A program made the translations under genes and the position numbers. 64,000 bases of DNA from Microtetraspora sp. NBRC 13810 (GTDB lineage: Bacteria; Actinomycetota; Actinomycetes; Streptosporangiales; Streptosporangiaceae). Where the stretch lies: contig NZ_BSRQ01000003.1 of the NCBI RefSeq assembly GCF_030268685.1, positions 286,598 through 350,597 on the forward strand, written 5' to 3'. The notes below the pieces were generated by a model, which saw only the letters and a program-made list of their open reading frames with translations, did no database searches and was not told the DNA's origin. Shown piece after piece: positions 1-64,000 of this stretch. Position 1 is the stretch's first letter, and each line of letters starts with the position of its first letter.

Positions 1-2223
<2,223 letters not shown>

Positions 2224-2224
2224 G

Positions 2225-3325
2225 TCAGGCGGCCCGCCTCTTCAGGAAGTCCACGATCCGCGGGTAGACGTCGACGTGCGCGTCCTTGCCGATGATCGGG
2301 TCGATGTGCCCGTAGCCGGGAAGCACCTGCAGCTCGTGGCGGCCGGGCGCGACCCGCTCCAGCTTCCGGTGCGTGACGATGTTGGAGTCGGTGAAGACGT
2401 CGTTGTGGTCGCCGGTGAGAAGCAGGACCGGCGTCTCGACCTCGGCGGCCCGCTCCAGGTAGTCCTGCGGCAGCGCGGCGTGCCGCGGGTCGCCCGGGTC
2501 GCGCCGGATCGCGTGCCCGGCGGCCACCATCTTGCGGATGTGCCGGTAGTAGTGCGTGCCGGTCGCGCCGTTGAGGTCGGCGAGCCGCTCGTGCGTGTGC
2601 GTCTCCCTGGCGAGGTTGCGGTGCCGGTACATCGCCGGCCGGCCGCTCCCCCACATGAAGCTCTGCATGTGGCAGGCCGGCTCGCGGCACTCGGGATGGA
2701 AGAACGACACCGCGCGGGCGAACAGCCACCTGCGGGTGAGCACGGGCGCGTCGGAGAACCGCGGGTCGAGGTACGGCAGGCCGAGCAGGTATTCGAACGC
2801 GGTGGCCCCGAAGGCGAGCTTCACCCGCGCCCACGGGGAGACCCGCGGCGTCAGCGAGACGCTGTTGGCCACCAGGGTGGCCACGCCGTCCACGGTGCCG
2901 GCGAACAACGCCATGCTGAACGACAGCGACCCCAGGCAGTGCGCGATCACGTGGATCCGCCGGGCCCCCACGTGCCGGCGGATCTCACGCAACGCGGCCG
3001 GGTGGTCGTAGTGCGCGATGTCGTCCAGGGTGTCGTCGCGGGTCTCCAGGTCGTAGGGGAAGTGGCTGCTCATCCGGAAGTCGAGCGTCCACACGTCCCC
3101 GAAGCCGTTGTCCAGCAGGTAGGTCGCCATGTTGCGGATCTCCGGCATGACGAAGATGTCGCTGGAGGAGGTCAGGCCGTGCACGAGCAGCACGACGTCG
3201 TCCCCCTCCTCGCGGAGGAACCTCGTCAGCTTCAGCCCGAGGTCGTCATCGGTGGTGAACGGATGCACCGACACCTCCGCGTCGGGCACCCCGCCGAGTG
3301 TGAAGCGCGGAATGCGATACCCCAT
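2225..3325 (-). CDS. alpha/beta-fold hydrolase with Cys in the nucleophile position
   Basis: 366-residue alpha/beta hydrolase. The oxyanion-region HGLT is at residues 49-52. The nucleophile elbow reads A-H-C-L-G-S with Cys130 where most family members have Ser. TGDHND and GYGHID near the C-terminus fit the acid and the catalytic histidine. It resembles the C-terminal half of GMC/hydrolase fusion proteins and sits directly upstream of a GMC oxidoreductase, so the two probably act on one lipid substrate. The ATG at 3325 was chosen because GGAGGAG lies four bases before it. An open extension to 3577 has no ribosome site and is low-complexity. Esterase, thioesterase or acyltransferase activity are all possible. 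Confidence 0.85.
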   Translation of the reverse strand: MGYRIPRFTLGGVPDAEVSVHPFTTDDDLGLKLTRFLREEGDDVVLLVHGLTSSSDIFVMPEIRNMATYLLDNGFGDVWTLDFRMSSHFPYDLETRDDTLDDIAHYDHPAALREIRRHVGARRIHVIAHCLGSLSFSMALFAGTVDGVATLVANSVSLTPRVSPWARVKLAFGATAFEYLLGLPYLDPRFSDAPVLTRRWLFARAVSFFHPECREPACHMQSFMWGSGRPAMYRHRNLARETHTHERLADLNGATGTHYYRHIRKMVAAGHAIRRDPGDPRHAALPQDYLERAAEVETPVLLLTGDHNDVFTDSNIVTHRKLERVAPGRHELQVLPGYGHIDPIIGKDAHVDVYPRIVDFLKRRAA

Positions 3326-3420
3326 TGCTCCTCCAGAACGCCGAACGGACACAACGATGCCAACCGCCCCGTACATCTGGGCATCGTGGAAAACCCGTAC
3401 TCTGAGACCCCGATGCGCGC

Positions 3421-3447
3421 CCGCGAGTTCGCGGTTCCCGCCGGGAA
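3421..3447. promoter_or_regulatory. two adjacent perfect palindromes upstream of the hydrolase-oxidase pair
   Basis: CCGCGA-GT-TCGCGG (3421-3434) is followed at once by TTCCCG-C-CGGGAA (3435-3447). They lie about 100 bases upstream of the hydrolase start in the 307-base gap after the LuxR regulator. They are operator candidates; the cognate regulator is unknown and the LuxR gene upstream is only one option. Nothing else was recognised in this gap. Confidence 0.35.
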
Positions 3448-3632
3448 TTTCCGGCCGGGCGTCCGCCACCCCGGTGAGCTGGGCCTTTCCGCCGCGCCCG
3501 CGGGGGAGCCACAGCCTCAGGAGCCACGTGTCCGGCGACGGACCGGTCACGCTGCCGGGCACCAAGCCGATCGGCAACTCGCACGACGTGGGCGCGGCCG
3601 TGCACCGTCCCCGCCGATTCGCCGGCCGGGCG

Positions 3633-6530
3633 TCAGTCGCGGTTGTTGAGGGCCGTGACGACGCGGACCCGGGAGGAGACGCCGAGCTTGGTGAAGACCC
3701 GGGACAGGTGGGTCTCCACGGTGCGCACGCTGAGGAAGAGCGTCTCGGCGATCTGCTGGTTGGTGAGGCCCTCGGAGACGAGCTGGGCGATCTCCAGCTC
3801 GCGCGGCGACAGCCCGTACGGCGTGCCGTCCTTGGCCGCCGTGCCGCCGCCGGGGACGCGCACGCCGAGGCGGCGCTGCTCGCGCAGGGTCTGGGCGTGC
3901 AGGGAGCGCGCCCCGCACTCGTCGAAGAGCTCGCAGGCGGCGCGCAGCCGGTCGAGCGCCTGCGCCCGGTCGCCCGCCTCGCCGAGCACGGAGCCCGCGG
4001 CCAGCAGGGCGCGTCCCTGCTCCATCCGCCGGCCGTCCGCGGCGAGCAGTTCCGCGGCCTCCAGCGCCAGGGCGGCGGCGCCCGCGGGGTCCTCCTTGCG
4101 CAGCGCGTGCGCCCGTGCGAGCCGGCTCAGGCCGGCGAACCCGGCCAGGTCGTCGTGGGTCAGGCGCTCGGCCCGGCCCGCCCACAGGGCCGCCTGCCCG
4201 GTGTCGCCGAGCACGGCGTGCGCGTAGGCGAGCGTCTCGCAGCACGCCAGCAGCGAACCGAGGTCCAGCCGGGGGGACTCGAAGTTGTTGCACGCCTCCA
4301 CCACGGCCTGCGCGCCCTCCTTGACCCGGCCCGCGTTGATCAGCGCGACGCCCCGCGCGGACCGGGCCATCGCGCCCCAGACCTCGCCATCGCCGACCCC
4401 GGCGCCCATCGCCTCGTCCGCCGCGCGCAGGGCGGCCTTGTCCTCCCCGGACCAGGAGGCGGCCAGGCACTGCTGGGTGAGGGCGAAGACGAGCTGCTGG
4501 CCCGAGTCGAGCAGCCGGGCGTCCTCGACGGACTCCTCGGCGGTGGCGCGCGCCTCCGCCAGCCGGCCGAGCATCGTGTAGGTCCTGGCCTGTCCGGCGA
4601 GCAGGTTGGTCAGGATGTAGGCCTGGCCGGTCGAGCGGGCCACGGCGATCGCGCGCTCGAAGTTCCGCAGCGCGCCGGCGTACTGCCCCATGTTGGTCTG
4701 GGTCCAGCACAGCCAGGCGATGGCGTCCAGCCATTCGGCCAGGTGGTCGTCGGGGGCCGCGGTGACGAGCCGGTCGGCGGCCTCGACGTAGTGCACGGCG
4801 TCGCCGATCCGGCCGGCGGCGTAGGCGGGCATCGGCCGCAGCGCGGCGACGCCCATCTCCAGGCCGGGCGCCCAGTCCGGCGCGGCGTCGGGCATGTAGT
4901 CGAGCACCGCCTGGGCCGCGCGGAAGTCCACCCGCATCAGGCTCTCGGCGACCAGCCGCATGCGCAGCGGCACCGCGGCGGCGGCCTGCGGCTCGGGCAT
5001 CTGGCGCAGCTCGTCCAGCAGCAGGGCGCGGGCCTCGTGCGGCCGGTCGAGCTGGCGCTCCATCAGCGCGCAGAGCCGGGCCGCCCTGGCCCTGCGGACG
5101 TGGTCGCCGGCGGGGAGCAGGCCGAGCAGCCGCCGCGCGGTGTCCCTGCCCTCGGCCATCCGGCCGCTGACGCTCTGCACCCTGGCGAGCTCCAGCAGCA
5201 GCTCCATCCGGTCGTGCATCTCGGACTCGCCCGCCCCCGGCGCGTCGGGCAGCAGCTGGAGGGCGGCCTCCAGCCAGTGGGCGGCGCTGACGGGGGCGCG
5301 GGCGCCGACCGCGCGGGCGGCCTCGATCAGGGTGGCGACGGCCGAGCGGTCGCCGAACCGGCCGGAGCGCTCGACGTGGTGCGCCCTGGCGATGGCCGGG
5401 GCGCCGAGGCGCTGGAGGTGGTCGGCGAGGCGGGCGTGCGCGCCGTACCGCCAGCCGGGGGCCGCCGAGCCGTAGGCGGCCCTGCGCACGAGGGGGTGGC
5501 GGAAGCGGAACCTGCCCGCGGCGGCCGGCCGTACGAGGTCGCGGGCGACCATCTCGTTGAGCGCGCCCAGCACCTCCGCGACCGGCATCTCGGTGGCGAC
5601 GCCGACGACGCCGGGCTCGAACTCGTCGGCGGCGACCGCGGCCCCCTGGGCGGCGAGCAGGGTGGTCGCGCACAGGCCGCTGAGCTCGACCTGGAGCGCC
5701 GCCCACACGGCGGGCGGCAGCTCGCCGTCCGCGGCGTCGTCCATGGCGGGCTCGTCGCCGAGGCGGGTCAGCGCCTCCAGGTAGAAGGGGTTGCCGCCGC
5801 TCGCCTCGTACAGCCGGCGGCGCAGCGGGGCGCTCACCTCCGGGCCGAGCAGTCGCTCGGTCTCGTCCCTGGTCAGCGGGGAGACGGAGATCCGGACGCC
5901 GTGCGTGCCGATCGCGGCGAGCCGGGCGGACGCCTGGGCGGGGCGGTAGGCCACGGCGAGCAGCACCTTGCCGCGCGGCGGGTGGCGGGCCAGATGGTCC
6001 AGCAGCTCGATGGAGGAGGCGTCGGCCCAGTGCAGGTCGTCCAGCACGAGGGCCAGCCCGGACGGGCCGGCCAGCTCCTCCAGCAGGTGCCGCATCGCGC
6101 GGTAGAGGCGGTAGCGGCCGAGGCCGGTGCGGTCGGCGTCGGGCTCCTCCTCCCCGGCGGGCGCCACCGTCTCGGCGGGCAGCGCGGCGGCCAGCGAGGG
6201 CAGGGCGGCGGCGAGCAGGTGGAGCTGCCCGGGCGGCATCCGGGCGGCGAGCTCGGCCGCGCGCTCGTCGAGGTGGTCGTCGAGCGCGTCGATGAACGGG
6301 CTGAGCGGCAGCTGCTGCTCGAACTCGGCGGCCCGGCCGGTCAGCGTGGTCAGCCCGCGGCCGGTCGCCGTCGCGCAGAGCTCGCCGAGCAGGCGCGTCT
6401 TGCCCACACCGGGGTCACCGACGACCGCCGCGAAGCGGAACCGGCCGGACGACGACTCGTCGACGGCCAACCTGAAGGCCCGCAACGCGTCCTCCCGCCC
6501 GACGAGGGCGGCGTTGACGCGAGCCTGCAT
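3633..6530 (-). CDS. LuxR-family transcriptional regulator with AAA ATPase domain (LAL type)
   Basis: 965-residue large ATP-binding regulator. Residues 38-45 are a Walker A (GDPGVGKT), a Walker B-like LVLDDLHWAD follows near residue 160, then a long helical, TPR-like region rich in Ala and Leu. The last 60 residues are a LuxR helix-turn-helix (LSPRELEIAQLV ... NQQIAETLFLS ... KLGVSSR). Proteins of this type couple inducer and nucleotide binding to activation of nearby catabolic or secondary-metabolism genes. It is encoded upstream of, and in the same direction as, the hydrolase and GMC oxidase, so it may control them. The ATG at 6530 follows a GGGAGG about 10 bases away. The inducer cannot be predicted. 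Confidence 0.93.
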   Translation of the reverse strand: MQARVNAALVGREDALRAFRLAVDESSSGRFRFAAVVGDPGVGKTRLLGELCATATGRGLTTLTGRAAEFEQQLPLSPFIDALDDHLDERAAELAARMPPGQLHLLAAALPSLAAALPAETVAPAGEEEPDADRTGLGRYRLYRAMRHLLEELAGPSGLALVLDDLHWADASSIELLDHLARHPPRGKVLLAVAYRPAQASARLAAIGTHGVRISVSPLTRDETERLLGPEVSAPLRRRLYEASGGNPFYLEALTRLGDEPAMDDAADGELPPAVWAALQVELSGLCATTLLAAQGAAVAADEFEPGVVGVATEMPVAEVLGALNEMVARDLVRPAAAGRFRFRHPLVRRAAYGSAAPGWRYGAHARLADHLQRLGAPAIARAHHVERSGRFGDRSAVATLIEAARAVGARAPVSAAHWLEAALQLLPDAPGAGESEMHDRMELLLELARVQSVSGRMAEGRDTARRLLGLLPAGDHVRRARAARLCALMERQLDRPHEARALLLDELRQMPEPQAAAAVPLRMRLVAESLMRVDFRAAQAVLDYMPDAAPDWAPGLEMGVAALRPMPAYAAGRIGDAVHYVEAADRLVTAAPDDHLAEWLDAIAWLCWTQTNMGQYAGALRNFERAIAVARSTGQAYILTNLLAGQARTYTMLGRLAEARATAEESVEDARLLDSGQQLVFALTQQCLAASWSGEDKAALRAADEAMGAGVGDGEVWGAMARSARGVALINAGRVKEGAQAVVEACNNFESPRLDLGSLLACCETLAYAHAVLGDTGQAALWAGRAERLTHDDLAGFAGLSRLARAHALRKEDPAGAAALALEAAELLAADGRRMEQGRALLAAGSVLGEAGDRAQALDRLRAACELFDECGARSLHAQTLREQRRLGVRVPGGGTAAKDGTPYGLSPRELEIAQLVSEGLTNQQIAETLFLSVRTVETHLSRVFTKLGVSSRVRVVTALNNRD

Positions 6531-6660
6531 GGACTTCGTCCCTCCCGGAGGACCACGGCCGATGCACCGTGTGACGCCTCCCCGGCTGGAGCAGGGGAGT
6601 AACGATCAACTTATCCGAACGTTGAACCTGGCAGGTGCCAATCATGGGCTTGGCCCCGAC

Positions 6661-6684
6661 GGCAGGGGGCACTGTCCTCCTGCC
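6661..6684. other. hairpin in the LuxR/sulfotransferase divergent intergenic region
   Basis: GGCAGGGGG pairs with CCTCCTGCC across a 6-base loop (8 of 9 pairs). It lies between two divergent starts, so it could be an operator or a leader structure. There is no U-tract, so I do not call it a terminator. Confidence 0.3.
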
Positions 6685-6741
6685 ACGGAAATCCCATGAT
6701 GGCGCGTCGAGAGCGGTTCGTCAGCCGTGCGAAGGTCCCCG

Positions 6742-6769
6742 TTGCGCTCTCGCTACAAAGAGCTATATT
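6742..6769 (+). promoter_or_regulatory. candidate sigma-70-like promoter for the sulfotransferase
   Basis: TTGCGC (6742-6747), a 16-base spacer and TATATT (6764-6769), about 45 bases before the ATG at 6815. The surrounding 40 bases are clearly AT-rich against a very GC-rich background, which supports promoter function. Confidence 0.45.
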
Positions 6770-6814
6770 GCTACTAATAGAGTAGGGAATAAGGGTAATT
6801 TTGAGGATGCCAGG

Positions 6815-7798
6815 ATGCCCCTGCCCAACTTTCTGGTCGTCGGAGCGCCCAAAGCGGGCACCACGGCGCTGCATGTCGCCCTGACGCGGCACCCGGCGCT
6901 CTACATGTCCCCGGTGAAGGAGCCGAAGTTCTTCCTCACCGACGGCCCGCCGCCCACCCGCGGCGGCCCCGGGGACGCGCACACCTACCGCGAGCACGTG
7001 TGGCGCAGGGACGACTACCTCGCGCTCTTCGCCGGCGCCCCGCCGGGCACGCTGACCGGCGAGTCCACGCCGTTCTACCTCTACGACCGCGCGGCGCAAC
7101 GCCGGATCAGGGCGCAGATCCCGGGCGCGCGGCTGATCGTGGTGCTCAGGGACCCGGTCGAGCGGGCCCACTCCAACTGGACCCACCTGTGGTCGGCCGG
7201 CCTGGAGCCGATCGGCGACTTCGTGCGGGCCTGCGCCGAGGAGCCTCGCAGGATCGCCGCGGGCTGGGCGCCGTTCTGGCACTACACGGGCCTCGGCCGG
7301 TACGGCGAGCAGCTACGGGACCTGTTCGCGCTCTTCCCGCGGGAGCAGGTGCTGATCTTCCGGTACCGGGACCTGGTGGACCGACCGGCCGACACGCTCG
7401 ACCGGATCTGCGTCTTCCTCGGCGTGCCGCCGGGCGTGATCACCGAGGTGCCCCGGGAGAACGTCACCGCGCATCCGGACCCGACGCTCACCCACCGGGT
7501 GCTGTCCCGGTCGCTGCGCGCCGGGGCCGCCCTGCTGCCCTCCGGGCTCGCCGCCGGGCTCACCGAGTCGCTGGAGAGGCGCCTGCAACAGCGCGCCAGA
7601 CCGCGCCGGCCGCTCACGTGGGAGCAGCGCAGGGAGGTGCTGTCCGGCCTCGCCCGGGACATCGCCCTGCTCCAGGAGGTGACCGGGGAGGACTTCGGCG
7701 ACTGGCTGCGGCCCAGGGAGCGCTCGGGCGGCCTGGTCGGCGACCGTCCGAGCGGCCAGCGCCAGGCCCGCAACGGCCGCCCCCGCAGGGCTCTGTGA
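6815..7798 (+). CDS. PAPS-dependent sulfotransferase domain protein
   Basis: 327-residue cytosolic sulfotransferase-fold protein that would move sulfate from PAPS to an alcohol or amine acceptor. The 5'-phosphosulfate loop VVGAPKAGTTAL is at residues 8-19. The 3'-phosphate motif LRDPVERAHSNW lies near residue 110. Length and motifs match bacterial Sulfotransfer_1/3 proteins. The ATG at 6815 was chosen over an open upstream extension because GAGG lies eight bases before it and the fold begins there. It is divergent from the LuxR regulator and convergent with the propeller gene. No PAPS-synthesis genes are visible, so donor supply is encoded elsewhere. The acceptor is unknown. Confidence 0.85.
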   Translation: MPLPNFLVVGAPKAGTTALHVALTRHPALYMSPVKEPKFFLTDGPPPTRGGPGDAHTYREHVWRRDDYLALFAGAPPGTLTGESTPFYLYDRAAQRRIRAQIPGARLIVVLRDPVERAHSNWTHLWSAGLEPIGDFVRACAEEPRRIAAGWAPFWHYTGLGRYGEQLRDLFALFPREQVLIFRYRDLVDRPADTLDRICVFLGVPPGVITEVPRENVTAHPDPTLTHRVLSRSLRAGAALLPSGLAAGLTESLERRLQQRARPRRPLTWEQRREVLSGLARDIALLQEVTGEDFGDWLRPRERSGGLVGDRPSGQRQARNGRPRRAL

Positions 7799-7820
7799 GC
7801 CCGTTTCCGCGCGGCCCCCG

Positions 7821-8777
7821 TCAGTCGGCGTGGCGCAGCTCGGTGCGCAGCTCGTGGGAGCCGTCCGGGCAGGTCAGCTCGTAGTACAGCCGCGTGCGCC
7901 CGCCGGGCAGCGGGACGATGTCGAGGTAGCGCAGCCCGCCCCCGGCGTGCGCGGAGGCCGCGGCGGGGACGTCGCCGGAGGCGGTGAGCGCGGCCGGGTC
8001 GATGCCGTAGGCCACCCCGGTGCGCTCCTCGTAGTTCTCCGCCGCCGTGGCCCGGCCGTCGTAGAACGCGACCACGCCGCCCTCGACGAACCGCACCGCG
8101 CTGACCCGAACGCCCCGCTCGTCCCACGAGCCCGCGCGGCCGGCCAGGGCGGTGCCGTGCCAGGTCCAGGCGAGGCCGTCGACGCTGGTGGCGTAGTCGG
8201 TGACCATCCGGTCGGCCTCTTCGGGGTCGCCCAGCGGGTGGCAGGAGGCCCACAGGTGCCACACGCCGCCGTGCCGCACGATGACCGGGTCCTTCACGCC
8301 CGTCTTGGCGTCGCCCGGCAGCACGACCCGCCGGTCGACGGGGTCGAACCCGGCGGGGTCGGCCGCCTCCAGCACCTCGACCCGCCAGTGCTTGGTGCCC
8401 GGCGTGGCACAGCTCAGGTAGAGCCGCCAGCCGCCCTCGGGGGTGCGGACCAGGGTGGGGCGCTCCAGCGACTCGGCGTCCATCTCCTCCCTGCCGATGG
8501 TCAGCAGGGTCTCGAACCGCACGCCGTCGGCGGAACGGGCGACGGCGACGGCGTATCCGCGGCCCTCACCGACCGGGCGGCGCAGGCGGTAGGCGAGATA
8601 GACCATCCCCTCGCTCGCCACCGCGCTCGGCGCCCCGGCCCAGTGTCCGGCCTCCGCCCGCGGCGCGGTCACCGCGACGACGGAGCGGTCGGGATCGGGA
8701 AGCAGGGAGAGGACCCTCGGGTCGTTGTCTTTGATCAGCACATGGCCGAGGGTAGACATCGCCACGGGTTCACTCAT
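7821..8777 (-). CDS. five-bladed beta-propeller glycosidase-like protein (GH43/GH130-like)
   Basis: 318 residues without signal peptide or membrane segment, so probably cytosolic. Repeated blade patterns (ARSADGVRFE, ERPTLVRTPEGGWRLYLS, VKDPVIVRHGGVWHLW, YATSVDGLAWTW) are those of five-bladed propeller glycoside hydrolases and phosphorylases. The acidic residues in KDPVIV and GSWDERG are candidates for the active site. The start may be the ATG at 8777 or an in-frame ATG six codons later; neither has a strong ribosome site. It is convergent with the sulfotransferase. Family assignment below the fold level is uncertain and activity is unproven. Confidence 0.6.
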   Translation of the reverse strand: MSEPVAMSTLGHVLIKDNDPRVLSLLPDPDRSVVAVTAPRAEAGHWAGAPSAVASEGMVYLAYRLRRPVGEGRGYAVAVARSADGVRFETLLTIGREEMDAESLERPTLVRTPEGGWRLYLSCATPGTKHWRVEVLEAADPAGFDPVDRRVVLPGDAKTGVKDPVIVRHGGVWHLWASCHPLGDPEEADRMVTDYATSVDGLAWTWHGTALAGRAGSWDERGVRVSAVRFVEGGVVAFYDGRATAAENYEERTGVAYGIDPAALTASGDVPAAASAHAGGGLRYLDIVPLPGGRTRLYYELTCPDGSHELRTELRHAD

Positions 8778-8848
8778 CGGGAATCACCAATCGTTGGCCG
8801 GGTCATTGCCCTGACTTGGACGATGCTTGAAACGCCGCCCCCTCACAT

Positions 8849-8870
8849 AACCCACTCTAACAGTAGGGTT
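8849..8870. promoter_or_regulatory. AT-rich inverted repeat upstream of the propeller gene
   Basis: AACCC and GGGTT arms separated by 12 bases, with near-matching flanks, about 75-95 bases upstream of the 8777 start. It may be an operator or part of the promoter. The rest of 8778-9015 shows nothing I can name. Confidence 0.25.
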
Positions 8871-9015
8871 CATAGGTTTTCTTCACGACCGGGAGATCTC
8901 GCGGCAGACCCGGCCCTCCCGCAGGATGTCACGATCCGGCGTGCCCGCGTGTCCAAGCAGGTGACCACGCCCCGCATCGTCCGTCGGCAGGCCCGAAGGC
9001 GGTCCGGAGGACGGG

Positions 9016-9132
9016 GTGCGCACGCTCCGCGAGCCGAACTACTCGCGGGGCGCCGGCTCCATCAACCTGACGGCGATCTTCGACGTCCCCGATGCCGGCG
9101 ACCCGAGTTGCAGCGACTCCGCGAGACTCTGA
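9016..9132 (+). CDS. possible 38-residue peptide, unknown function
   Basis: A GTG start with GGAGG five bases upstream opens a 38-codon frame ending in TGA just before the lanC-side hairpin. The product ends DAGDPSCSDSARL, with a single Cys and several Ser residues. It is encoded convergently to the LanC-like gene, 32 bases from its stop. I recognise no family and see no LxLQ-type class III leader. It could equally be a chance frame or a remnant of a longer gene. Only the ribosome site, the position and the non-Arg-rich composition support it. Confidence 0.25.
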   Translation: MRTLREPNYSRGAGSINLTAIFDVPDAGDPSCSDSARL

Positions 9133-9134
9133 CC

Positions 9135-9158
9135 CCCGGGCGGATATGCGCGCCCGGG
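9135..9158. terminator. hairpin terminator between the small ORF and the LanC-like gene
   Basis: CCCGGGCG and CGCCCGGG form a perfect 8-bp stem with an 8-base loop, five bases beyond the LanC-like stop codon and two bases after the TGA of the small ORF. It has no U-tract, as is common in actinomycetes, and could serve both strands. Confidence 0.5.
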
Positions 9159-9163
9159 ACCCG

Positions 9164-10504
9164 TCAGCCCGGGCGGCGCAGCGTGGCGGCCGGGACCGGG
9201 ATCGCGGGGAAGGGGTTGTCGGGGAAGAGGATCATCCGGCGGCTCTGCTCCTCATGGTGCGCCGCGTGCAGGTGCAGCAGGGCGGCGCCGATCCCGGCCG
9301 CGCCCACCATGTAGCCGGTGTCGGCGGTGACCTCGCCGGGGCGCAGCCGCCGGTACGCCTGGTACCAGCGGTAGCCGGCGCCGTCGTGCGCGGTGGCGCG
9401 GCCGGCGAGGTTCTCACCGAGGACGCCGGCGAAGTCGAGGTAGGGGTCGTGCCCGGTGGCGGCCCACAGCCCGGTGAAGAACTCCACGAGGCCGGCCGCG
9501 CCGCAGCACTGGCAGGCGACGTTCCAGAACCCGGCGGTCCCCCGGTGCGGGACGCCGCTCTGCAGGATGCCCAGGGCCAGCCGTTCGACCCAGTCCAGGT
9601 CGCCCGGGTCGCCGGTGACGCGATAAAGCTCGTAGAACATCCGGGCCACGCCGGCGGAGCCGGAGCAGAAGCCGAGGTAGTGCAGCGACCTGCCCTGCGG
9701 CACGTGGTGCGGGACGAGGGCGCAGCGCCCGGCGACCTCGCTGACCGTGCGGACGAAGTCGGCGCCGCGGCGGGCCGCGTCGAGGAAGCGCCGCTCGCCG
9801 GTCACGCCGTAGAGGCGGGCGAGCAGGAAGGCCGCCCCCGAGGTGCCGGACAGGAAACCGGGGGTCACGGCGTCCACGGGCAGGTCGGCGCAGCCGTCCC
9901 TGCCGAACCGGTGGCCGGGCACGACCATGCCCGCGATGCGCGTGCCGGCCTCGACGGCGATCTCCTCGTAGGCGGAGACGCCGAGGATGCCCGCGGCGTG
10001 CAGCAGGGCGAGGATGATCCCGCCGTCGCCGCGCTGCGCCGGGTCGCCGGTCCAGCCCAGGCCGCCGTCGAAGGTGCGCACCCGGCGGACGATCCGGTCG
10101 GCGGCGGCCCGCGCCGCCACCTCGAAGGACTCATCGCCGGTGGCCCAGCCGGCCTCCGCCAGCGCGAAGGCGGTGCCGGCGAGGCCGTGGTAGAGCGTGA
10201 GGTCGGTCTGCGCGGGCACGGTGGCGGCCAGCCGGCGGGCGCCCGCCGCGGCGTCCGCGAGGTATCCGTCGTCCCCGGTGGCCGCGGCCAGTTCGACGAA
10301 GAACAGCACGATGCCCGCGGCCCCGGCGTAGAGCGAGGCGGGCTGCTGCCCGGCCACGGCGGACTCGCCCCGGGGATCGGGGTTGCCGAGCCACCACCGC
10401 CCCCGCTCGTCGTCGACGGCGGCCGACCGGATCCATCGCCCGGCCTGGACCGCGACGTCCAGCGGGCTCTCCGCGCGCGGCCACGAACGTCCTTCCCGGC
10501 CCAT
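9164..10504 (-). CDS. stand-alone LanC-like zinc protein with CCG motif
   Basis: 446-residue alpha-toroid protein of the lanthionine synthetase C family. Double-Gly repeats typical of the fold occur throughout: YHGLAG near 105, FLSGTSG near 217, GYMVGAAG near 398. The zinc site reads Cys280 in GFCSGSAG and Cys333-Cys334 in CQCCGAAG; most LanC proteins have Cys-His-Gly here. A Cys-Cys-Gly site is known from the ProcM-like clade of LanM enzymes. No dehydratase domain or LanB/LanM partner is visible, so a lanthipeptide role is unproven; glutathione- or thiol-adduct chemistry as in eukaryotic LanCL is an alternative. The ATG at 10504 has AGGAGGA directly upstream and its own promoter. Confidence 0.85.
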   Translation of the reverse strand: MGREGRSWPRAESPLDVAVQAGRWIRSAAVDDERGRWWLGNPDPRGESAVAGQQPASLYAGAAGIVLFFVELAAATGDDGYLADAAAGARRLAATVPAQTDLTLYHGLAGTAFALAEAGWATGDESFEVAARAAADRIVRRVRTFDGGLGWTGDPAQRGDGGIILALLHAAGILGVSAYEEIAVEAGTRIAGMVVPGHRFGRDGCADLPVDAVTPGFLSGTSGAAFLLARLYGVTGERRFLDAARRGADFVRTVSEVAGRCALVPHHVPQGRSLHYLGFCSGSAGVARMFYELYRVTGDPGDLDWVERLALGILQSGVPHRGTAGFWNVACQCCGAAGLVEFFTGLWAATGHDPYLDFAGVLGENLAGRATAHDGAGYRWYQAYRRLRPGEVTADTGYMVGAAGIGAALLHLHAAHHEEQSRRMILFPDNPFPAIPVPAATLRRPG

Positions 10505-10528
10505 GTCTCCTCCTAAATACCCACTTAC

Positions 10529-10557
10529 ACTGTAGGAAAAGTAGGTAACGACGTCAA
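10529..10557 (-). promoter_or_regulatory. promoter of the LanC-like gene
   Basis: On the minus strand TTGACG (10557-10552), exactly 17 bases, then TACAGT (10534-10529). Transcription would begin near 10521, giving a leader of about 17 bases that holds the AGGAGGA site. A TACA-C-TGTA palindrome covers the -10 box, so a repressor could act here. Confidence 0.65.
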
Positions 10558-10779
10558 CAACCACCCCGAGATCGCCTGCGGCGCACGTCCAGCCTAGGCC
10601 GGATCGCCCCCGCTTTCAGCGCCGTGAGGGTGATGTCGGCCTTTCGCCACGGAACATCTTCCCTCCCGGCCCCGCGCCACCGTCACGCCCGCCCCGGGTC
10701 CGGACCACAGCCGGAACAGGCCGGGACAGGCCGGAACGGGGGCGGACCGAGCCCGGAGCAGGGCACCGTCCGCTCACCG

Positions 10780-10785
10780 TACAGT
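10780..10785 (+). promoter_or_regulatory. -10 box giving a leaderless PPOX transcript
   Basis: TACAGT ends seven bases before the ATG at 10793, so transcription would start at or next to the start codon. No clear -35 box is seen. Confidence 0.4.
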
Positions 10786-10792
10786 GGAGGGC

Positions 10793-11257
10793 ATGAGCCC
10801 GAAGATCGCCACGAATGACATCGTGACCCGCGAGCAGCTGCTCGACTTCGTCCGCGACCGGCACAACGCGCTGCTGATCACGACGCGGCGCGACGGCGGC
10901 CCGCAGGCTTCCCCGGTGACCTGCGGGCTCGACGGCGAAGGGCGGATCGTGGTGTCCACCTACCCCGAGCGGGCCAAGACCGCCAACGCCCGCCGCGACC
11001 CGCGGGTGAGCGTCGTGGTGCTGTCCGACGACTTCGGCGGGGCCTGGGTGCAGGTGGACGGCGAGGCCGAGGTGCTCGACATGCCGGAGGCGCTGGAGCC
11101 GCTGGTGGAATACTTCCGGGTGATATCCGGCGAGCATCCCGACTGGGACGACTACCGCGCGGCCATGCACCGTCAGGGCAAGTCGCTGCTGCGGATCACC
11201 CCCGTCTCCTGGGGCCCCGTCGCCACCGGCGGCTTCCCCGCCCGCCTCGCCGGCTGA
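10793..11257 (+). CDS. PPOX-class F420-dependent oxidoreductase / FMN-binding split-barrel protein
   Basis: 154-residue split-barrel flavin-fold protein. RHNALLITTRRDGGPQASPV near residues 23-42 and the later STYPERAKTANARRDPRVSV are typical of the actinobacterial F420-dependent or pyridoxamine-phosphate-oxidase-like family. It probably reduces a small molecule using F420H2 or FMN in the cytosol. The ATG at 10793 is preferred: a TACAGT -10 box fits leaderless expression, while the GGAGG is too close for a normal ribosome site. A GTG at 10784 is possible. The DUF2087 gene follows 31 bases downstream on the same strand. Confidence 0.85.
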   Translation: MSPKIATNDIVTREQLLDFVRDRHNALLITTRRDGGPQASPVTCGLDGEGRIVVSTYPERAKTANARRDPRVSVVVLSDDFGGAWVQVDGEAEVLDMPEALEPLVEYFRVISGEHPDWDDYRAAMHRQGKSLLRITPVSWGPVATGGFPARLAG

Positions 11258-11288
11258 CGATCCCCGCCTCTCACGACAGAACGGACCC

Positions 11289-11570
11289 ATGACCACTCCA
11301 GCAGACGAAGAGGACCGCATCCTGCGGACCTTCCTCATCGACGGGCGGCTCCGGGCGATCCCCACCCGGCTCTCCAAGCGGCGCGTCGTGCTCGGCCACA
11401 TCGCCCAGTCCTTCGAACCCGGCGTGCACTACCCGGAACAGCAGGTCAACGACGTCCTGCTCGCCTTCCACGACGACTTCGCGGCCCTGCGCCGCTATCT
11501 GGTGGAGGAGGGGCTGCTGGACCGCCAGGCGGGCGTCTACTGGCGCAGCGGCGGCCCCGTCGACGTCTGA
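11289..11570 (+). CDS. DUF2087 domain protein
   Basis: 93-residue protein that is almost wholly a DUF2087 domain. The pattern FLIDGRLRAIPTRLSKRRVVLGHI, then FEPGVHYPEQQVNDVL, then LRRYLVEEGLLDR matches that family, often fused to ArsR-type or other regulators and presumed to be a small winged-helix-like module. Here it stands alone without a recognisable DNA-binding partner. It probably shares a transcript with the PPOX gene. The ATG at 11289 has only a weak purine tract upstream. The function is unknown. Confidence 0.75.
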   Translation: MTTPADEEDRILRTFLIDGRLRAIPTRLSKRRVVLGHIAQSFEPGVHYPEQQVNDVLLAFHDDFAALRRYLVEEGLLDRQAGVYWRSGGPVDV

Positions 11571-11665
11571 CGGCGACGACGGGAGCATCCGCCCGGCTCC
11601 GGCTCCCCCGCCCGTGCCGGACGGCCGATGCCCCGCCTCCCCGCGGGCGGCGGGGCGCCCGGCCG

Positions 11666-11671
11666 TACATT
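11666..11671 (+). promoter_or_regulatory. -10 box giving a leaderless pirin transcript
   Basis: TACATT ends six bases before the ATG at 11678, the spacing expected when transcription starts at the start codon. No -35 box is obvious. Confidence 0.35.
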
Positions 11672-11677
11672 CGGGGG

Positions 11678-12649
11678 ATGAGCAACCTCGAGAGTGATCC
11701 GCGGGAGGCGGTGTGCGGCGGTCGCGCGGCCGTCCTGACCGGGCCGGCGCGCGACCTGCTGGACGGCCGGGACGTCGCGCTCGGCGGGCCGCGCGCGATG
11801 AGGGTCACCCGCACGCTGCCCACCCGCGGGCGCAGGATGGTCGGCGCGTGGTGCTTCGCCGACCTGTACGGGCCCGAGCGCGCGGTGATGCGCGTCCCGC
11901 CGCACCCGCACACCGGCCTGCAGACGGTGAGCTGGCTGGTCGAGGGCGAGGTGCTGCACCGCGACTCGGTGGGCACCGAGCAGCTCGTCACCCCCGGACG
12001 GCTCAACCTGATGACGGCCGGGCGGGGCATCGCGCACTCCGAGGAGTCCTCGCCGGGCACACCGGTGCTGCACGGGGCGCAGCTGTGGGTGGCGCTGCCC
12101 GGCGCGCATCGGCACGTCGCGCCGCACTTCGAGCACCACCCCGAGCTGCCCGTGCTCTCCGCGCCGGGCGCCGAGGTGACGGTGATCATGGGTGAGCTGG
12201 GCGGCGCCGCGTCCCCCGCCGGGGTGTACACGCCGCTGGTGGGGGCGCAGGTGCGCCTCGACGCGGGAGGGGAGATCCGGCTGCCGCTCGAACCCGGTTT
12301 CGAGCACGCCCTGCTGGTGCTGTCCGGCGAGGTGGAGGCGGACGGGGACGCCCCCGAGGGGGCGGTCACGCTGGCCGGCGGCCCGCTGCTGTACCTCGGC
12401 GACGGCCGCTCCGAGCTCGCGCTGAGCGCGCGGCGCCCGGCCAGGGTGCTCCTCCTCGGCGGCGAGCCGTTCGCGGAGGAGATCGTCATGTGGTGGAACT
12501 TCGTGGGCCGCGGCCACGACGAGATCGTCGCCTTCCGCGAGGAGTGGGCCTCCGGCGCGCTCGGCGTCGTGCACGGCTTCGACGGCCCCCCGCTGCCCGC
12601 CCCCGCGCTCCCCACCAGCACACTCAAGCCAAGGGGCCGGGAGAGATGA
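11678..12649 (+). CDS. pirin family protein
   Basis: 323-residue bicupin of the pirin family. The N-terminal cupin carries PPHPHTGLQTVSWLVEGEVLHRDS (about residues 71-94), with the His pair that binds iron in pirins. RLNLMTAGRGIAHSEES follows. The C-terminal half is the degenerate second cupin. The TLKPRGRER tail is charged. Pirins act as redox-sensing regulators or quercetin dioxygenases, and the sequence does not decide between them. The ATG at 11678 has a TACATT box six bases upstream, suggesting leaderless expression. The gene lies 122 bases ahead of the two-component pair and does not appear to be part of it. Confidence 0.92.
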   Translation: MSNLESDPREAVCGGRAAVLTGPARDLLDGRDVALGGPRAMRVTRTLPTRGRRMVGAWCFADLYGPERAVMRVPPHPHTGLQTVSWLVEGEVLHRDSVGTEQLVTPGRLNLMTAGRGIAHSEESSPGTPVLHGAQLWVALPGAHRHVAPHFEHHPELPVLSAPGAEVTVIMGELGGAASPAGVYTPLVGAQVRLDAGGEIRLPLEPGFEHALLVLSGEVEADGDAPEGAVTLAGGPLLYLGDGRSELALSARRPARVLLLGGEPFAEEIVMWWNFVGRGHDEIVAFREEWASGALGVVHGFDGPPLPAPALPTSTLKPRGRER

Positions 12650-12771
12650 CCTGCCCGTAGCGTGTTCCTGAGAGGGCCGCGGGCGCTATCCCGGCCTTCT
12701 CAGCGCCGTCTCAGGCGGACCCGGCCAGGATGGGAGGGCTACAGCACACGGGCGTGGGAGGAATCGGGCGC

Positions 12772-13446
12772 ATGCGGGTTCTCGTCGTCGAGGACGAACG
12801 CAGGATGGCGGCGGCGCTCCAGCGCGGGCTGCAGGCGGAGGGGTTCGCGGTCGACCTCGCGCACGACGGCGAGGAGGGGCTGCATCTCGCCAGGGTGGGC
12901 CGGTACGACGTGGTCGTGCTGGACATCATGCTGCCGCGCCTGTCGGGCTACAACGTGTGCAAGCAGCTTCGCGCGGAGGAGAACTGGGTCCCCATCCTGA
13001 TGCTGTCGGCCAAGGACGGCGAGTACGACATGGCCGACGGGCTCGACCTCGGGGCGGACGACTACCTGACGAAGCCGTTCTCGTACGTGGTGCTGGTCGC
13101 CCGGCTGCGGGCGCTGCTGCGCCGCGACGCCGGGCGGCGGCCCGCCGTGCTGCGGGCCGGCGACCTGGAGCTCGACCCGGCGCGGCGGCGGGTGAAGCGC
13201 GGCGAGCGGGCGGTCGAGCTGACGCCGCGCGAGTTCGCGCTGCTGGAGTTCCTGCTCCGCCACCACGACGAGGTGGTGTCGAAGAGCGAGATCCTGGAGC
13301 ACGTGTGGGACACCTACGACACCGATCCCAACGTGGTCGAGGTCTACGTGGGCTACCTGCGCCGCAAGATCGACGTGCCCTTCGGCAGGAACGCCCTGCA
13401 GACCGTGCGCGGCGCGGGCTACCGGCTGGCCGGGGACGGCGGCTGA
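12772..13446 (+). CDS. OmpR/PhoB-family response regulator
   Basis: 224 residues: a receiver domain (1-118) with the acidic pocket EDE at residues 7-9, the phosphoacceptor Asp in VVVLDIMLP near 51 and the KPF lysine near 101. A winged-helix Trans_reg_C domain follows, with VELTPREFALLEFLL and VYVGYLRRKID. The ATG at 12772 has GGGAGGA nine bases upstream and begins the conserved MRVLVVEDE. The kinase GTG follows one base after this stop, so they are co-translated. The regulon is unknown. Confidence 0.95.
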   Translation: MRVLVVEDERRMAAALQRGLQAEGFAVDLAHDGEEGLHLARVGRYDVVVLDIMLPRLSGYNVCKQLRAEENWVPILMLSAKDGEYDMADGLDLGADDYLTKPFSYVVLVARLRALLRRDAGRRPAVLRAGDLELDPARRRVKRGERAVELTPREFALLEFLLRHHDEVVSKSEILEHVWDTYDTDPNVVEVYVGYLRRKIDVPFGRNALQTVRGAGYRLAGDGG

Positions 13447-13447
13447 G

Positions 13448-14863
13448 GTGGCGGCCGACCCGCTCGGCTGGTGGCGGCGGCAGAGCCTGCGCTTCCGGCT
13501 GACGTCCACCGCCTCGGCCGTGCTGGCGCTCGCGCTGGCCGCCTCCGCGTGGTCGCTGGTCGGCGTGCTCGGCCGGTCCCTGACCGCGACCATCGACGAG
13601 ACGGCCTACCTGCGGGCCAACCAGGTGCGCGTCGACGCCGACGCCGGGCGGCTGCCGCCCGAGCTGAGCAGTCCCGACGGGACGATGATCCAGGTGATCG
13701 ACGCGCGGGGCCGGATCACGCACGCCACCGTGGGCACCGACCGGCTCGTCCCGCTGCTCGGCCCCGCGGCCAGGGCCGCCGCGGTCCGCTCCGACGGGGC
13801 GCGCTTCCTGGACGGCCGGCCGTACGGGATCCCCGGGCCGCTGCGGGTGCTGGCGGTGAGCGCGGACGGCGGGCGGACGGTGATCGCGGCGCGGTCGTTC
13901 GCCGAGGTGGAGACGAGCCTGGTCACGGCCGGGCACGTGCTGGTGGCGGGCACGCCGATCCTGATCGTGCTGCTGGCGGGGGCGAGCTGGATGATCATCG
14001 GCAGGACCCTGCGGCCGATCGCCGAGCTGCGCAGGGGGGCGACCGAGATCAGCGACACCGCGCGGTCCCGGCGGCTGCCGGTGCCCGAGGCGCACGACGA
14101 GGTGCACAGCCTGGCGACGACGCTGAACGACATGCTCGCCCGGCTGGAGGCCGCCGACGCGCGCCAGCGGGCCCTGGTCTCCGACGCCGCGCACGAGCTG
14201 CGCAGCCCGCTGGCGAGCATCCGGCTGCAACTGGAGGTGGCGCTCGGCCACCCGGAGGGCCAGATCTGGCGGGAGACCGCGGAGGGCGTCCTGGAGGACA
14301 CCCTGCGGCTCTCCCGGCTGGCCGAGGACCTGCTGGCGCTGGCCCGCCTCGACGAGCGCGGCGGCAGCCCGGCCCGCCGCGAGCCGGTGGACCTGGAGGA
14401 CCTCGTACGGCAGAGCGTCGAGCGTTACGGCGAGGCCCCCGTCCCGGTCACCCGCGACACCGGCGGGGACGACGCCTGCCTCACGGTCACCGGCGACGCC
14501 CTCGACCTGGGCAGGGTGCTCACCAACCTGATCGACAACGCGGTGCGGCACGCCTCCGGGGAGGTGCGGGTGGGGCTGCGCGGCGGCGGCACGACCGCGG
14601 TGATCAGCGTGACCGACGACGGCCCCGGCATCCCCGAGGCCGACCGGGAGCGCGTCTTCGACCGCTTCACCCGCCTGGACAGCGCGCGCAGCCGGGACGA
14701 GGGCGGGGCCGGGCTGGGGCTCGCCATCGTGCGGGAGACCGTGCGGGCGCACGGCGGCGCCGTGCACCTGGAGGACGCCGGGCCCGGCCTGCGCGCCGTG
14801 GTACGGCTCCCGCTCGCCGCCGGCCCGGTTCCTGATCGGCTTCTTGACCGATTCCCCGATTGA
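13448..14863 (+). CDS. HAMP-containing sensor histidine kinase
   Basis: 471 residues starting at a GTG one base after the response-regulator stop. One transmembrane segment is near residues 18-40. An extracytoplasmic sensor of roughly 110 residues follows, then a second transmembrane segment near 160-180. After it come a HAMP linker, the HisKA box VSDAAHELRSPLASI with the phosphorylated His near residue 252, an N box (NLIDNAVRHA), and DDGPGIPE and GGAGLGLAIV of the HATPase domain. The sensor region has no recognisable family, so the signal is unknown. The architecture is that of TcrY/CseC-like envelope sensors, which suits the surface-glycan genes in this window, but that link is only inference. 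Confidence 0.95.
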   Translation: MAADPLGWWRRQSLRFRLTSTASAVLALALAASAWSLVGVLGRSLTATIDETAYLRANQVRVDADAGRLPPELSSPDGTMIQVIDARGRITHATVGTDRLVPLLGPAARAAAVRSDGARFLDGRPYGIPGPLRVLAVSADGGRTVIAARSFAEVETSLVTAGHVLVAGTPILIVLLAGASWMIIGRTLRPIAELRRGATEISDTARSRRLPVPEAHDEVHSLATTLNDMLARLEAADARQRALVSDAAHELRSPLASIRLQLEVALGHPEGQIWRETAEGVLEDTLRLSRLAEDLLALARLDERGGSPARREPVDLEDLVRQSVERYGEAPVPVTRDTGGDDACLTVTGDALDLGRVLTNLIDNAVRHASGEVRVGLRGGGTTAVISVTDDGPGIPEADRERVFDRFTRLDSARSRDEGGAGLGLAIVRETVRAHGGAVHLEDAGPGLRAVVRLPLAAGPVPDRLLDRFPD

Positions 14864-14888
14864 CCGGGTATGTCACCGGGACTACCGT
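14860..14888 (+). promoter_or_regulatory. promoter giving a leaderless TetR transcript
   Basis: TTGACC (14860-14865), exactly 17 bases, then TACCGT (14883-14888), with the ATG of the TetR gene at 14896. The transcript should begin at or one base from that ATG. The -35 box overlaps the last codons of the histidine kinase. Confidence 0.6.
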
Positions 14889-14895
14889 CCCTGGC

Positions 14896-15543
14896 ATGAC
14901 ATGCGCCGACGGGAGGCAGGCCGAGACGATTCTGCGGGTCGCGACCCGGCTGTTCGCCGCGCTCGGCTACGACGGGACGTCCACCTCGCAGATCGCCGAG
15001 GCGGCCGGTCTCGACCTCGCGACCGTCAACCGCGCGGTGGGCGGCAAGCGGGAGCTGTACCTCGCGGTGATGGACCGCGCGCACCACGCGGAGCGGGCCG
15101 CGATCGCCGCCGCCATCGCCGAGTTCACCGGCCCCGGCCGGGACGCCCCCGGCTCGGCCTCCGCGGTCGTGCACGGCACGCTGGACAGATACCTCGACTT
15201 CTGCGCGGAGAACCCGGATGTCGCGGCGCTGTGGATCCACCGCTGGCTCGCCGACGCGGCCGACCTGACCGAGTTGGAAGGGCGCTACGCCAAGCCGTTG
15301 ATCGCGATGGTGCTGGACGCCATGGCGCCGGCGCTGGCCGGCGGGGACATCGACGAGAAGGTCGATCTGCCCTACGCGCTGCGGTCGGTGGTCTGGTGCG
15401 TCCAGGGTTTCGCCACCGCGGGGATGCTGGACGAGCAGGGTCGCCGGCTCGGCTTCTCCGACCCGCGGACGCTGCGCCGGTTCCGCGCCCACCTGCACGG
15501 CATGGTGCACCGCATCCTGGGCCTGCCCGGAGACCCTCCCTGA
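14896..15543 (+). CDS. TetR-family transcriptional regulator
   Basis: 215-residue repressor. The HTH spans about residues 9-55 (ETILRVATRLFAALGYDGTS ... IAEAAGLDLATVNRAVGGKRELY). The usual GVSxGTLYxHF element is replaced by LDLATVNRAVGGK. The rest is an all-helical ligand domain. The ATG at 14896 was chosen over one at 14860 because a TTGACC-17-TACCGT promoter places the transcript start there. The PLP-enzyme gene starts 22 bases after the stop, so the regulator probably controls its own operon. Confidence 0.9.
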   Translation: MTCADGRQAETILRVATRLFAALGYDGTSTSQIAEAAGLDLATVNRAVGGKRELYLAVMDRAHHAERAAIAAAIAEFTGPGRDAPGSASAVVHGTLDRYLDFCAENPDVAALWIHRWLADAADLTELEGRYAKPLIAMVLDAMAPALAGGDIDEKVDLPYALRSVVWCVQGFATAGMLDEQGRRLGFSDPRTLRRFRAHLHGMVHRILGLPGDPP

Positions 15544-15565
15544 CCGCCCCCAGCCAAGGAGACAC

Positions 15566-17017
15566 GTGACCCCCGGACTGACCCCCGGACTGCCGCAGAC
15601 CGGCCGGACCACCGAGGACCTGCTCGCCGAACTGGCCAGGATGAAGGAGGGCGACCTGCCGGTGCGCGGCGGCAAGGTGACCGCCTACGTCTACGACACC
15701 GGCCGGCCCGGCGTGCACGAGGCGGCGGCGCGCGCCTACGCCGAGATGCTGGAGGTCAACTGCCTGGACCCGACCGCCTTCCCGAGCATCGTGGAGATGG
15801 AGAAGCAGGTCGTCGGCGCGGTGGCGGACCTGCTCGGCGGCGGGCACGGCGTCTTCACCTCCGGCGGCACCGAGTCGATCATGCTGGCGGTGAAGGCGGC
15901 GCGGGACGCGCGGCCGGTCGCCGGCCGGCCGCGGATCGTGCTGCCGGTGACCGCGCATCCCGCCTTCCACAAGGCGGCGCACTACCTCGGCCTGGACGTC
16001 GTGCCCACGCCGGTGGACCCGGAGACCTTCCGCGCCGACCCGGCCGCGATCGCGGCGGCGATCGACGACGACACCGTGCTCGTGGTCGCCTCGGCGCCGT
16101 CCTACCCCCAGGGCGTGATCGATCCGGTGGCCGAGATCGCGGCGGCCGCGGCGCGGCGGGGCGTCCTGTGCCACGTGGACGCGTGCGTCGGCGGCTGGCT
16201 GCTGCCCTGGCTCAGGGAGGCGGGGGCGGAGGTGCCCGCGTTCGACCTGTCGGTGCCCGGGGTCACCTCGCTCTCCTGCGACCTGCACAAGTTCGGCTAC
16301 GCGCCCAAGGGGGCGTCGGTGGTGCTCTTCGCCGACCCGGCGCTGCGCCGCCGTGCCTACTACGCCTCCGCCGCCTGGCCCGGGTACACGGTCATCAACG
16401 CGACCGTGCAGAGCTCCCGGACCGCCGGGCCGCTCGGCGGCGCCTGGGCGACGCTCCAGGCGCTCGGCAGGGAGGGCTATCTGCGGCTGGGCCGGGACAC
16501 CCTGGAGGCGGCGAGGCGGCTGCGCCGGGGCGTCGGGGCGATCCCGGGCCTGCGGGTGCTCGGCGAGCCGGACTCGTCGCTGGTGTCCGTCGCCGGGTCG
16601 GCCGAGGTGGACGTGTTCGTGCTCTCCGACGAGGCGCGCAGGCGCGGCTGGTTCCTCCAGCCCCAGCTGTCGTACGCCGGCATCCCCGCCAACCTGCACA
16701 TCACGGTCACCGGCGCCACTCTGGACGGCGTCGAGGAGCTGCTGAAGGTGATCGAGGACTCCGCGCTGGCCGCCCGCGAGCGCGGCCCGGTGCGGCTGCC
16801 CGAGGGCCTGGTCGAGGCGGTCGCCGGCCTGGACCTGGAGTCGCTGGACGACGCGGCCTTCGCCGGGCTGGCCGCCGCGGCGGGGGTCTCGATCGGCGCG
16901 GGGGGCGAGGACGGCGCCGCCCCGGAGATGGCGACGGTGAACGCGGTGCTCGACGCGCTGCCCGCGTCCGTACGCGAGGCGGTGCTCGTGCGCTTCCTGT
17001 CGGTCATGTACTCCTGA
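15566..17017 (+). CDS. PLP-dependent lyase/decarboxylase, sphingosine-1-phosphate-lyase-like
   Basis: 483-residue fold-type I PLP enzyme of the group II decarboxylase superfamily. Features include the cofactor-binding TSGGTES near residue 97 and HVDACVGGWLLPW, where the Asp contacts the pyridine nitrogen. The Schiff-base lysine sits in DLHKFGYAPKGAS near residue 238. The HKFGYAPKG form is that of sphinganine-1-phosphate lyases and related tyrosine or aspartate decarboxylases. About 75 extra residues at the C-terminus look like a small helical domain. There is no membrane anchor, unlike eukaryotic S1P lyase. The GTG at 15566 has AAGGAGA upstream. The substrate is not determinable. Confidence 0.85.
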   Translation: MTPGLTPGLPQTGRTTEDLLAELARMKEGDLPVRGGKVTAYVYDTGRPGVHEAAARAYAEMLEVNCLDPTAFPSIVEMEKQVVGAVADLLGGGHGVFTSGGTESIMLAVKAARDARPVAGRPRIVLPVTAHPAFHKAAHYLGLDVVPTPVDPETFRADPAAIAAAIDDDTVLVVASAPSYPQGVIDPVAEIAAAAARRGVLCHVDACVGGWLLPWLREAGAEVPAFDLSVPGVTSLSCDLHKFGYAPKGASVVLFADPALRRRAYYASAAWPGYTVINATVQSSRTAGPLGGAWATLQALGREGYLRLGRDTLEAARRLRRGVGAIPGLRVLGEPDSSLVSVAGSAEVDVFVLSDEARRRGWFLQPQLSYAGIPANLHITVTGATLDGVEELLKVIEDSALAARERGPVRLPEGLVEAVAGLDLESLDDAAFAGLAAAAGVSIGAGGEDGAAPEMATVNAVLDALPASVREAVLVRFLSVMYS

Positions 17018-17178
17018 CAACCGCCCCGGCACCGCCTCTAAGTCCCCTCAAATCCGGCCTGAGTCACCCATCCCTCATATCGCCGGACACGCCCTTTTCG
17101 GGCTCCCCGCCGGATAACACCCCTCCGGTTACCGTGAGTCACGGTACGCATGGTCGGCGTGGTTGCAGGGGAGGCTCG

Positions 17179-18717
17179 ATGGGCGGGCGGATGGACCGGC
17201 GCGACGTTCTGCGCCTGGGAGCGCGGATCACCACGGCGGGGCTCGCCGCCGGGCTGGTGGCGGAGAGCCCGGCCGCCGCCGCACCCCAGGCGCCCCCGGC
17301 CCCCTTCGCCCCGGACCCGGCGGCCTGGCGTGAGCTCGCCAGGTGGATCAGCCCGGGGGCCGGGATCTTCCGGCCCTCCGACGCCGGGTTCGACGCCCTG
17401 GCCGCGCCGTGGAACCCCAGGTACGCCGTCGTGCAGCCGGCCGGGATCGTCGCCTGCGCCACCGCCGGCGACGTGCAGGCGGCGGTCAGATGGGCGGCCA
17501 AGCACGGGGTGCCGCTGGTGCCGAGGACCGGCGGGCACAACTTCGCCGGCCAGTCGACCACCTACGGGCTGCTGCTGAGCATGCGGCGGATGAACTCCGT
17601 CTCCGCGCGCCGGAGACCCGGCGGCGCCACCCTGCTCACCCTGGGCGGCGGCGCCCTCAACGCGCACATCTACGAGGCGCGCGCCCTGAACCTCTACACC
17701 CCCGGCGGGCGCTGCGCGGGCACCGGCGTGGCCGGCGTCACGCTCGGCGGCGGCGTGGGCTTCAACGACCGCAAGTGGGGGCTCGGCTGCGACCGGCTGC
17801 TGGAGACGTCGGTCGTGCTCGCCGGCGGGGAGCTGGTCCGGTGCAGCGAGCGGCAGAACGCCGACCTGTTCTGGGCGTGCCGGGGCGGCGCGGGGGGCAA
17901 CTTCGGGATCAACACCGAGCTGGTCTTCGACGCCGTCCCGGTGGGCGACCAGGTCGCCACCGTCTTCGACCTCACCTTGCAGGTGCGCGACGCCGTGCGC
18001 CTCTTCCGGGCGCTGCGCACGGTGATCGACCGGGACCGGGCGAACGACCTCGACGTCTGGGTCGGCTTCGCCAACACCGGCGGCGCCGCCGCCCCCACCC
18101 TGGCGCTCCTCGGCCAGTACCTCGGCGACCAGGAGGCGGCCCGGCGGCTCCTCGCCCCGCTGTTCGCCCTGCGGCCCACCTTGCAGCTGTTCGAGCAGCG
18201 GCACTTCTGGCAGACCCAGGACCACCTGCTGTCGCCCGCCAAACCGGGCAAGGCGGCGGACAGCCGTTCGCTGACGCCGTACGGGTGGCCGGGGGACGAG
18301 GCCGTGGAGGCGGTGGCCGACTGGGTCGAGTCGTGGCCGGGCGGCGCGGGCAACGGGTGCAGCGTCGTGCTCTTCGCGATGGGCGGCGCGGCGGCGCAGC
18401 GCGGGCCGTCCGACACCGCCTTCGCGCACCGCAGGGCGACGTTCATGATGAACGTGCGCGCCGACTGGACGGCGGGCGCCGCCGCGGACGTGGTCGACCG
18501 GTCCGTCCGCGCGGTGAGCACGCTCTACCTCAGGCTGCGCTCCGCGCTGCCCGCGCCGGGGGCCTACGTGAACTTCCCGCACCACGAGCTGCCCCGATGG
18601 TGGGAGTCCTACTACGGCGGCAACTACGCCCGCCTGGTCGGGGTGAAACGACACTACGACCCGGGCAACTTCTTCCGGCACGGCCAGAGCATCGGCGCCG
18701 ACCGGCCACCCGTCTAG
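17179..18717 (+). CDS. Tat-exported FAD-linked oxidase, berberine-bridge-enzyme type
   Basis: 512-residue secreted flavoprotein. The N-terminus has a twin-arginine motif (DRRDVLRLG), a hydrophobic stretch and an Ala-rich cleavage region near residue 38. The FAD_binding_4 domain shows RTGGHNFAGQS, whose His is the expected 8-alpha-histidyl FAD link, and GGRCAGTGVAGVTLGGG, whose Cys is the 6-S-cysteinyl link, so the flavin is probably bicovalent. The C-terminal BBE domain ends YDPGNFFRHGQSI. Such enzymes oxidise sugars, oligosaccharides or alkaloids. The ATG has GGGAGG upstream. The stop codon overlaps the stop of the convergent FolP2-like gene at a CTAG. Confidence 0.93.
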   Translation: MGGRMDRRDVLRLGARITTAGLAAGLVAESPAAAAPQAPPAPFAPDPAAWRELARWISPGAGIFRPSDAGFDALAAPWNPRYAVVQPAGIVACATAGDVQAAVRWAAKHGVPLVPRTGGHNFAGQSTTYGLLLSMRRMNSVSARRRPGGATLLTLGGGALNAHIYEARALNLYTPGGRCAGTGVAGVTLGGGVGFNDRKWGLGCDRLLETSVVLAGGELVRCSERQNADLFWACRGGAGGNFGINTELVFDAVPVGDQVATVFDLTLQVRDAVRLFRALRTVIDRDRANDLDVWVGFANTGGAAAPTLALLGQYLGDQEAARRLLAPLFALRPTLQLFEQRHFWQTQDHLLSPAKPGKAADSRSLTPYGWPGDEAVEAVADWVESWPGGAGNGCSVVLFAMGGAAAQRGPSDTAFAHRRATFMMNVRADWTAGAAADVVDRSVRAVSTLYLRLRSALPAPGAYVNFPHHELPRWWESYYGGNYARLVGVKRHYDPGNFFRHGQSIGADRPPV

Positions 18718-19574
18718 TCCGGGACCCGGCCTGGGTCCGGGGCCGCCCTGAGCGCGGTCACCGCGGCGAGGGCGGCGCGGGCGGAGGCGGCGTCGTGCAC
18801 GCGGAAGACCCGGGCCCCCTGCCACGCGGAGACCGCGAGGGTGGCGAGGGTGCCGGCGTGGCGCTCCCGCACCGGGAGGCCGCCGAGGGTCTCGCCGACG
18901 AAGTCCTTGTTGGAGACGGCCACGAGCACCGGCCATCCGGTGGCGACCATCTCGCCCAGCCGGCGGCTGACCTCCAGCGAGTGCCAGGTGTTCTTGCCGA
19001 AGTCGTGCGCCGGGTCGATGAGGATCGCCTCCCTGCGCACCCCCTGCTCCACCGCGCGCTCGGCCAGCTCCGTGGTGTACTCGACCACGTCGCGCACCAC
19101 GTCGGCGTAGGCGATGCGGTGCGGGCGGGTACGCGGCGCGACCCGTCCGGCGTGCGCGCAGACCAGGCCGATGCCATGCCGGGCGGCCACCTGCGCCAGG
19201 CCGGGATCGACGCCTCCCCAGGTGTCGTTGAGCAGGTCGGCCCCCGCCTCGGCGACGACCTCGCCCACCTCGGCGCGCCAGGTGTCCACACTGATGATCA
19301 GGGACGGGTGCCGCTCTCTGACGGCGGCCACCAGGTCGGCGACCCTGCGGATCTCCTCCGTGGCGTCCACGTCGTCGCCGGGGCCCGCCTTGACGCCGCC
19401 GATGTCGACGATGTCGGCGCCGCCCGCGACGGCCTGGTCGACCGCGTCGAGCGCGGCCTGGAAGCCGTAGGTCCTGCCCCGGTCGAAGAAGGAGTCGGGA
19501 GTGCGGTTGACCACCGCCATCACCGCGAACTCTCCGTCGCGGAACTCCCTGCCGGCGAGGCGCAGAGTAGACAT
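18714..19574 (-). CDS. folP2: dihydropteroate synthase homologue, FolP2 type
   Basis: 286-residue TIM-barrel protein of the DHPS family. The N-terminal motif reads VMAVVNRTPDSFFDRG and the second reads ADIVDIGGVKAGPG. Classical folate DHPS (FolP1) has NVTDDSFSDGG and GGESSRPG. The RTPDSF/GGVKAGPG form is that of mycobacterial FolP2. FolP2 has been reported not to complement DHPS loss, so folate synthesis is doubtful here. No folB, folK or folE genes are nearby, which also argues against a folate operon. The ATG at 19574 has a TAGGCT box seven bases upstream (leaderless); an extension to 19628 is open but unsupported. Confidence 0.85.
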   Translation of the reverse strand: MSTLRLAGREFRDGEFAVMAVVNRTPDSFFDRGRTYGFQAALDAVDQAVAGGADIVDIGGVKAGPGDDVDATEEIRRVADLVAAVRERHPSLIISVDTWRAEVGEVVAEAGADLLNDTWGGVDPGLAQVAARHGIGLVCAHAGRVAPRTRPHRIAYADVVRDVVEYTTELAERAVEQGVRREAILIDPAHDFGKNTWHSLEVSRRLGEMVATGWPVLVAVSNKDFVGETLGGLPVRERHAGTLATLAVSAWQGARVFRVHDAASARAALAAVTALRAAPDPGRVPD

Positions 19575-19581
19575 CGATGTG

Positions 19582-19587
19582 AGCCTA
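19582..19587 (-). promoter_or_regulatory. -10 box giving a leaderless folP2-like transcript
   Basis: TAGGCT on the minus strand ends seven bases before the ATG at 19574. No good -35 box is visible, so confidence is modest. Confidence 0.3.
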
Positions 19588-19676
19588 CCGCCTCGCGCGG
19601 TCACTGATCGCCGTCGGTGCCGCCCCACCCGGCACCGGAGTTGGAACGCTCCGTGGAGCGATCAGGACGAACGCGG

Positions 19677-20546
19677 CTAAGCCGCGGTGCCACCCTCGGC
19701 GAGCGCCAGGAAGTCCTGGACGATCCCCGGGAGGCGGCGACGGGCGTGCACGATGGCGATCACCCGTCTCACCGGCGGGTCCAGCGAGCGGACCACCAGC
19801 CCGGCGCGCAGAGCCTGCTCGGCCATGCCGCGGTACCACAGCAGGGAACCCACCCCCGCGCGCACCGGCGACAGCCAGCCGCCCCGCTCGTCGGTCTCGG
19901 CGGCCGACACCGGCCGCACGCCGTACTTCGCGAACATCTGGTCGAACTCCCTGCGCCGGGCGCTCCCCCTGGGGGGCAGCACCAGCCGCATGCCGGTGAG
20001 CCTGGCCATCGGCACGGTGTCGGGCAGGTCGAGGCCGGGAGGTGAGATCAGGACGACCTCCTGGCGTTCCAGTGGATGGCTGATCAGGTCGGTGGGGACC
20101 GGCAGGTCGGTCAGGCCAAGATCGGCCCGCTGGTCCCTGACGGCGCTCACCACGCCGTCCCTTCCGTCACAGCGCACGATGTGCACGCGTACCGCCGGGT
20201 TCTTCTCGGTGTACGCGGGCAGCAGCCGCCCGGCGAGCCCCGGCTCCAGGCTCGGGGTCGAGGCGATACGGAGCTCCGTATCGGCCGAACGGCCATGGCT
20301 GGCGAGCGATTCGATCTCGTGGACTGCGTCTAATGCCTCCTTGGCTAGCTTGACGACTCGGCGCCCCTGTGCGGTGACGACCACGCCACGCCCGGAACGC
20401 GCGAACAACGTCATCCCGAGTTCACGCTCCAGGTCCCTGATCGCGCGGGACAACGCGGGCTGCGCGATGTAGAGCGACCTGGCAGCGTCTGTCATGGTGC
20501 GGTGCTCCGCCGTCGCTACCACGTAGCGGAGCTGCTGCAGATTCAT
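19677..20546 (-). CDS. LysR-family transcriptional regulator
   Basis: 289 residues. The N-terminal winged HTH is canonical: MNLQQLRYVVATAEHRTMTD, AARSLYIAQPALSRAIRDLE, LGMTLFARSGRGVVVTAQG. A periplasmic-binding-like effector domain follows (about 90-285), with LRIASTPSLEPGLAGRLLPAY at its start. The ATG at 20546 is favoured by a TAGCTT box seven bases upstream; an alternative start at 20570 is open. The gene points toward folP2 with a 102-base gap. The target may be its own promoter region, where a CATCCGT-G-ACGGATG palindrome lies about 90 bases upstream. Confidence 0.93.
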   Translation of the reverse strand: MNLQQLRYVVATAEHRTMTDAARSLYIAQPALSRAIRDLERELGMTLFARSGRGVVVTAQGRRVVKLAKEALDAVHEIESLASHGRSADTELRIASTPSLEPGLAGRLLPAYTEKNPAVRVHIVRCDGRDGVVSAVRDQRADLGLTDLPVPTDLISHPLERQEVVLISPPGLDLPDTVPMARLTGMRLVLPPRGSARRREFDQMFAKYGVRPVSAAETDERGGWLSPVRAGVGSLLWYRGMAEQALRAGLVVRSLDPPVRRVIAIVHARRRLPGIVQDFLALAEGGTAA

Positions 20547-20553
20547 GCCAATG

Positions 20554-20559
20554 AAGCTA
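20554..20559 (-). promoter_or_regulatory. -10 box giving a leaderless LysR transcript
   Basis: TAGCTT on the minus strand with seven bases to the ATG at 20546. Confidence 0.3.
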
Positions 20560-20636
20560 GGACACGACACGCGGCCCGGTCCGGAACATTGCGGAGATCA
20601 CCTCGGATGATTTCAGAGCGTAATCATTTAGGGCTA

Positions 20637-20651
20637 CATCCGTGACGGATG
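20637..20651. promoter_or_regulatory. perfect 7-1-7 palindrome in the LysR/LCP intergenic region
   Basis: CATCCGT-G-ACGGATG, in an AT-rich patch about 90 bases upstream of the LysR start and 450 bases upstream of the LCP gene. It is a good operator candidate, perhaps LysR autoregulation. The rest of 20547-21097 holds no gene I can support; minus-strand frames there are low-complexity and lack ribosome sites. Confidence 0.4.
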
Positions 20652-21097
20652 ATAAATCAGTAAGCTTCTGCCCTAAATTCGGCAAAGGTCCGAGACTGTC
20701 CGCTGACCCGGACGGCCGGGCGCGGGGCGGCGGCCGATCATCCGCACGTCGGGCCACGCCAGGCCCGTTTTCCCGCACCTGAACCGGGACCACCTGCGCC
20801 ACCGGGGTTCCCGCCGCCACCCGCCCCCGGCGGGCGCCGGCCGCGACCGTGGCGGGCGGGCGGCGCGGGTGCCCGTCGACCACTCCGGGGGGCCGACTCT
20901 CCGGTGTACGGCCTGGCTGGCGCCGGAGAAGCGGACGCCGTAGATTAACGGGTCATTCACCCCAGATTGGTCATGTGTCATTGATGTCCAGGTATGGGGA
21001 CTAGAATCCTGGGCAATTGTCCGGGCAACGGGGGCCTAAAGGCGCGTTTTGCCTGGTTGACCGGGAGTTTGCACGATGGACGAAAGAGCGGTGTGAG

Positions 21098-22996
21098 ATG
21101 CGCCAGACCCCGGGGGATCCTGCCGACGACGGCGGGAAGCCGCGCCCCCGACCCCGACCCCGCCCCGCCGAACGCTCGGCGCGGCGCTCCGGTCAGACCC
21201 CGGACGGCCACGACTCCCGCCGCCGCACACCCCGGCCCACCGGCCCCGCGGGCCAGCCCGCCGAGGACGAGGAGCCCGCCCCCGGCCGGCGCTCCGCCCC
21301 CCGCGACCCCGCCGGGCAGGCCGCCTCCTCCCGGCGTCCCACCACCCCCGGCCAGGCCACCACCCCCGGACAAGCCGCCGCCTCCGGCCAGGCCACCCCC
21401 ACACAGGCCACCCCCGCGCAGGCCGCCGCTCCCGGCCAGGCCGCCGCCTCCGGGCCCGGCGCCCCCTCCGGGCGGGCCGCCGCCGCCGAAGGACCGGGAG
21501 AGCCCCCCGCCGCCCGCCGCCCCGCCCCGGCGGGGCCCCGGTACGGCAAGCGGCTGACCGCCGGTTCGATCGTCGGCTGGACCGCCCTGTCGGCGGTGGT
21601 CCCCGGCGCCGCGCACCTGCGGGCGGGACATCGGCGGACCGGGTTCATCCTGCTCGGCGTCTTCGTGGCGATGCTGCTGGGCGCCGTCGGCTTCACCCTG
21701 GCCAACCTGGACAACGTCGGCATCGCCCTGCGGGACAGCCTGCTGCTCACCGTGGCGGTCCTGGCGGGCGTGGGCGCGCTGCTGTGGTTCCTGCTGGTGC
21801 TCAGCTCCTACATCACCCTGAAGCCCGACCGGCTGAACGGCACCGGGCAGATCGTCTCCGGCATCGCGGTCGGCCTGCTGTGCGTGATCGTCACGGCGCC
21901 CTTCGCGTTCACCGCCAACAGCGTGCTCACCGCCCGCGACCTGGCCAACACGATCTTCCCGAGCGACCCGGCCGGCACCGCCGCGCCGGTCAAGCACGAG
22001 GACCCGTGGAACGGCAAGACCCGGGTCAACTTCCTGCTCATCGGCGGGGACGCCGCCGGGGACCGGGTCGGCGTGCGGACCGACAGCATGAACGTCGCCA
22101 GCGTGGACGTGAAGACCGGCAACACGGTGATGTTCAGCCTGCCGCGCAACCTCCAGCACGTGCGCTTCCCCGCCGCCAGCCCGCTGCACCGGCAGTTCCC
22201 CAACGGCTTCTACGCCGAGGACCCCAACGGCGGCCTGCTCAACGCCGTGTGGCAGTACGCCGAGGAGAACCCCGCCGTCATGGGCGGCAGGCACCAGGGC
22301 CCGCGCGCGCTGAAGGACGCCATCGGCAACACGCTCGGCCTGCACATCGACTATTACGCACTGGTCAACATGTACGGCTTCGCCGCGCTGGTGGACGCCA
22401 TCGGCGGCCTGCGGATCCGGGTGGAGCAGGACGTGAAGTGGGGCGGCCTGTACGGCACCGCCGGCACGATCAAGGCCGGCTACCGCAAGCTCTCCGGCGA
22501 GGAGGCGCTGTGGTACGGCCGCTCCCGGGTCGGCAGCGACGACTTCTCCCGGATGGCCCGCCAGCGGTGCGTCATCGGCGCCTTCGCCCAGCAGGCCACC
22601 CCGGACGTGGTGCTCGCCAACTTCAGCAAGATCGCCGGTGCGGCGAAGAAGCTGGCCAGCACCGACATCCCGCGCGACCTGCTGGAGCACCTCGCCGACC
22701 TCGCGCTCAAGGTGCGCAGCGCCAAGATCACCAGCCTCCAGTTCGTGCCGCCGCTGATCTGGCCGGGCGCGGCCGACTGGATGAAGATCCGCAAGGAGAC
22801 CAGGCGGGCGCTGACCCAGTCGGTGCGGCCGGCCCGCCGCGCCCTCGCCGCGGACGTGACCGCCTCCCCCGGCGCCACCGGCACCTCCCCCGGCCCGTCC
22901 CGCTCCGCCGCCAAGCCCACGCCGAAGCGGACCCCCACCGCGGTGGGCGCGACGAAGGGCGACTCGGCGCAGAGCCTCGACCAGCTCTGCTCGTGA
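21098..22996 (+). CDS. LytR-CpsA-Psr (LCP) family cell-wall polymer ligase
   Basis: 632-residue membrane protein that would attach a glycopolymer to peptidoglycan at the outer face. Residues 1-150 are a cytosolic Pro/Ala/Gln/Arg-rich tail with repeated PGQA and SGQA units. About four hydrophobic segments follow (roughly 165-310). The LCP domain holds NFLLIGGDAAGDRVGVRTDSM and VKTGNTVMFSLPRN, including the Arg residues that bind the polyprenyl pyrophosphate. The C-terminus is a Pro/Thr/Ser-rich tail. Most LCP proteins have a single transmembrane helix, so the multi-helix N-terminus is a less common form. The ATG at 21098 has a poor ribosome site. It may handle the nonulosonate polymer predicted at 44-51 kb. 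Confidence 0.9.
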   Translation: MRQTPGDPADDGGKPRPRPRPRPAERSARRSGQTPDGHDSRRRTPRPTGPAGQPAEDEEPAPGRRSAPRDPAGQAASSRRPTTPGQATTPGQAAASGQATPTQATPAQAAAPGQAAASGPGAPSGRAAAAEGPGEPPAARRPAPAGPRYGKRLTAGSIVGWTALSAVVPGAAHLRAGHRRTGFILLGVFVAMLLGAVGFTLANLDNVGIALRDSLLLTVAVLAGVGALLWFLLVLSSYITLKPDRLNGTGQIVSGIAVGLLCVIVTAPFAFTANSVLTARDLANTIFPSDPAGTAAPVKHEDPWNGKTRVNFLLIGGDAAGDRVGVRTDSMNVASVDVKTGNTVMFSLPRNLQHVRFPAASPLHRQFPNGFYAEDPNGGLLNAVWQYAEENPAVMGGRHQGPRALKDAIGNTLGLHIDYYALVNMYGFAALVDAIGGLRIRVEQDVKWGGLYGTAGTIKAGYRKLSGEEALWYGRSRVGSDDFSRMARQRCVIGAFAQQATPDVVLANFSKIAGAAKKLASTDIPRDLLEHLADLALKVRSAKITSLQFVPPLIWPGAADWMKIRKETRRALTQSVRPARRALAADVTASPGATGTSPGPSRSAAKPTPKRTPTAVGATKGDSAQSLDQLCS

Positions 22997-23073
22997 CCCC
23001 CGCCACCGCCCGGCACGCCTGTGCGCGCCGGGCGGGCCCGCGGCCCCACCGGAACCAGGCCGCCAACCCGCCC

Positions 23074-23123
23074 GGCCCGCACACCCGTCGCAGGCCCCGC
23101 CTGGCCCGCACACCTGTCGCAGG
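23074..23123. repeat. 21-bp direct repeat pair in the LCP/aminopropyltransferase gap
   Basis: GGCCCGCACACC-GTCGCAGG occurs at 23074-23094 and again at 23103-23123, differing at one base. A second pair, CCCCGGACGGACCCGTGA, is at 23125-23142 and 23196-23213. This 290-base gap therefore holds two interleaved sets of direct repeats and no gene. Confidence 0.6.
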
Positions 23124-23275
23124 GCCCCGGACGGACCCGTGAGCCGCCCCCCCCGGACGAGCGCCCCCGCGACGGCGGGACGCCCGGCGCGCCCGCCCCG
23201 GACGGACCCGTGAACCCCGCCCGTCCGGTACGCGCGAAGATCGGCCGATGCTCGCGCGAGGCGTGCCGGGTTCAC

Positions 23276-23281
23276 TACGGT
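23276..23281 (+). promoter_or_regulatory. -10 box giving a leaderless transcript of the membrane aminopropyltransferase-like gene
   Basis: TACGGT with seven bases to the ATG at 23289. Confidence 0.35.
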
Positions 23282-23288
23282 TGCCCCC

Positions 23289-25340
23289 ATGACAGCTCCG
23301 GCCCAGTCGCCGACCACCCCCCACTCCCCCGGGCAGCCGGCCCACTGGATGCCCGTGCGTCCGCGGCTCGTCGCCGCCAGCGCGTTCATGCTCTTCCTGG
23401 AGCTGGCGCTGATCCGGTGGACCGGCTCCAACATCGTGCACCTGAGCTACTTCACGAACTTCGTGCTGCTCGGGTCGTTCCTCGGCATCGGGCTGGGGTT
23501 CCTGCGGGTGGGCCGGACGAGGCGGCAGCCGTACTACTCGGCGATCACGCTGGCCGCGCTGGTGCTGATCATCCTGCGCTTCCCGGTGACCGTGGACCGG
23601 GAGACCGAGGGCGTCCTGTACTGGACGAGCCTGGCCACGACCGGGCCGCCCGCGTGGCTGATCCTGCCGATCATCTTCTGCGCGGCGGCGGTCGTGCTGA
23701 TGGGCCCGGCGGAGCTGGTCGGGCGGTGCTTCCCCGAGCTGCCCCGGCTGGACGCCTACCGTTACGACCTGATCGGCAGCCTGACCGGCATCGCGCTGTT
23801 CACCGCGCTGTCGTTCCTCAGCGCGCCGCCGGTGGTCTGGGGGGTGGTGGCCGCGGTCGCCTACGTGGCGCTGCTGTGGCCGCGCGGGCTGCCCGGGCGG
23901 CTGCTGGTGCTGGTGCCCTCGCTGGTGGTGGTGACGGCGCTCGCGGTGGAGACGGTGGCCGCCGGGGCGCTGTGGTCGCCGTACTACAAGGTGACCACCG
24001 AGCGGCTGGACGACTACGGCGTGCCCGTCCTGGACATCAAGGTGAACGGCATCCCGCACCAGCGGGCCGTCCCCGCCGAGCGGCGGCTGGAGCTGGAGCG
24101 GCAGTACGCCCTGCCGTACGAGCGGGCGGCGGCCTCCGGGCGGCTCGGCGACGTGCTGATCGTGGGCGCGGGCAGCGGCACCGACGTGGCCATCGCGCTC
24201 CGCGAGGGCGCCCGGCGGGTGGACGCGGTCGAGATCGACCCGCAGTTGCTGCGCATCGGCAGGGAGTCCCATCCCGACCGGCCCTACGACGATCCGCGCG
24301 TCACCACGCACGTGGCCGACGGCCGGGCCTTCCTGGAGCGCACCGGCAAGAAGTACGACCTGATCCTCTTCGCGCTGCCCGACTCGCTCACCCTGGTCTC
24401 GGGGGCCAGTTCGCTGCGCCTGGAGAGCTACCTGTTCACCCGGGAGGCGATGGAGGCCGCCCGCGCGCACCTCAAGCCCGGCGGGGCGTTCTCGATGTAC
24501 AACTACTACCGGGAGCGGTGGCTGGTGGACCGGCTGGCGGCCACCATGCGAGACGCCTTCGGGCACGCGCCCTGCGTCGACGTGGTCACCGAGGCCGGGC
24601 AGCAGGCCGTGATCACGGCCGGCCTCACCGCGCGGGACCAGCGGTGCGGCGCGGCGTGGACCGGCCCGGCCGCCGGCACCCCGCCGCCGACCGGCGACGA
24701 CCGGCCCTTCCTCTACCTGAAGGACCGGACGATCCCGGAGCTCTACGTGATCACCCTGGTCCTCATCCTGATCGTCAGCCTGCTGGCCGTGCGCGTGGTC
24801 GCCGGCCCCTATTCCCGGATGCGTCCCTACGGCGACCTGTTCCTGCTCGGCGTGGGCTTCCTGCTGCTGGAGACGAAGAGCGTGACCGGGTTCGCGCTGC
24901 TGTTCGGCACCACGTGGGTGGTCAACGCGATCGTGTTCGCGGGCGTGCTGGTGGCGGTGCTGGCCGCGGTCGAGGTGACCCGCCGCTTCCGCACGCCGCC
25001 GGTGCCCGTCATGTACGGCGTGCTCGCCGCCGGGCTGCTGCTGGCCTGGCTGGTGCCGAACGCGTGGCTGCTGTCCCTCCCGCTGCCGCTGCGCGCCGTC
25101 GCCGCCGTCGCGGTGGCCTTCCTGCCGATCTTCGCGGCCAACGTGGTCTTCGCCAAGCGCTTCGCCGAGAGCTCGGACGGCACGCTCGCCTTCGGCGCCA
25201 ACCTGCTGGGCGCGATGGTCGGCGGCTGCCTGGAGTACCTCGCGCTGCTGGTCGGCTACCAGGGGCTGCTGATCGTGGCCGCCGTCCTCTACCTGGGCGC
25301 CTTCGTCCTGCTGCCCAGGAGGGGGACGGTGGCCGCCTAG
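23289..25340 (+). CDS. membrane-embedded spermidine-synthase-like protein
   Basis: 683 residues in three parts. About six transmembrane helices come first (residues 25-235). A cytosolic Rossmann methyltransferase-fold domain follows (about 250-460), with DVLIVGAGSGTDVAIALREGA and VDAVEIDPQLLRIG, as in spermidine synthases. Seven or so C-terminal helices complete it (475-680). This architecture is known for bacterial spermidine-synthase-like membrane proteins whose product is mostly unproven. The catalytic Asp region reads FALPDSLTL instead of the DSTDP-like motif of true aminopropyltransferases, so polyamine synthesis is uncertain. The ATG has a TACGGT box upstream (leaderless). The channel gene follows 100 bases later on the same strand. 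Confidence 0.8.
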   Translation: MTAPAQSPTTPHSPGQPAHWMPVRPRLVAASAFMLFLELALIRWTGSNIVHLSYFTNFVLLGSFLGIGLGFLRVGRTRRQPYYSAITLAALVLIILRFPVTVDRETEGVLYWTSLATTGPPAWLILPIIFCAAAVVLMGPAELVGRCFPELPRLDAYRYDLIGSLTGIALFTALSFLSAPPVVWGVVAAVAYVALLWPRGLPGRLLVLVPSLVVVTALAVETVAAGALWSPYYKVTTERLDDYGVPVLDIKVNGIPHQRAVPAERRLELERQYALPYERAAASGRLGDVLIVGAGSGTDVAIALREGARRVDAVEIDPQLLRIGRESHPDRPYDDPRVTTHVADGRAFLERTGKKYDLILFALPDSLTLVSGASSLRLESYLFTREAMEAARAHLKPGGAFSMYNYYRERWLVDRLAATMRDAFGHAPCVDVVTEAGQQAVITAGLTARDQRCGAAWTGPAAGTPPPTGDDRPFLYLKDRTIPELYVITLVLILIVSLLAVRVVAGPYSRMRPYGDLFLLGVGFLLLETKSVTGFALLFGTTWVVNAIVFAGVLVAVLAAVEVTRRFRTPPVPVMYGVLAAGLLLAWLVPNAWLLSLPLPLRAVAAVAVAFLPIFAANVVFAKRFAESSDGTLAFGANLLGAMVGGCLEYLALLVGYQGLLIVAAVLYLGAFVLLPRRGTVAA

Positions 25341-25440
25341 CGGGCGGCCCGGTGCGGGGCCGCCACTCCGTCACCGCGGCCGGGTCACTAAGATCTTGAC
25401 GCGTCGCTGTCCTCCCCGACCCCCAGGAGAACCCTCGCCG

Positions 25441-26283
25441 ATGCGGGAACGCGCACGCGCGGCCGTGGAGTCCAACGGCTTCCAGCGGTTCGTCATCGCC
25501 GTCATCGTGGTCAACGCGGTGACCCTCGGGCTGGAGACCTCGGCGCAGGCCGTGGCGTCGTACGGGGGGCTGCTCGCCGTGATCGACCACGTGGCGCTGG
25601 CCGTCTTCGTGGCCGAGCTGCTCGTCAAGGTCTACGTCTACGGCGCCCGGTTCCCGCGCGACCCGTGGAACCTGTTCGACGCGATCATCGTGGTCATCTC
25701 GCTGCTGCCGACCGCGGGCGGCCTGTCGGTGCTTCGCGCGCTCCGGGTGCTGCGCGCGCTGCGGTTGATCTCCATGGTGCCGAGCCTGCGCCGGGTGGTG
25801 TCGGCGCTGCTGACGGCGGTCCCCGGGATGACCTCGATCGTGGTGCTGCTCGCCCTCGTGCTCTACGTCGCGTCGGTGATGAGCACCAAGCTGTACGGCG
25901 CGACCGCCCCGGAGTACTTCGGCACGCTGCCGACCTCGCTGTTCACGCTGTTCCAGATGATGACCGGGGACGCCTGGTCGGACATCACCCGGGAGGTGAT
26001 GGCCGAGCACGCCACCGCCTGGGTGTTCTTCGTCCTGTTCGTCCTGGTGTGCACTTTCGTGATGCTCAACCTCTTCGTCGCCGTGGTGGTGAGCGCGATG
26101 GACGAGGACCAGGTGGAGGCCGCGGTGCAGGCCGGTGAGGACGCCGGCGCGGCGGTGCTCGCGGAGCTGTCGGCGGTGCGCGCCGAGCTCCGCGAGCTGC
26201 GCGCGAGCCTGCCGACCGGGCGGGCGGACGAGGACGACCTGGCCCCCGCCCGGACGGCGGTGGCGCGGGCTCAGCGAGAGTAG
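25441..26283 (+). CDS. one-repeat voltage-gated cation channel with a calcium-like filter
   Basis: 280 residues with the six-helix plan of bacterial NaV/CaV channels. S1-S3 lie in residues 15-92. S4 carries Arg99, Arg102, Arg105 and Arg108 at three-residue spacing. S5, the pore loop and S6 follow (130-220), then a charged C-terminal helix able to form a tetrameric coiled coil (222-255). The filter is T175-G-D-A-W-S-D181. NavAb has TLESWSM, the engineered CavAb has TLDDWSD, and the native calcium channel CavMr has a Gly/Asp-rich filter. Asp177 and Asp181 suggest divalent permeation. The ATG at 25441 has AGGAGA upstream; a TTG at 25396 is less likely. Confidence 0.88.
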   Translation: MRERARAAVESNGFQRFVIAVIVVNAVTLGLETSAQAVASYGGLLAVIDHVALAVFVAELLVKVYVYGARFPRDPWNLFDAIIVVISLLPTAGGLSVLRALRVLRALRLISMVPSLRRVVSALLTAVPGMTSIVVLLALVLYVASVMSTKLYGATAPEYFGTLPTSLFTLFQMMTGDAWSDITREVMAEHATAWVFFVLFVLVCTFVMLNLFVAVVVSAMDEDQVEAAVQAGEDAGAAVLAELSAVRAELRELRASLPTGRADEDDLAPARTAVARAQRE

Positions 26284-26340
26284 TGCTCGACGACGAGCTG
26301 CTCGTCCACCGGCACCCGCACCTGCTCGCGCCGAGGCTGG
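26271..26340 (-). pseudogene. rpsD: remnant of a ribosomal protein S4 gene (C-terminal end only)
   Basis: Read on the minus strand the segment encodes REQVRVPVDEQLVVEHYSR and a stop, closely like the C-terminus of actinobacterial S4 (the conserved DEQLVVEYY ending). Upstream the frame loses similarity within about eight residues and meets a TAG at 26352-26354. Only the last 20-odd codons survive, so this is a decayed or truncated second rpsD copy. Its 3' end overlaps the last 13 bases of the channel gene in antisense. Confidence 0.6.
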
Positions 26341-26481
26341 GAGACGGACCGCTACGGCGTCACCGTGCGCTCCGGGATCGACGACCCGACCCTGATCCGG
26401 CTTCCCTGGCCGGAGCCGATCTCGACCTCGCACGGGCTAGAAGGCGCCCTGCACCGCCTGATCCAGCACGGCCGCCCCTGA
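26338..26481 (+). pseudogene. short coding remnant, possibly the C-terminus of a DUF2470-like protein
   Basis: The plus-strand frame WETDRYGVTVRSGIDDP, then LIRLPWPEPIST and a helical ending before TGA at 26479 has the pattern of DUF2470 (HugZ-like) C-termini: DRYG, a hydrophobic strand, RLPFPEPV, an amphipathic helix. No start or N-terminal half exists, because it abuts the rpsD remnant. It overlaps the 3' end of the ROK gene in antisense. The family call is from memory of the pattern and is tentative. Confidence 0.3.
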
Positions 26482-27675
26482 CCCCTGCTCGCCCGGGAAG
26501 GGCGCCGCCATCGCCGCGTCGACCGCCTCGGCCGACAGGATGTGCTCCAGCACCATCACGGCGCAGCCGGTGATGCCGGCCCCCGGGCCGAGCCGGCTGC
26601 GCTCGATGCGCAGGTTGCGGGTGGCCAGCGCGGTCGAGCGGCGGTAGACGACCTCCCGCACCCCCGACACCAGCGGCTGGAACGCCTCCGCGACGTCGCC
26701 GCCGAGCACGACCACCGCCGGGTTGAGCAGGTTGACCGCGCTGGCCACCACCTCGCCGAGCTTGCGGGCGGCGTCGCGGATCACCGCCATCGTCTCCGCG
26801 TCGCCCGCGCGCACCAGGGCCACCACGTCGGGCAGTGCCGACACCTCGCGCCCGCGGGCGCGCAGGTCGCGCAGGATCGCGGTGCCGCTGGCCACCGAGT
26901 CGAGGCAGTCGACGTTGCCGCACCGGCACAGCACTCCCCCGCCGTCCCGCACCGGGATGTGCCCGATCTCGCCCGCCGCGCCCAGCGCGCCGCGCAGGAT
27001 CCGCCCGCCGGAGATGACGCCGGACCCGATCCGGGTGGCGATCTTCACGAACAGCAGGTCGTCCACCTCGCCGGCGTAGGCGGCGTGGTGCTCGCCGATG
27101 GCGATCACGTTCACGTCGTTGTCCACGAAGACCGGGACGGGGAACCGCTGGGCGATGATCGGCGGGATGACCACGCCGGTCCAGCTCGCCATCACCCGCG
27201 CGCTCTCCGTACGGCCGGCCGCGAACTCCACGGTGGCCGGCACGCCCATGCCCACCCCGCGCACCCCGGCGCCGGGCAGCGCGGCGAGCAGCCGCTCCCA
27301 GGTGTCGAGCAGCAGCGGCAGGACGACGCCCGGACCCTCCTCGACGTCGATCACCAGGTCCTCGCGGGCGTGCACCCGGCCCGCCAGGTCGCACACCGCG
27401 ATCTGGGTCCTGCTGGCGCCGAGCGAGGCGACCAGCACGACCCCGCCCGCGGCGTTGAAGGCCAGCCGGGCGGGCGGGCGGCCGCCGGTGGAGGGGCCCT
27501 CGGTGTCCTCGACGATCAGGCCGCGGTCGAGCAGCTCGGTCACGCGCAGCGCGACGGCGGGCCGGGACAGCCCGGTGACCCTGCCGATCTCGGCGCGCGT
27601 CACGGCCTCGCCCGTCCTGATGAGACGGAAGACCTCACCGCTCGTGGCGAGCGCGGCAGCGGAACGTCTAGGCAT
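26437..27675 (-). CDS. ROK-family transcriptional repressor
   Basis: 412 residues. The N-terminal winged HTH contains VTRAEIGRVTGLSRPAVALRV. The ROK sugar-kinase-like domain (about 85-395) has the FVDNDVN active-site-like motif and the zinc cluster CRCGNVDCLDS, as in XylR/NagC/Mlc-type regulators. The first phosphate loop reads VASLGASRTQ instead of DIGGTK, so kinase activity is unlikely and this is a regulator. It is divergent from zwf with 141 bases between, so it probably represses the Entner-Doudoroff operon and itself in response to a sugar or sugar phosphate. The ATG at 27675 is preferred; a GTG at 27693 is possible. Confidence 0.93.
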   Translation of the reverse strand: MPRRSAAALATSGEVFRLIRTGEAVTRAEIGRVTGLSRPAVALRVTELLDRGLIVEDTEGPSTGGRPPARLAFNAAGGVVLVASLGASRTQIAVCDLAGRVHAREDLVIDVEEGPGVVLPLLLDTWERLLAALPGAGVRGVGMGVPATVEFAAGRTESARVMASWTGVVIPPIIAQRFPVPVFVDNDVNVIAIGEHHAAYAGEVDDLLFVKIATRIGSGVISGGRILRGALGAAGEIGHIPVRDGGGVLCRCGNVDCLDSVASGTAILRDLRARGREVSALPDVVALVRAGDAETMAVIRDAARKLGEVVASAVNLLNPAVVVLGGDVAEAFQPLVSGVREVVYRRSTALATRNLRIERSRLGPGAGITGCAVMVLEHILSAEAVDAAMAAPFPGEQGSGAAVLDQAVQGAF

Positions 27676-27709
27676 CGGTTCAGTCAACCACACCAGCTTC
27701 GGCTATGAG

Positions 27710-27721
27710 AAGTCACGACTT
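27710..27721. promoter_or_regulatory. candidate ROK operator between the regulator gene and zwf
   Basis: AAGTC-AC-GACTT, a perfect 5-2-5 palindrome in an AT-rich divergent promoter region, 35 bases upstream of the ROK start and about 96 before the zwf start. Assignment to the ROK protein is by position only. Confidence 0.4.
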
Positions 27722-27816
27722 ATTCATCTCGAATAGCAAAACTCGGGTTGTATCCAGCCAAAGATCTGACTAGTGTCCGTTCTGTCCTCTCGTGTTAGAT
27801 CATTCGGAGCCTGGCC

Positions 27817-29306
27817 GTGTCCCCCTTGCCGTCAACCGCAGCCCCGCACTCCGCCGACCTGATCGTCTTCGGCGGTACCGGCGACCTCTCGATGCGCAAG
27901 CTGCTCCCCGCCCTCTATCACGCCGACCGCGACGGCCGGCTGGCGCCGGAGACGCGGGTGATCGCCCTGTCCCGGGGCGGGCTCACCGACGCCGACTTCC
28001 GCGGCAAGGTGGACGCCGAGGTACGCGGCGCGGGCACCGTGCCCGCGGGCGACCCCGAGGGGTGGCGGCGCTTCCTCCTCCGGCTGCACCACGTCTCGCT
28101 GGACGTCACCGGCGGCGACGGCCCCGAGGCGGCCGGCTGGTCGGCCGTGCGCGAGCTGCTCGCCGGGCAGGAGGAGCGCGACCGGATCTTCTACCTGGCC
28201 AGCCCGCCGATGACGTTCGGCCCGTTCTGCCGCCAGGCCCACCGGGCCGGGCTGGTGACGCCGCGCTCGCGGGTGGTGCTGGAGAAGCCGCTCGGCCGCG
28301 ACCTGGCCAGCGCCCAGGGCATCAACGACGAGGTCGGCGAGATCTTCGAAGAGTCGCAGATCTTCCGCATCGACCACTACCTGGGCAAGGAGACCGTGCA
28401 GAACCTGCTCGTGCTCCGCTTCGCCAACGCCTTCCTCGAACCGATCTGGAACTCGCTCTGGATCGACCACGTGCAGATCACCGCCGCCGAGACGGTCGGC
28501 ACGCCGGGCCGCAGGGGCTACTACGACCACGCCGGCGCGCTGCGCGACATGGTGCAGAACCACCTGCTCCAGTTGCTCTGCCTGGTGGCCATGGAGCCGC
28601 CCTCGCGCAACGACCGTGAGTCGATCCGCGACGAGAAGGTCAAGGTGCTCCAGTCGCTGCGGCCGATCACCGGCTCCGAGGTCGACCGGTTCACCGTGCG
28701 CGGGCAGTACTCCGCCGCCCCCGGCATGCCGGGCTACCTCGACGAGCCGGCCAGCACGCCGCCCACCGAGCTGTCCCACCGGGTGGAGACCTTCGCCGCG
28801 ATCCGCGCCGAGGTGAAGAACTGGCGGTGGGCCGGCGTCCCGTTCTACCTGCGCACCGGCAAGCGGCTGCCGAGCCGGCGTTCGGAGATCGTGGTGCAGT
28901 TCAAGGACGTGCCGCACTCGATCTTCGCGGGCGGCACCCCCAACCGGCTGGTGCTGCGGCTCCAGCCCAGCGAGGGCATCCATCTGCACATCATGGCCAA
29001 GGAGCCGGGCGCGGGCGAGGTCGCGCTGCGTCCCGTGCCGCTCAGCCTCAGCTTCGCGCAGACCTTCGCCAGCCGGGTGCCGGACGCCTACGAGCGCCTG
29101 CTCATGGACGTGATGGCCGGCAACCCCACGCTCTTCATGCGGCGCGACGAGGTGGAGGCCGCCTGGCAGTGGATCGACCCCATCCTGTCCACCTGGGAGT
29201 CGTACGGCACGCCGCCCGAGCCCTACCCGGCGGGCAGCTACGGCCCCCCGTCGGCCCACGAACTGCTCGCCCGCAGCGGCCGCGCCTGGCACGAGGAGGA
29301 ACTCGC

Positions 29307-29310
<4 letters not shown>
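27817..29310 (+). CDS. zwf: glucose-6-phosphate dehydrogenase
   Basis: 497 residues, full length. It oxidises glucose-6-phosphate to 6-phosphogluconolactone with NAD(P)+. The N-terminal dinucleotide loop is [17 protein letters not shown] and the substrate motif RIDHYLGKE is near residue 188. EKPLG and [14 protein letters not shown] are also present. The FGGTGDLS loop resembles proteobacterial Zwf more than the FGVTGDLARKKL of housekeeping actinobacterial enzymes. It starts the operon zwf-edd-glk-eda and overlaps edd by four bases (ATGA). The GTG at 27817 follows a GGAG about nine bases upstream. No opcA or pgl gene is adjacent, so this is not the usual pentose-phosphate cluster. Confidence 0.97.
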
Positions 29311-31147
<1,837 letters not shown>

Positions 31148-31151
<4 letters not shown>

Positions 31152-32125
31152 CCGTTTACGCCTATCCCTGGCTGGTCGCCGACGTCGGCGGCACGAACGC
31201 CCGTTTCGGCCTGGTCTCCGGGCCGGGACGGCGGCCGGAGACGATCGCCGTGCTCAACGGAGCCGATCACGAGGGCCTGCCCGAAGCCGTAGCCGCCTAT
31301 CTCGCAGAGCATGCGGGCGGAGTTCGGCCGGGCGCGGCCTGCATCGCGATCGCGGGTCCGGTGGACGGCGACCGTTACCACCTCACCAACGCCGGCTGGT
31401 CGGGCTCCGCGCACGACCTGGGCCTGCCGAACGCGCACCTGCTCAACGACTTCGAGGCGCTCGCGCTGGCCCTGCCCCACCTCGGCGCGGACGACCTGGA
31501 GCCGCTGGGAGGCCCGGCCGGGCCGGGTGGCGACGGGCGGCTGGGAGAGATCAAGGCGGTGCTCGGGCCGGGTACCGGCCTCGGGGTCGGCGGGCTGGTC
31601 CGGGCGGAGCAGGGCTGGGTGCCGATCCCGTCGGAGGGCGGCCACTCGACCGCCCCCGCCGTGACCGACCTGGAGCTGGACGTGGTGCGCGCGCTGCACA
31701 CGCAGGGGATGCCGCACGTCGTGGCCGAGCACCTGCTGTCCGGCCCGGGGCTCAGCCGGCTGCACCACGCGCTGGCGCTGGTGCACGGGGTGGACGCGGA
31801 ACAGCTCGCGGCGCGTGACATCGTCTCCCGCGCGGCGGACGGCGACACCCTCAGCGGGCGGGCGCTGGACGTGTTCTGCGCGCTGCTGGGGAGCTTCGCG
31901 GGGAACATCGCGCTGATCCTAGGCGCGCGCGGCGGGGTCTACCTGGGCGGCGGCATCGTGCCGCGCATCCTGGACCGGTTGCGCGGCAGCGACTTCCGCG
32001 CCAGGTTCGAGGCGACCCCGAAGCTCGGCGACTACCTCGGCGCGATCTCGACGTATGTGATCGTGGACCCCCAGCCTGCGCTGACCGGGGCCGCCGGCTG
32101 GCTGGCCCAGCGTTCGGGAAGATGA
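31148..32125 (+). CDS. glk: glucokinase, E. coli-type (PF02685-like)
   Basis: 325 residues. It phosphorylates glucose with ATP and feeds zwf. The N-terminal [13 protein letters not shown] and [13 protein letters not shown] with EGGHS are those of the proteobacterial/cyanobacterial Glk family. It lacks the ROK zinc cluster (CxCGxxGC) that marks the usual actinobacterial GlkA. The GTG start at 31148 overlaps the edd stop (GTGA). Neighbouring alpha- and beta-glucosidases would supply free glucose, which explains a kinase in this operon. Confidence 0.94.
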
Positions 32126-32150
32126 TGAAGGAATGCACATGGAGGACCGG

Positions 32151-32762
32151 ATGAGTCTGCTAGACCTCGCACCCGTCGTGCCGGTGGTCGTGATCGACGA
32201 CGTGGAGACGGCGGTGCCGATGGCCCGCGCGCTGGTGGCGGGCGGGCTGCCGGTCATCGAGGTGACGTTGCGCACGGCCGCCGCGCTGGAGTCGATCGCC
32301 CGGATCGCCGCCGAGGTGCCGGACGCGGTGATCGGCGCGGGCACGGTCAAGTCGGTCGCCGACGTGGACGCCTCCGTCCGGGCCGGCGCGCGGTTCCTGG
32401 TCAGCCCCGGTACGACGCCCGCGCTGACCGACGCGCTGATCGACACCGGGCTGCCGTTCCTGCCCGGTGCGGTCACCGTGACCGAGGTGATGGCCCTGGC
32501 CGAGCGGGGGATCACCGAGCAGAAGTTCTTCCCGGCCGAGGCGGCCGGCGGCATCGGCTACCTGAAGGCGCTGTCCGGGCCGGTGCCCGAGGTGCGCTTC
32601 TGCCCGACCGGCGGCATCCGCCCGGACACCGCCGCCGCCTACCTGGCGCTGCCCAACGTCGGCTGCGTGGGCGGCTCCTGGCTCACGCCGGCCGACGCGC
32701 TGGCGAGCGGGGACTACGCCCGGATCGAGAAGCTCGCCGCCGAGGCCGCCGCCCTGCGCTGA
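32151..32762 (+). CDS. eda: KDPG aldolase (2-dehydro-3-deoxyphosphogluconate aldolase)
   Basis: 203-residue class I aldolase that splits KDPG to pyruvate and glyceraldehyde-3-phosphate. Eda motifs: PVVPVVVIDDVETAV, GLPVIEVTLRT (active-site Glu), IGAGTVKS, FLVSPG, QKFFPAEAAGG (Schiff-base Lys) and CPTGGI. The start at 32151 is chosen because GGAGGA lies four bases before it and yields the normal length; an ATG at 32133 is open. It is the last gene of the Entner-Doudoroff operon. Confidence 0.96.
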   Translation: MSLLDLAPVVPVVVIDDVETAVPMARALVAGGLPVIEVTLRTAAALESIARIAAEVPDAVIGAGTVKSVADVDASVRAGARFLVSPGTTPALTDALIDTGLPFLPGAVTVTEVMALAERGITEQKFFPAEAAGGIGYLKALSGPVPEVRFCPTGGIRPDTAAAYLALPNVGCVGGSWLTPADALASGDYARIEKLAAEAAALR

Positions 32763-32782
32763 CCGGCGTCCCGGACCTCGCA

Positions 32783-32843
32783 CAGGACCCTCGTGCAGGA
32801 CCTCGCGCAGGACCTGGCGCAGGACCTCGTGCAGGATCTCGTC
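32783..32843. repeat. 12-bp tandem repeat after eda
   Basis: Five consecutive copies of a CAGGACCTCGTG-like unit (one 13-mer, four 12-mers, few mismatches), preceded by a partial copy from 32772. They lie between the convergent eda and LacI genes. There is no coding and no spacer structure. Copy number could vary by slippage. Confidence 0.75.
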
Positions 32844-32865
32844 CGGCCCCTCGTCCCGGTGCCCG

Positions 32866-33876
32866 TCAGCGGCTGACGAGGGGGCCCGAGCCGGTGGAGC
32901 CGCGCACCACCAGCTCGGGCTGGAAGACGAGCTCGACGTGTTTGGCGGGCGCGCCGTTGACCGCCTCCAGCAGCGTCTCGACGGCCGCCGCGGCCATCGG
33001 GCCGATCGGCTTGCGCACGGTGGTCAGCGGCGGGTCGGTGAAGGCGATCAGCGGCGAGTCGTCGAAGCCCACCACCGACACGTCGCCGGGGACGGTCAGG
33101 CCGCGTGCCCGGCAGGCTCTGATCGCGCCGAGCGCCATCAGGTCGCTGGCGCAGACGATCCCGGTGCAGCCGCGCTCCAGCAGCACGGCCGCCGCCGCCT
33201 GCCCGCCCTCCACCGAGAACAACGAGTGCGCGACCAGTTCCTCACCCGCCACCCGCCGCACCGCCTCGCGGTAACCCGCCGTCTTCCGGATCACCGGCAC
33301 GAACCGGGCCGGCCCCACGGCCAGCCCGATCCGCTCGTGCCCGAGGTCCACCAGATGCCGTACGGCGAGCCCGGCGGCGAGCCGGTCGTCGGGTGAGATG
33401 AAGGGCGCCGCGATGTGCTCGTTGTAGCCGTCGACCAGGACGATGGGCAGCCCCCGGTCGGTGAGCCTGGTGTAGCGGTCCATCCGCGCGGTGGTGTCGG
33501 CGTGCAGCCCGGAGACGAAGACGATGCCGCTGACCCCCCGGTCGATCAGCATCTCGGTGAACTCGTCCTCCGGCGCGCCGCCGGGCAACTGGGTGCACAG
33601 CACCGCGGTGTAGCCGTGCTGGATGAGCACCTTCTCCACCGCCTGGGCGAACGCCGGGAAGATCGGGTTGTCCAGCTCCGGAGTCACCAGCCCGACCAGC
33701 CCGTTGCTCCGCTGCCGCAACCGCTGCGGACGCTCGTACCCCATCACGTCCAGCGCCGCCAGCACCGCCTGCCGCGTCGCCGCCGACACCCCCGGCCTGC
33801 CGTTCAGCACCCGGCTCACCGTCGCCTCGCTGACCCCTGCCTGAGCCGCGATGTCGGAGAGGCGGGTCCCGTTCAT
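32866..33876 (-). CDS. LacI-family sugar repressor (paralogue A)
   Basis: 336 residues. The HTH is at the N-terminus (RLSDIAAQAGVSEATVSRVLNG), the hinge follows near residue 50-60, and a periplasmic-binding-like effector domain runs from LVGLVTPELDNPIF to the end. It is closely related to the LacI protein at 37923-38966, with long stretches of identical protein and DNA. A TACAGT box six bases before the ATG suggests leaderless expression. It faces away from the MsiK-like ATPase gene with 439 bases between and converges with eda. It probably senses an alpha-glucoside like its paralogue, or may have diverged in ligand; the effector pocket differs most around residues 100-170. Confidence 0.93.
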   Translation of the reverse strand: MNGTRLSDIAAQAGVSEATVSRVLNGRPGVSAATRQAVLAALDVMGYERPQRLRQRSNGLVGLVTPELDNPIFPAFAQAVEKVLIQHGYTAVLCTQLPGGAPEDEFTEMLIDRGVSGIVFVSGLHADTTARMDRYTRLTDRGLPIVLVDGYNEHIAAPFISPDDRLAAGLAVRHLVDLGHERIGLAVGPARFVPVIRKTAGYREAVRRVAGEELVAHSLFSVEGGQAAAAVLLERGCTGIVCASDLMALGAIRACRARGLTVPGDVSVVGFDDSPLIAFTDPPLTTVRKPIGPMAAAAVETLLEAVNGAPAKHVELVFQPELVVRGSTGSGPLVSR

Positions 33877-33882
33877 GGGAGT

Positions 33883-33888
33883 ACTGTA
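33883..33888 (-). promoter_or_regulatory. -10 box giving a leaderless LacI (A) transcript
   Basis: TACAGT on the minus strand, six bases from the ATG at 33876. Confidence 0.4.
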
Positions 33889-34171
33889 CGCGGCCCGGCC
33901 CCGGCGCCCCGTGGCCGTTCGCGGGCCCCCGGAAAAGGGACACCGGCCCGGTAGGGGCGCTTACCAGAAACGTGACAATGCGTGAACCCGGCAGCCCTGC
34001 GAGCGACCGGCCGGCCCGGAGGAGAACGCCCAGGCAGCGGTGGTCACCGGCGTGGAACGCCTCCCGCGCGGGCTGACCCACCAGGGCGCTCTATCCGAAA
34101 TGTCCGCTATTACCGGGCCAACCGGAAACACATTCCCGAAACACTACGGATACAGTTTTTTCCTAGGACAT

Positions 34172-34240
34172 ATGGACACAGCCCTATCGCGCGCGATGTA
34201 CTACCTCATCAATCAGCACCGCCACAGCCGGCGTCTGTAA
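34172..34240 (+). CDS. possible 22-residue leader or small peptide upstream of the sugar ATPase
   Basis: ATG with AGGA four bases upstream opens a 22-codon frame ending in TAA, encoding a basic peptide (MDTALSRAMYYLINQHRHSR then RL). It sits in an unusually AT-rich patch 76 bases before the ATPase gene. It could be a leader peptide or chance. A short hairpin follows at 34263-34275. The rest of 33889-34315 shows nothing else I can name. Confidence 0.25.
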   Translation: MDTALSRAMYYLINQHRHSRRL

Positions 34241-34262
34241 CTCCGACCTGCGGATCAGCGGC

Positions 34263-34275
34263 CCCCACTGTGGGG
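34263..34275 (+). other. short GC hairpin in the leader of the MsiK-like gene
   Basis: CCCCA-CTG-TGGGG, 5-bp stem with a 3-base loop, about 40 bases before the ATG at 34316. Possible leader structure; weak. Confidence 0.25.
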
Positions 34276-34315
34276 AGGCTGGCAGGGCTTCCAGGATGCG
34301 GGCGGAGCAGGCCAA

Positions 34316-35608
34316 ATGAGTACGGTCGTCCTTGACAGTGTGACCAAGGTGTACCCGGGTGGCTTCCTCGCTGTGGACCGGTTGAGCCTGCGCGCGGACG
34401 AGGGCGAGTTCCTGGTCCTGCTCGGTCCCTCCGGCTGCGGGAAGTCCACGCTGCTCCGCATGATCGCCGGGCTGGAGGACATCACCGACGGCGACCTGTG
34501 GCTCGGCGGCCGGCTCGCCAACGACCTCCCCCCGCGCGACCGGGACGTGGCGATGGTCTTCCAGAACGGCGCCCTCTATCCGCACCGGACGGTGCGCGGC
34601 AACATGTCCTTCCCGCTGGAGATCGCCAAGGCCGACCCGGCGATGGTCCGGGAGCGGGTCACCGAGCTGTCCAAGGCGCTGCGCATCGACGAGACGCTGG
34701 AGCGGCGGCCCGGAACGCTCTCCGGCGGGCAGCGTCAGCGGGTGGCGATGGGCCGGGCGATCGTCCGGCAGCCCTCGCTCTTCCTGATGGACGAGCCGCT
34801 GTCCAACCTGGACGCCGGGATGCGCACCGAACTGCGGATGGAGATCTCCTCGCTGGTCCGCTCCGTCGGCGTGACCACCGTCTACGTCACCCACGACCAG
34901 ATCGAGGCGCTCACCCTGGCCGACCGGATCGCGATCATGAACCGCGGGGTGCTCCAGGACGTCGGGACGCCCGCCCAGATCTACAACGACCCGGCCACCG
35001 CGTTCGTGGCCGCCTTCCTCAGCTCCCAGCAGCTCAACCTGCTCGCGCCGCAGGTCCGCACCCCGCAGAACCAGTACGTCATGCTGGACTTCGGCCTGCA
35101 CCGGCTGGCGATCCCGTGGAGCGACCCGCGCGCCTACGCCGTCTCCCAGCACGTCGGCGGGCACATCATCGTCGGCATCCGCCCCGACGCCCTGGTCCCG
35201 GTGCCGGACAACTACGACGGGCCCTCGTTCACCGGCCGGGTGCGCACGCTGGAGTACCACGGCCACGAGTGGCTGGCCTACCTGGAGGCGGGCCTGCCCT
35301 CGGCGGCCGTGCCCGAGCCGCCCGACCCCCGCCACCACGGCACCGGCGGCGCCGCCGCACCCGGGCGCGCGCGGTCGATGATGCGCCGCCTGCTGTCGGG
35401 CGCCCAGCCCGAGCCCCCGGAGGAGGAGGCGGAGGAGACCGGCGGGCAGCCCGCCGGCTCCGGCAGCCACCGCCGCGCCGACCTCGTCGTCCGGCTCGGC
35501 TCCCGCCCGGCCTGGCGCTCGGGCGAACACGCCAAGGTCGGCGTGGACGTCAACCGCCTGATGCTCTTCACCACCGACGGCGGCCGGATCGACCCGCCCC
35601 GCCGGTAG
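34316..35608 (+). CDS. msiK: multiple-sugar ABC transporter ATPase, MsiK/UgpC type
   Basis: 430 residues. Walker A GPSGCGKST at 38-46, Q loop VFQNGALYPH, signature LSGGQRQRVAMGRA, Walker B LFLMDEPLSNLD and H loop VTHDQ mark an importer ATPase. The C-terminal regulatory OB/TOBE region starts near 240 and carries an insertion of about 60 residues rich in Pro, Glu and His (335-385), longer than classic MsiK (about 378 residues). Both sugar-permease systems in this window lack an ATPase, and MsiK in Streptomyces is known to drive several such systems, so this is the likely shared motor. It stands alone with its own upstream region. Confidence 0.88.
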   Translation: MSTVVLDSVTKVYPGGFLAVDRLSLRADEGEFLVLLGPSGCGKSTLLRMIAGLEDITDGDLWLGGRLANDLPPRDRDVAMVFQNGALYPHRTVRGNMSFPLEIAKADPAMVRERVTELSKALRIDETLERRPGTLSGGQRQRVAMGRAIVRQPSLFLMDEPLSNLDAGMRTELRMEISSLVRSVGVTTVYVTHDQIEALTLADRIAIMNRGVLQDVGTPAQIYNDPATAFVAAFLSSQQLNLLAPQVRTPQNQYVMLDFGLHRLAIPWSDPRAYAVSQHVGGHIIVGIRPDALVPVPDNYDGPSFTGRVRTLEYHGHEWLAYLEAGLPSAAVPEPPDPRHHGTGGAAAPGRARSMMRRLLSGAQPEPPEEEAEETGGQPAGSGSHRRADLVVRLGSRPAWRSGEHAKVGVDVNRLMLFTTDGGRIDPPRR

Positions 35609-35626
35609 TCCCGGTCCCGTGCCGGG

Positions 35627-36310
35627 TCAGCCCGGCACGGCCTCGGCGCCGGAGCGGGCCAGCATCGCGACGAGCTCCGTGACCCGCGCCAGCTTGGCCA
35701 GCTCGGCCCGGTGGAAGGGCAGGCCGTCGAGCCGGCCGGTGACCAGGCACAGCCCGGTGCCGTCGAGGGGCACCGCCATGAACCTGGCCTCGCCGTCGCC
35801 GAACACCTGCGGGCGCTGCGGCACCGGCTCGGCGAACACCAGCTCCGGCGGCGTCCGCCAGCTCCGGTGCACGATCGGCGGCGTCCTCGCCCCGCCGTCC
35901 CCCGGCCCCGCCTCCCCCGCGGCTCCCTCGCCCTGCGGCCCGGTGGCCACGACCGCCGCCCAGTCGGCCCCGACCAGGTCGGGCACCGCGTCCACCAGTG
36001 TGGCGAACGCCCGCCCCGGGTCGGCCGCCACATGCCGGAGAAGGTCGTAGTCCGGCGCCGAGCCGGGCACGTCCCTGGTCGGCCACGCGCCCTCCACGTG
36101 CACCCCCGGCACGGCGGAGAGCCGGTCGCGCACCTCGTCCACACCGGGCGTCCCCGGCCAGGACACCGTGAAGTCGTCCACGGCCCGGCCCGCCTCCCGT
36201 TCCAGGACCGTCACCTGGTGGATGTCCGCGCCCAGGGTCCCGAGGGACCGGGCCACCTGTCCGAGGGCCCCCGGCCGGTCGGGAAGCGACACTCTGACCC
36301 GCATCAGCAT
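35627..36310 (-). CDS. ACT-domain protein, unknown function
   Basis: 227 residues. The first 70 form an ACT domain (LMRVRVSLPDRPGALGQVARSLGTLGADIHQVTVLE), a fold that senses amino acids. The rest, about 150 residues, is Ala/Pro-rich and has a weak GAF-like pattern near ARFMAVPLDG; I do not recognise a family. Several starts are possible: an AAGAGAGG tract fits best with the ATG at 36310, while ATG 36316 and GTG 36319 are too close to it. It is convergent with the MsiK-like gene. It may be a regulatory protein. Confidence 0.7.
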   Translation of the reverse strand: MLMRVRVSLPDRPGALGQVARSLGTLGADIHQVTVLEREAGRAVDDFTVSWPGTPGVDEVRDRLSAVPGVHVEGAWPTRDVPGSAPDYDLLRHVAADPGRAFATLVDAVPDLVGADWAAVVATGPQGEGAAGEAGPGDGGARTPPIVHRSWRTPPELVFAEPVPQRPQVFGDGEARFMAVPLDGTGLCLVTGRLDGLPFHRAELAKLARVTELVAMLARSGAEAVPG

Positions 36311-36463
36311 CGCCATCACCTCTCTTCCGCCACAAACATTGGCGTAAGCGGGTTTCCATCATGTTTTCCAAAGATGTCCGATGGAATTCCGCACAAAACA
36401 GTGATTTGACCTTTCATGGTGAGATCAGTGCCCTGTTCACCCCCTCGCGCGGGAGAAGGACGT

Positions 36464-36503
36464 CTCCGGCAGGCGCCGGAGGGAGGTCCCGGCAGGCGCC
36501 GGG
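36464..36503 (-). terminator. tandem hairpins after the beta-helix gene
   Basis: CTCCGGC-AGGC-GCCGGAG (36464-36481) and CCCGGC-AGGC-GCCGGG (36488-36503), two hairpins with the same four-base loop. They begin two bases after the stop codon at 36506. They look like a strong double terminator for the secreted beta-helix gene. Confidence 0.65.
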
Positions 36504-36505
36504 GG

Positions 36506-37801
36506 TCAGTGCTGGTAGGCGCCGGCGTCGGGGAGGGCGGGGAGGGGGCGGCCGGTGACGTCCCTGACGAGGGCGGCGCCGCCGTACCAGAGGGGGGCGA
36601 GCCTCGCGGCGCGGCGGAGGGCGGGCGAGCCGGGGCGCAGCCGCAGGTCGCGGTCGCCGCGGAAGCGCGGATCGGCCTGGACGGAACGCGGGCCGAGCTT
36701 GAACTTCAGCGAGCGCCCGCGGTAGACGCCGCCCGCCTCGTCGGCCCCCTTGGCGTCCTCGTCGCCAGCGACGCCGCCCACCGAGATCACGTTGTAGCGC
36801 AGCCGGAGGATGTCCGGGGAGCAGCCGTCGTGGCAGGACCAGCCGAGCGTGTCGCGTCCGGGCAGGTGGACCGAGTTGTGCACGGCCACCGTGCCCTTCA
36901 CCGGGCCGACCACGTGCCCGGGGCCGCGGGTGACCAGGAAGGCCCCGTGCTTCCTGGAGGAGGTGACCACGTTGTGCGCGAAGACGTTGCCCGAGGCGGT
37001 CCTGCCCTTCTCCGCGCCCAGCTCGGTGAAGGTCTCGTTGTCGTGGGCGACGTTGTGGGTGATCCGGTTCCGGTCGCCGTTGAAGATCTCCACGGCGGCG
37101 CCGTCGTACCCGTAGTCGACGCTGCGCGCGAAGCTGCCGCTGATCCGGTTGGCGGTCACCAGGTTGTCGTCGCCGTTGAGGAGCACGCCGAAGGCGCCGG
37201 AGTCGTTGTCGTGCGCGCCGTCGTTGACGCTCATCCGGTTGTTGGCGGTCAGCTCGCTGTCCCTGACGACGTTGTGCGACCCGGCGTTCGTGATCACCAC
37301 GCCGGCGACGTTCCGGTCGGCCTTGACGCCCACCAGCTCGTTGCGGTCGCCGGTGATCTCGAAGCCCGCCCAGTCGCACCCGCTGGCCCGCAGGGCGCTG
37401 ATCCGCCAGTGGGAGCCCTCGACCCGGACGCAGGCGCCGTCCGCGCCGGTGACGACCGGCTCGGGGCCCTCGCCGTAGGCGGTCACGGCGATCGGCCGGT
37501 CCGCGGTCCCGTCGCCGGTGAGGGTCAGGACGCCGGTCCACCGGCCGCCGCGCTCGAACCGCACGGTGTCGCCGGGGCCGAGCCCGGCGTCGTTCACCGG
37601 CTTCAGCGACCGCCACGCCTTGCCGGGGCCGGTCCCCGGGGCGTCGTCGTCGCCGTCCTCGGCGTCGACGTAGTAGACCGTGCCGGACGACCCGCCGAGC
37701 GCGCCCGCGGCGAGCGCCCCGGCGGCTCCGGGCGTGGTCATCGTGACCAGTAACGGCGCGGCGGCCACGGGCAGGGTCCAGCGCACCAGGGCGTCACTCA
37801 T
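36506..37801 (-). CDS. secreted right-handed parallel beta-helix protein (polysaccharide lyase-like)
   Basis: 431 residues. A signal peptide occupies about residues 1-32 (hydrophobic VAAAPLLVTM core, small residues before GGSSGTVYYVD). A YYVDAEDGDDDAPGTGPGKAWRSL motif is typical of the first turn of secreted beta-helix proteins. Repeated coils with N/V/I ladders follow (RNELVGVKADRNVAGVVI, HNVVRDSELTANN, DNLVTANRISGS, RNRITHNVAHD). The family includes pectate, alginate and mannuronan lyases and epimerases. The catalytic residues cannot be named from sequence alone. The ATG at 37801 has GGTGGA upstream. It may help break down a plant or algal polysaccharide before uptake. Confidence 0.8.
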   Translation of the reverse strand: MSDALVRWTLPVAAAPLLVTMTTPGAAGALAAGALGGSSGTVYYVDAEDGDDDAPGTGPGKAWRSLKPVNDAGLGPGDTVRFERGGRWTGVLTLTGDGTADRPIAVTAYGEGPEPVVTGADGACVRVEGSHWRISALRASGCDWAGFEITGDRNELVGVKADRNVAGVVITNAGSHNVVRDSELTANNRMSVNDGAHDNDSGAFGVLLNGDDNLVTANRISGSFARSVDYGYDGAAVEIFNGDRNRITHNVAHDNETFTELGAEKGRTASGNVFAHNVVTSSRKHGAFLVTRGPGHVVGPVKGTVAVHNSVHLPGRDTLGWSCHDGCSPDILRLRYNVISVGGVAGDEDAKGADEAGGVYRGRSLKFKLGPRSVQADPRFRGDRDLRLRPGSPALRRAARLAPLWYGGAALVRDVTGRPLPALPDAGAYQH

Positions 37802-37922
37802 CGTTCCACCGCTCAAGACGTGAAGATCCGAAAGGGTGACAGAGAGTAACGCGTGCGACGCCGGTGACACGAGAGCCGCGCCGGACTCGTGGCACAGGTT
37901 TTACCGAATCGCAGCCTGTGAC

Positions 37923-38966
37923 TCAGCGGGCGACCCTGGGCCCGGACCCGGTGGACCCCCTGACGATCAGCTCGGGCTGGAAGATCAGCTCCGAGTGGCG
38001 CGGCGGGGCGCCGGCGATCGACTCCAGCAGCGTGTGCACCGCCGCCGCGACCATCGATCCGACGGGCTGGCGCACGGTGGTCAGCGGCGGGTCGGTGAAC
38101 GCGATCAGCGGCGAGTCGTCGAAGCCCACCACCGACACGTCGCCGGGGACGGTCAGCCCGCGCTCCCGGCAGGCTCTGATCGCGCCGAGCGCCATCAGGT
38201 CGCTGGCGCAGACGATCCCGGTGCAGCCGCGCTCCAGCAGCACGGCCGCCGCCGCCTGCCCGCCCTCCACGGAGAACAACGAGTGCGCGACCGACTCCTC
38301 TCCCACGTGCCGCATCGCCTCCCGGTAGCCCGCCGTCTTCCGGATCACCGGCACGAACCGGGCCGGCCCCACGGCCAGCCCGATCCGCTCGTGCCCGAGG
38401 TCCACCAGATGCCGTACGGCGAGCCGGGCCGCCGCGGCGTCGTCCGGGGAGATGAACGGGGCGGGGACGTCGCCGGCGTGCCCGTTGAGCAGGACGATGG
38501 GCACGCCCTGCCCGACGAGCCTGGTGTAGCGGTCGGAGCTCGCGGTGACGTCGGCGTGCCTGCCGGAGACGAAGATGATGCCGCTCACCCCGCGTTCGAC
38601 GAGCAACTCGGTGAAGTCGTCCTCCACCGTCCCGCCGGGCAGCCGGGTGCACAGCACCGGCGTGTAGCCGTGCTGGGTCAGCGCCCGCTCGAACGCCTGG
38701 GCGAACGCCGGGAAGATCGGGTTGTCCAGCTCCGGAGTCACCAGCCCGACCAGCCCGTTGCTCCGCTGCCGCAACCGCTGCGGACGCTCGTACCCCATCA
38801 CGTCCAGCGCCGCCAGCACCGCCTGCCGCGTCGCCGCCGACACCCCCGGCCTGCCGTTCAGCACCCGGCTCACCGTCGCCTCGCTGACCCCCGCCTGCCC
38901 GGCGACGTCGGAGAGCCGGGCGAAGCCGCCGCCGTCCGGCCCGCCGCCGGCCGCCGTCGCCGCCAT
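37923..38966 (-). CDS. LacI-family repressor of the alpha-glucoside operon (paralogue B, MalR-like)
   Basis: 347 residues: an Ala/Gly-rich N-terminal tail of about 20, an HTH (RLSDVAGQAGVSEATVSRVLNG) and a LacI effector domain. It lies 22 bases downstream of the GH13 gene on the same strand and is the last gene of malE-malF-malG-GH13-lacI, so it is the probable local repressor. It is nearly identical in long blocks to the LacI protein at 32866-33876, including 197 identical bases over the HTH region (33641-33837 equals 38695-38891). The ATG at 38966 has GGAGGG upstream. Ligand is probably maltose or a related disaccharide, by context. Confidence 0.93.
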   Translation of the reverse strand: MAATAAGGGPDGGGFARLSDVAGQAGVSEATVSRVLNGRPGVSAATRQAVLAALDVMGYERPQRLRQRSNGLVGLVTPELDNPIFPAFAQAFERALTQHGYTPVLCTRLPGGTVEDDFTELLVERGVSGIIFVSGRHADVTASSDRYTRLVGQGVPIVLLNGHAGDVPAPFISPDDAAAARLAVRHLVDLGHERIGLAVGPARFVPVIRKTAGYREAMRHVGEESVAHSLFSVEGGQAAAAVLLERGCTGIVCASDLMALGAIRACRERGLTVPGDVSVVGFDDSPLIAFTDPPLTTVRQPVGSMVAAAVHTLLESIAGAPPRHSELIFQPELIVRGSTGSGPRVAR

Positions 38967-38988
38967 GCCCGCCCGCCCTCCGCCGCCG

Positions 38989-40605
38989 CTACGCGCTCCG
39001 CCACCACGCGGCGCAGTCCGCCGGCAGCCGTACGGCGCCACCCTGCACGGTCACCTCCGCGCTGGCCAGCAGCAGCTCGCCGGGCACGGGCATTGCGGCG
39101 GGCTCGGGGCCGAGGTTGACCGTGCACGTGAAACCGCCGTCGCGGGCGAAGGCCAGCGTGCCCGCCGGGGAGTCGAGCCAGGTGAGCGCGCCGTCGCCGA
39201 GGCCGGGCAGCTCGCGGCGCAGCCGCAGCGCCTCGCGGTAGAGGGCCAGCATCGAGGCCGGGTCGCGGAGCTGGGCCTCGACGCTGAGCGGGCCCCAGGA
39301 GGCGGGCATGGGCAGCCAGCTCTGCGCGATGCCGAGCGGGGAGAAGCCGAACGGCGGTTCGGCGTGGGCCCACGGGATGGGCACCCGGCAGCCGTCCCTG
39401 CCATCCTCGGGGGCGCGCAGCCGCTGCGGGTCGCGCAGGAACTCCTCGGGCAGGTCGAGCACCTCGGGCAGACCGAGTTCCTCGCCCTGGTAGACGTAGG
39501 CGGAGCCGGGCAGGGCCAGGGTGAGCAGGGCGGCGGCCCTGGCCCTGCGCAGACCGAGTTCGCCGCCGCCGTAGCGGGTGACGTGCCGCTTGACGTCGTG
39601 GTTGGACAGCACCCAGGTGGAGGGCGCCCCGACCAGCCCGGCGGTGGCCAGGGACTCCTCGATCACGGCCCGGAAGGACGCCGCGTCCCAGTTCGCGGTG
39701 AGGTAGTGGAAGTTGAACGCCTGGTGCGTCTCGTCCGGGCGGACGTAACGGGCGAGCCGGTCGATCGTCGGCGCCCACGCCTCGGCCACGGCGATGCGCT
39801 CGCCGGGGTAGGAGTCGAGCAGCCGCCGCCAGGCGCGGTGGATCTCGTGCACGCCGTCCTGGTCGAAGTAGGGCAGCACCTCGGTGCCGAGCATCCGCAC
39901 CTGGTCGGCGTGGCCGACGTCGGGCAGCCCGGCCGCCTTGACCATGCCGTGCGCGACGTCGATGCGGAACCCGTCCACGCCGAGGTCCAGCCAGAACCGC
40001 AGGACGTCCTCGAACTCCGCGTGGACCTCCGGGTTCTCCCAGTCCAGGTCGGGCTGCTCGGGGGCGAACAGGTGCAGGTACCACTCGCCGTCGGGCAGCC
40101 GGGTCCAGGCGGGACCGCCGAAGACGGACTCCCAGTCGTTCGGCGGGAGCTCGCCCTGCTCGCCCCTGCCCGGCCGGAAGACGTAACGGGCCCGCTCGGG
40201 GGCGCCCGGGCCGGCCTGCACGGCCGCCTGGAACCACGCGTGGCGGTCGGAGGTGTGGTTGGGCACCACGTCCACGATCACCCGCAGGCCGTGCCGGTGG
40301 GCGTCCCGCACCAGCGCGGCGGCGTCGCCGAGCGAGCCGAAGATCGGGTCCACGTTCCGGTAGTCGGCCACGTCGTAGCCGAAGTCGGCCATCGGGGAGG
40401 TGTAGAAGGGGGTCAGCCAGATCGCGTCCACGCCGAGGCCGGACAGGTACTCCAGCCGGCTGCGCACGCCGAGCAGGTCGCCGATCCCGTCGCCGTTGCC
40501 GTCGGCGAAGCTGCGCACGTAGATCTGGTAGATCACCGCGTCACGCCACCAGCGGGTCGCGTCGCCCGTCGCCGCGGGCGTGCTCTGCTGGACCAGCTCC
40601 GTCAT
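38989..40605 (-). CDS. GH13 alpha-glucosidase (oligosaccharide hydrolase)
   Basis: 538-residue cytosolic enzyme without a signal peptide. The GH13 regions are clear: VVPNHTSD (region I), GFRIDVAHG with the nucleophile Asp (region II), AVAEAW with the acid Glu (region III) and SNHD (region IV). The N-terminal WWRDAVIYQIYVRSFADGNGDGIGDL belongs to the oligo-1,6/alpha-1,4-glucosidase subfamily. It would cut imported maltose, isomaltose or trehalose-like sugars to glucose, feeding glk. The ATG at 40605 has GGGGAG upstream. It lies in the malEFG operon, 69 bases after malG. Confidence 0.94.
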   Translation of the reverse strand: MTELVQQSTPAATGDATRWWRDAVIYQIYVRSFADGNGDGIGDLLGVRSRLEYLSGLGVDAIWLTPFYTSPMADFGYDVADYRNVDPIFGSLGDAAALVRDAHRHGLRVIVDVVPNHTSDRHAWFQAAVQAGPGAPERARYVFRPGRGEQGELPPNDWESVFGGPAWTRLPDGEWYLHLFAPEQPDLDWENPEVHAEFEDVLRFWLDLGVDGFRIDVAHGMVKAAGLPDVGHADQVRMLGTEVLPYFDQDGVHEIHRAWRRLLDSYPGERIAVAEAWAPTIDRLARYVRPDETHQAFNFHYLTANWDAASFRAVIEESLATAGLVGAPSTWVLSNHDVKRHVTRYGGGELGLRRARAAALLTLALPGSAYVYQGEELGLPEVLDLPEEFLRDPQRLRAPEDGRDGCRVPIPWAHAEPPFGFSPLGIAQSWLPMPASWGPLSVEAQLRDPASMLALYREALRLRRELPGLGDGALTWLDSPAGTLAFARDGGFTCTVNLGPEPAAMPVPGELLLASAEVTVQGGAVRLPADCAAWWRSA

Positions 40606-40674
40606 AGGGTTCTCCCCGAATCAACCAGTACCGACTGGACAAGCGGAATATACGGATAAATGGTTACAGGGGTG

Positions 40675-41559
40675 CTATGCCTTCGTGGCACCGGCGGTCA
40701 GCCCGGTCACGAGATGGCGTTGCACCAGCAGGAAGACGACGGAGGCGGGCACCGCGATCAGCACCGCCGCGGCGGTGAGCAGCCCCCAGTCGGACCAGTG
40801 CTGCCCGACGAAAAGCTGCAATCCGGCGCCCAGCGTGTGGTTCTCCTCCCCGGTCATGAACACCGTGGCGTACGCGACCTCGCCCCAGGCGGTCATGAAC
40901 GAGTAGAACGCGGTGACCGCGAGGCCGGGCCTGGCCAGCGGGAGCACCACCCGCCAGAACGCGCCGAACGGGCTAAGCCCGTCCACCATGCCGGCCTCGT
41001 CGAGCTCGCGCGGGATGGAGTCGAAGTAGCTCTTCATCATCCAGGCGCAGAACGGCACCGCCACCGTCATGTAGGCGATGACCAGCCCGGGGATCCGGTT
41101 GAGCAGGCCCAGCCCGGCCATCAGGTTGTACAGCGGCACGATCAGGATCGCCACCGGGAACATCTGGGTGACCAGCAGCAGCCACATCACCCCGCGGTAC
41201 CCGGGGAAGCGGAACCTGCTGACCGCGTAGCCCGTGGTCGCGGCGAGGAAGACGCCGAGCACCATGGTGAGCCCGGCGACCAGCGCGGAGTTCAGCAGCC
41301 AGCCGGGGAAGCCCGTCTCGCCCAGCACCCTGGCGTAGTTGCCCAGGGACGGGTCGCGGAACAACTCCAGCTCGGTGGACAGCCAGCCCGCGCGCGGCTT
41401 GAGCGAGGTCAGCAGCAGCCAGGCGATCGGGAACAGCGAGACGAGCACGGCGGCGACCAGCGTCGCGTGCAGCGCCACGGAGGCGCCGGGCCCCCGCTCG
41501 CCGCGCCCCCGGGGACGCGGCGAGCGGCGCCGGGCGGCGCGTGCGGTGGTGGGACTCAC
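40675..41559 (-). CDS. malG: sugar ABC transporter permease (MalG-like)
   Basis: 294 residues with six membrane segments and the EAA loop for ATPase contact: ELDEAGMVDGLSPFGAFWRVVLPLARP. The GTG start overlaps the malF stop (GTGA). Its partners are malF and malE; no ATPase gene is in the operon, so an external MsiK-type ATPase is needed. The C-terminus (LVQRHLVTGLTAGATKA) is that of MalG-type permeases. Confidence 0.94.
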   Translation of the reverse strand: MSPTTARAARRRSPRPRGRGERGPGASVALHATLVAAVLVSLFPIAWLLLTSLKPRAGWLSTELELFRDPSLGNYARVLGETGFPGWLLNSALVAGLTMVLGVFLAATTGYAVSRFRFPGYRGVMWLLLVTQMFPVAILIVPLYNLMAGLGLLNRIPGLVIAYMTVAVPFCAWMMKSYFDSIPRELDEAGMVDGLSPFGAFWRVVLPLARPGLAVTAFYSFMTAWGEVAYATVFMTGEENHTLGAGLQLFVGQHWSDWGLLTAAAVLIAVPASVVFLLVQRHLVTGLTAGATKA

Positions 41560-42545
41560 CAGACCTCCCCCTGCCTGCGCAGCGCGCGGCGGTAGACCAG
41601 GGCGAGCAGGACGAGGAGCGCGAGGATGATCACTCCCCAGGTGGCGGACCCCGAGTAGTCGCGCACCCCGGTGAACGCCTCGCGGAAGGCGTAGGTCACC
41701 AGGATCTCCGTCTCGCTGCCGGGTCCTCCCCCGGTGACCAGGTAGATCACCGGGAACATGTTGAAGGTCCAGATGGTGCCGAGCAGGATCACGGTGCCGG
41801 AGACCGCGCGCAGCCCCGGCAGGGTGATGTGCCGGAAGCGCCGCGCGGGCGACGCGCCGTCCACCTCGGCCGCCTCGTACAGCTCCCCGGGGATGGCCTG
41901 GAGCCCGCCCAGCATCGCCACCATCATGAACGGCACGCCCAGCCACACGTTGACCGCGATCACCGCGATCCGGGCGGTGAGCGGCTCGTCGAGCCAGCCC
42001 ACGGCCGGCAGGCCGGCGGCCTCCAGCATGGCGTTGAGCACGCCGTAGTCGCTGTTGTACAGGTACCGCCAGACGAAGGCCGCCACGAAGGCCGGGATCG
42101 CCCACGGCAGGATGAGCAGCACCCGGTAGACCGAGCGGAACCGCAGCCGCCGGTTGAGCAGCATGGCGAGGCCCAGGCCGATGCCGTAGTGGAGTGCGAC
42201 GCAGGCGGCCGTCCACCCGGCGGTCCAGGCCAGCTTCGCCCAGAAGAGCCCGCCGGACAGGATCTCCAGGTAGTTGGCGAGACCGGTGAACTCGTAGGTG
42301 GCCGGGATGACGTTGACGCCGATGGTCCGGCCGATGTTCGCCTCGGTGGCGTCGGTCAGGGACAGGTAGACGCCCCTGGCCAGCGGCCAGCCGACGAGGA
42401 CGCCCATCACGACGATCACCGGTGCGACCATCGCCCAGGCGTACCAGTGCCGGCCGGCGGTCTCGCGCCACCTGCCCGGCCGGCGGCGGGCGGCCGGGGA
42501 GTCCTCCCGCGGGGCGCCGTCCGCGCGTGTGGCGGAGACGGTCAC
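41556..42545 (-). CDS. malF: sugar ABC transporter permease (MalF-like)
   Basis: 329 residues. A Pro/Arg-rich cytosolic tail of about 30 residues precedes six membrane helices. The EAA motif ELYEAAEVDGASPARRFRHITLP is near residue 230. The start is a GTG at 42545, with GGAG upstream inside the end of malE, five bases after the malE stop. It lacks the large second periplasmic loop of E. coli MalF, as usual in Gram-positive homologues. Confidence 0.94.
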   Translation of the reverse strand: MTVSATRADGAPREDSPAARRRPGRWRETAGRHWYAWAMVAPVIVVMGVLVGWPLARGVYLSLTDATEANIGRTIGVNVIPATYEFTGLANYLEILSGGLFWAKLAWTAGWTAACVALHYGIGLGLAMLLNRRLRFRSVYRVLLILPWAIPAFVAAFVWRYLYNSDYGVLNAMLEAAGLPAVGWLDEPLTARIAVIAVNVWLGVPFMMVAMLGGLQAIPGELYEAAEVDGASPARRFRHITLPGLRAVSGTVILLGTIWTFNMFPVIYLVTGGGPGSETEILVTYAFREAFTGVRDYSGSATWGVIILALLVLLALVYRRALRRQGEVW

Positions 42546-42550
42546 ACCGA

Positions 42551-43843
42551 TCAGCTCCAGCCCTTGAAGATGTCCCGGTACTTCCGGTCCACGGCCGCCA
42601 CCATGGCCTCCGGGGTCTCCTTGCCGCTCAGCAGCGCCTGGTAGCCCTCCAGCAGGGGCTGGAAGAGCTGGCCGCCCTCGGGGATCCACGGCCTGGGCAC
42701 CGCGGTCTCCATGATCGGCTTGAAGACGCCGACGTCGGCGCGGGCCCTGACCTCGGGCCGATCGAAGGCGGACAGCCGGGGCGGCAGCAGGCCGAGCCCG
42801 GCGGACATCTCGGCCAGCGACTCGGTGGAGGTCATGAAGCGGACGAACTCGTAGGAGGCGTCGAGGTTCTTGGAGCCGGCGTAGACGGCGAGGTTGTGCC
42901 CGCCGGTCGGGGCGCCGGCGCGGGCCGAGCCTCTGGGCACCGGCGCGATGCCGAGGTTCTCCTTGTCGGTGAACTCGGCGCCCTGGTACAGCTCGGACAG
43001 CGCCCACGGCCCGTTGAAGATCATGGCCGCCTTGCCCTCCTTGATGGCGGTCATGGCGTTGACGTAGCTGTCCTGGACGGCGGGCCTGGCGGCGGCCCCG
43101 GAGGAGACGAGCCCGGCGACCGTGGTCATCGCCCGCACGTTGGCCGGCGAGTTCACCACGATCTTCCTGGCGGCGACGTCGAGCAGGTCGCCGCCCTCGC
43201 CGTAGATGAACGGCAGCAGGAAGTAGGAGTCGACGTTGAGCGCGAGCCCTTCGGCGCCGGTCTTCTCCTTGACGTCGAGCGCGAAGGTCTTCAGCTCCTC
43301 CATGGTCGCCGGCGGCCCGTCGTGCCCGGCCTCCCGGAGCAACCGCTTGTTGTAGACCAGCGCCAGGGAGTCGGTGACCTGCGGCACCGCCCAGGTCCTG
43401 CCGCCGTACTTCGTGCTGCTGAGCGGGCCGGGCAGGAAGTCGCCCTCGGTCCCGTCGAGGGCGCGGGTGCCCTCCAGCGGCTGGAGGTAGCCGAGCGAGG
43501 CGAACTGCGGGGTCCAGGCGACCTCGGCCCGGATCACGTCCGGCGCCCCGGTGCCGGCCTGGGCGGCCGTCTGGAACTGGTTCTGCGCCTGCTCGAAGGG
43601 GACGTTGACGTAGTTGACCTTGATGCCGGGATAGGCGGCCTGGAACTTCCCGATGAGGGCCCGGAACACCGGCCCCTCGCTGTCCGGCCTGGTGGTGTCC
43701 CACCAGGTGACCTCACCCGTGATCTTCGTCGGGTCGGCGACGCTCCGCGCCGGCGCCGCCGTCCCACCACCGTCGCCGCCACAGGCGGAGACCGCGAGCG
43801 CCAGCGCCGCGATGATCGTCACGGCGGGTAAGGCTCGGCGCAT
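42551..43843 (-). CDS. malE: sugar-binding lipoprotein (MalE-like)
   Basis: 430 residues. The signal peptide ends in a lipobox LAVSAC-G near residue 21, so the mature protein is anchored to the outer face of the membrane. The SBP_bac_1 fold follows (TWWDTTRPDSEGPVFRALIGKF; APDVIRAEVAWTPQFA). It captures oligosaccharides for malFG. Association with a GH13 glucosidase and LacI suggests maltose, maltodextrin or trehalose. The ATG at 43843 is preferred to a TTG at 43858 because it gives a standard signal peptide. It is the first gene of the operon. Confidence 0.93.
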   Translation of the reverse strand: MRRALPAVTIIAALALAVSACGGDGGGTAAPARSVADPTKITGEVTWWDTTRPDSEGPVFRALIGKFQAAYPGIKVNYVNVPFEQAQNQFQTAAQAGTGAPDVIRAEVAWTPQFASLGYLQPLEGTRALDGTEGDFLPGPLSSTKYGGRTWAVPQVTDSLALVYNKRLLREAGHDGPPATMEELKTFALDVKEKTGAEGLALNVDSYFLLPFIYGEGGDLLDVAARKIVVNSPANVRAMTTVAGLVSSGAAARPAVQDSYVNAMTAIKEGKAAMIFNGPWALSELYQGAEFTDKENLGIAPVPRGSARAGAPTGGHNLAVYAGSKNLDASYEFVRFMTSTESLAEMSAGLGLLPPRLSAFDRPEVRARADVGVFKPIMETAVPRPWIPEGGQLFQPLLEGYQALLSGKETPEAMVAAVDRKYRDIFKGWS

Positions 43844-43950
43844 GTCTCTCACTACCAAAGAGGTATTGATCCATTACGGAAAGTTACCAAGATAGGGCGT
43901 TCTCACCCTGCGGTTAGCCATATATGCCCCGATATCGACCCCGCTGCTAA

Positions 43951-43957
43951 CTTGCAG
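43951..43957. promoter_or_regulatory. MalR-like CTTGCAG element upstream of malE
   Basis: A CTTGCAG heptamer, the core I recall for MalR/Reg1 sites in Streptomyces, lies about 108 bases upstream of the malE start in an AT-rich stretch. Only one copy is clear. The rest of 43844-44244 holds a hairpin (44098-44117) and no gene I can support. Confidence 0.3.
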
Positions 43958-44097
43958 GAATTTTCAGTAAGGGATCTTGAAGCGGCCGCCCGCATCTTGG
44001 TCCGGCGACCGTGCCGCGCGGAAACCGCGGGCCGCGCGCCCCACCCCGCGCCGACCGGCGGTTTCGCCGTCCAGGTGCGTCGCCGGCCATCTCCCGG

Positions 44098-44117
44098 TAG
44101 ACCCAGCGAAGGGTCTA
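44098..44117 (+). other. hairpin in the region before the nonulosonate operon
   Basis: TAGACCC-agcgaa-GGGTCTA, a perfect 7-bp stem with a 6-base loop, 128 bases before the TTG at 44245. It could be a terminator for upstream transcription or part of a leader. No known riboswitch was recognised. Confidence 0.35.
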
Positions 44118-44244
44118 AGGCACGCAAAGTTAACAAGCACGACGTTGGGCGTTCAGCTCAGTCACCCCCGAAAGGACACCCCCATGGCTAGGTTTCGATG
44201 CACCCCCAGCTCAGGGCCGTTTTCGTCAGTCATGAGGAGTTATC

Positions 44245-46305
44245 TTGCGAGTCCTGGCCGTTGTTCCCGCCCGTGGTGGTTCAGTGGGCGTCCCGCTGAA
44301 GAATCTCGCCCAGGTGGGCGGCACGCCGCTCGTCGCCCGCGCGGTCCGGGCCTGCGTGCGGGCAGAGCTCGTCGACGAGGTCGTGGTCAGCACCGACCAT
44401 GACGGGATCGCCGAAGCCGCCAGGGCAGCAGGCGCCACGGTGATCGACCGTCCGGCCGAGCTGAGCGGCGCCGCCGCCTCCAGCGAGTCCGCCGTGCTGC
44501 ACGCGCTCGACAACACCGGCGAAGCACCCGACGTGGTCCTCCTCGTCCAGTGCACCAGCGCCTTCATCGACCCGGCCGACCTCGACGCCGCCGTGGCCAA
44601 GGTGCTCGCCGGCGAGGCGGATGTCGTCTTCTCCGGCCTGCCCACCCACGAGTTCCTGTGGGGTGAGAACGGCACCGGCATCAACCACGACCCCGCCGTA
44701 CGGCCGCGCCGCCAGGACCTGGAGCCGCACTACCGGGAGACCGGCGCCTTCTACGTGATGCGCGCCGAGGGCCTGCGCGAGCACGGCCACCGCTTCTTCG
44801 GCACGGTCGCCGTCCAGCCGGTGGACGCGGGCGAGGCCATCGAGGTCGACACCCCGGAGGACCTCGAGGTCGTCCGCGCGCTCGCCCCGGTCCTGGACCG
44901 GCCCGAGCCGATCGACGTCGACGCCGTGATCACCGACTTCGACGGCGTGCACACCGACGACAGCGCGCACGTCGACCAGGACGGCCGGGAGTCGGTCGCG
45001 GTCAGCCGCTCCGACGGCATGGGCGTCTCGCTGCTGCGCCGGGCCGGTGTGAAGCTCCTGATCATGTCCACCGAGCACAACCCGGTGGTGACCGCCCGCG
45101 CCCGCAAGCTCGGCGTCCCGGTGCTCCAGGGCCTGGCCGACAAGGCGACCGTGCTGCGCGACTGGCTGGCCATCGAGGGCCTCGACCCGGCCCGCGTCGC
45201 CTACGTGGGCAACGACGTCAACGATCTCGGCGCGATGGCCGAGGTCGGCTGGCCGATCACCGTGCCGGACGCGCACCCGCGGGTCCGCGCCGCCGCGCGC
45301 GTCGTGCTGTCCCACGCGGGCGGGGCGGGAGCCGTACGGGAGGTGTGCGACCGGGTGCTGGCCGCGCGGCCCGGCGCCGAGCTGGCGCCCGCGCCGGCCG
45401 CGCCGCGCGCCGAGCTGCGGCTCAGCCCGGTGGCCAGGCCGGTGCAGATCGGCGACCTGCTCGTGGGCGCCGGCCAGCCGGTGTACATGATCGGCGAGAT
45501 CGGCATCAACCACAACGGCGACCTGGACATCGCGCGCCGGCTCATCGACGTGGCCGCCGACGCGGGCTGCCAGGCGGTGAAGTTCCAGAAGCGCACTCCG
45601 GAGATCTGCGTCCCGCTGGAGCAGCGTGACCAGATCCGTCAGACGCCGTGGGGCGAGATGACGTACCTGGAGTACAAGGAGCGCACCGAGTTCGGCATCG
45701 ACGAGTACACCCAGATCGCGAAGTACTGCGAGGAGCGCGGCGTCCAGTGGTTCGCCTCGCCGTGGGACGTGCCGTCGGTGGAGTTCCTGGAGGACATGAA
45801 CGTCGTCACGCACAAGGTCGCCTCGGCCAGCGTGACCGACCACGAGATGCTGCGGGTGCTCGCCGCCACCGGCAAGCCGATCATCCTGTCCACCGGCATG
45901 TCCACGCTGGAGGAGATCGACCGGGCCGTGGAGATCCTCGGCACCGGCAAGCTCGTGATGATGCACGCCACCTCCACCTACCCGCTGCCCCCGGAGGAGG
46001 CCAACCTCCGCACGATCGTCACCCTCCAGGAACGGTACGGCGTGCCGGTGGGCTACTCGGGTCACGAGCGCGGCCTGCAGATCTCCATGGCGGCCGTCAC
46101 CCTCGGCGCCGTGGCCGTGGAGCGGCACATCACGCTGGACCGCACGATGTGGGGTTCGGACCACGCCGCCTCGCTGGAGCCCGCCGGGCTGGAGCACCTG
46201 GTCCGGGACATCCGGATCATCGAGACCGCGCTCGGTGACGGCGTCAAGCGCGTCTTCCCCGGCGAGGAGGCGCCCAAGTCCCGGCTGCGCCGCGTGACCG
46301 TCTGA
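44245..46305 (+). CDS. trifunctional nonulosonate enzyme: CMP-sialate synthetase, HAD phosphatase and NeuB synthase fusion
   Basis: 686 residues in three modules. Residues 1-220 are a NeuA-like cytidylyltransferase (LAVVPARGGSVGVPLKN; LLVQCTSAFID; HYRETGAFYVM). Residues 225-375 are a KdsC/HAD phosphatase (ITDFDGVHTDD, GNDVNDLGAM). Residues 400-686 are a NeuB-like PEP-condensing synthase (YMIGEIGINHNGDLDIARRL; AVKFQKR; ASPWDVPSV; YPLPPEEANL; GYSGHE). The C-terminal SAF (antifreeze-like) domain of usual NeuB proteins is missing. One chain could thus make a 9-phosphate sugar acid, dephosphorylate it and charge it to CMP, a logic that fits Kdn-9-P or Neu5Ac-9-P. The TTG start has AGGAG upstream. 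It begins a surface-glycan locus. Confidence 0.92.
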   Translation: MRVLAVVPARGGSVGVPLKNLAQVGGTPLVARAVRACVRAELVDEVVVSTDHDGIAEAARAAGATVIDRPAELSGAAASSESAVLHALDNTGEAPDVVLLVQCTSAFIDPADLDAAVAKVLAGEADVVFSGLPTHEFLWGENGTGINHDPAVRPRRQDLEPHYRETGAFYVMRAEGLREHGHRFFGTVAVQPVDAGEAIEVDTPEDLEVVRALAPVLDRPEPIDVDAVITDFDGVHTDDSAHVDQDGRESVAVSRSDGMGVSLLRRAGVKLLIMSTEHNPVVTARARKLGVPVLQGLADKATVLRDWLAIEGLDPARVAYVGNDVNDLGAMAEVGWPITVPDAHPRVRAAARVVLSHAGGAGAVREVCDRVLAARPGAELAPAPAAPRAELRLSPVARPVQIGDLLVGAGQPVYMIGEIGINHNGDLDIARRLIDVAADAGCQAVKFQKRTPEICVPLEQRDQIRQTPWGEMTYLEYKERTEFGIDEYTQIAKYCEERGVQWFASPWDVPSVEFLEDMNVVTHKVASASVTDHEMLRVLAATGKPIILSTGMSTLEEIDRAVEILGTGKLVMMHATSTYPLPPEEANLRTIVTLQERYGVPVGYSGHERGLQISMAAVTLGAVAVERHITLDRTMWGSDHAASLEPAGLEHLVRDIRIIETALGDGVKRVFPGEEAPKSRLRRVTV

Positions 46306-46339
46306 CACCGCCGGGAGGCCGGCGGCCTCCGGCGAACCG

Positions 46340-46373
46340 GAACGTGATCCCGCGCCCGCGCGGGATCACGTTC
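46340..46373. terminator. strong hairpin between the nonulosonate enzyme and the glycosyltransferase
   Basis: GAACGTGATCCCGCG and its exact complement form a perfect 15-bp stem with a 4-base loop, followed by a TC-rich run. It stands 34 bases after the stop. It can end transcription or set the ratio between the enzyme and the glycosyltransferases downstream. Confidence 0.8.
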
Positions 46374-46414
46374 TCTTCCCCCCACTGTCGGAACGTGGTC
46401 CCAGAAGGAGAGAT

Positions 46415-47398
46415 TTGATCACGCTTTCGGTCGTCCTGCCGGTCAAGGACGCCGAGCTCTACATCGGCGACGCGCTCACCTCGCTGACCCGCAACGCGCG
46501 GCCAGGCTACGAGTTCATCGTGGTGGACGACGGATCGGCGGACGCCACCGGGCGGATCATCGACGACTTCCGCGGTGAGCTGCCCGGGCTGAGCGTCCTG
46601 CGCAACCCGGCCCCCGTCGGGCTGGCCGACGCCCGCAACCTGGGCCTGTCGCTCGCCTCCGGCCGGTACGTCACGTACATGGACGGCGACGACTGGCTCG
46701 CCCCGGGCTATCTTCCACGGCTGGTGGCCGCCATCGAGGACCTGGGCTGCGACTTCGTCCGGGTGGACCACGTGCAGGCCGAGGGCCGCAAGCGGGTCGT
46801 GCACCGGGCGCCGCAGGCCAGGCGCGGCGTGGTCCTCGACCCCCGGGACGGCATCCTGCCGGTGGACGGCAGGTCGATGGTCGACTACCCGTACGCGTGG
46901 GCCGGGATCTACCGGCGTGACCTGGGCGACCTGCTGACCTTCCCGGGCCATCTGCACACCGCCGAGGACCGGCCGTGGATCTGGCGGCTGCACCGCAGGG
47001 CGCGTTCGTACGCGGTGGTGTCCCTCGCCGGGCTCTTCTACCGGCGGCAGGTGCCCGGCTCGCTCACCCAGATCGGCGACGAGCGGCAGTTGCAGATCTT
47101 CGACGCCTTCGAGCTGGTGTTCAAGGACCTCGAAGAGGAGCCGGTCTTCCTGCCCAAGGCGGTGCGCAACCTGTGCGCGCTGATCGCGCACCACCTCGAA
47201 CTCGCCGAGCGCTTCAGCCCGGAGCTGCGGGTGAAGTTCGACGAGCGGGCCGCGGACGCGCTGCGGCGGCTGCCCTCCGACCTGCTCGCCGCGACGCTCA
47301 CCAGGATCGAGTCCGAGCGCGCGCGGGCGCTGAGCGCCCTCATCCCGGAACTGGAAGTGGATCTGCCCGGCCCCCGGCCCCCGCAGGAGGACGCATGA
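46415..47398 (+). CDS. family 2 glycosyltransferase
   Basis: 327-residue GT-A enzyme. SVVLPVKDAELYIGDALTSL, FIVVDDGSADAT and the metal-binding MDGDDWL are classic GT2 motifs. The C-terminal 120 residues are helical. There is no membrane segment, so it works at the inner face. TTG start with AAGGAGAGA upstream. It overlaps the polysialyltransferase-like gene by four bases (ATGA), so they are translated together. The transferred sugar is unknown. Confidence 0.9.
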   Translation: MITLSVVLPVKDAELYIGDALTSLTRNARPGYEFIVVDDGSADATGRIIDDFRGELPGLSVLRNPAPVGLADARNLGLSLASGRYVTYMDGDDWLAPGYLPRLVAAIEDLGCDFVRVDHVQAEGRKRVVHRAPQARRGVVLDPRDGILPVDGRSMVDYPYAWAGIYRRDLGDLLTFPGHLHTAEDRPWIWRLHRRARSYAVVSLAGLFYRRQVPGSLTQIGDERQLQIFDAFELVFKDLEEEPVFLPKAVRNLCALIAHHLELAERFSPELRVKFDERAADALRRLPSDLLAATLTRIESERARALSALIPELEVDLPGPRPPQEDA

Positions 47399-48717
47399 CC
47401 CGGCTCTTCTACGCCTCGACGCTGTTCGGCGCCATGACACTGGCCGCCGCGATCGACGCGGGGCGGTTCGGCCCGCGCGAGGGGCGGCAGATCCTCATGG
47501 TGTCCAACAACGCCGCCATCCCCGAGGTCGCCACCGCGCTGGACGAGGCCCCGGCCTTCGCGGCGCTGCGCTCGCGGTTCGACGAGGTCTGGTCGTGGAA
47601 CGAGATCGTCGCCCCGTTGCACCCGTCGGACTGGAAGGCCCGGGTCATCGAGGTGCCGATGATCGGCCGCCTGGTGTCCTCGCACCTGTCCCTCGGCGAC
47701 GGCCCGGACGAGCTCGTCGTGGAGTCCATCGCGGTGCCGCCCGCGCGCACGATCGCCGGACTGGTCCGGGACTGCCCGATCACGGTCTACTCCGACGGCC
47801 TGATGAGCTACGGCCCCACCCGCGACCCGCTGCCGCTGGAGATCTCCGGCCGCATCACCCGGCTGCTCCACCTGGACCTGGTGCCCGGCCTGACCCCGCT
47901 GCTGCTCAGCGAGTACGGCGTGCCGGCCGAGCGACTCCCCGACGCCGCGTTCACCGGCGTGATCGGCCAGGTGGCCGCCGCGGTGCGGGACCTGGTGGCG
48001 GACGACGCGGCCGGCGACCCGCTCATCCTGGGCCAGTACCTCTCCGCGCTGGACGTGCTCAGCCGCCCGGAGGAGGAGGCCCTGCACGCCGACATGCTGC
48101 GCGGCCTCGCCGCCCGCGGCCACACCCAGGTGATCTTCAAGCCGCATCCCGCCGCCGGGCGGGGGCACGTGCGCGCGCTGCGGGAGACCGCCGAGGAGCT
48201 CGGGGTCAGGCTCGTCGTGGCGGGCGAGACGGTGCCCGCCGAGGCGCTCTTCGCCGCGCTGCGCCCGTCGCTGGTCGTCGGCTGCTTCTCCACCGCGCTG
48301 GCCACCGCCCGGCGCTACTTCGGCCTCCCGGTGGCCACCATGGGCGGGGAGCTCGTGCTGGAACGGCTCACGCCGTACGAGAACAGCAACCGCGTCCCCG
48401 CCACCCTCATCGACGCCACCACGCCGCTGCTGCGCCCGGACGGCGGCCTGGAGGATCCGCCGGTCGCCGCGGAGCGGGTCGTGCCGCTGGTCCAGGCGGT
48501 CGGGTTCTGCATGCAGAGCACGGTCTACCCGGAGCTGCGCGAGACCGCCGCCGCCTACGTGGACGAGGCGGGGCCGGGGCGCTACTTCAAACGCCAGCGG
48601 CTGTCCTCGGTCGGCGTGCCGTACCGGGTGGAGGACGGCGGCGCGGCGGCCAGGCCGGCGAAGGAGCCGGCGAGCGCGCTCAACCGGCTGCGCCGCAGGC
48701 TCTCGCGTTCCATCTGA
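47395..48717 (+). CDS. alpha-2,8-polysialyltransferase-like glycosyltransferase
   Basis: 440 residues of the bacterial polysialyltransferase-like family (GT-B fold). TRLFYASTLFGAMTLAAAID starts the N-terminal Rossmann domain. VIFKPHPAAGRGH and LVVGCFSTALATARRYFG are the CMP-binding HP and ST motifs of the sialyltransferase superfamily (GT38/GT52). It would transfer CMP-activated nonulosonic acid made by the fusion enzyme encoded upstream. Whether it makes a polymer or a single linkage is unknown. It is convergent with the next two genes, with a hairpin between. Confidence 0.85.
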   Translation: MTRLFYASTLFGAMTLAAAIDAGRFGPREGRQILMVSNNAAIPEVATALDEAPAFAALRSRFDEVWSWNEIVAPLHPSDWKARVIEVPMIGRLVSSHLSLGDGPDELVVESIAVPPARTIAGLVRDCPITVYSDGLMSYGPTRDPLPLEISGRITRLLHLDLVPGLTPLLLSEYGVPAERLPDAAFTGVIGQVAAAVRDLVADDAAGDPLILGQYLSALDVLSRPEEEALHADMLRGLAARGHTQVIFKPHPAAGRGHVRALRETAEELGVRLVVAGETVPAEALFAALRPSLVVGCFSTALATARRYFGLPVATMGGELVLERLTPYENSNRVPATLIDATTPLLRPDGGLEDPPVAAERVVPLVQAVGFCMQSTVYPELRETAAAYVDEAGPGRYFKRQRLSSVGVPYRVEDGGAAARPAKEPASALNRLRRRLSRSI

Positions 48718-48749
48718 TCGGCTTTTCGCGCCGTTGACGCCGCCCGTGT

Positions 48750-48778
48750 GGCCGGCCGCCGCTCACGCGGGGCCGGCC
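48750..48778. terminator. terminator between the convergent glycan genes
   Basis: GGCCGGCC at 48750-48757 and 48771-48778 form an 8-bp stem with a 13-base loop and a TTTCC tail. It lies in the 71-base gap between the convergent stops. Confidence 0.6.
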
Positions 48779-48788
48779 TTTCCGGCTG

Positions 48789-50048
48789 TCAGGTGATGGC
48801 TTTGAGGTAGCGGCGCACCCGCCGCTTGGCGCGGTAGCCCACCCGGAGCATGTCCGGCGGGATCTCGACGCGGAGCCTGGCCCTGCGCCGGGCGGCGGCG
48901 TGCTGCGGGCCGTCGAGCAGGGACGCGGCGGGGCGCAGCCGGCCGGCGCGGGCCTCGGTGGACATCGCCGCGAGCCGGGCGGCCCAGTCGGCGGCGGCCC
49001 TGTCGTGGAAGTAGTTGGCCTGGCACCAGGCGGGCAGCGGGTCGCGGAACTCGCCCTTGGCCAGCTCCTCCAGGGTGCCGAGGCAGCCGCTGCCCTCGAA
49101 GACGAGGTTGATCATCTCGGCGCTGACGCCGAAGTCGGACAGCACCAGCAGCGGCACCGACTGGGCGATCGCCTCCAGGGCCGCGGTGGAGCTGACGGTC
49201 ACGAATCCGACGGCGTGCGCGAGGTGCTCGTGCATGGCCCCGTCGGCGAACCGGACGCCGCCGTCGCGCACCCGGCCCTGGGCGACCAGCTCGCGCCACA
49301 GCCGCTCGTAGTGGTAGCGCTCGTTGTGCGTCTGCCGCTCGCCGTCCCTGGCCCTGAGCTTGACCACGACGTCGAGGTCGGGGCGCCGGTCGGCGAGCGC
49401 GGCCAGCGCGAACAGCACGCTCTCCCGGTCCTCCCTGCGCCGCGGCACCTTGGCCTGGGTGGCGAAGACGACACGGTCGCGGGGGCCGGTCGGCGCCACC
49501 GTGGTCCCGTGGTCGAGGAAGGGCAGCCGGGCCAGCCCGATCGCCCCTCCCCCGCCGAGCCGCTCGGCCACCGCCGAGAACTCGCCCACCTCGCGCCCGC
49601 TGTGCAGCACGAACAGGTCGCAGCCGCTGCGGAACAGCCACGCCTTGTCGGTCGCGGGCACCGAGATGCCCGGCAGGCCGGAGACGAACACCGGGCGCGG
49701 GGAGAGGCCGTCGAGCACCTCCGAGACCAGCACGTCCACCACCGGGCCGGTGCAGGCGACCAGGACCGCGTCCGGCTGGAACCGCTCGGCCAGGCGGCGC
49801 AGCCGGCGGGCGGACAGGACGGGAGGCAGGCCGCTGTCGTCACCGTCCTCCACGGCCGGGCCGGCGGACCGCGCCGCGGCGGCGCCGGAGCGGGTGCCGG
49901 CGACCGCGGCCCGGATCTGCCCGGACGAGGGGGCGATCGGCGTGCGGATGACGACGAGCTCTGTGGCGCTCCCCGCGGGCAGGCCGTCGAGCAGGCATGC
50001 GGCCCACTTCAGATAAGAGTCCGAGTCGGCCACCGCCAGGACCTTCAC
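48789..50048 (-). CDS. DUF6716-like putative glycosyltransferase
   Basis: 419 residues with a GT-B-like two-domain pattern. KVLAVADSDSYLKWA starts the first domain. The second has VVFATQAKVPRRREDRESV, VVVKLRARDGE and VTVSSTAALEAIAQSVPLLVLSDFGV, which resembles the donor-binding half of sialyl- and CDP-glycerol-type transferases. I recall the family as DUF6716, a putative glycosyltransferase. It starts at a GTG overlapping the stop of the upstream gene (GTGA). The basic C-terminal tail (RAKRRVRRYLK) could bind the membrane. It belongs to the nonulosonate locus by position. Confidence 0.7.
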   Translation of the reverse strand: MKVLAVADSDSYLKWAACLLDGLPAGSATELVVIRTPIAPSSGQIRAAVAGTRSGAAAARSAGPAVEDGDDSGLPPVLSARRLRRLAERFQPDAVLVACTGPVVDVLVSEVLDGLSPRPVFVSGLPGISVPATDKAWLFRSGCDLFVLHSGREVGEFSAVAERLGGGGAIGLARLPFLDHGTTVAPTGPRDRVVFATQAKVPRRREDRESVLFALAALADRRPDLDVVVKLRARDGERQTHNERYHYERLWRELVAQGRVRDGGVRFADGAMHEHLAHAVGFVTVSSTAALEAIAQSVPLLVLSDFGVSAEMINLVFEGSGCLGTLEELAKGEFRDPLPAWCQANYFHDRAAADWAARLAAMSTEARAGRLRPAASLLDGPQHAAARRRARLRVEIPPDMLRVGYRAKRRVRRYLKAIT

Positions 50049-51088
50049 CGAGTAACTCCTGAGTCATGATGTGCGAACATTTGCAGGTGGGAACGTAGGG
50101 AGGGGGCCGCCTGCGCGGTCCACCAGTCGTCCGGCACCTCCACCGCGTCGACGCTCACCCCGCGGGCCGACAGCAGCACCCGCAGCGACGTGACGGCCGT
50201 GGAGGGCAGGCTCAGCACACGTTGTTCCGCCGACAGACCGCGTAGCGTCATTTCGGCGGGCGCTCCGCCATCGTAGACCCGAATGCCCGGTTGTTCCCGA
50301 ACTCGATCGAGATCTCCGGGATCTTCTCTCCGGTGCGGGAAATAGGCGACCGGGCCGTCCGTGCCGAGCCCGGCGAGCCAGTCGAAGTAGCGGTCGCGGT
50401 GGATCAGGCCGTTGCGGACCAGCGACGTGCCGAGCACGATCGTCCGCTCGCCGGGCAGCGGCCGGGCGAGGGGCTGGGCGCGCAGCCAGGCGAAGTCGTG
50501 CAGCACCAGCCGGGCGCCCGCGCGGCGGACCCCGTCGGCGAGGGCCTCGGGCACGGGGAGCGCGGTGAAGACCGACAGCCGTCCGGCCCGGGCGGCGGCG
50601 CGCAGCCGCAGCCCGGCCGCGGTGCCGAGGGCGTAGCGCAGCGGCCCGGCCTGGGCTCTGGCCCGCAGCAGGGGCTTCCAGGGCCGTCCGCCGAGAAGTT
50701 CGAGCAGATGGATGGTGGCGAGCCCGTCGTCGACGATCACCACGCGGCGCGGGAAGGCGGTGAGCAGGCTGAGCTGGACCTTGCCGGAGAACGCGTCGCC
50801 CACCGCCCAGGTGGCGCCGCGGCGGGGGCGGCGCATCTCGCTCTCCGGCGCGGTGAGCGTCGCGCCGGGCGGCAGCGCCAGCCCTTTGAGCTCGCGGCGG
50901 GTCGCGTTCAGCGCGGGGAGTTTGGCCCGTGGCACCACCTGCGTGTCCGCGCCGAGCAACCCCGCATGATGGGCCTCCACCGCGCAGAGCATCTGCAGCG
51001 GGGATTCCACCCAGGCCACGGCCGACCCTTGCTCCCGCGCGTGGTGCGGCCGACCATCTTCCTCCACGCCGGATCTTGACCCGTTCAC
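50045..51088 (-). CDS. sialyltransferase-like protein of the GT52/polysialyltransferase superfamily
   Basis: 347 residues. AWVESPLQMLCAVEAHHAG near residue 25 is the typical opening of this family. VVIVDDGLATIHLLELLGG and YFPHRREDP, then VLSLPSTAVTSL, correspond to the superfamily HP and ST motifs (here PHR and PST). It should act on CMP-nonulosonate. The start is a GTG at 51088, with a TAACGT box upstream (near leaderless); a GTG at 51019 with a better ribosome site gives a shorter form. It precedes the DUF6716 gene with a 4-base overlap. Confidence 0.7.
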   Translation of the reverse strand: MNGSRSGVEEDGRPHHAREQGSAVAWVESPLQMLCAVEAHHAGLLGADTQVVPRAKLPALNATRRELKGLALPPGATLTAPESEMRRPRRGATWAVGDAFSGKVQLSLLTAFPRRVVIVDDGLATIHLLELLGGRPWKPLLRARAQAGPLRYALGTAAGLRLRAAARAGRLSVFTALPVPEALADGVRRAGARLVLHDFAWLRAQPLARPLPGERTIVLGTSLVRNGLIHRDRYFDWLAGLGTDGPVAYFPHRREDPGDLDRVREQPGIRVYDGGAPAEMTLRGLSAEQRVLSLPSTAVTSLRVLLSARGVSVDAVEVPDDWWTAQAAPSLRSHLQMFAHHDSGVTR

Positions 51089-51320
51089 GACAGGGCCACG
51101 TTAGCCCGGGTTGCTTAAGGCATCGGGAACCAAGAGTGAACAGACGGCCACGTGCACGCTCACGATCACTTAATGTCCCATTTGCCCTCCCATAGCCTCA
51201 TGTATTACCTTTTCAGGAATTAGGTACTCGTTCGTGCCTGTTTGTCGGGTTTGAACGTTTGCCTGGTCATTGCAAGCACCGCGCCCACGTGGCGGGATCC
51301 CCATCCCGTCTTGGGGCGCG

Positions 51321-51455
51321 GCCGCCGAGTCCGCGCGAGCGGAGCCGGGGACCCATCTCTCCCATGGGGTGAATCGGTCCGCCGCCTCGTCAGAGGCGGG
51401 GGTGCCGTAGGGCCGCCTTCCAGGTCCGAACCCGTCAGCTAACTCGGTAGGCGGC
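51321..51455 (+). promoter_or_regulatory. c-di-AMP riboswitch (ydaO-yuaA class)
   Basis: Conserved blocks in order: GCCGCCGAGTCCG, then GCGGAGCCGGGGACCCA, TGGGGTGAATCGG, GTAGGG, CCGAACCCGTCAGCTAAC and TCGGTAGGCGGC. GCCGCC (51321-51326) pairs with GGCGGC (51450-51455) to close the aptamer. This matches the ydaO-yuaA family, which binds c-di-AMP and turns genes off. In actinobacteria it is known ahead of secreted cell-wall hydrolases. Here it ends 24 bases before the CHAP-protein ATG. 51089-51320 carries no other feature I can support. Confidence 0.93.
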
Positions 51456-51479
51456 ATGGAAGCAAGGAGCTCTCCCCCT

Positions 51480-52145
51480 ATGTCCCTCTCCCGGATCAGT
51501 GAGCGAACGCGAACCCGCCTCGTGTGTGGCGTGGCGGGTCTCGCCCTGGCCGCCGGCGCCGTCGCCGGCCCGGTCGCCTCCGCCTACGCGGACAGCCCCA
51601 CCGACACCGCCGTGCGCGTCCCCGCCGCGGCGGACAAGGCGGCCAAGATGGTCACCGCCCAGGACGTGATCAACCTCGCCATGCGCCAGGTCGGCATCAG
51701 CGAGAACAGCTACGGCGGCGGCACGAAGTTCCAGCAGTGGTACATGAACACCCAGCGCGCCAAGGAGACCCTGGCCCGGGACGGCGGCGGCACCCCCGCC
51801 ATCTACCTGAACGCCCCGTGGTGCGCGATGTTCGTCTCCTGGCTGGGCGACCAGCTCGGCATCCGGCCGATCCTCGGCTGGGACGCCTACACCGTCACCT
51901 ACGCCAAGTGGTTCCAGAACAACGGGCACTGGGGCGACGTCGCCAAGCCGGGCGCGGTCGTCTTCTACGCCTGGAACGGCAGCAAGGACGTCGACAGCGT
52001 CGACCACGTCGGCATCGTCGTGCAGGACAACGGCGACGGCACCATCAAGACCGTCGAAGGCAACACCGGACGCGGCCAGGTCGAGGTCAGGATCCGGCCC
52101 AAGAGCCAGGTCGTCGGCTACGGCTACCCGCAGTACACCGCCTGA
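51480..52145 (+). CDS. secreted CHAP-domain cell-wall hydrolase, riboswitch-controlled
   Basis: 221 residues. A signal peptide spans about 1-38 (hydrophobic VCGVAGLALAAGAVAG; cleavage near AYA-DS). The mature protein has a CHAP (NlpC-like amidase/endopeptidase) domain. APWCAMFVSWLGDQLG holds the nucleophile Cys, VDHVGIVVQDN the His, and TVEGNT the polar third residue. It would cut peptidoglycan peptides outside the cell. The ATG at 51480 with AAGGAG upstream gives the normal signal peptide; one at 51456 is open. Expression is expected to fall when c-di-AMP is high. Confidence 0.92.
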   Translation: MSLSRISERTRTRLVCGVAGLALAAGAVAGPVASAYADSPTDTAVRVPAAADKAAKMVTAQDVINLAMRQVGISENSYGGGTKFQQWYMNTQRAKETLARDGGGTPAIYLNAPWCAMFVSWLGDQLGIRPILGWDAYTVTYAKWFQNNGHWGDVAKPGAVVFYAWNGSKDVDSVDHVGIVVQDNGDGTIKTVEGNTGRGQVEVRIRPKSQVVGYGYPQYTA

Positions 52146-52250
52146 CCGACTCCCCCACCGGGTGTCGCCCGGCCGGGATCCCGCACTCCGCGAGGCGGCA
52201 GGACGCCTCCCGCGGAGCCCCCGAGGGACCTGGACCGACGCGACATCCCC

Positions 52251-53411
52251 TCAACCGGCCAGCAGGCCCGCCGTGACCTCCGCCGGCCGCCGCACGCCCG
52301 CCGTCCCCATCGTGATGTCCAGGTCGGCCAGCAGGCACCGGATGACGTGCCGCACGCCGGCCTCCCCGCCGAGCCCGAGCCCGTAGGCGTAGGGACGGCC
52401 GATCAGGACCGCCCTCGCGCCCAGCGCCAGCGCCTTGAGCACGTCGGAGCCGGTGCGCACGCCGCTGTCGAACAGCACGGTGAGCCGGTCCCCCACCTCC
52501 TCCACCACCGCGGGCAGCGCGTCCAGCGCGCCGATCGCGCCGTCGACCTGCCGTCCGCCGTGGTTGGACACGACGACGCCGTCCATGCCCGCGTCCGCGG
52601 CCCGCCGCGCGTCGGCGGGATGCAGGATCCCCTTCAGCAGGATCGGCCGGTCCCAGTGGTCCCGCAGGAACCCCAGGTCCTCCCAGGTGAGCGAGGGGTT
52701 GCCGAAGGTGGCCTGCCAGGCCGCGATCGCCTCGCGCCGGTTGCCCGCGCCGATCGGGCCGCCGACCTTCTTCTGGAACACCGGGTCGGAGAAGTAGTTG
52801 GCGACGCCGACGCCGCGCAGGAACGGCAGGTAGCCGCGGTCCAGGTCGCGTGGCCGCCAGCCGAGTGTATGGGTGTCCAGCGTGACGACCAGCGCCTGGA
52901 AGCCGGCGGCGTGCGCGCGCTGCAGGAAGCTCGCCGCGAGGTCGGGGTCCCCGGGCCAGTAGAGCTGGAACCAGCGCGGGCCGCCGGCGCCCGCCTCCGC
53001 CACCTCCTCCATCGAGTGGGCCGCGGCGGTGCTCAGCACCATCGGCGTCCCCTGCGCCGCCGCCGCGCGCGCCACGGCGATCTCCCCGTCCGGGTGCATG
53101 ATCGTCAGGACGCCGACCGGGCCGAGCAGCACCGGCGCCGGCAGCCGGTGGCCGAACAGCTCCACCGACAGGTCGCGGGCGGCCACGTCGCGCAGCATCC
53201 GGGGCACGATCCGCCTGCGCTCGAAGGCGTCGCGGTTGGCGCGGGCCGTCCACCCTGTGCCCGCGGACCCGGCGACGTATCCGAACGCCCGCGGGTCGAG
53301 CCGCTCGCGCGCGAGCCCCTCCAGCTCGGTGAGGCCGGTGGGCAGCTCCGGCACCAGGCCGCGCAGCCCGTTGAGGTAGATCTCGTTCTGGTAGTCGGCG
53401 AGAGCACCCAT
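52251..53411 (-). CDS. FMN-dependent alpha-hydroxy-acid oxidase, lactate 2-monooxygenase-like
   Basis: 386-residue TIM-barrel flavoprotein. Its start (YQNEIYLNGLRGLVPELP), length and the inserted loop 4 (GWRPRDLDRGYLPFLRGVGVANYFSDPVFQKK) follow mycobacterial lactate 2-monooxygenase rather than LldD. Catalytic motifs: ILLKGI, SNHGGRQ (His base) and FDSGVRTGSDV (FMN phosphate). It would oxidise a 2-hydroxy acid; lactate is the default but the operon suggests a CoA-linked or branched substrate. The ATG has AGGAG upstream. It is the last gene of a three-gene operon. Confidence 0.9.
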   Translation of the reverse strand: MGALADYQNEIYLNGLRGLVPELPTGLTELEGLARERLDPRAFGYVAGSAGTGWTARANRDAFERRRIVPRMLRDVAARDLSVELFGHRLPAPVLLGPVGVLTIMHPDGEIAVARAAAAQGTPMVLSTAAAHSMEEVAEAGAGGPRWFQLYWPGDPDLAASFLQRAHAAGFQALVVTLDTHTLGWRPRDLDRGYLPFLRGVGVANYFSDPVFQKKVGGPIGAGNRREAIAAWQATFGNPSLTWEDLGFLRDHWDRPILLKGILHPADARRAADAGMDGVVVSNHGGRQVDGAIGALDALPAVVEEVGDRLTVLFDSGVRTGSDVLKALALGARAVLIGRPYAYGLGLGGEAGVRHVIRCLLADLDITMGTAGVRRPAEVTAGLLAG

Positions 53412-53431
53412 GGTGATCTCCTGTGGTCGGT

Positions 53432-54700
53432 TCACGGTACGGCCGGCGGCTGGTCCGCGCCGGCCGGGGCGGCGGGCGGGCCGCCCTCCTCGCCCGCGTC
53501 GCCGGGCGAGACCAGGGCGCCGGCGCGCCGCAGCCCGGTGATCTGGGAGTCGTCATACCCCAGTTCACGCAGGATCTGCACGTTGTGCTCGCCCTGGCGG
53601 GCCGGCGGCTCCTCACCCTGCCGCTCGCCGCCGTCCGGCCCGAAGTGCCACGGCGGGCCCGGGACCGGGATCTCGCCGCCGGCGCGGTCGGGCACGTGCC
53701 GTACCGCGCCCCACCGCGCGGCCCATTCGCCGCCGGCGACGTCGGCGAGGGTGCGCACCCGCCCGGTGGCGATCTTGGCCTCGTCGAGCTGGACGTCGAG
53801 CGAGGCCATGTCGTCGAAGGTCCAGATCCAGTCCTGGACGATCGCGTGCAGCTCCTCCAGGTGCGCCCGGCGGGCCTGCGGGGTGCGGAAGCGCGGGTCG
53901 CGGGCGAGTTCGGGGCGGCGCATCGCGGCGAGGTAGGCGGGGAAGGACATGCTGCCCACCATGCTCATCGGGCAGACGAACGTCTCGCCGCCGGGACCGG
54001 TGAAGAACGGGCAGTCCGTCGCGCCCAGGATGGGCGTCTCCGCTCCGAGGTCGAGGCCGGACAGGTCGGCGTGCACCCGCTCGTCGACCGACAGCATGAC
54101 CGCGGCCATCGCCACGTCCACGTACCGCCCCTCGCCGGTCGCGTCCCGGTGGCGCAGCGCGGCCAGTATCGCGATCGCGGCGTGCAGCCCGGCGTAGACG
54201 TCGGCGTGCGACAGGGAGTCGGTGCGCAGGGCGCCGAACTGCTCCCGGGTGAGGTCCGTGAGGCCCGTCTCGGCCTGCACGGTCGGGGCGTAGGCCATCC
54301 GCGAGCTCCAGGCGCCGTGCTGGCCGTACCCGCTGATCGAGGCGTACACGACGCGCGGGTTGCGGGCCGCGACGTCGTCGTAGCCCAGGCCGAAGGAGGC
54401 CAGGGTGCCCGGGCGGAAGTTCTCCACGACGACGTCCGCGCGGTCGCACAGCCGCAGCGCGACCTCCCGGGCGCCGGGGACGTTGAGGTCGACGGAGACG
54501 TTACGCTTGCCGGCGTTCTGCTGGGCGTAGTAGCCGGAGATCTCCCCCCACCGGGGGAAGGCCCGCCGGGCCATGTCCCCGGCGGGCGGCTCCACCTTGA
54601 CCACCTCGGCCCCGAGCTCGTGCAGGGTGCGCGCGCACAGCGGCCCGGCCAGCACCCGGGAGAAGTCCACGACGCGGATCCCGTCGAGCAGCGCGGTCAT
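53432..54700 (-). CDS. CaiB/BaiF-type (family III) CoA transferase
   Basis: 422 residues. VVDFSRVLAGPLCARTLHELGAEVVKVEPPAGD is the family III N-terminal motif. NAGKRNVSVDLN and VVVENFRPGTLASFGLGYDD follow. SHADVYAGLHAA holds the probable catalytic Asp. It moves CoA between carboxylic acids. It begins two bases after the enoyl-CoA-hydratase-like gene ends and lies 20 bases before the oxidase. The last 30 residues are a low-complexity Gly/Ala/Pro tail. Confidence 0.93.
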   Translation of the reverse strand: MTALLDGIRVVDFSRVLAGPLCARTLHELGAEVVKVEPPAGDMARRAFPRWGEISGYYAQQNAGKRNVSVDLNVPGAREVALRLCDRADVVVENFRPGTLASFGLGYDDVAARNPRVVYASISGYGQHGAWSSRMAYAPTVQAETGLTDLTREQFGALRTDSLSHADVYAGLHAAIAILAALRHRDATGEGRYVDVAMAAVMLSVDERVHADLSGLDLGAETPILGATDCPFFTGPGGETFVCPMSMVGSMSFPAYLAAMRRPELARDPRFRTPQARRAHLEELHAIVQDWIWTFDDMASLDVQLDEAKIATGRVRTLADVAGGEWAARWGAVRHVPDRAGGEIPVPGPPWHFGPDGGERQGEEPPARQGEHNVQILRELGYDDSQITGLRRAGALVSPGDAGEEGGPPAAPAGADQPPAVP

Positions 54701-54702
54701 CG

Positions 54703-55503
54703 CTAGCACCCCCTGAACTCGGCCAGGCCGGGACCGGCGCGCCGGTAGGACTCGACCCCCTCGGCGAAGTCGCGGGAGCGGAAGATCGGCTTCTGGAGTC
54801 CGGCCATCGCCTCGTCGGCGGCGGCCACGCCCTCGTTCTCGGCGATCGACACCAGCGCCTTCGTCGCCGCGTGGGCCACGGTCGGCCCGGCGGCGAGCTC
54901 GCGGGCGAGGCTCATCGTGGCGGCGTCCAGTCGTTCGTCGGGGACCACGCGGTTGATGACGCCCCAGCGTTCCATGGTGCGCGCGTCGTAGCGGCGGCCG
55001 AGCATCGCCATCTCCTTCGCGCGCGCGGCGCCGGCCCGCTGGACGATCCGCTGGACGCCGCCCATCAGCGGGTGCAGCCCCACGGTGGCCTCCACCGATC
55101 CCAGCCTGGCCGACTCGCCCGCCACGACGAGGTCGCAGGCCAGGGCCAGCTCCAGGCCGCCGCCGACGCAGACCCCGTGCACCCGGGCCACGACCGGGAT
55201 CGGCAGCTCGCCGAACGCGCGCAGCACCTCGGTCAGCCCCCAGTCCAGCACGCCGTCGCCGCGCGCGGCGGCGGCGGCCATGGCGTCGAGGTCGGCGCCC
55301 GCGGAGAAGTGCCGCAGCCCGCTGCCCAGCACGGCGGCGCGGGCGCCCTGCCCGGCGACCCAGGCCAGCGCCTCGACGATGTGCCCGGACATCTCCCCGT
55401 CGAGCAGGTTGTAGGGCCGGTGGCACAGGGTCAGCACGGCCACGGTGTCCGCCATCCGCCGCTCGATCGGGCTGTGGCGGGCCTCGGTTGCGGGCGGTGA
55501 CAT
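54703..55503 (-). CDS. enoyl-CoA hydratase/isomerase family protein
   Basis: 266 residues of the crotonase fold. HFSAGADLDAMA and GVCVGGGLELALACD form the oxyanion hole. SVEATVGLHPLMGG holds the second catalytic-region Glu. It probably hydrates or isomerises an acyl-CoA made by the CoA transferase. The first gene of the operon, with a GGAGG ribosome site at its ATG. It is divergent from the SDR gene, with a 23-bp palindrome between. Confidence 0.93.
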   Translation of the reverse strand: MSPPATEARHSPIERRMADTVAVLTLCHRPYNLLDGEMSGHIVEALAWVAGQGARAAVLGSGLRHFSAGADLDAMAAAAARGDGVLDWGLTEVLRAFGELPIPVVARVHGVCVGGGLELALACDLVVAGESARLGSVEATVGLHPLMGGVQRIVQRAGAARAKEMAMLGRRYDARTMERWGVINRVVPDERLDAATMSLARELAAGPTVAHAATKALVSIAENEGVAAADEAMAGLQKPIFRSRDFAEGVESYRRAGPGLAEFRGC

Positions 55504-55621
55504 CGGCCTCCCCCTCCCCTCGGCTGACTTTCAATATGAAAGCCTACCTTTCTCGCAGCCTACGCCGGGAGCCCCCTCCCCGCAAGTCGGCGGTCCATCA
55601 CCGCCGGTTGGGCGTATCGTG

Positions 55622-55644
55622 GTGTACGAAACCGTTCCGTACAC
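55622..55644. promoter_or_regulatory. 23-bp palindrome, probable TetR operator
   Basis: GTGTACGAAAC-C-GTTCCGTACAC, symmetric at 10 of 11 positions. It lies 15 bases before the SDR start and about 120 bases from the divergent hydratase start. The TetR gene follows the SDR, so this is its likely site and may control both directions. Confidence 0.7.
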
Positions 55645-55658
55645 TCGGAGGCATCCCC

Positions 55659-56567
55659 ATGACGACCTGGACCGTCCGCGACATCCCCCCGCTTACTGGG
55701 GTCAACGCGCTGGTGACCGGGGCGAGCAGCGGCATCGGCGTCCCCACGGCGCTGGAGCTGGCCAGGCGCGGCGCCCGGGTCCTCCTCGCCGTCCGCGATC
55801 CGGCCAGGGGACGCGCCACGGCCGACCGCATCCGCGACCTGGTCCCCGGCGCGGATGTCGAGCACGGCCGGCTGGACCTCGCCGACCTGCGCTCGGTGCG
55901 CGAGTTCGCCGGCACCGTGACCGGGCCGCTCGACCTGCTCGTCAACAACGCGGGCCTCGGCATGGTCCGGCGCGGCACCACCGCCGACGGCTTCGAGACG
56001 CAGTTCGGCGTCAACCATCTGGGGCACTTCGCGCTGACCGGGCTGCTGCTGCCCCGCCTGCTCGCCCGGGGCGAGGGCCGCCCAACGGCGCGCGTCGTGA
56101 CCGTCTCCAGCGACGCGCACGCGTGGGGCCGGATCGACTTCGACGACCTGGCGCTGGAGCGGCGCTACGGCCGGTTCTCCGCCTACGGCCGGTCCAAGCT
56201 GGCCAACCTGATGTTCGCCAGGGAGTTGCAGCGCAGGGCGGACGAGGCGGGCGCCGGCCTGCTGAGCCTCGCGGCGCATCCCGGGGCGACCGCCACCCCC
56301 TTCGTCAAGGCCGGACCGCTCACCGGCGCGCTCGTGGCGGTGGCCCGGCTGATGATGAGGTCCCCCGAGGAGGGCGCCGTGCCCTCGCTCTACGCGGCGA
56401 CCTCGCCGGACGCGCGGGGCGGCGAGTTCATCGGCCCGGGGCCGAAGCGGCTGACGCCTTCGGCCAAGGCGTACGACGAGGGGGTGGCACGGCGGCTGTG
56501 GGAGGTCTCGTGCGAGCTCACCGGCGTAGACTTCGCACAGTTCGGGCGGCACGCCACACACGGGTGA
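55659..56567 (+). CDS. short-chain dehydrogenase/reductase
   Basis: 302-residue SDR, WW-domain-oxidoreductase/retinol-dehydrogenase-like. TGASSGIG (cofactor), NNAG, SSDAHAWG (Ser) and YGRSKLAN (Tyr-x-x-x-Lys) are intact. The Arg residues after the first strand favour NADPH. The ATG at 55659 has CGGAGG seven bases upstream, just after the palindromic operator. It precedes TetR by 58 bases. Confidence 0.95.
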   Translation: MTTWTVRDIPPLTGVNALVTGASSGIGVPTALELARRGARVLLAVRDPARGRATADRIRDLVPGADVEHGRLDLADLRSVREFAGTVTGPLDLLVNNAGLGMVRRGTTADGFETQFGVNHLGHFALTGLLLPRLLARGEGRPTARVVTVSSDAHAWGRIDFDDLALERRYGRFSAYGRSKLANLMFARELQRRADEAGAGLLSLAAHPGATATPFVKAGPLTGALVAVARLMMRSPEEGAVPSLYAATSPDARGGEFIGPGPKRLTPSAKAYDEGVARRLWEVSCELTGVDFAQFGRHATHG

Positions 56568-56625
56568 CCGCGCCGGCCCGCAGAAACCCCGCGGACCACG
56601 GGGTCCCGGAGGAGAGGGTGAGCGC

Positions 56626-57228
56626 GTGCGGACCGAGGACGGCGGGGCGGCCGGGACCCGCAGGCTCGACCCCGGCCGGGAGCACGCGATCCTCGACGCC
56701 GCCCTCGGCCTGCTCGCCGAGGTCGGCTACGACCGCATGTCGATCGACCAGATCGCCCGCAGGGCCGGGGCCAGCAAGGCCACGATCTACCGGCGCTGGA
56801 CGGGCAAGCCCGAGATCGTCGTCGACGTCATCTGCCACCGGATGGACCTGGCGGTCGCGGAGCCCCCGGACACCGGCTCGCTGCGCGGCGACCTGGTCGC
56901 GCTGTGCCGTTCGCTGTGCGAGACGTTGGAGGTCAAGCGGGATCTCGTCCTCGGGCTGATCCCGACCCTGCTCGCCGACCCGGAGCTCGCCACCGCCCTG
57001 CGCGCCCATCTGCCCGGCCAGAACCTCACCGGCATGGTGCTGGTGCTCGGCCGGGCCCGCGAGCGGGGCGACCTCGCCGGCCCGGTCGAGCCCGCGGAGC
57101 CGGTCGCGGTGGTCGAGGCGATGATCTTCCGTCAGATGTTCTTCGGCGGCCGTCCGCTCGACGACGAGTTCGTCCGCTCGACGGTGGACCGGGTCCTGCT
57201 CCCGCTGATCCGCGCCTGGACCGCCTGA
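56626..57228 (+). CDS. TetR-family transcriptional regulator
   Basis: 200 residues. HTH: AILDAALGLLAEVGYDRMSIDQIARRAGASKATIYRRWTGK. The C-terminal ligand domain (TetR_C_16-like) follows. GTG start with GGAGGAGAGG upstream. It is downstream of the SDR and is the likely ligand-responsive repressor binding the 55622-55644 palindrome, controlling the SDR and the divergent CoA operon. Confidence 0.93.
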   Translation: MRTEDGGAAGTRRLDPGREHAILDAALGLLAEVGYDRMSIDQIARRAGASKATIYRRWTGKPEIVVDVICHRMDLAVAEPPDTGSLRGDLVALCRSLCETLEVKRDLVLGLIPTLLADPELATALRAHLPGQNLTGMVLVLGRARERGDLAGPVEPAEPVAVVEAMIFRQMFFGGRPLDDEFVRSTVDRVLLPLIRAWTA

Positions 57229-57253
57229 CCCCGCCCACAAATACCCCCATGTC

Positions 57254-57300
57254 CTGATATATCACCATTGTGTGGGAGCGCTCCCAACGACTGATATATC
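57254..57300 (+). repeat. direct repeat CTGATATATC flanking the first CebR box
   Basis: The 10-mer occurs at 57254-57263 and 57291-57300, 37 bases apart, on either side of the operator at 57273-57286. The AT-rich repeat may be promoter elements or a second regulator's site. Confidence 0.4.
57273..57286. promoter_or_regulatory. CebR/CelR operator, box 1
   Basis: TGGGAGCGCTCCCA, a perfect 14-bp palindrome identical to the CelR/CebR consensus of Thermobifida and Streptomyces. It lies 245 bases before the cebE start. Confidence 0.9.
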
Positions 57301-57402
57301 CCCCAAAGCGCCTTATATCGCCATTTCAGATGCCAGTCAGCCGCCGGAGTAACAGTTAGGTTTCGGCGTATTGACGTCCCGGTTCCACATCGGCCAGTCT
57401 CG

Positions 57403-57416
57403 TGGGAGCGCTCCCA
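57403..57416. promoter_or_regulatory. CebR/CelR operator, box 2
   Basis: The second exact TGGGAGCGCTCCCA, 115 bases before cebE and 130 bases (centre to centre) from box 1. Two sites allow looping or tighter repression. Confidence 0.9.
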
Positions 57417-57530
57417 AAACATCGGGGACTCACGCGAATACGCAGCGCATCGTGCCACCGCGTTGTCGGGGACCGGGTCGCGATGTTCCATCTCCCATCG
57501 AATCGGGCGACCACCTGAGAGGGGTCCGGA

Positions 57531-58892
57531 ATGACGATCAAGAAGCGGCCCGGCCGCTTAGCCTCCGCCGCCGTGGCGATGGCCGCGGCGCTGGCCGTCG
57601 CGGCGTGCGGCGGCGGCGGGGAACCGGCGGCGACCGGTGGCACGTCCTCGGCGCCCAACGAGAAGATCACCCTCACTCTGCAGACCTTCGGCGGCGGCAC
57701 CAACTTCGGCTACAAGGCGGCCGTCGACAAGTGGAACCAGGAACACCCGAACATCCAGGTCAAGTACACGAACCTCACCCCGGACTTCGAGAACCAGTAC
57801 TGGCCGCAGATGCTGAACTGGCTCCAGGCGGGCAAGGGCGCCGGTGACGTCATCGGCATCGACGAGGCCGGCATGGGCCTCGCCAAGGCCCGCCCGCAGT
57901 TCTTCACCGACCTCGGCCAGTACGGCCTGCAGAGCCGCCAGGGCGACTTCCCCGCCTGGAAGTGGGAGAACGGGATCAACGCCGAGGGCAAGCTGTTCGC
58001 CCTGGGCACCGACGTCGGCGGCATGGCGGTCGCCTACCGCAAGGACCTCTTCGAGAAGGCCGGCCTGCCCACCGACCGCGAGGAGGTCGCCAAGCTCTGG
58101 GCGACCTGGGACGACTTCATCGAGACCGGTAAGAAGTTCCAGGAGAAGGTCCCCGACACGAAGTTCATCGACGGCCTGAACACCTGGTTCAACGTCGTGC
58201 TGTCGCAGGAGGCGGCCAAGAACGGCGACGTCTCCTACTACAGCAAGGACAACCAGCTCATCGTGGAGAGCAACCCGGCGGTGAGGTCGGCCTTCGACTT
58301 CGCCACCAAGGTCAACTCGGCGGGCATCTCGGCCAAGCTGCGCAACTTCCAGGACCCGTGGTTCGCGGGCATGCGCCAGGGCGCCTTCGCCACCGTCGGC
58401 GCGCCCGGCTGGATGCTCGGCGTGATCCAGGGCACGATCACCGAGGACGGCGAGAAGCCCGACCAGGGCAAGGGCCAGTGGGACGTCGCCACCGCGCCCG
58501 GCGGCGGCGGAGGCAACTGGGGCGGCTCGTGGCTGGCCGTGCCGAAGCAGTCGCAGCACCCGAAGGAGGCCGCGGAGCTGCTCAGCTACCTGACCAGCCC
58601 CGAGGCCCAGCTCCTGGCCTTCAAGGAGGGCGGCAACCTGCCGAGCACCATCCCGGCGCAGGACAGCCCCGACCTGCAGAGCGCGGTCAACGAGTGGTTC
58701 AGCGGCGCCCCGCTGGGCGCGATCTACGGCCCGTCCGTCAAGTCGCTGCCGCCGATCTTCCTCGGTGAGAAGCACTCGCAGACCAAGGCGGAGGTGGAGA
58801 ACGTGATCCTCGGCATGGACGAGGGCTCGATCCCCGTCGGTCAGGCATGGCAGAGGTTCATCGACGAGGCCAAGAAGGTGGCGGACGGCTGA
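57531..58892 (+). CDS. cebE: cellobiose/cello-oligosaccharide-binding lipoprotein
   Basis: 453 residues. Signal peptide with the lipobox VAAC-G near residue 25. SBP_bac_1-type fold: TLQTFGGGTNFGYKAAVDKWNQEHPNIQV; VIGIDEAGMGLAKARPQF. It binds cellobiose or a related beta-glucoside outside the cell and delivers it to cebFG. The role rests on the two CebR boxes upstream, the beta-glucosidase gene and the local LacI. ATG 57531 follows GAGAGGGG. A hairpin after the stop (58910-58943) would raise its level relative to the permeases. Confidence 0.92.
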   Translation: MTIKKRPGRLASAAVAMAAALAVAACGGGGEPAATGGTSSAPNEKITLTLQTFGGGTNFGYKAAVDKWNQEHPNIQVKYTNLTPDFENQYWPQMLNWLQAGKGAGDVIGIDEAGMGLAKARPQFFTDLGQYGLQSRQGDFPAWKWENGINAEGKLFALGTDVGGMAVAYRKDLFEKAGLPTDREEVAKLWATWDDFIETGKKFQEKVPDTKFIDGLNTWFNVVLSQEAAKNGDVSYYSKDNQLIVESNPAVRSAFDFATKVNSAGISAKLRNFQDPWFAGMRQGAFATVGAPGWMLGVIQGTITEDGEKPDQGKGQWDVATAPGGGGGNWGGSWLAVPKQSQHPKEAAELLSYLTSPEAQLLAFKEGGNLPSTIPAQDSPDLQSAVNEWFSGAPLGAIYGPSVKSLPPIFLGEKHSQTKAEVENVILGMDEGSIPVGQAWQRFIDEAKKVADG

Positions 58893-58909
58893 CGCCGCCC
58901 CACCCGTCC

Positions 58910-58943
58910 CCGGCCCGCCACGGCGAACGCTCCGGCGGGCCGG
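58910..58943 (+). terminator. attenuating hairpin between the binding protein and permease genes
   Basis: CCGGCCCGCC and GGCGGGCCGG form a perfect 10-bp stem with a 14-base loop, 17 bases after the cebE stop. Such hairpins commonly keep binding-protein mRNA in excess. Confidence 0.6.
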
Positions 58944-59014
58944 CGGCCGACCTCCCGAGCGGGCCGCAGGCGAGCGCGCCGGCGGCCGCTCCGAACGCCG
59001 AAAGGTGACCTCCG

Positions 59015-59992
59015 ATGAGCCTCCACGTCGAGACGGGGCCGCGGGCCGACGCCCGCGCGCCCGGTCGCCGCCCACGGCAGGGCGGGCGCGGGCCGCGCGG
59101 CCGGCTGCCGGCCATGTTCGACCTGCGTGTGACGCCCTACCTTCTCATCTCCCCTTATTTCCTGCTCTTCGCCGTCTTCGGGCTTTTCCCGCTCGCCTTC
59201 ACGTTCTGGACCTCGCTGCAGAAGTACGAACTCGCCGGGGACGCGGAGTTCACCGGGCTGGACAACTACGTCAAGCTGATGAGCGACGGCGACTTCTGGA
59301 ACGCCGTCGTGAACACTGTCGGCATCTTCGTCCTGGCGACCGTTCCCCAGCTCGTCCTGGCCCTGCTGCTGGCCAACGCGCTCAACAAGCGCATCCGCGG
59401 GCGGTTGTTCTTCCGGATGGGCGTGCTCATCCCCCTGGTCACCTCGATCGTGGCCGTCGCGGTGGTCTTCACCCAGCTCTACGGCCGTGACTACGGGATG
59501 ATCAACTGGATCCTGGGCCTGTTCGGGGTGGACAACATCGCCTGGCAGAACGAGAAGTGGTCCTCCTGGATCGCGATCGCCACGATGGTCGACTGGCGCT
59601 GGACGGGGTACAACGCGATCATCTACCTCGCCGGGATGCAGACCATCCCGCGCGACCTGTACGAGGCGGCGTCGATCGACGGCGCGAGCCCGCGCCGCCA
59701 GTTCTGGCAGATCACGCTGCCGATGCTGCGCCCGATCATCGTCTTCACCGTCTTCGTCTCCACGATCGGCGGCCTCACGCTGTTCGCCGAGCCCGTCCTG
59801 TTCAACAACGGCCGGATGGACGGCGGCAGCACCGGCCAGTTCCAGACGGTCGCGATGTACATCGTCGAGCAGGGCTTCCGGCGCTTCGAGTACGGCTACG
59901 CCGCCACGGTCGCCTGGATGCTGTTCCTGCTCATCCTCGTCGGCGTCCTCATCAACTACTTCCTGGCACGCCGCATCGGGGGCGCGAAATGA
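59015..59992 (+). CDS. cebF: sugar ABC transporter permease (CebF-like)
   Basis: 325 residues. A 35-residue Arg-rich cytosolic tail precedes six membrane helices. EAA loop: DLYEAASIDGASPRRQFWQITLP. The ATG has AAAGG upstream and the gene overlaps cebG by four bases (ATGA). There is no ATPase gene in the operon. Confidence 0.94.
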   Translation: MSLHVETGPRADARAPGRRPRQGGRGPRGRLPAMFDLRVTPYLLISPYFLLFAVFGLFPLAFTFWTSLQKYELAGDAEFTGLDNYVKLMSDGDFWNAVVNTVGIFVLATVPQLVLALLLANALNKRIRGRLFFRMGVLIPLVTSIVAVAVVFTQLYGRDYGMINWILGLFGVDNIAWQNEKWSSWIAIATMVDWRWTGYNAIIYLAGMQTIPRDLYEAASIDGASPRRQFWQITLPMLRPIIVFTVFVSTIGGLTLFAEPVLFNNGRMDGGSTGQFQTVAMYIVEQGFRRFEYGYAATVAWMLFLLILVGVLINYFLARRIGGAK

Positions 59993-60873
59993 CCACGATC
60001 ACGCAGACCCGCCCGCGGGTCGCGGGCAGGGTGCGGGACCGGCGGGACCCCTTCAGGGCGACCCCGCTCACCAAGGCGGCGCTGATCTTCACCGTGCTGC
60101 TGTCGATCTTCCCGATCTACTGGATGATCGTCATCGCCTCGCGGACCACCGCGCAGGCCGTGGACGTCCCGCCGCCGCTGCTGCCCGGCGGGAACCTCGG
60201 CGAGAACATCGCCCGGGTGTTCGCCACCGAGGACGCCCACTTCGTCACCGGGCTGACCAACTCCCTCATCGTCACCTCCACGGTGACGTTCTCGGTGGTC
60301 GTCATATCGACGCTGGCCGGGTTCGCCTTCGGCCGGCTCCGCTTCCGCGGCCGCAACCTGCTGCTCGGGTCCATCCTGATCACGATGATGGTGCCGATCC
60401 AGCAGATGGGGGTCGTGCCGCTCTACCAGCTCATGGTGAACCTCGGCTGGACGGGCAGCCTCCAGGCGGTCATCCTGCCGTTCCTGCTCAACGGCTTCGG
60501 CGTCTTCCTGATGACGCAGTACACCGAGCAGGCGGTGCCGCAGGAACTCGTCGAGGCGGCCCGCGTGGACGGCGCCTCCACCATGCGGATCTACTGGAAC
60601 GTCGTGCTGCCCGCCGTACGGCCGGGCATGGCGGTGCTCGCGCTCCAGACGTTCATGCTCAACTGGAACGAGTTCATGTGGCCGCTGATCGTCCTGACCC
60701 CGGAGAACCCCACGGTCCAGGTGTCGATCGCCTTTCTCACCGGCCAGCACAGCACCGACTACGCCCTGATCTTCACCGGCACGGCGCTGTCCGTCCTCCC
60801 CCTGATCATCGTCTTCATCGCGTTCGGCCGGCAGATCGTCGGCGGCCTCATGGAAGGTGCAGTCAAAGCGTGA
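59989..60873 (+). CDS. cebG: sugar ABC transporter permease (CebG-like)
   Basis: 294 residues, six membrane helices, EAA loop ELVEAARVDGASTMRIYWNVVLP. It pairs with cebF. Start ATG at 59989 overlaps the cebF stop, and its own stop overlaps the beta-glucosidase GTG, so the three are translationally coupled. Confidence 0.94.
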   Translation: MTTITQTRPRVAGRVRDRRDPFRATPLTKAALIFTVLLSIFPIYWMIVIASRTTAQAVDVPPPLLPGGNLGENIARVFATEDAHFVTGLTNSLIVTSTVTFSVVVISTLAGFAFGRLRFRGRNLLLGSILITMMVPIQQMGVVPLYQLMVNLGWTGSLQAVILPFLLNGFGVFLMTQYTEQAVPQELVEAARVDGASTMRIYWNVVLPAVRPGMAVLALQTFMLNWNEFMWPLIVLTPENPTVQVSIAFLTGQHSTDYALIFTGTALSVLPLIIVFIAFGRQIVGGLMEGAVKA

Positions 60874-62300
60874 CCACGCAGCAGACGCAGACACAGTCGC
60901 CGGATCTCGCCTTTCCCACCGGGTTCGTCTGGGGCGCGTCCACCTCGGCCTACCAGATCGAGGGGGCCGTCGCCGAGGACGGGCGCGGGCCCTCCATCTG
61001 GGACGCCTTCGTGGCCAGTCCCGGCAGGGTGCTCAACGGCGACAACGCGGACGTCGCCATCGACCACTACCGGCGGTACCGGGAGGACGTGCGGGTCATG
61101 GCCGATCTCGGCCTGTCCGCCTACCGGTTCTCGGTCTCCTGGCCCCGGATCCAGCCCACCGGCTCCGGCGCGATCAACCCGGCCGGCATCGACTTCTACC
61201 AGCGGCTCACCGACGAGTTGCTCGCCCACGGCATCGACCCGTGGGTGACCCTCTACCACTGGGACCTGCCGCTCGCCCTGGAGGAGGCCGGCGGGTGGCC
61301 GGCCCGGGACACGGCGAAGCGCTTCGCCGACTTCGCGGCGGCCGTGCACGCCGCGCTGAGCGACCGGGTGACCAACTTCAGCACGGTCAACGAGCCGTGG
61401 TGCGCGGCGTTCCTGGGCTACGCCTCGGGCGAGCACGCCCCCGGGCGGCGCGAGCCGGCCGAGGCGATCCGCGCCGCGCACCACCTGAACCTCGCCCACG
61501 GCCTCGCCACCCAGGCCATGCGGGCCCAGTCGGCCGCCACCAGGATCGGCGGCTGCGTCAACCTGTACGCGATCACGCCGCACACCGGCAGCGAGGCCGA
61601 CCTGGACGCGGCCCGGCGCATCGACGGCCTGCAGAACCGGTTCTTCCTGGACGCCCTGCTCAAGGGCTCCTACCCGGCCGACGTGCTGGAGGACATCGCG
61701 CCGGTGGCCGGCACGTCGTTCGCCCGGGACGGCGACCTGGAGGTGATCTCCACGCCGCTGGACCTGCTGATGGTCAACTACTACAGCCGGTTCACCGTGT
61801 CGGGCGCCCCCGGCGGCGCCGCCTCGGCCGCCGCCGCGCCGACCGACACGGGATCGCCCTGGGTGGGCAGCGAGCAGGTGTCCTTCGTCAACGGCGGGCG
61901 CCCGGTGACCGCGATGGGCTGGGAGATCGACGACGCCGGCCTGCTGGAGATCCTCACCAGGGTCGCCGCGGAGTACCCGGCGATCCCGATGGTCATCGCG
62001 GAGAACGGCGCCGCCTTCGAGGACGTGGTGACCGGCGACGAGTCGGTGCACGATCCCGAGCGCGTCGCCTACATCGACGCCCATCTGCGGATCTGCCACG
62101 CGGCCATCGAGGCGGGGATTCCGCTCCAGGGTTACTTCGCCTGGTCGCTGATGGACAATTTCGAATGGGCCTGGGGATACGGAAAGCGCTTCGGGCTCGT
62201 TTACGTGGACTACGAAACGCAGCGCAGAATTCCCAAGGACAGCGCCCTCTGGTACGCGGAGAACATCAAACGTGGCGGGTTGCGGGCTCCGGCAGAATGA
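60870..62300 (+). CDS. bglC: GH1 beta-glucosidase
   Basis: 476-residue cytosolic GH1 enzyme. FVWGASTSAYQIEGA at the N-terminus. STVNEPW holds the acid/base Glu and PMVIAENGAAF the nucleophile Glu. It cuts imported cellobiose to glucose. The GTG start overlaps the cebG stop (GTGA). Position and family match BglC of Streptomyces and BglC-type enzymes in CelR operons. Product glucose feeds glk. Confidence 0.95.
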   Translation: MTTQQTQTQSPDLAFPTGFVWGASTSAYQIEGAVAEDGRGPSIWDAFVASPGRVLNGDNADVAIDHYRRYREDVRVMADLGLSAYRFSVSWPRIQPTGSGAINPAGIDFYQRLTDELLAHGIDPWVTLYHWDLPLALEEAGGWPARDTAKRFADFAAAVHAALSDRVTNFSTVNEPWCAAFLGYASGEHAPGRREPAEAIRAAHHLNLAHGLATQAMRAQSAATRIGGCVNLYAITPHTGSEADLDAARRIDGLQNRFFLDALLKGSYPADVLEDIAPVAGTSFARDGDLEVISTPLDLLMVNYYSRFTVSGAPGGAASAAAAPTDTGSPWVGSEQVSFVNGGRPVTAMGWEIDDAGLLEILTRVAAEYPAIPMVIAENGAAFEDVVTGDESVHDPERVAYIDAHLRICHAAIEAGIPLQGYFAWSLMDNFEWAWGYGKRFGLVYVDYETQRRIPKDSALWYAENIKRGGLRAPAE

Positions 62301-62355
62301 GAACGCACGGCGCCCGTCTCGGACGGCGCCCACGACGGATAGGGGGGCATCGTCC

Positions 62356-63375
62356 ATGAACGGGGACCGGCGCACGGTGACGCGTCCGACGCTGGAGGCG
62401 GTCGCCGCGCGGGCCGGCGTCGGGCGGGGCACGGTGTCACGGGTCATCAACGGCTCGCCGAAGGTGAGCGAGAAGGCGCGCGACGCCGTGCTGCAGGCGA
62501 TCGAGGAGCTCGGTTACGTGCCGAACCGGGCGGCCCGGACGCTGGTGACCCGCCGTACCGACACCATCGCCCTGGTGGTGTCGGAGACCCAGCAGCGCCT
62601 CTTCGACGAGCCGTTCTTCGCCGGGATCGTCCGGGGCATCGGCTCGGCGCTGAGCGAGACGGGTCTGCAGCTCATCCTGGCGATGGCGCAGTCGCCGGAG
62701 GAGCACTCGCGGCTGGAGCAGTACCTCACCGGGCAGCACGTCGACGGCGTGCTGCTCATCTCCCTGCACGGCGCCGATCCGCTGCCCGGGCGGCTGGAGG
62801 ACATGGGCGTGCCCACCGTGCTCGGCGGCCGGCCCGTCGGCCTCGACCCCTACAGCTACGTCGACGTGGACAACCGGGCCGGCGCCAGGCAGGCGGTGAA
62901 GTACCTGCTCGCCCAGGGCAGGCGGCGCATCGCGACGATCGCCGGGCCGCAGGACATGTGCGCGGGCGTGGACCGGCTGGCGGGCTACCGTGACGCGCTA
63001 CTGGCCACCGGGCTGCCGGAGATCGTGGCGTTCGGCGACTTCTCCGAGGAGAGCGGCATGGCCGAGATGCGCGGTCTCCTGGCCGGTCACGGGGACATCG
63101 ACGCGGTGTTCACCGCCTCCGACCCGATGGCGCTCGGCGCGATGCGGGTGCTGAAGGAGGCGGGCCGGCGGGTGCCCGACGACGTCGCGCTGATCGGCTT
63201 CGACGACTCGTCGGCGGGGGCGCACTCCTCCCCCGCGCTCACCACGGTGCACCAGCCGTCGGAGGCGATGGGCAGGCAGATGGCCCAGTTGCTGGTCGCC
63301 AGGATCAACGGAGAGTCCCTGCGCCAGCCGGTGGTCATCCTGGACACCCACCTGGTGACCCGCGCCTCGGCGTGA
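62356..63375 (+). CDS. cebR: LacI-family cellobiose repressor (CebR/CelR)
   Basis: 339 residues. HTH: TLEAVAARAGVGRGTVSRVINGSPKVSEKARDAV. Effector domain of the LacI family, with IALVVSETQQRLFDEPFF at its start. The two TGGGAGCGCTCCCA boxes ahead of cebE are its expected sites, released by cellobiose. It lies 55 bases after bglC, probably the last gene of the operon. A strong hairpin follows the stop. Confidence 0.93.
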   Translation: MNGDRRTVTRPTLEAVAARAGVGRGTVSRVINGSPKVSEKARDAVLQAIEELGYVPNRAARTLVTRRTDTIALVVSETQQRLFDEPFFAGIVRGIGSALSETGLQLILAMAQSPEEHSRLEQYLTGQHVDGVLLISLHGADPLPGRLEDMGVPTVLGGRPVGLDPYSYVDVDNRAGARQAVKYLLAQGRRRIATIAGPQDMCAGVDRLAGYRDALLATGLPEIVAFGDFSEESGMAEMRGLLAGHGDIDAVFTASDPMALGAMRVLKEAGRRVPDDVALIGFDDSSAGAHSSPALTTVHQPSEAMGRQMAQLLVARINGESLRQPVVILDTHLVTRASA

Positions 63376-63382
63376 CCGGCGC

Positions 63383-63413
63383 GGCGCCGCCGTCCGGTCC
63401 GGGCGGCGGCGCC
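63383..63413 (+). terminator. terminator after the ceb operon
   Basis: GGCGCCGCCG and CGGCGGCGCC form a perfect 10-bp stem with an 11-base loop, eight bases after the CebR stop. Confidence 0.65.
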
Positions 63414-63474
63414 GGGCCCGCCGCGAATGATCGCGGTACGATTCCGTGCACCGGCCATCGACGTGAGAGGACCC

Positions 63475-64000
63475 GTGGTGTCCCGCCAGTTCACCCTCCG
63501 CAGCGGCGCCATGGTCGCCGAGGTCACCGAGCGGGCCGCGGCCCTGCGCGGGTTCCGGCACGGCGACCGGGACCTCGTCACCGGCTGGCCCGCCGACGGT
63601 CCCATCCCCTTCTACAGCGGCACCCTGCTCGCCCCCTGGCCCAACCGGGTGGGCGGCGCCGTCTACGCCTTCGAGGGCGAGACCCACCGGCTGCCGGTGA
63701 ACGAGAAGGACCGCGGCCACGCGCTGCACGGGCTGGTCGCCGACGTGACCTGGCAGGCGGTGGAGTGGCTCCAGGCGGAGGACGAGCACGCGTTCCTGCG
63801 GCTCGCGCACACCGTCACCCCCTCCCCCGGCTACCCGTTCACGCTGGCCCTCCAGGCGGTCTACACGCTGACCCCCGCCGGGCTGACCACCACGCTCACC
63901 GCGGAGAACACCGGGGACCGGCCGGCGCCCTACGGCTGCGGCCCGCACCCGTGGCTGCTGGCCGGCGACGGCCCCGTCGGCCCGTGGGAGCTGGAGCTGC
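63475..64000 (+). CDS. aldose 1-epimerase family protein (5' part, runs off the window)
   Basis: At least 174 codons are visible. TLLAPWPNRVGG and GHALHGLVAD, then GCGPHPWLL, are aldose-1-epimerase motifs; the last two hold the conserved His residues. Such enzymes interconvert alpha and beta anomers of sugars, which fits the neighbouring beta-glucosidase. There are two adjacent GTG codons (63475, 63478) after a GAGAGGA site; either could start. The right end is cut by the window. Confidence 0.85.
   Translation, partial: MVSRQFTLRSGAMVAEVTERAAALRGFRHGDRDLVTGWPADGPIPFYSGTLLAPWPNRVGGAVYAFEGETHRLPVNEKDRGHALHGLVADVTWQAVEWLQAEDEHAFLRLAHTVTPSPGYPFTLALQAVYTLTPAGLTTTLTAENTGDRPAPYGCGPHPWLLAGDGPVGPWELEL

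Follow-up and report, generated by a model that had tools for sequence, protein, structure and literature searches.

What does a single gene encode when it joins, in one frame, domains of three enzymes of one sugar pathway? This question was raised by a locus in the window, the 64-kb stretch of DNA analyzed here, which an earlier note had read as one protein with a NeuA-like, a HAD, and a NeuB-like module. Domain content, conservation, a tree, gene order, and an upstream repeat were computed. The results suggested that the protein is probably a trifunctional enzyme that converts mannose-6-phosphate (Man-6-P) via Kdn-9-P and Kdn to CMP-Kdn, and that it feeds a phosphate-free Kdn wall polymer under phosphate shortage.

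Three modules in one reading frame

The fused gene occupied positions 44245-46305 of the plus strand and encoded 686 amino acids from a TTG start, with no internal stop. A Shine-Dalgarno sequence, GAGGAG (44234..44239, plus strand), was located 5 nt ahead of the start, and GC by codon position was of the coding type across the ORF. Module 1 (residues 1-220; 44245..44904) was a CMP-acylneuraminate-synthetase-like (NeuA) domain, module 2 (residues 221-376; 44905..45372) was a HAD domain of the KdsC/KDN-9-P phosphatase type, and module 3 (residues 395-686; 45427..46302) was a NeuB TIM barrel with the SAF domain absent. A linker (residues about 377-394; 45373..45426) lay ahead of module 3, and all of these segments were on the plus strand. 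The order of the modules in the chain was the reverse of the pathway order.

As indicated by Pfam, CTP_transf_3 matched residues 5-158, HAD (Hydrolase_3) matched residues 297-358, and NeuB matched residues 433-668; these domains came out in the order that the earlier note had given, and no SAF domain was found. KdsC and KDN-9-P-phosphatase models of NCBIfam matched residues 225-375, and no nonulosonate model in NCBIfam reached its curated cut-off on the fused protein. AlphaFold2, which was supplied with 85 sequences drawn from the window and from its loci, predicted three domains with confidence (mean pLDDT, 89.4) and disorder in the linker (residues 377-394). Because the pTM was 0.47, the relative placement of the three domains was not fixed by the model. 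The uninterrupted ORF, the Pfam matches, and the AlphaFold2 domains confirmed that the three modules share one frame.

We aligned 118 rows, consisting of 81 fused rows and 37 others (the latter included the fused L175, and L169 without its N terminus), and found 135 invariant positions. Catalytic motifs were intact in the HAD and NeuB modules of the fused rows and mostly kept in NeuA; a loss of catalytic residues from two of the modules, which the earlier note had considered, was not seen.

HAD phosphatases of the KdsC/KDN-9-P type are defined by a DxDG..T motif, a Lys, and a GNDxND motif. The corresponding residues of the window protein were present (D231, D233, T237, K300, D324, and D327), and the motifs were found in 81/81 fused rows; the first Asp was missing in one unfused row. 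The KDN-9-P phosphatase equivalog NF058599 matched with 85.1 bits, under its curated cut-off of 180, and was outscored on the HAD module by the KdsC model (NCBIfam). The nearest solved chain to the HAD part was 3mmz from Streptomyces avermitilis, and the HAD part also aligned with the Bacteroides KDN-9-P phosphatase 3e81. The earlier proposal that a phosphatase in this chain implies a 9-phosphate intermediate was supported.

The NeuB barrel (PF03102) scored 278.9 bits in Pfam. Conserved Glu, Lys-x-Gln, and His residues with catalytic roles are hallmarks of such barrels, and E418, N422, H423, K446, Q448, H607, E626, and H628 were invariant in the 118 rows. The top NeuB equivalog was N-acetylneuraminate synthase TIGR03569 (265.5 bits), whose cut-off of 399.65 was not reached. 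The SAF domain was absent, as the earlier note had reported. The 105 fused and 48 unfused close NeuB sequences (153 distinct ones) terminated -16 to +20 amino acids from the end of the window protein; because the unfused ones ended at about the same point, the absence of SAF is unrelated to the fusion, and SAF loss caused by fusion was rejected. These end points indicate that the entire NeuB subfamily lacks SAF, in unfused as in fused members, and that this trait is an older one. Ten of 11 weaker NeuB matches extended at least 54 residues further, and the remaining one (L212) was a fragment at the end of its locus.

The source genome also contained a paralogous second NeuB, which carried a SAF domain. 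This NeuB belonged to a second nonulosonate cluster (L172; G000:C1:713014-724018), which also encoded a Polysacc_synt_2 dehydratase, a CTP_transf_3 protein, a sulfotransferase, and a protein that resembled GT28 with a score below the cut-off; the cluster resembled a pseudaminic-acid pathway. A third, weak NeuB-like match (L239; G000:C25:48457-48723) scored 28.7 bits, barely over the cut-off.

Distribution and origin of the fusion

An order-wide search of 345 genomes at a threshold of E 1e-80 yielded 149 matching genomes, which were classed by hand count. The fusion was present in one frame in 129 of these, NeuA-HAD and NeuB were split in 17 (including G895, G916, and G918, which were classed from having two matches each, without coordinates), and the fusion was cut at contig ends in 3 (G032, G093, and G875). 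The 129 fused cases were 126 full-length matches without a stop and 3 matches that kept one frame but contained an insert or a gap (G086, G111, and G948). Since 129/149 matching genomes shared the one-frame form, an assembly error or frameshift was rejected and the fusion was taken as real. In addition, the G086 and G111 fused proteins (L188 and L189) carried about 20 inserted residues close to position 144 of NeuA.

Among GTDB contigs, 269 loci were confirmed, and the best 80 of the 269 were all fused. The genera named in the titles of these 80 loci presumably belong to Streptosporangiaceae, and tree labels assigned the best-80 loci that were used in the tree to this family. In the phylum sample, 46/396 genomes matched at 1e-30, and in the class sample, 80/394 genomes matched at 1e-60; outside the window's family, only G736 had a stop-free full-length frame in these two samples. 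In much of Streptosporangiaceae, the fusion is the norm and not a rarity. The interpretation offered by the earlier note was partly supported: the modules, the 9-phosphate intermediate, and Kdn as the likeliest sugar were upheld, with the corrections that the absence of SAF is unrelated to the fusion and that the fusion is common. The enzyme kind is known, and, in agreement with the earlier note, no characterized triple fusion and no description of the three-module architecture was found among the papers listed in searches of the open-licence PMC literature. Seven plasmid records reached at least 80% coverage, one of which was an 11.9-Mb Nonomuraea gerenzanensis record filed as a plasmid, and the remaining six matched in two or three pieces. 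None of the six matching phage records reached 80% of the query.

In most of the split loci that were fetched, NeuA-HAD and NeuB adjoined on the same strand, and the two genes often overlapped or were separated by a few bases; in some loci, both genes were in the same frame with a single stop between them. Exceptions included L169, where the genes were on opposite strands, and G702, where NeuB was far from NeuA-HAD. In six genomes of the family with separate genes (L140-L144 and L146), NeuA-HAD ended with TAG and an in-frame ATG of NeuB followed a few bases on; loss of the stop in this arrangement would fuse the two genes.

In a 65-row tree, from which the linker was left out, the 28 fused rows of the family formed one group (SH-aLRT, 99) that adjoined 12 split rows. 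Split rows lay all around, and G736 was placed with two split rows. In a more careful 34-row tree, a single change was allowed in 0/200 bootstrap trees, and a single clade of fused rows was rejected (p-AU 0.000147); the group submitted to the AU test was defined by architecture after the quick 65-row tree was known, and each of the two trees had branches flagged as long. Because split rows surrounded the fused rows and one origin for all fusions was rejected by the AU test, the simplest reading takes the two-gene state as ancestral. The fusion would then be most simply derived from a NeuA-HAD/NeuB gene pair and would have arisen at least twice. The second, separate fusion was L175 (G736:C2:656907-668976), from another family, and its linker contained a Met about where the NeuB of split loci begins.

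A missing P-loop lysine and the likely sugar

CTP_transf_3 matched the NeuA module with 72.5 bits (Pfam cut-off, 22.6), and the fold of the module matched 1eyr, 9t4z, and 1qwj at Z 28-29 in VIA-align, by which 9t4z and 1eyr tied. Among solved chains, 9t4z, which is titled CMP-Kdn synthetase, matched the NeuA part best by sequence (113.9 bits), and the second among solved NeuA chains was mouse CMAS, 1qwj (103 bits). R10, K19, N20, Q102, R156, Q157, E200, and D202 were kept, and the last five were invariant in the 118 rows. The roles of Q104, R165/Q166, and D209/D211 in the N. meningitidis enzyme are described in an excerpt of PMC2901514, and these residues were mapped to the window NeuA by our own column assignment. 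In this assignment, E200/D202 was the acidic metal pair equivalent to D209/D211 (N. meningitidis numbers), with Glu replacing Asp at E200.

The P-loop set of Arg12, Lys16, and Lys21 was incomplete: the Arg12 and Lys21 equivalents (R10 and K19) were present, but Lys16 was replaced by V14. In 106 distinct fused NeuA sequences, this position was V (52), A (53), or T (1) and never Lys (0/106). In unfused NeuA-HAD loci, 61/62 of which had a residue there, it was K in 55, R in 2, Q in 2, and V in 2; this 62-locus set counted the G702 gene twice and included 22 short loci without NeuB that were classed as unfused from search listings (one of which, G848, was at a contig end and could be either). The Pro following QxTS was replaced by Ala in 104/106 distinct fused NeuA sequences (A106 in the window) and was retained in the fused L026 and L175 and in 62/62 unfused loci. 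In an excerpt of PMC6580227, Lys16 is called invariant and placed on the beta-phosphate in the Vibrio CMP-sialate synthetase, and E. coli K16A and K21A are cited as considerably attenuated and inactive, respectively. The fused NeuA may work like CMP-acylneuraminate synthetases, yet it departs from them at Lys16.

The NeuA/NeuB distance ratio at matched NeuB distance was 1.92 for fused rows and 2.50 and 2.18 for two split sets. Because the fused ratio was not above the split ratios, there was no clear sign of NeuA decay; across all pairs the result was mixed, since the fused slope (1.89) fell between those of the split sets (2.43 and 1.54). Decay of the module was therefore not supported at matched distances, and the NeuA domain appears to be in use, although the rate test was not decisive.

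The loss of Lys16, which occurred in both fusion lines, is the puzzling part of the system. The lysine might be dispensable because the HAD and NeuB modules alter the binding or the delivery of CTP or free Kdn, in which case channelling, or a basic residue of another module that completes the CTP site, would replace it, and the three modules would work as one coupled machine, not as separate beads on a string. We consider such compensation doubtful. In its favor, the lysine was lost in both fusion lines without clear decay, but Lys was also absent in 6/61 unfused NeuA-HAD loci (2 Q, 2 V, and 2 R). One of these, the unfused L184 with V at this position, adjoined the second fusion in the 65-row tree, so the loss may predate fusion. 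Repeated fusion, together with loss of a lysine called invariant in the excerpt of PMC6580227, amounts to a natural experiment on the CTP site.

We infer the three activities, the Kdn product, PhoP control, and the wall-polymer end product from these and the following observations. The NeuB barrel would convert a hexose 6-phosphate and PEP to a nonulosonate 9-phosphate, the middle HAD would strip the phosphate to give the free sugar, and the N-terminal NeuA would couple the free sugar to CMP. The sugar would most likely be Kdn, made from mannose-6-phosphate. The neighboring glycosyltransferases would then use CMP-Kdn for a phosphate-free Kdn wall polymer (teichulosonic acid) that would be made at phosphate shortage.

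The choice of sugar depended partly on precursor supply. The single NeuC match in the source genome (TIGR03568) scored 69.5 bits against a cut-off of 235.9, NeuC was over this cut-off in 0/26 genomes (2/14 controls were over it), and no NanE was found in the source genome. Hence no dedicated supply of ManNAc or ManNAc-6-P was found there. NanE was present in the fused relatives G003, G005, and G011, which makes Neu5Ac-9-P possible in them. The CMP-Kdn-synthetase match, the Kdn wall polymers of actinomycetes, and the missing NanE and NeuC together made Kdn the likeliest sugar and Neu5Ac a possible one, in line with the earlier note, which had called Kdn plausible. We met no report of Kdn in the source organism or its genus in the literature.

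If the same three steps acted on ManNAc-6-P, as in vertebrates, the products would be Neu5Ac-9-P, Neu5Ac, and CMP-Neu5Ac. The top NeuB equivalog, although below its cut-off, was an N-acetylneuraminate synthase, the NeuA-HAD pairing is like that of vertebrate CMAS (3ewi and 1qwj were among the matches), and some fused relatives have NanE. This outcome is nevertheless unlikely, given a source genome without NanE and without NeuC over the cut-off, a CMP-Kdn synthetase as the best solved NeuA match by sequence, and the Kdn in actinomycete wall polymers described in literature excerpts. A Kdo-like sugar of 8 or 9 carbons, or another 2-keto sugar acid, was raised as a product because KdsC and KdsB models also match: KdsC was the top HAD equivalog and KdsB models matched NeuA weakly. 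Such a product is very improbable, because the synthase was NeuB by Pfam and not KdsA, KDO-8-P synthases were just fold-level matches (11-14% identity), and a polysialyltransferase-family gene was a neighbor.

The altered P-loop bears on a further reading, in which NeuB and HAD are active, NeuA is crippled and kept for dimerization or structure, and another cytidylyltransferase finishes the pathway. A, V, or T in place of Lys16 in 106/106 distinct fused NeuA sequences would fit a bifunctional protein of this kind, as would the second CTP_transf_3 gene, which this genome carries in its other nonulosonate cluster. We regard it as quite unlikely because K19 (the Lys21 equivalent), R10, Q102, R156, Q157, E200, and D202 were kept, no clear NeuA relaxation was detected (with mixed slopes over all pairs), and Q, V, or R also replaced Lys in 6/61 unfused NeuA-HAD loci. 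A trifunctional enzyme that makes CMP-Kdn was thus our preferred reading. If its activities hold, one polypeptide would lead all the way from a sugar phosphate of central metabolism to CMP-Kdn and would be a useful one-pot catalyst.

Neighboring genes, upstream repeat, and related systems

Downstream of the fused gene, a family 2 glycosyltransferase (GT2) gene (46415..47398, plus strand; Pfam) and a gene for an alpha-2,8-polysialyltransferase family protein (PF07388; 47395..48717, plus strand), the start of which overlapped the GT2 stop, were each found in 79/80 named fused loci. Two genes convergent to this pair encoded a DUF6716 putative glycosyltransferase (48789..50048, minus strand) and a conserved protein without a Pfam match (50045..51088, minus strand); with flanks of at most 6 kb, they were found in at least 63/80 and at least 52/80 loci, respectively. 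A 16-bp hairpin (46339-46374; -30.6 kcal/mol; z -7.3) lay between the fused gene and GT2. This terminator-like hairpin was rejected as a component of the system, as stems of at least 10 bp occurred in just 11/81 loci.

Upstream of the fused gene, a PHO-box-like element (44129..44155, plus strand) contained GTTAA and GTTCA with starts 22 nt apart (2 x 11) and was the only repeat of this kind within the 64-kb window. GTTMA occurred twice at 22 nt in 75/81 fused loci, and of the 6 loci without this spacing, 4 had the pair at 11 nt, which placed a phased repeat ahead of 79/81 fused genes, although shared descent means that the 81 loci do not count as independent cases. In L065 and L095, the two loci that remained, ATTAA replaced GTTAA at 22 nt. 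When spacings of 8 to 31 were scanned, just 10 and 12 were found besides 22 and 11, both in L105-L107, which would fit a third GTTMA in between. Letter-shuffled upstream regions contained a mean of 0.0 repeats in 20 rounds, and the repeat was found in 0/49 split loci.

According to an excerpt of PMC6988585, PHO boxes in Streptomyces consist of direct repeats of 11 nt with GTTCACC, a consensus from which the fused-gene repeat diverged. The GTTMA repeat was not found before pstS in the source genome, whose own repeat reads differently, and the window element fit a PHO box less well than the pstS repeat did. Genome-wide, there were 15 matches at 22 nt versus 3 for a reversed control, and 11 versus 5 at 11 nt. 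These counts and the pstS result made the GTTMA repeat weak as an organism-wide PhoP site. The pstS repeat itself, GTTCACCTTTC-AGTCACTTTTT (L268; G000:C11), is likely a PHO box of the organism. The fused gene may be switched on at phosphate shortage. If the three enzyme activities hold, the protein would be a direct probe of how actinomycetes may exchange phosphate-rich for phosphate-free wall polymers.

Several known systems resemble the fused protein in part. Chains 1qwj and 3ewi, which we take to be parts of one protein, vertebrate CMAS, with NeuA followed by HAD, matched the NeuA and HAD parts of the window protein, but CMAS lacks NeuB. The best fold match of module 3 was the Leptospira NeuB 6ncs (Z 36.4; 34% identity); the solved chain has 285-290 residues and is thus without SAF, like the window NeuB, but it is a single domain in the crystal, whereas the window NeuB is part of a three-module chain. 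On pSymB of Sinorhizobium meliloti (CP140934.1; L273), genes for NeuB, a cytidylyltransferase, and DUF6716 were adjacent, which showed that a similar gene set occurs in Alphaproteobacteria; there, the genes were separate, with NeuB first and 42.5% identity in two pieces, in contrast to the fused gene of the window. The window protein would carry out the three reactions of the Bacteroides and Prymnesium CMP-Kdn pathway, and its NeuA matched 9t4z and its HAD matched 3e81, but in an excerpt of PMC6200933 the Kdn-9-P synthase, Kdn-9-P phosphatase, and CMP-Kdn synthetase are separate proteins, whereas the window has one chain.

S. coelicolor SCO4877-SCO4882 and its Planobispora rosea counterpart have the same gene kinds, by product name, as the window. 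In genomes of family code f3, which we took for Streptomyces, NeuA-HAD and NeuB were two genes, whereas the window has one. A mutant study by Ostash and colleagues reportedly connects the Kdn polymer with this region of S. coelicolor; a literature search pairing SCO4881 with teichulosonic gave no match. We take P. rosea to belong to the same family as the window organism. In an excerpt of PMC8269224, its genes RS15220, 15225, 15230, and 15235 are assigned to SCO4882, 4879, 4877, and 4878, and RS38880, a "Sialic acid synthase" whose tag is far from the other four, is assigned to SCO4880, all with Pho activation; when the window genes are taken from the far end, RS15220-RS15235 follow the same order. 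A phosphate-starvation list excerpted from PMC2267785 includes SCO4873 and SCO4877-4881, and the main wall polymer of S. coelicolor is a phosphate-free galactose-Kdn teichulosonic acid according to excerpts of PMC7831098 and PMC11481543. Judged by gene order and product names alone, the window genes would be a cluster of the SCO4877-4882 type.
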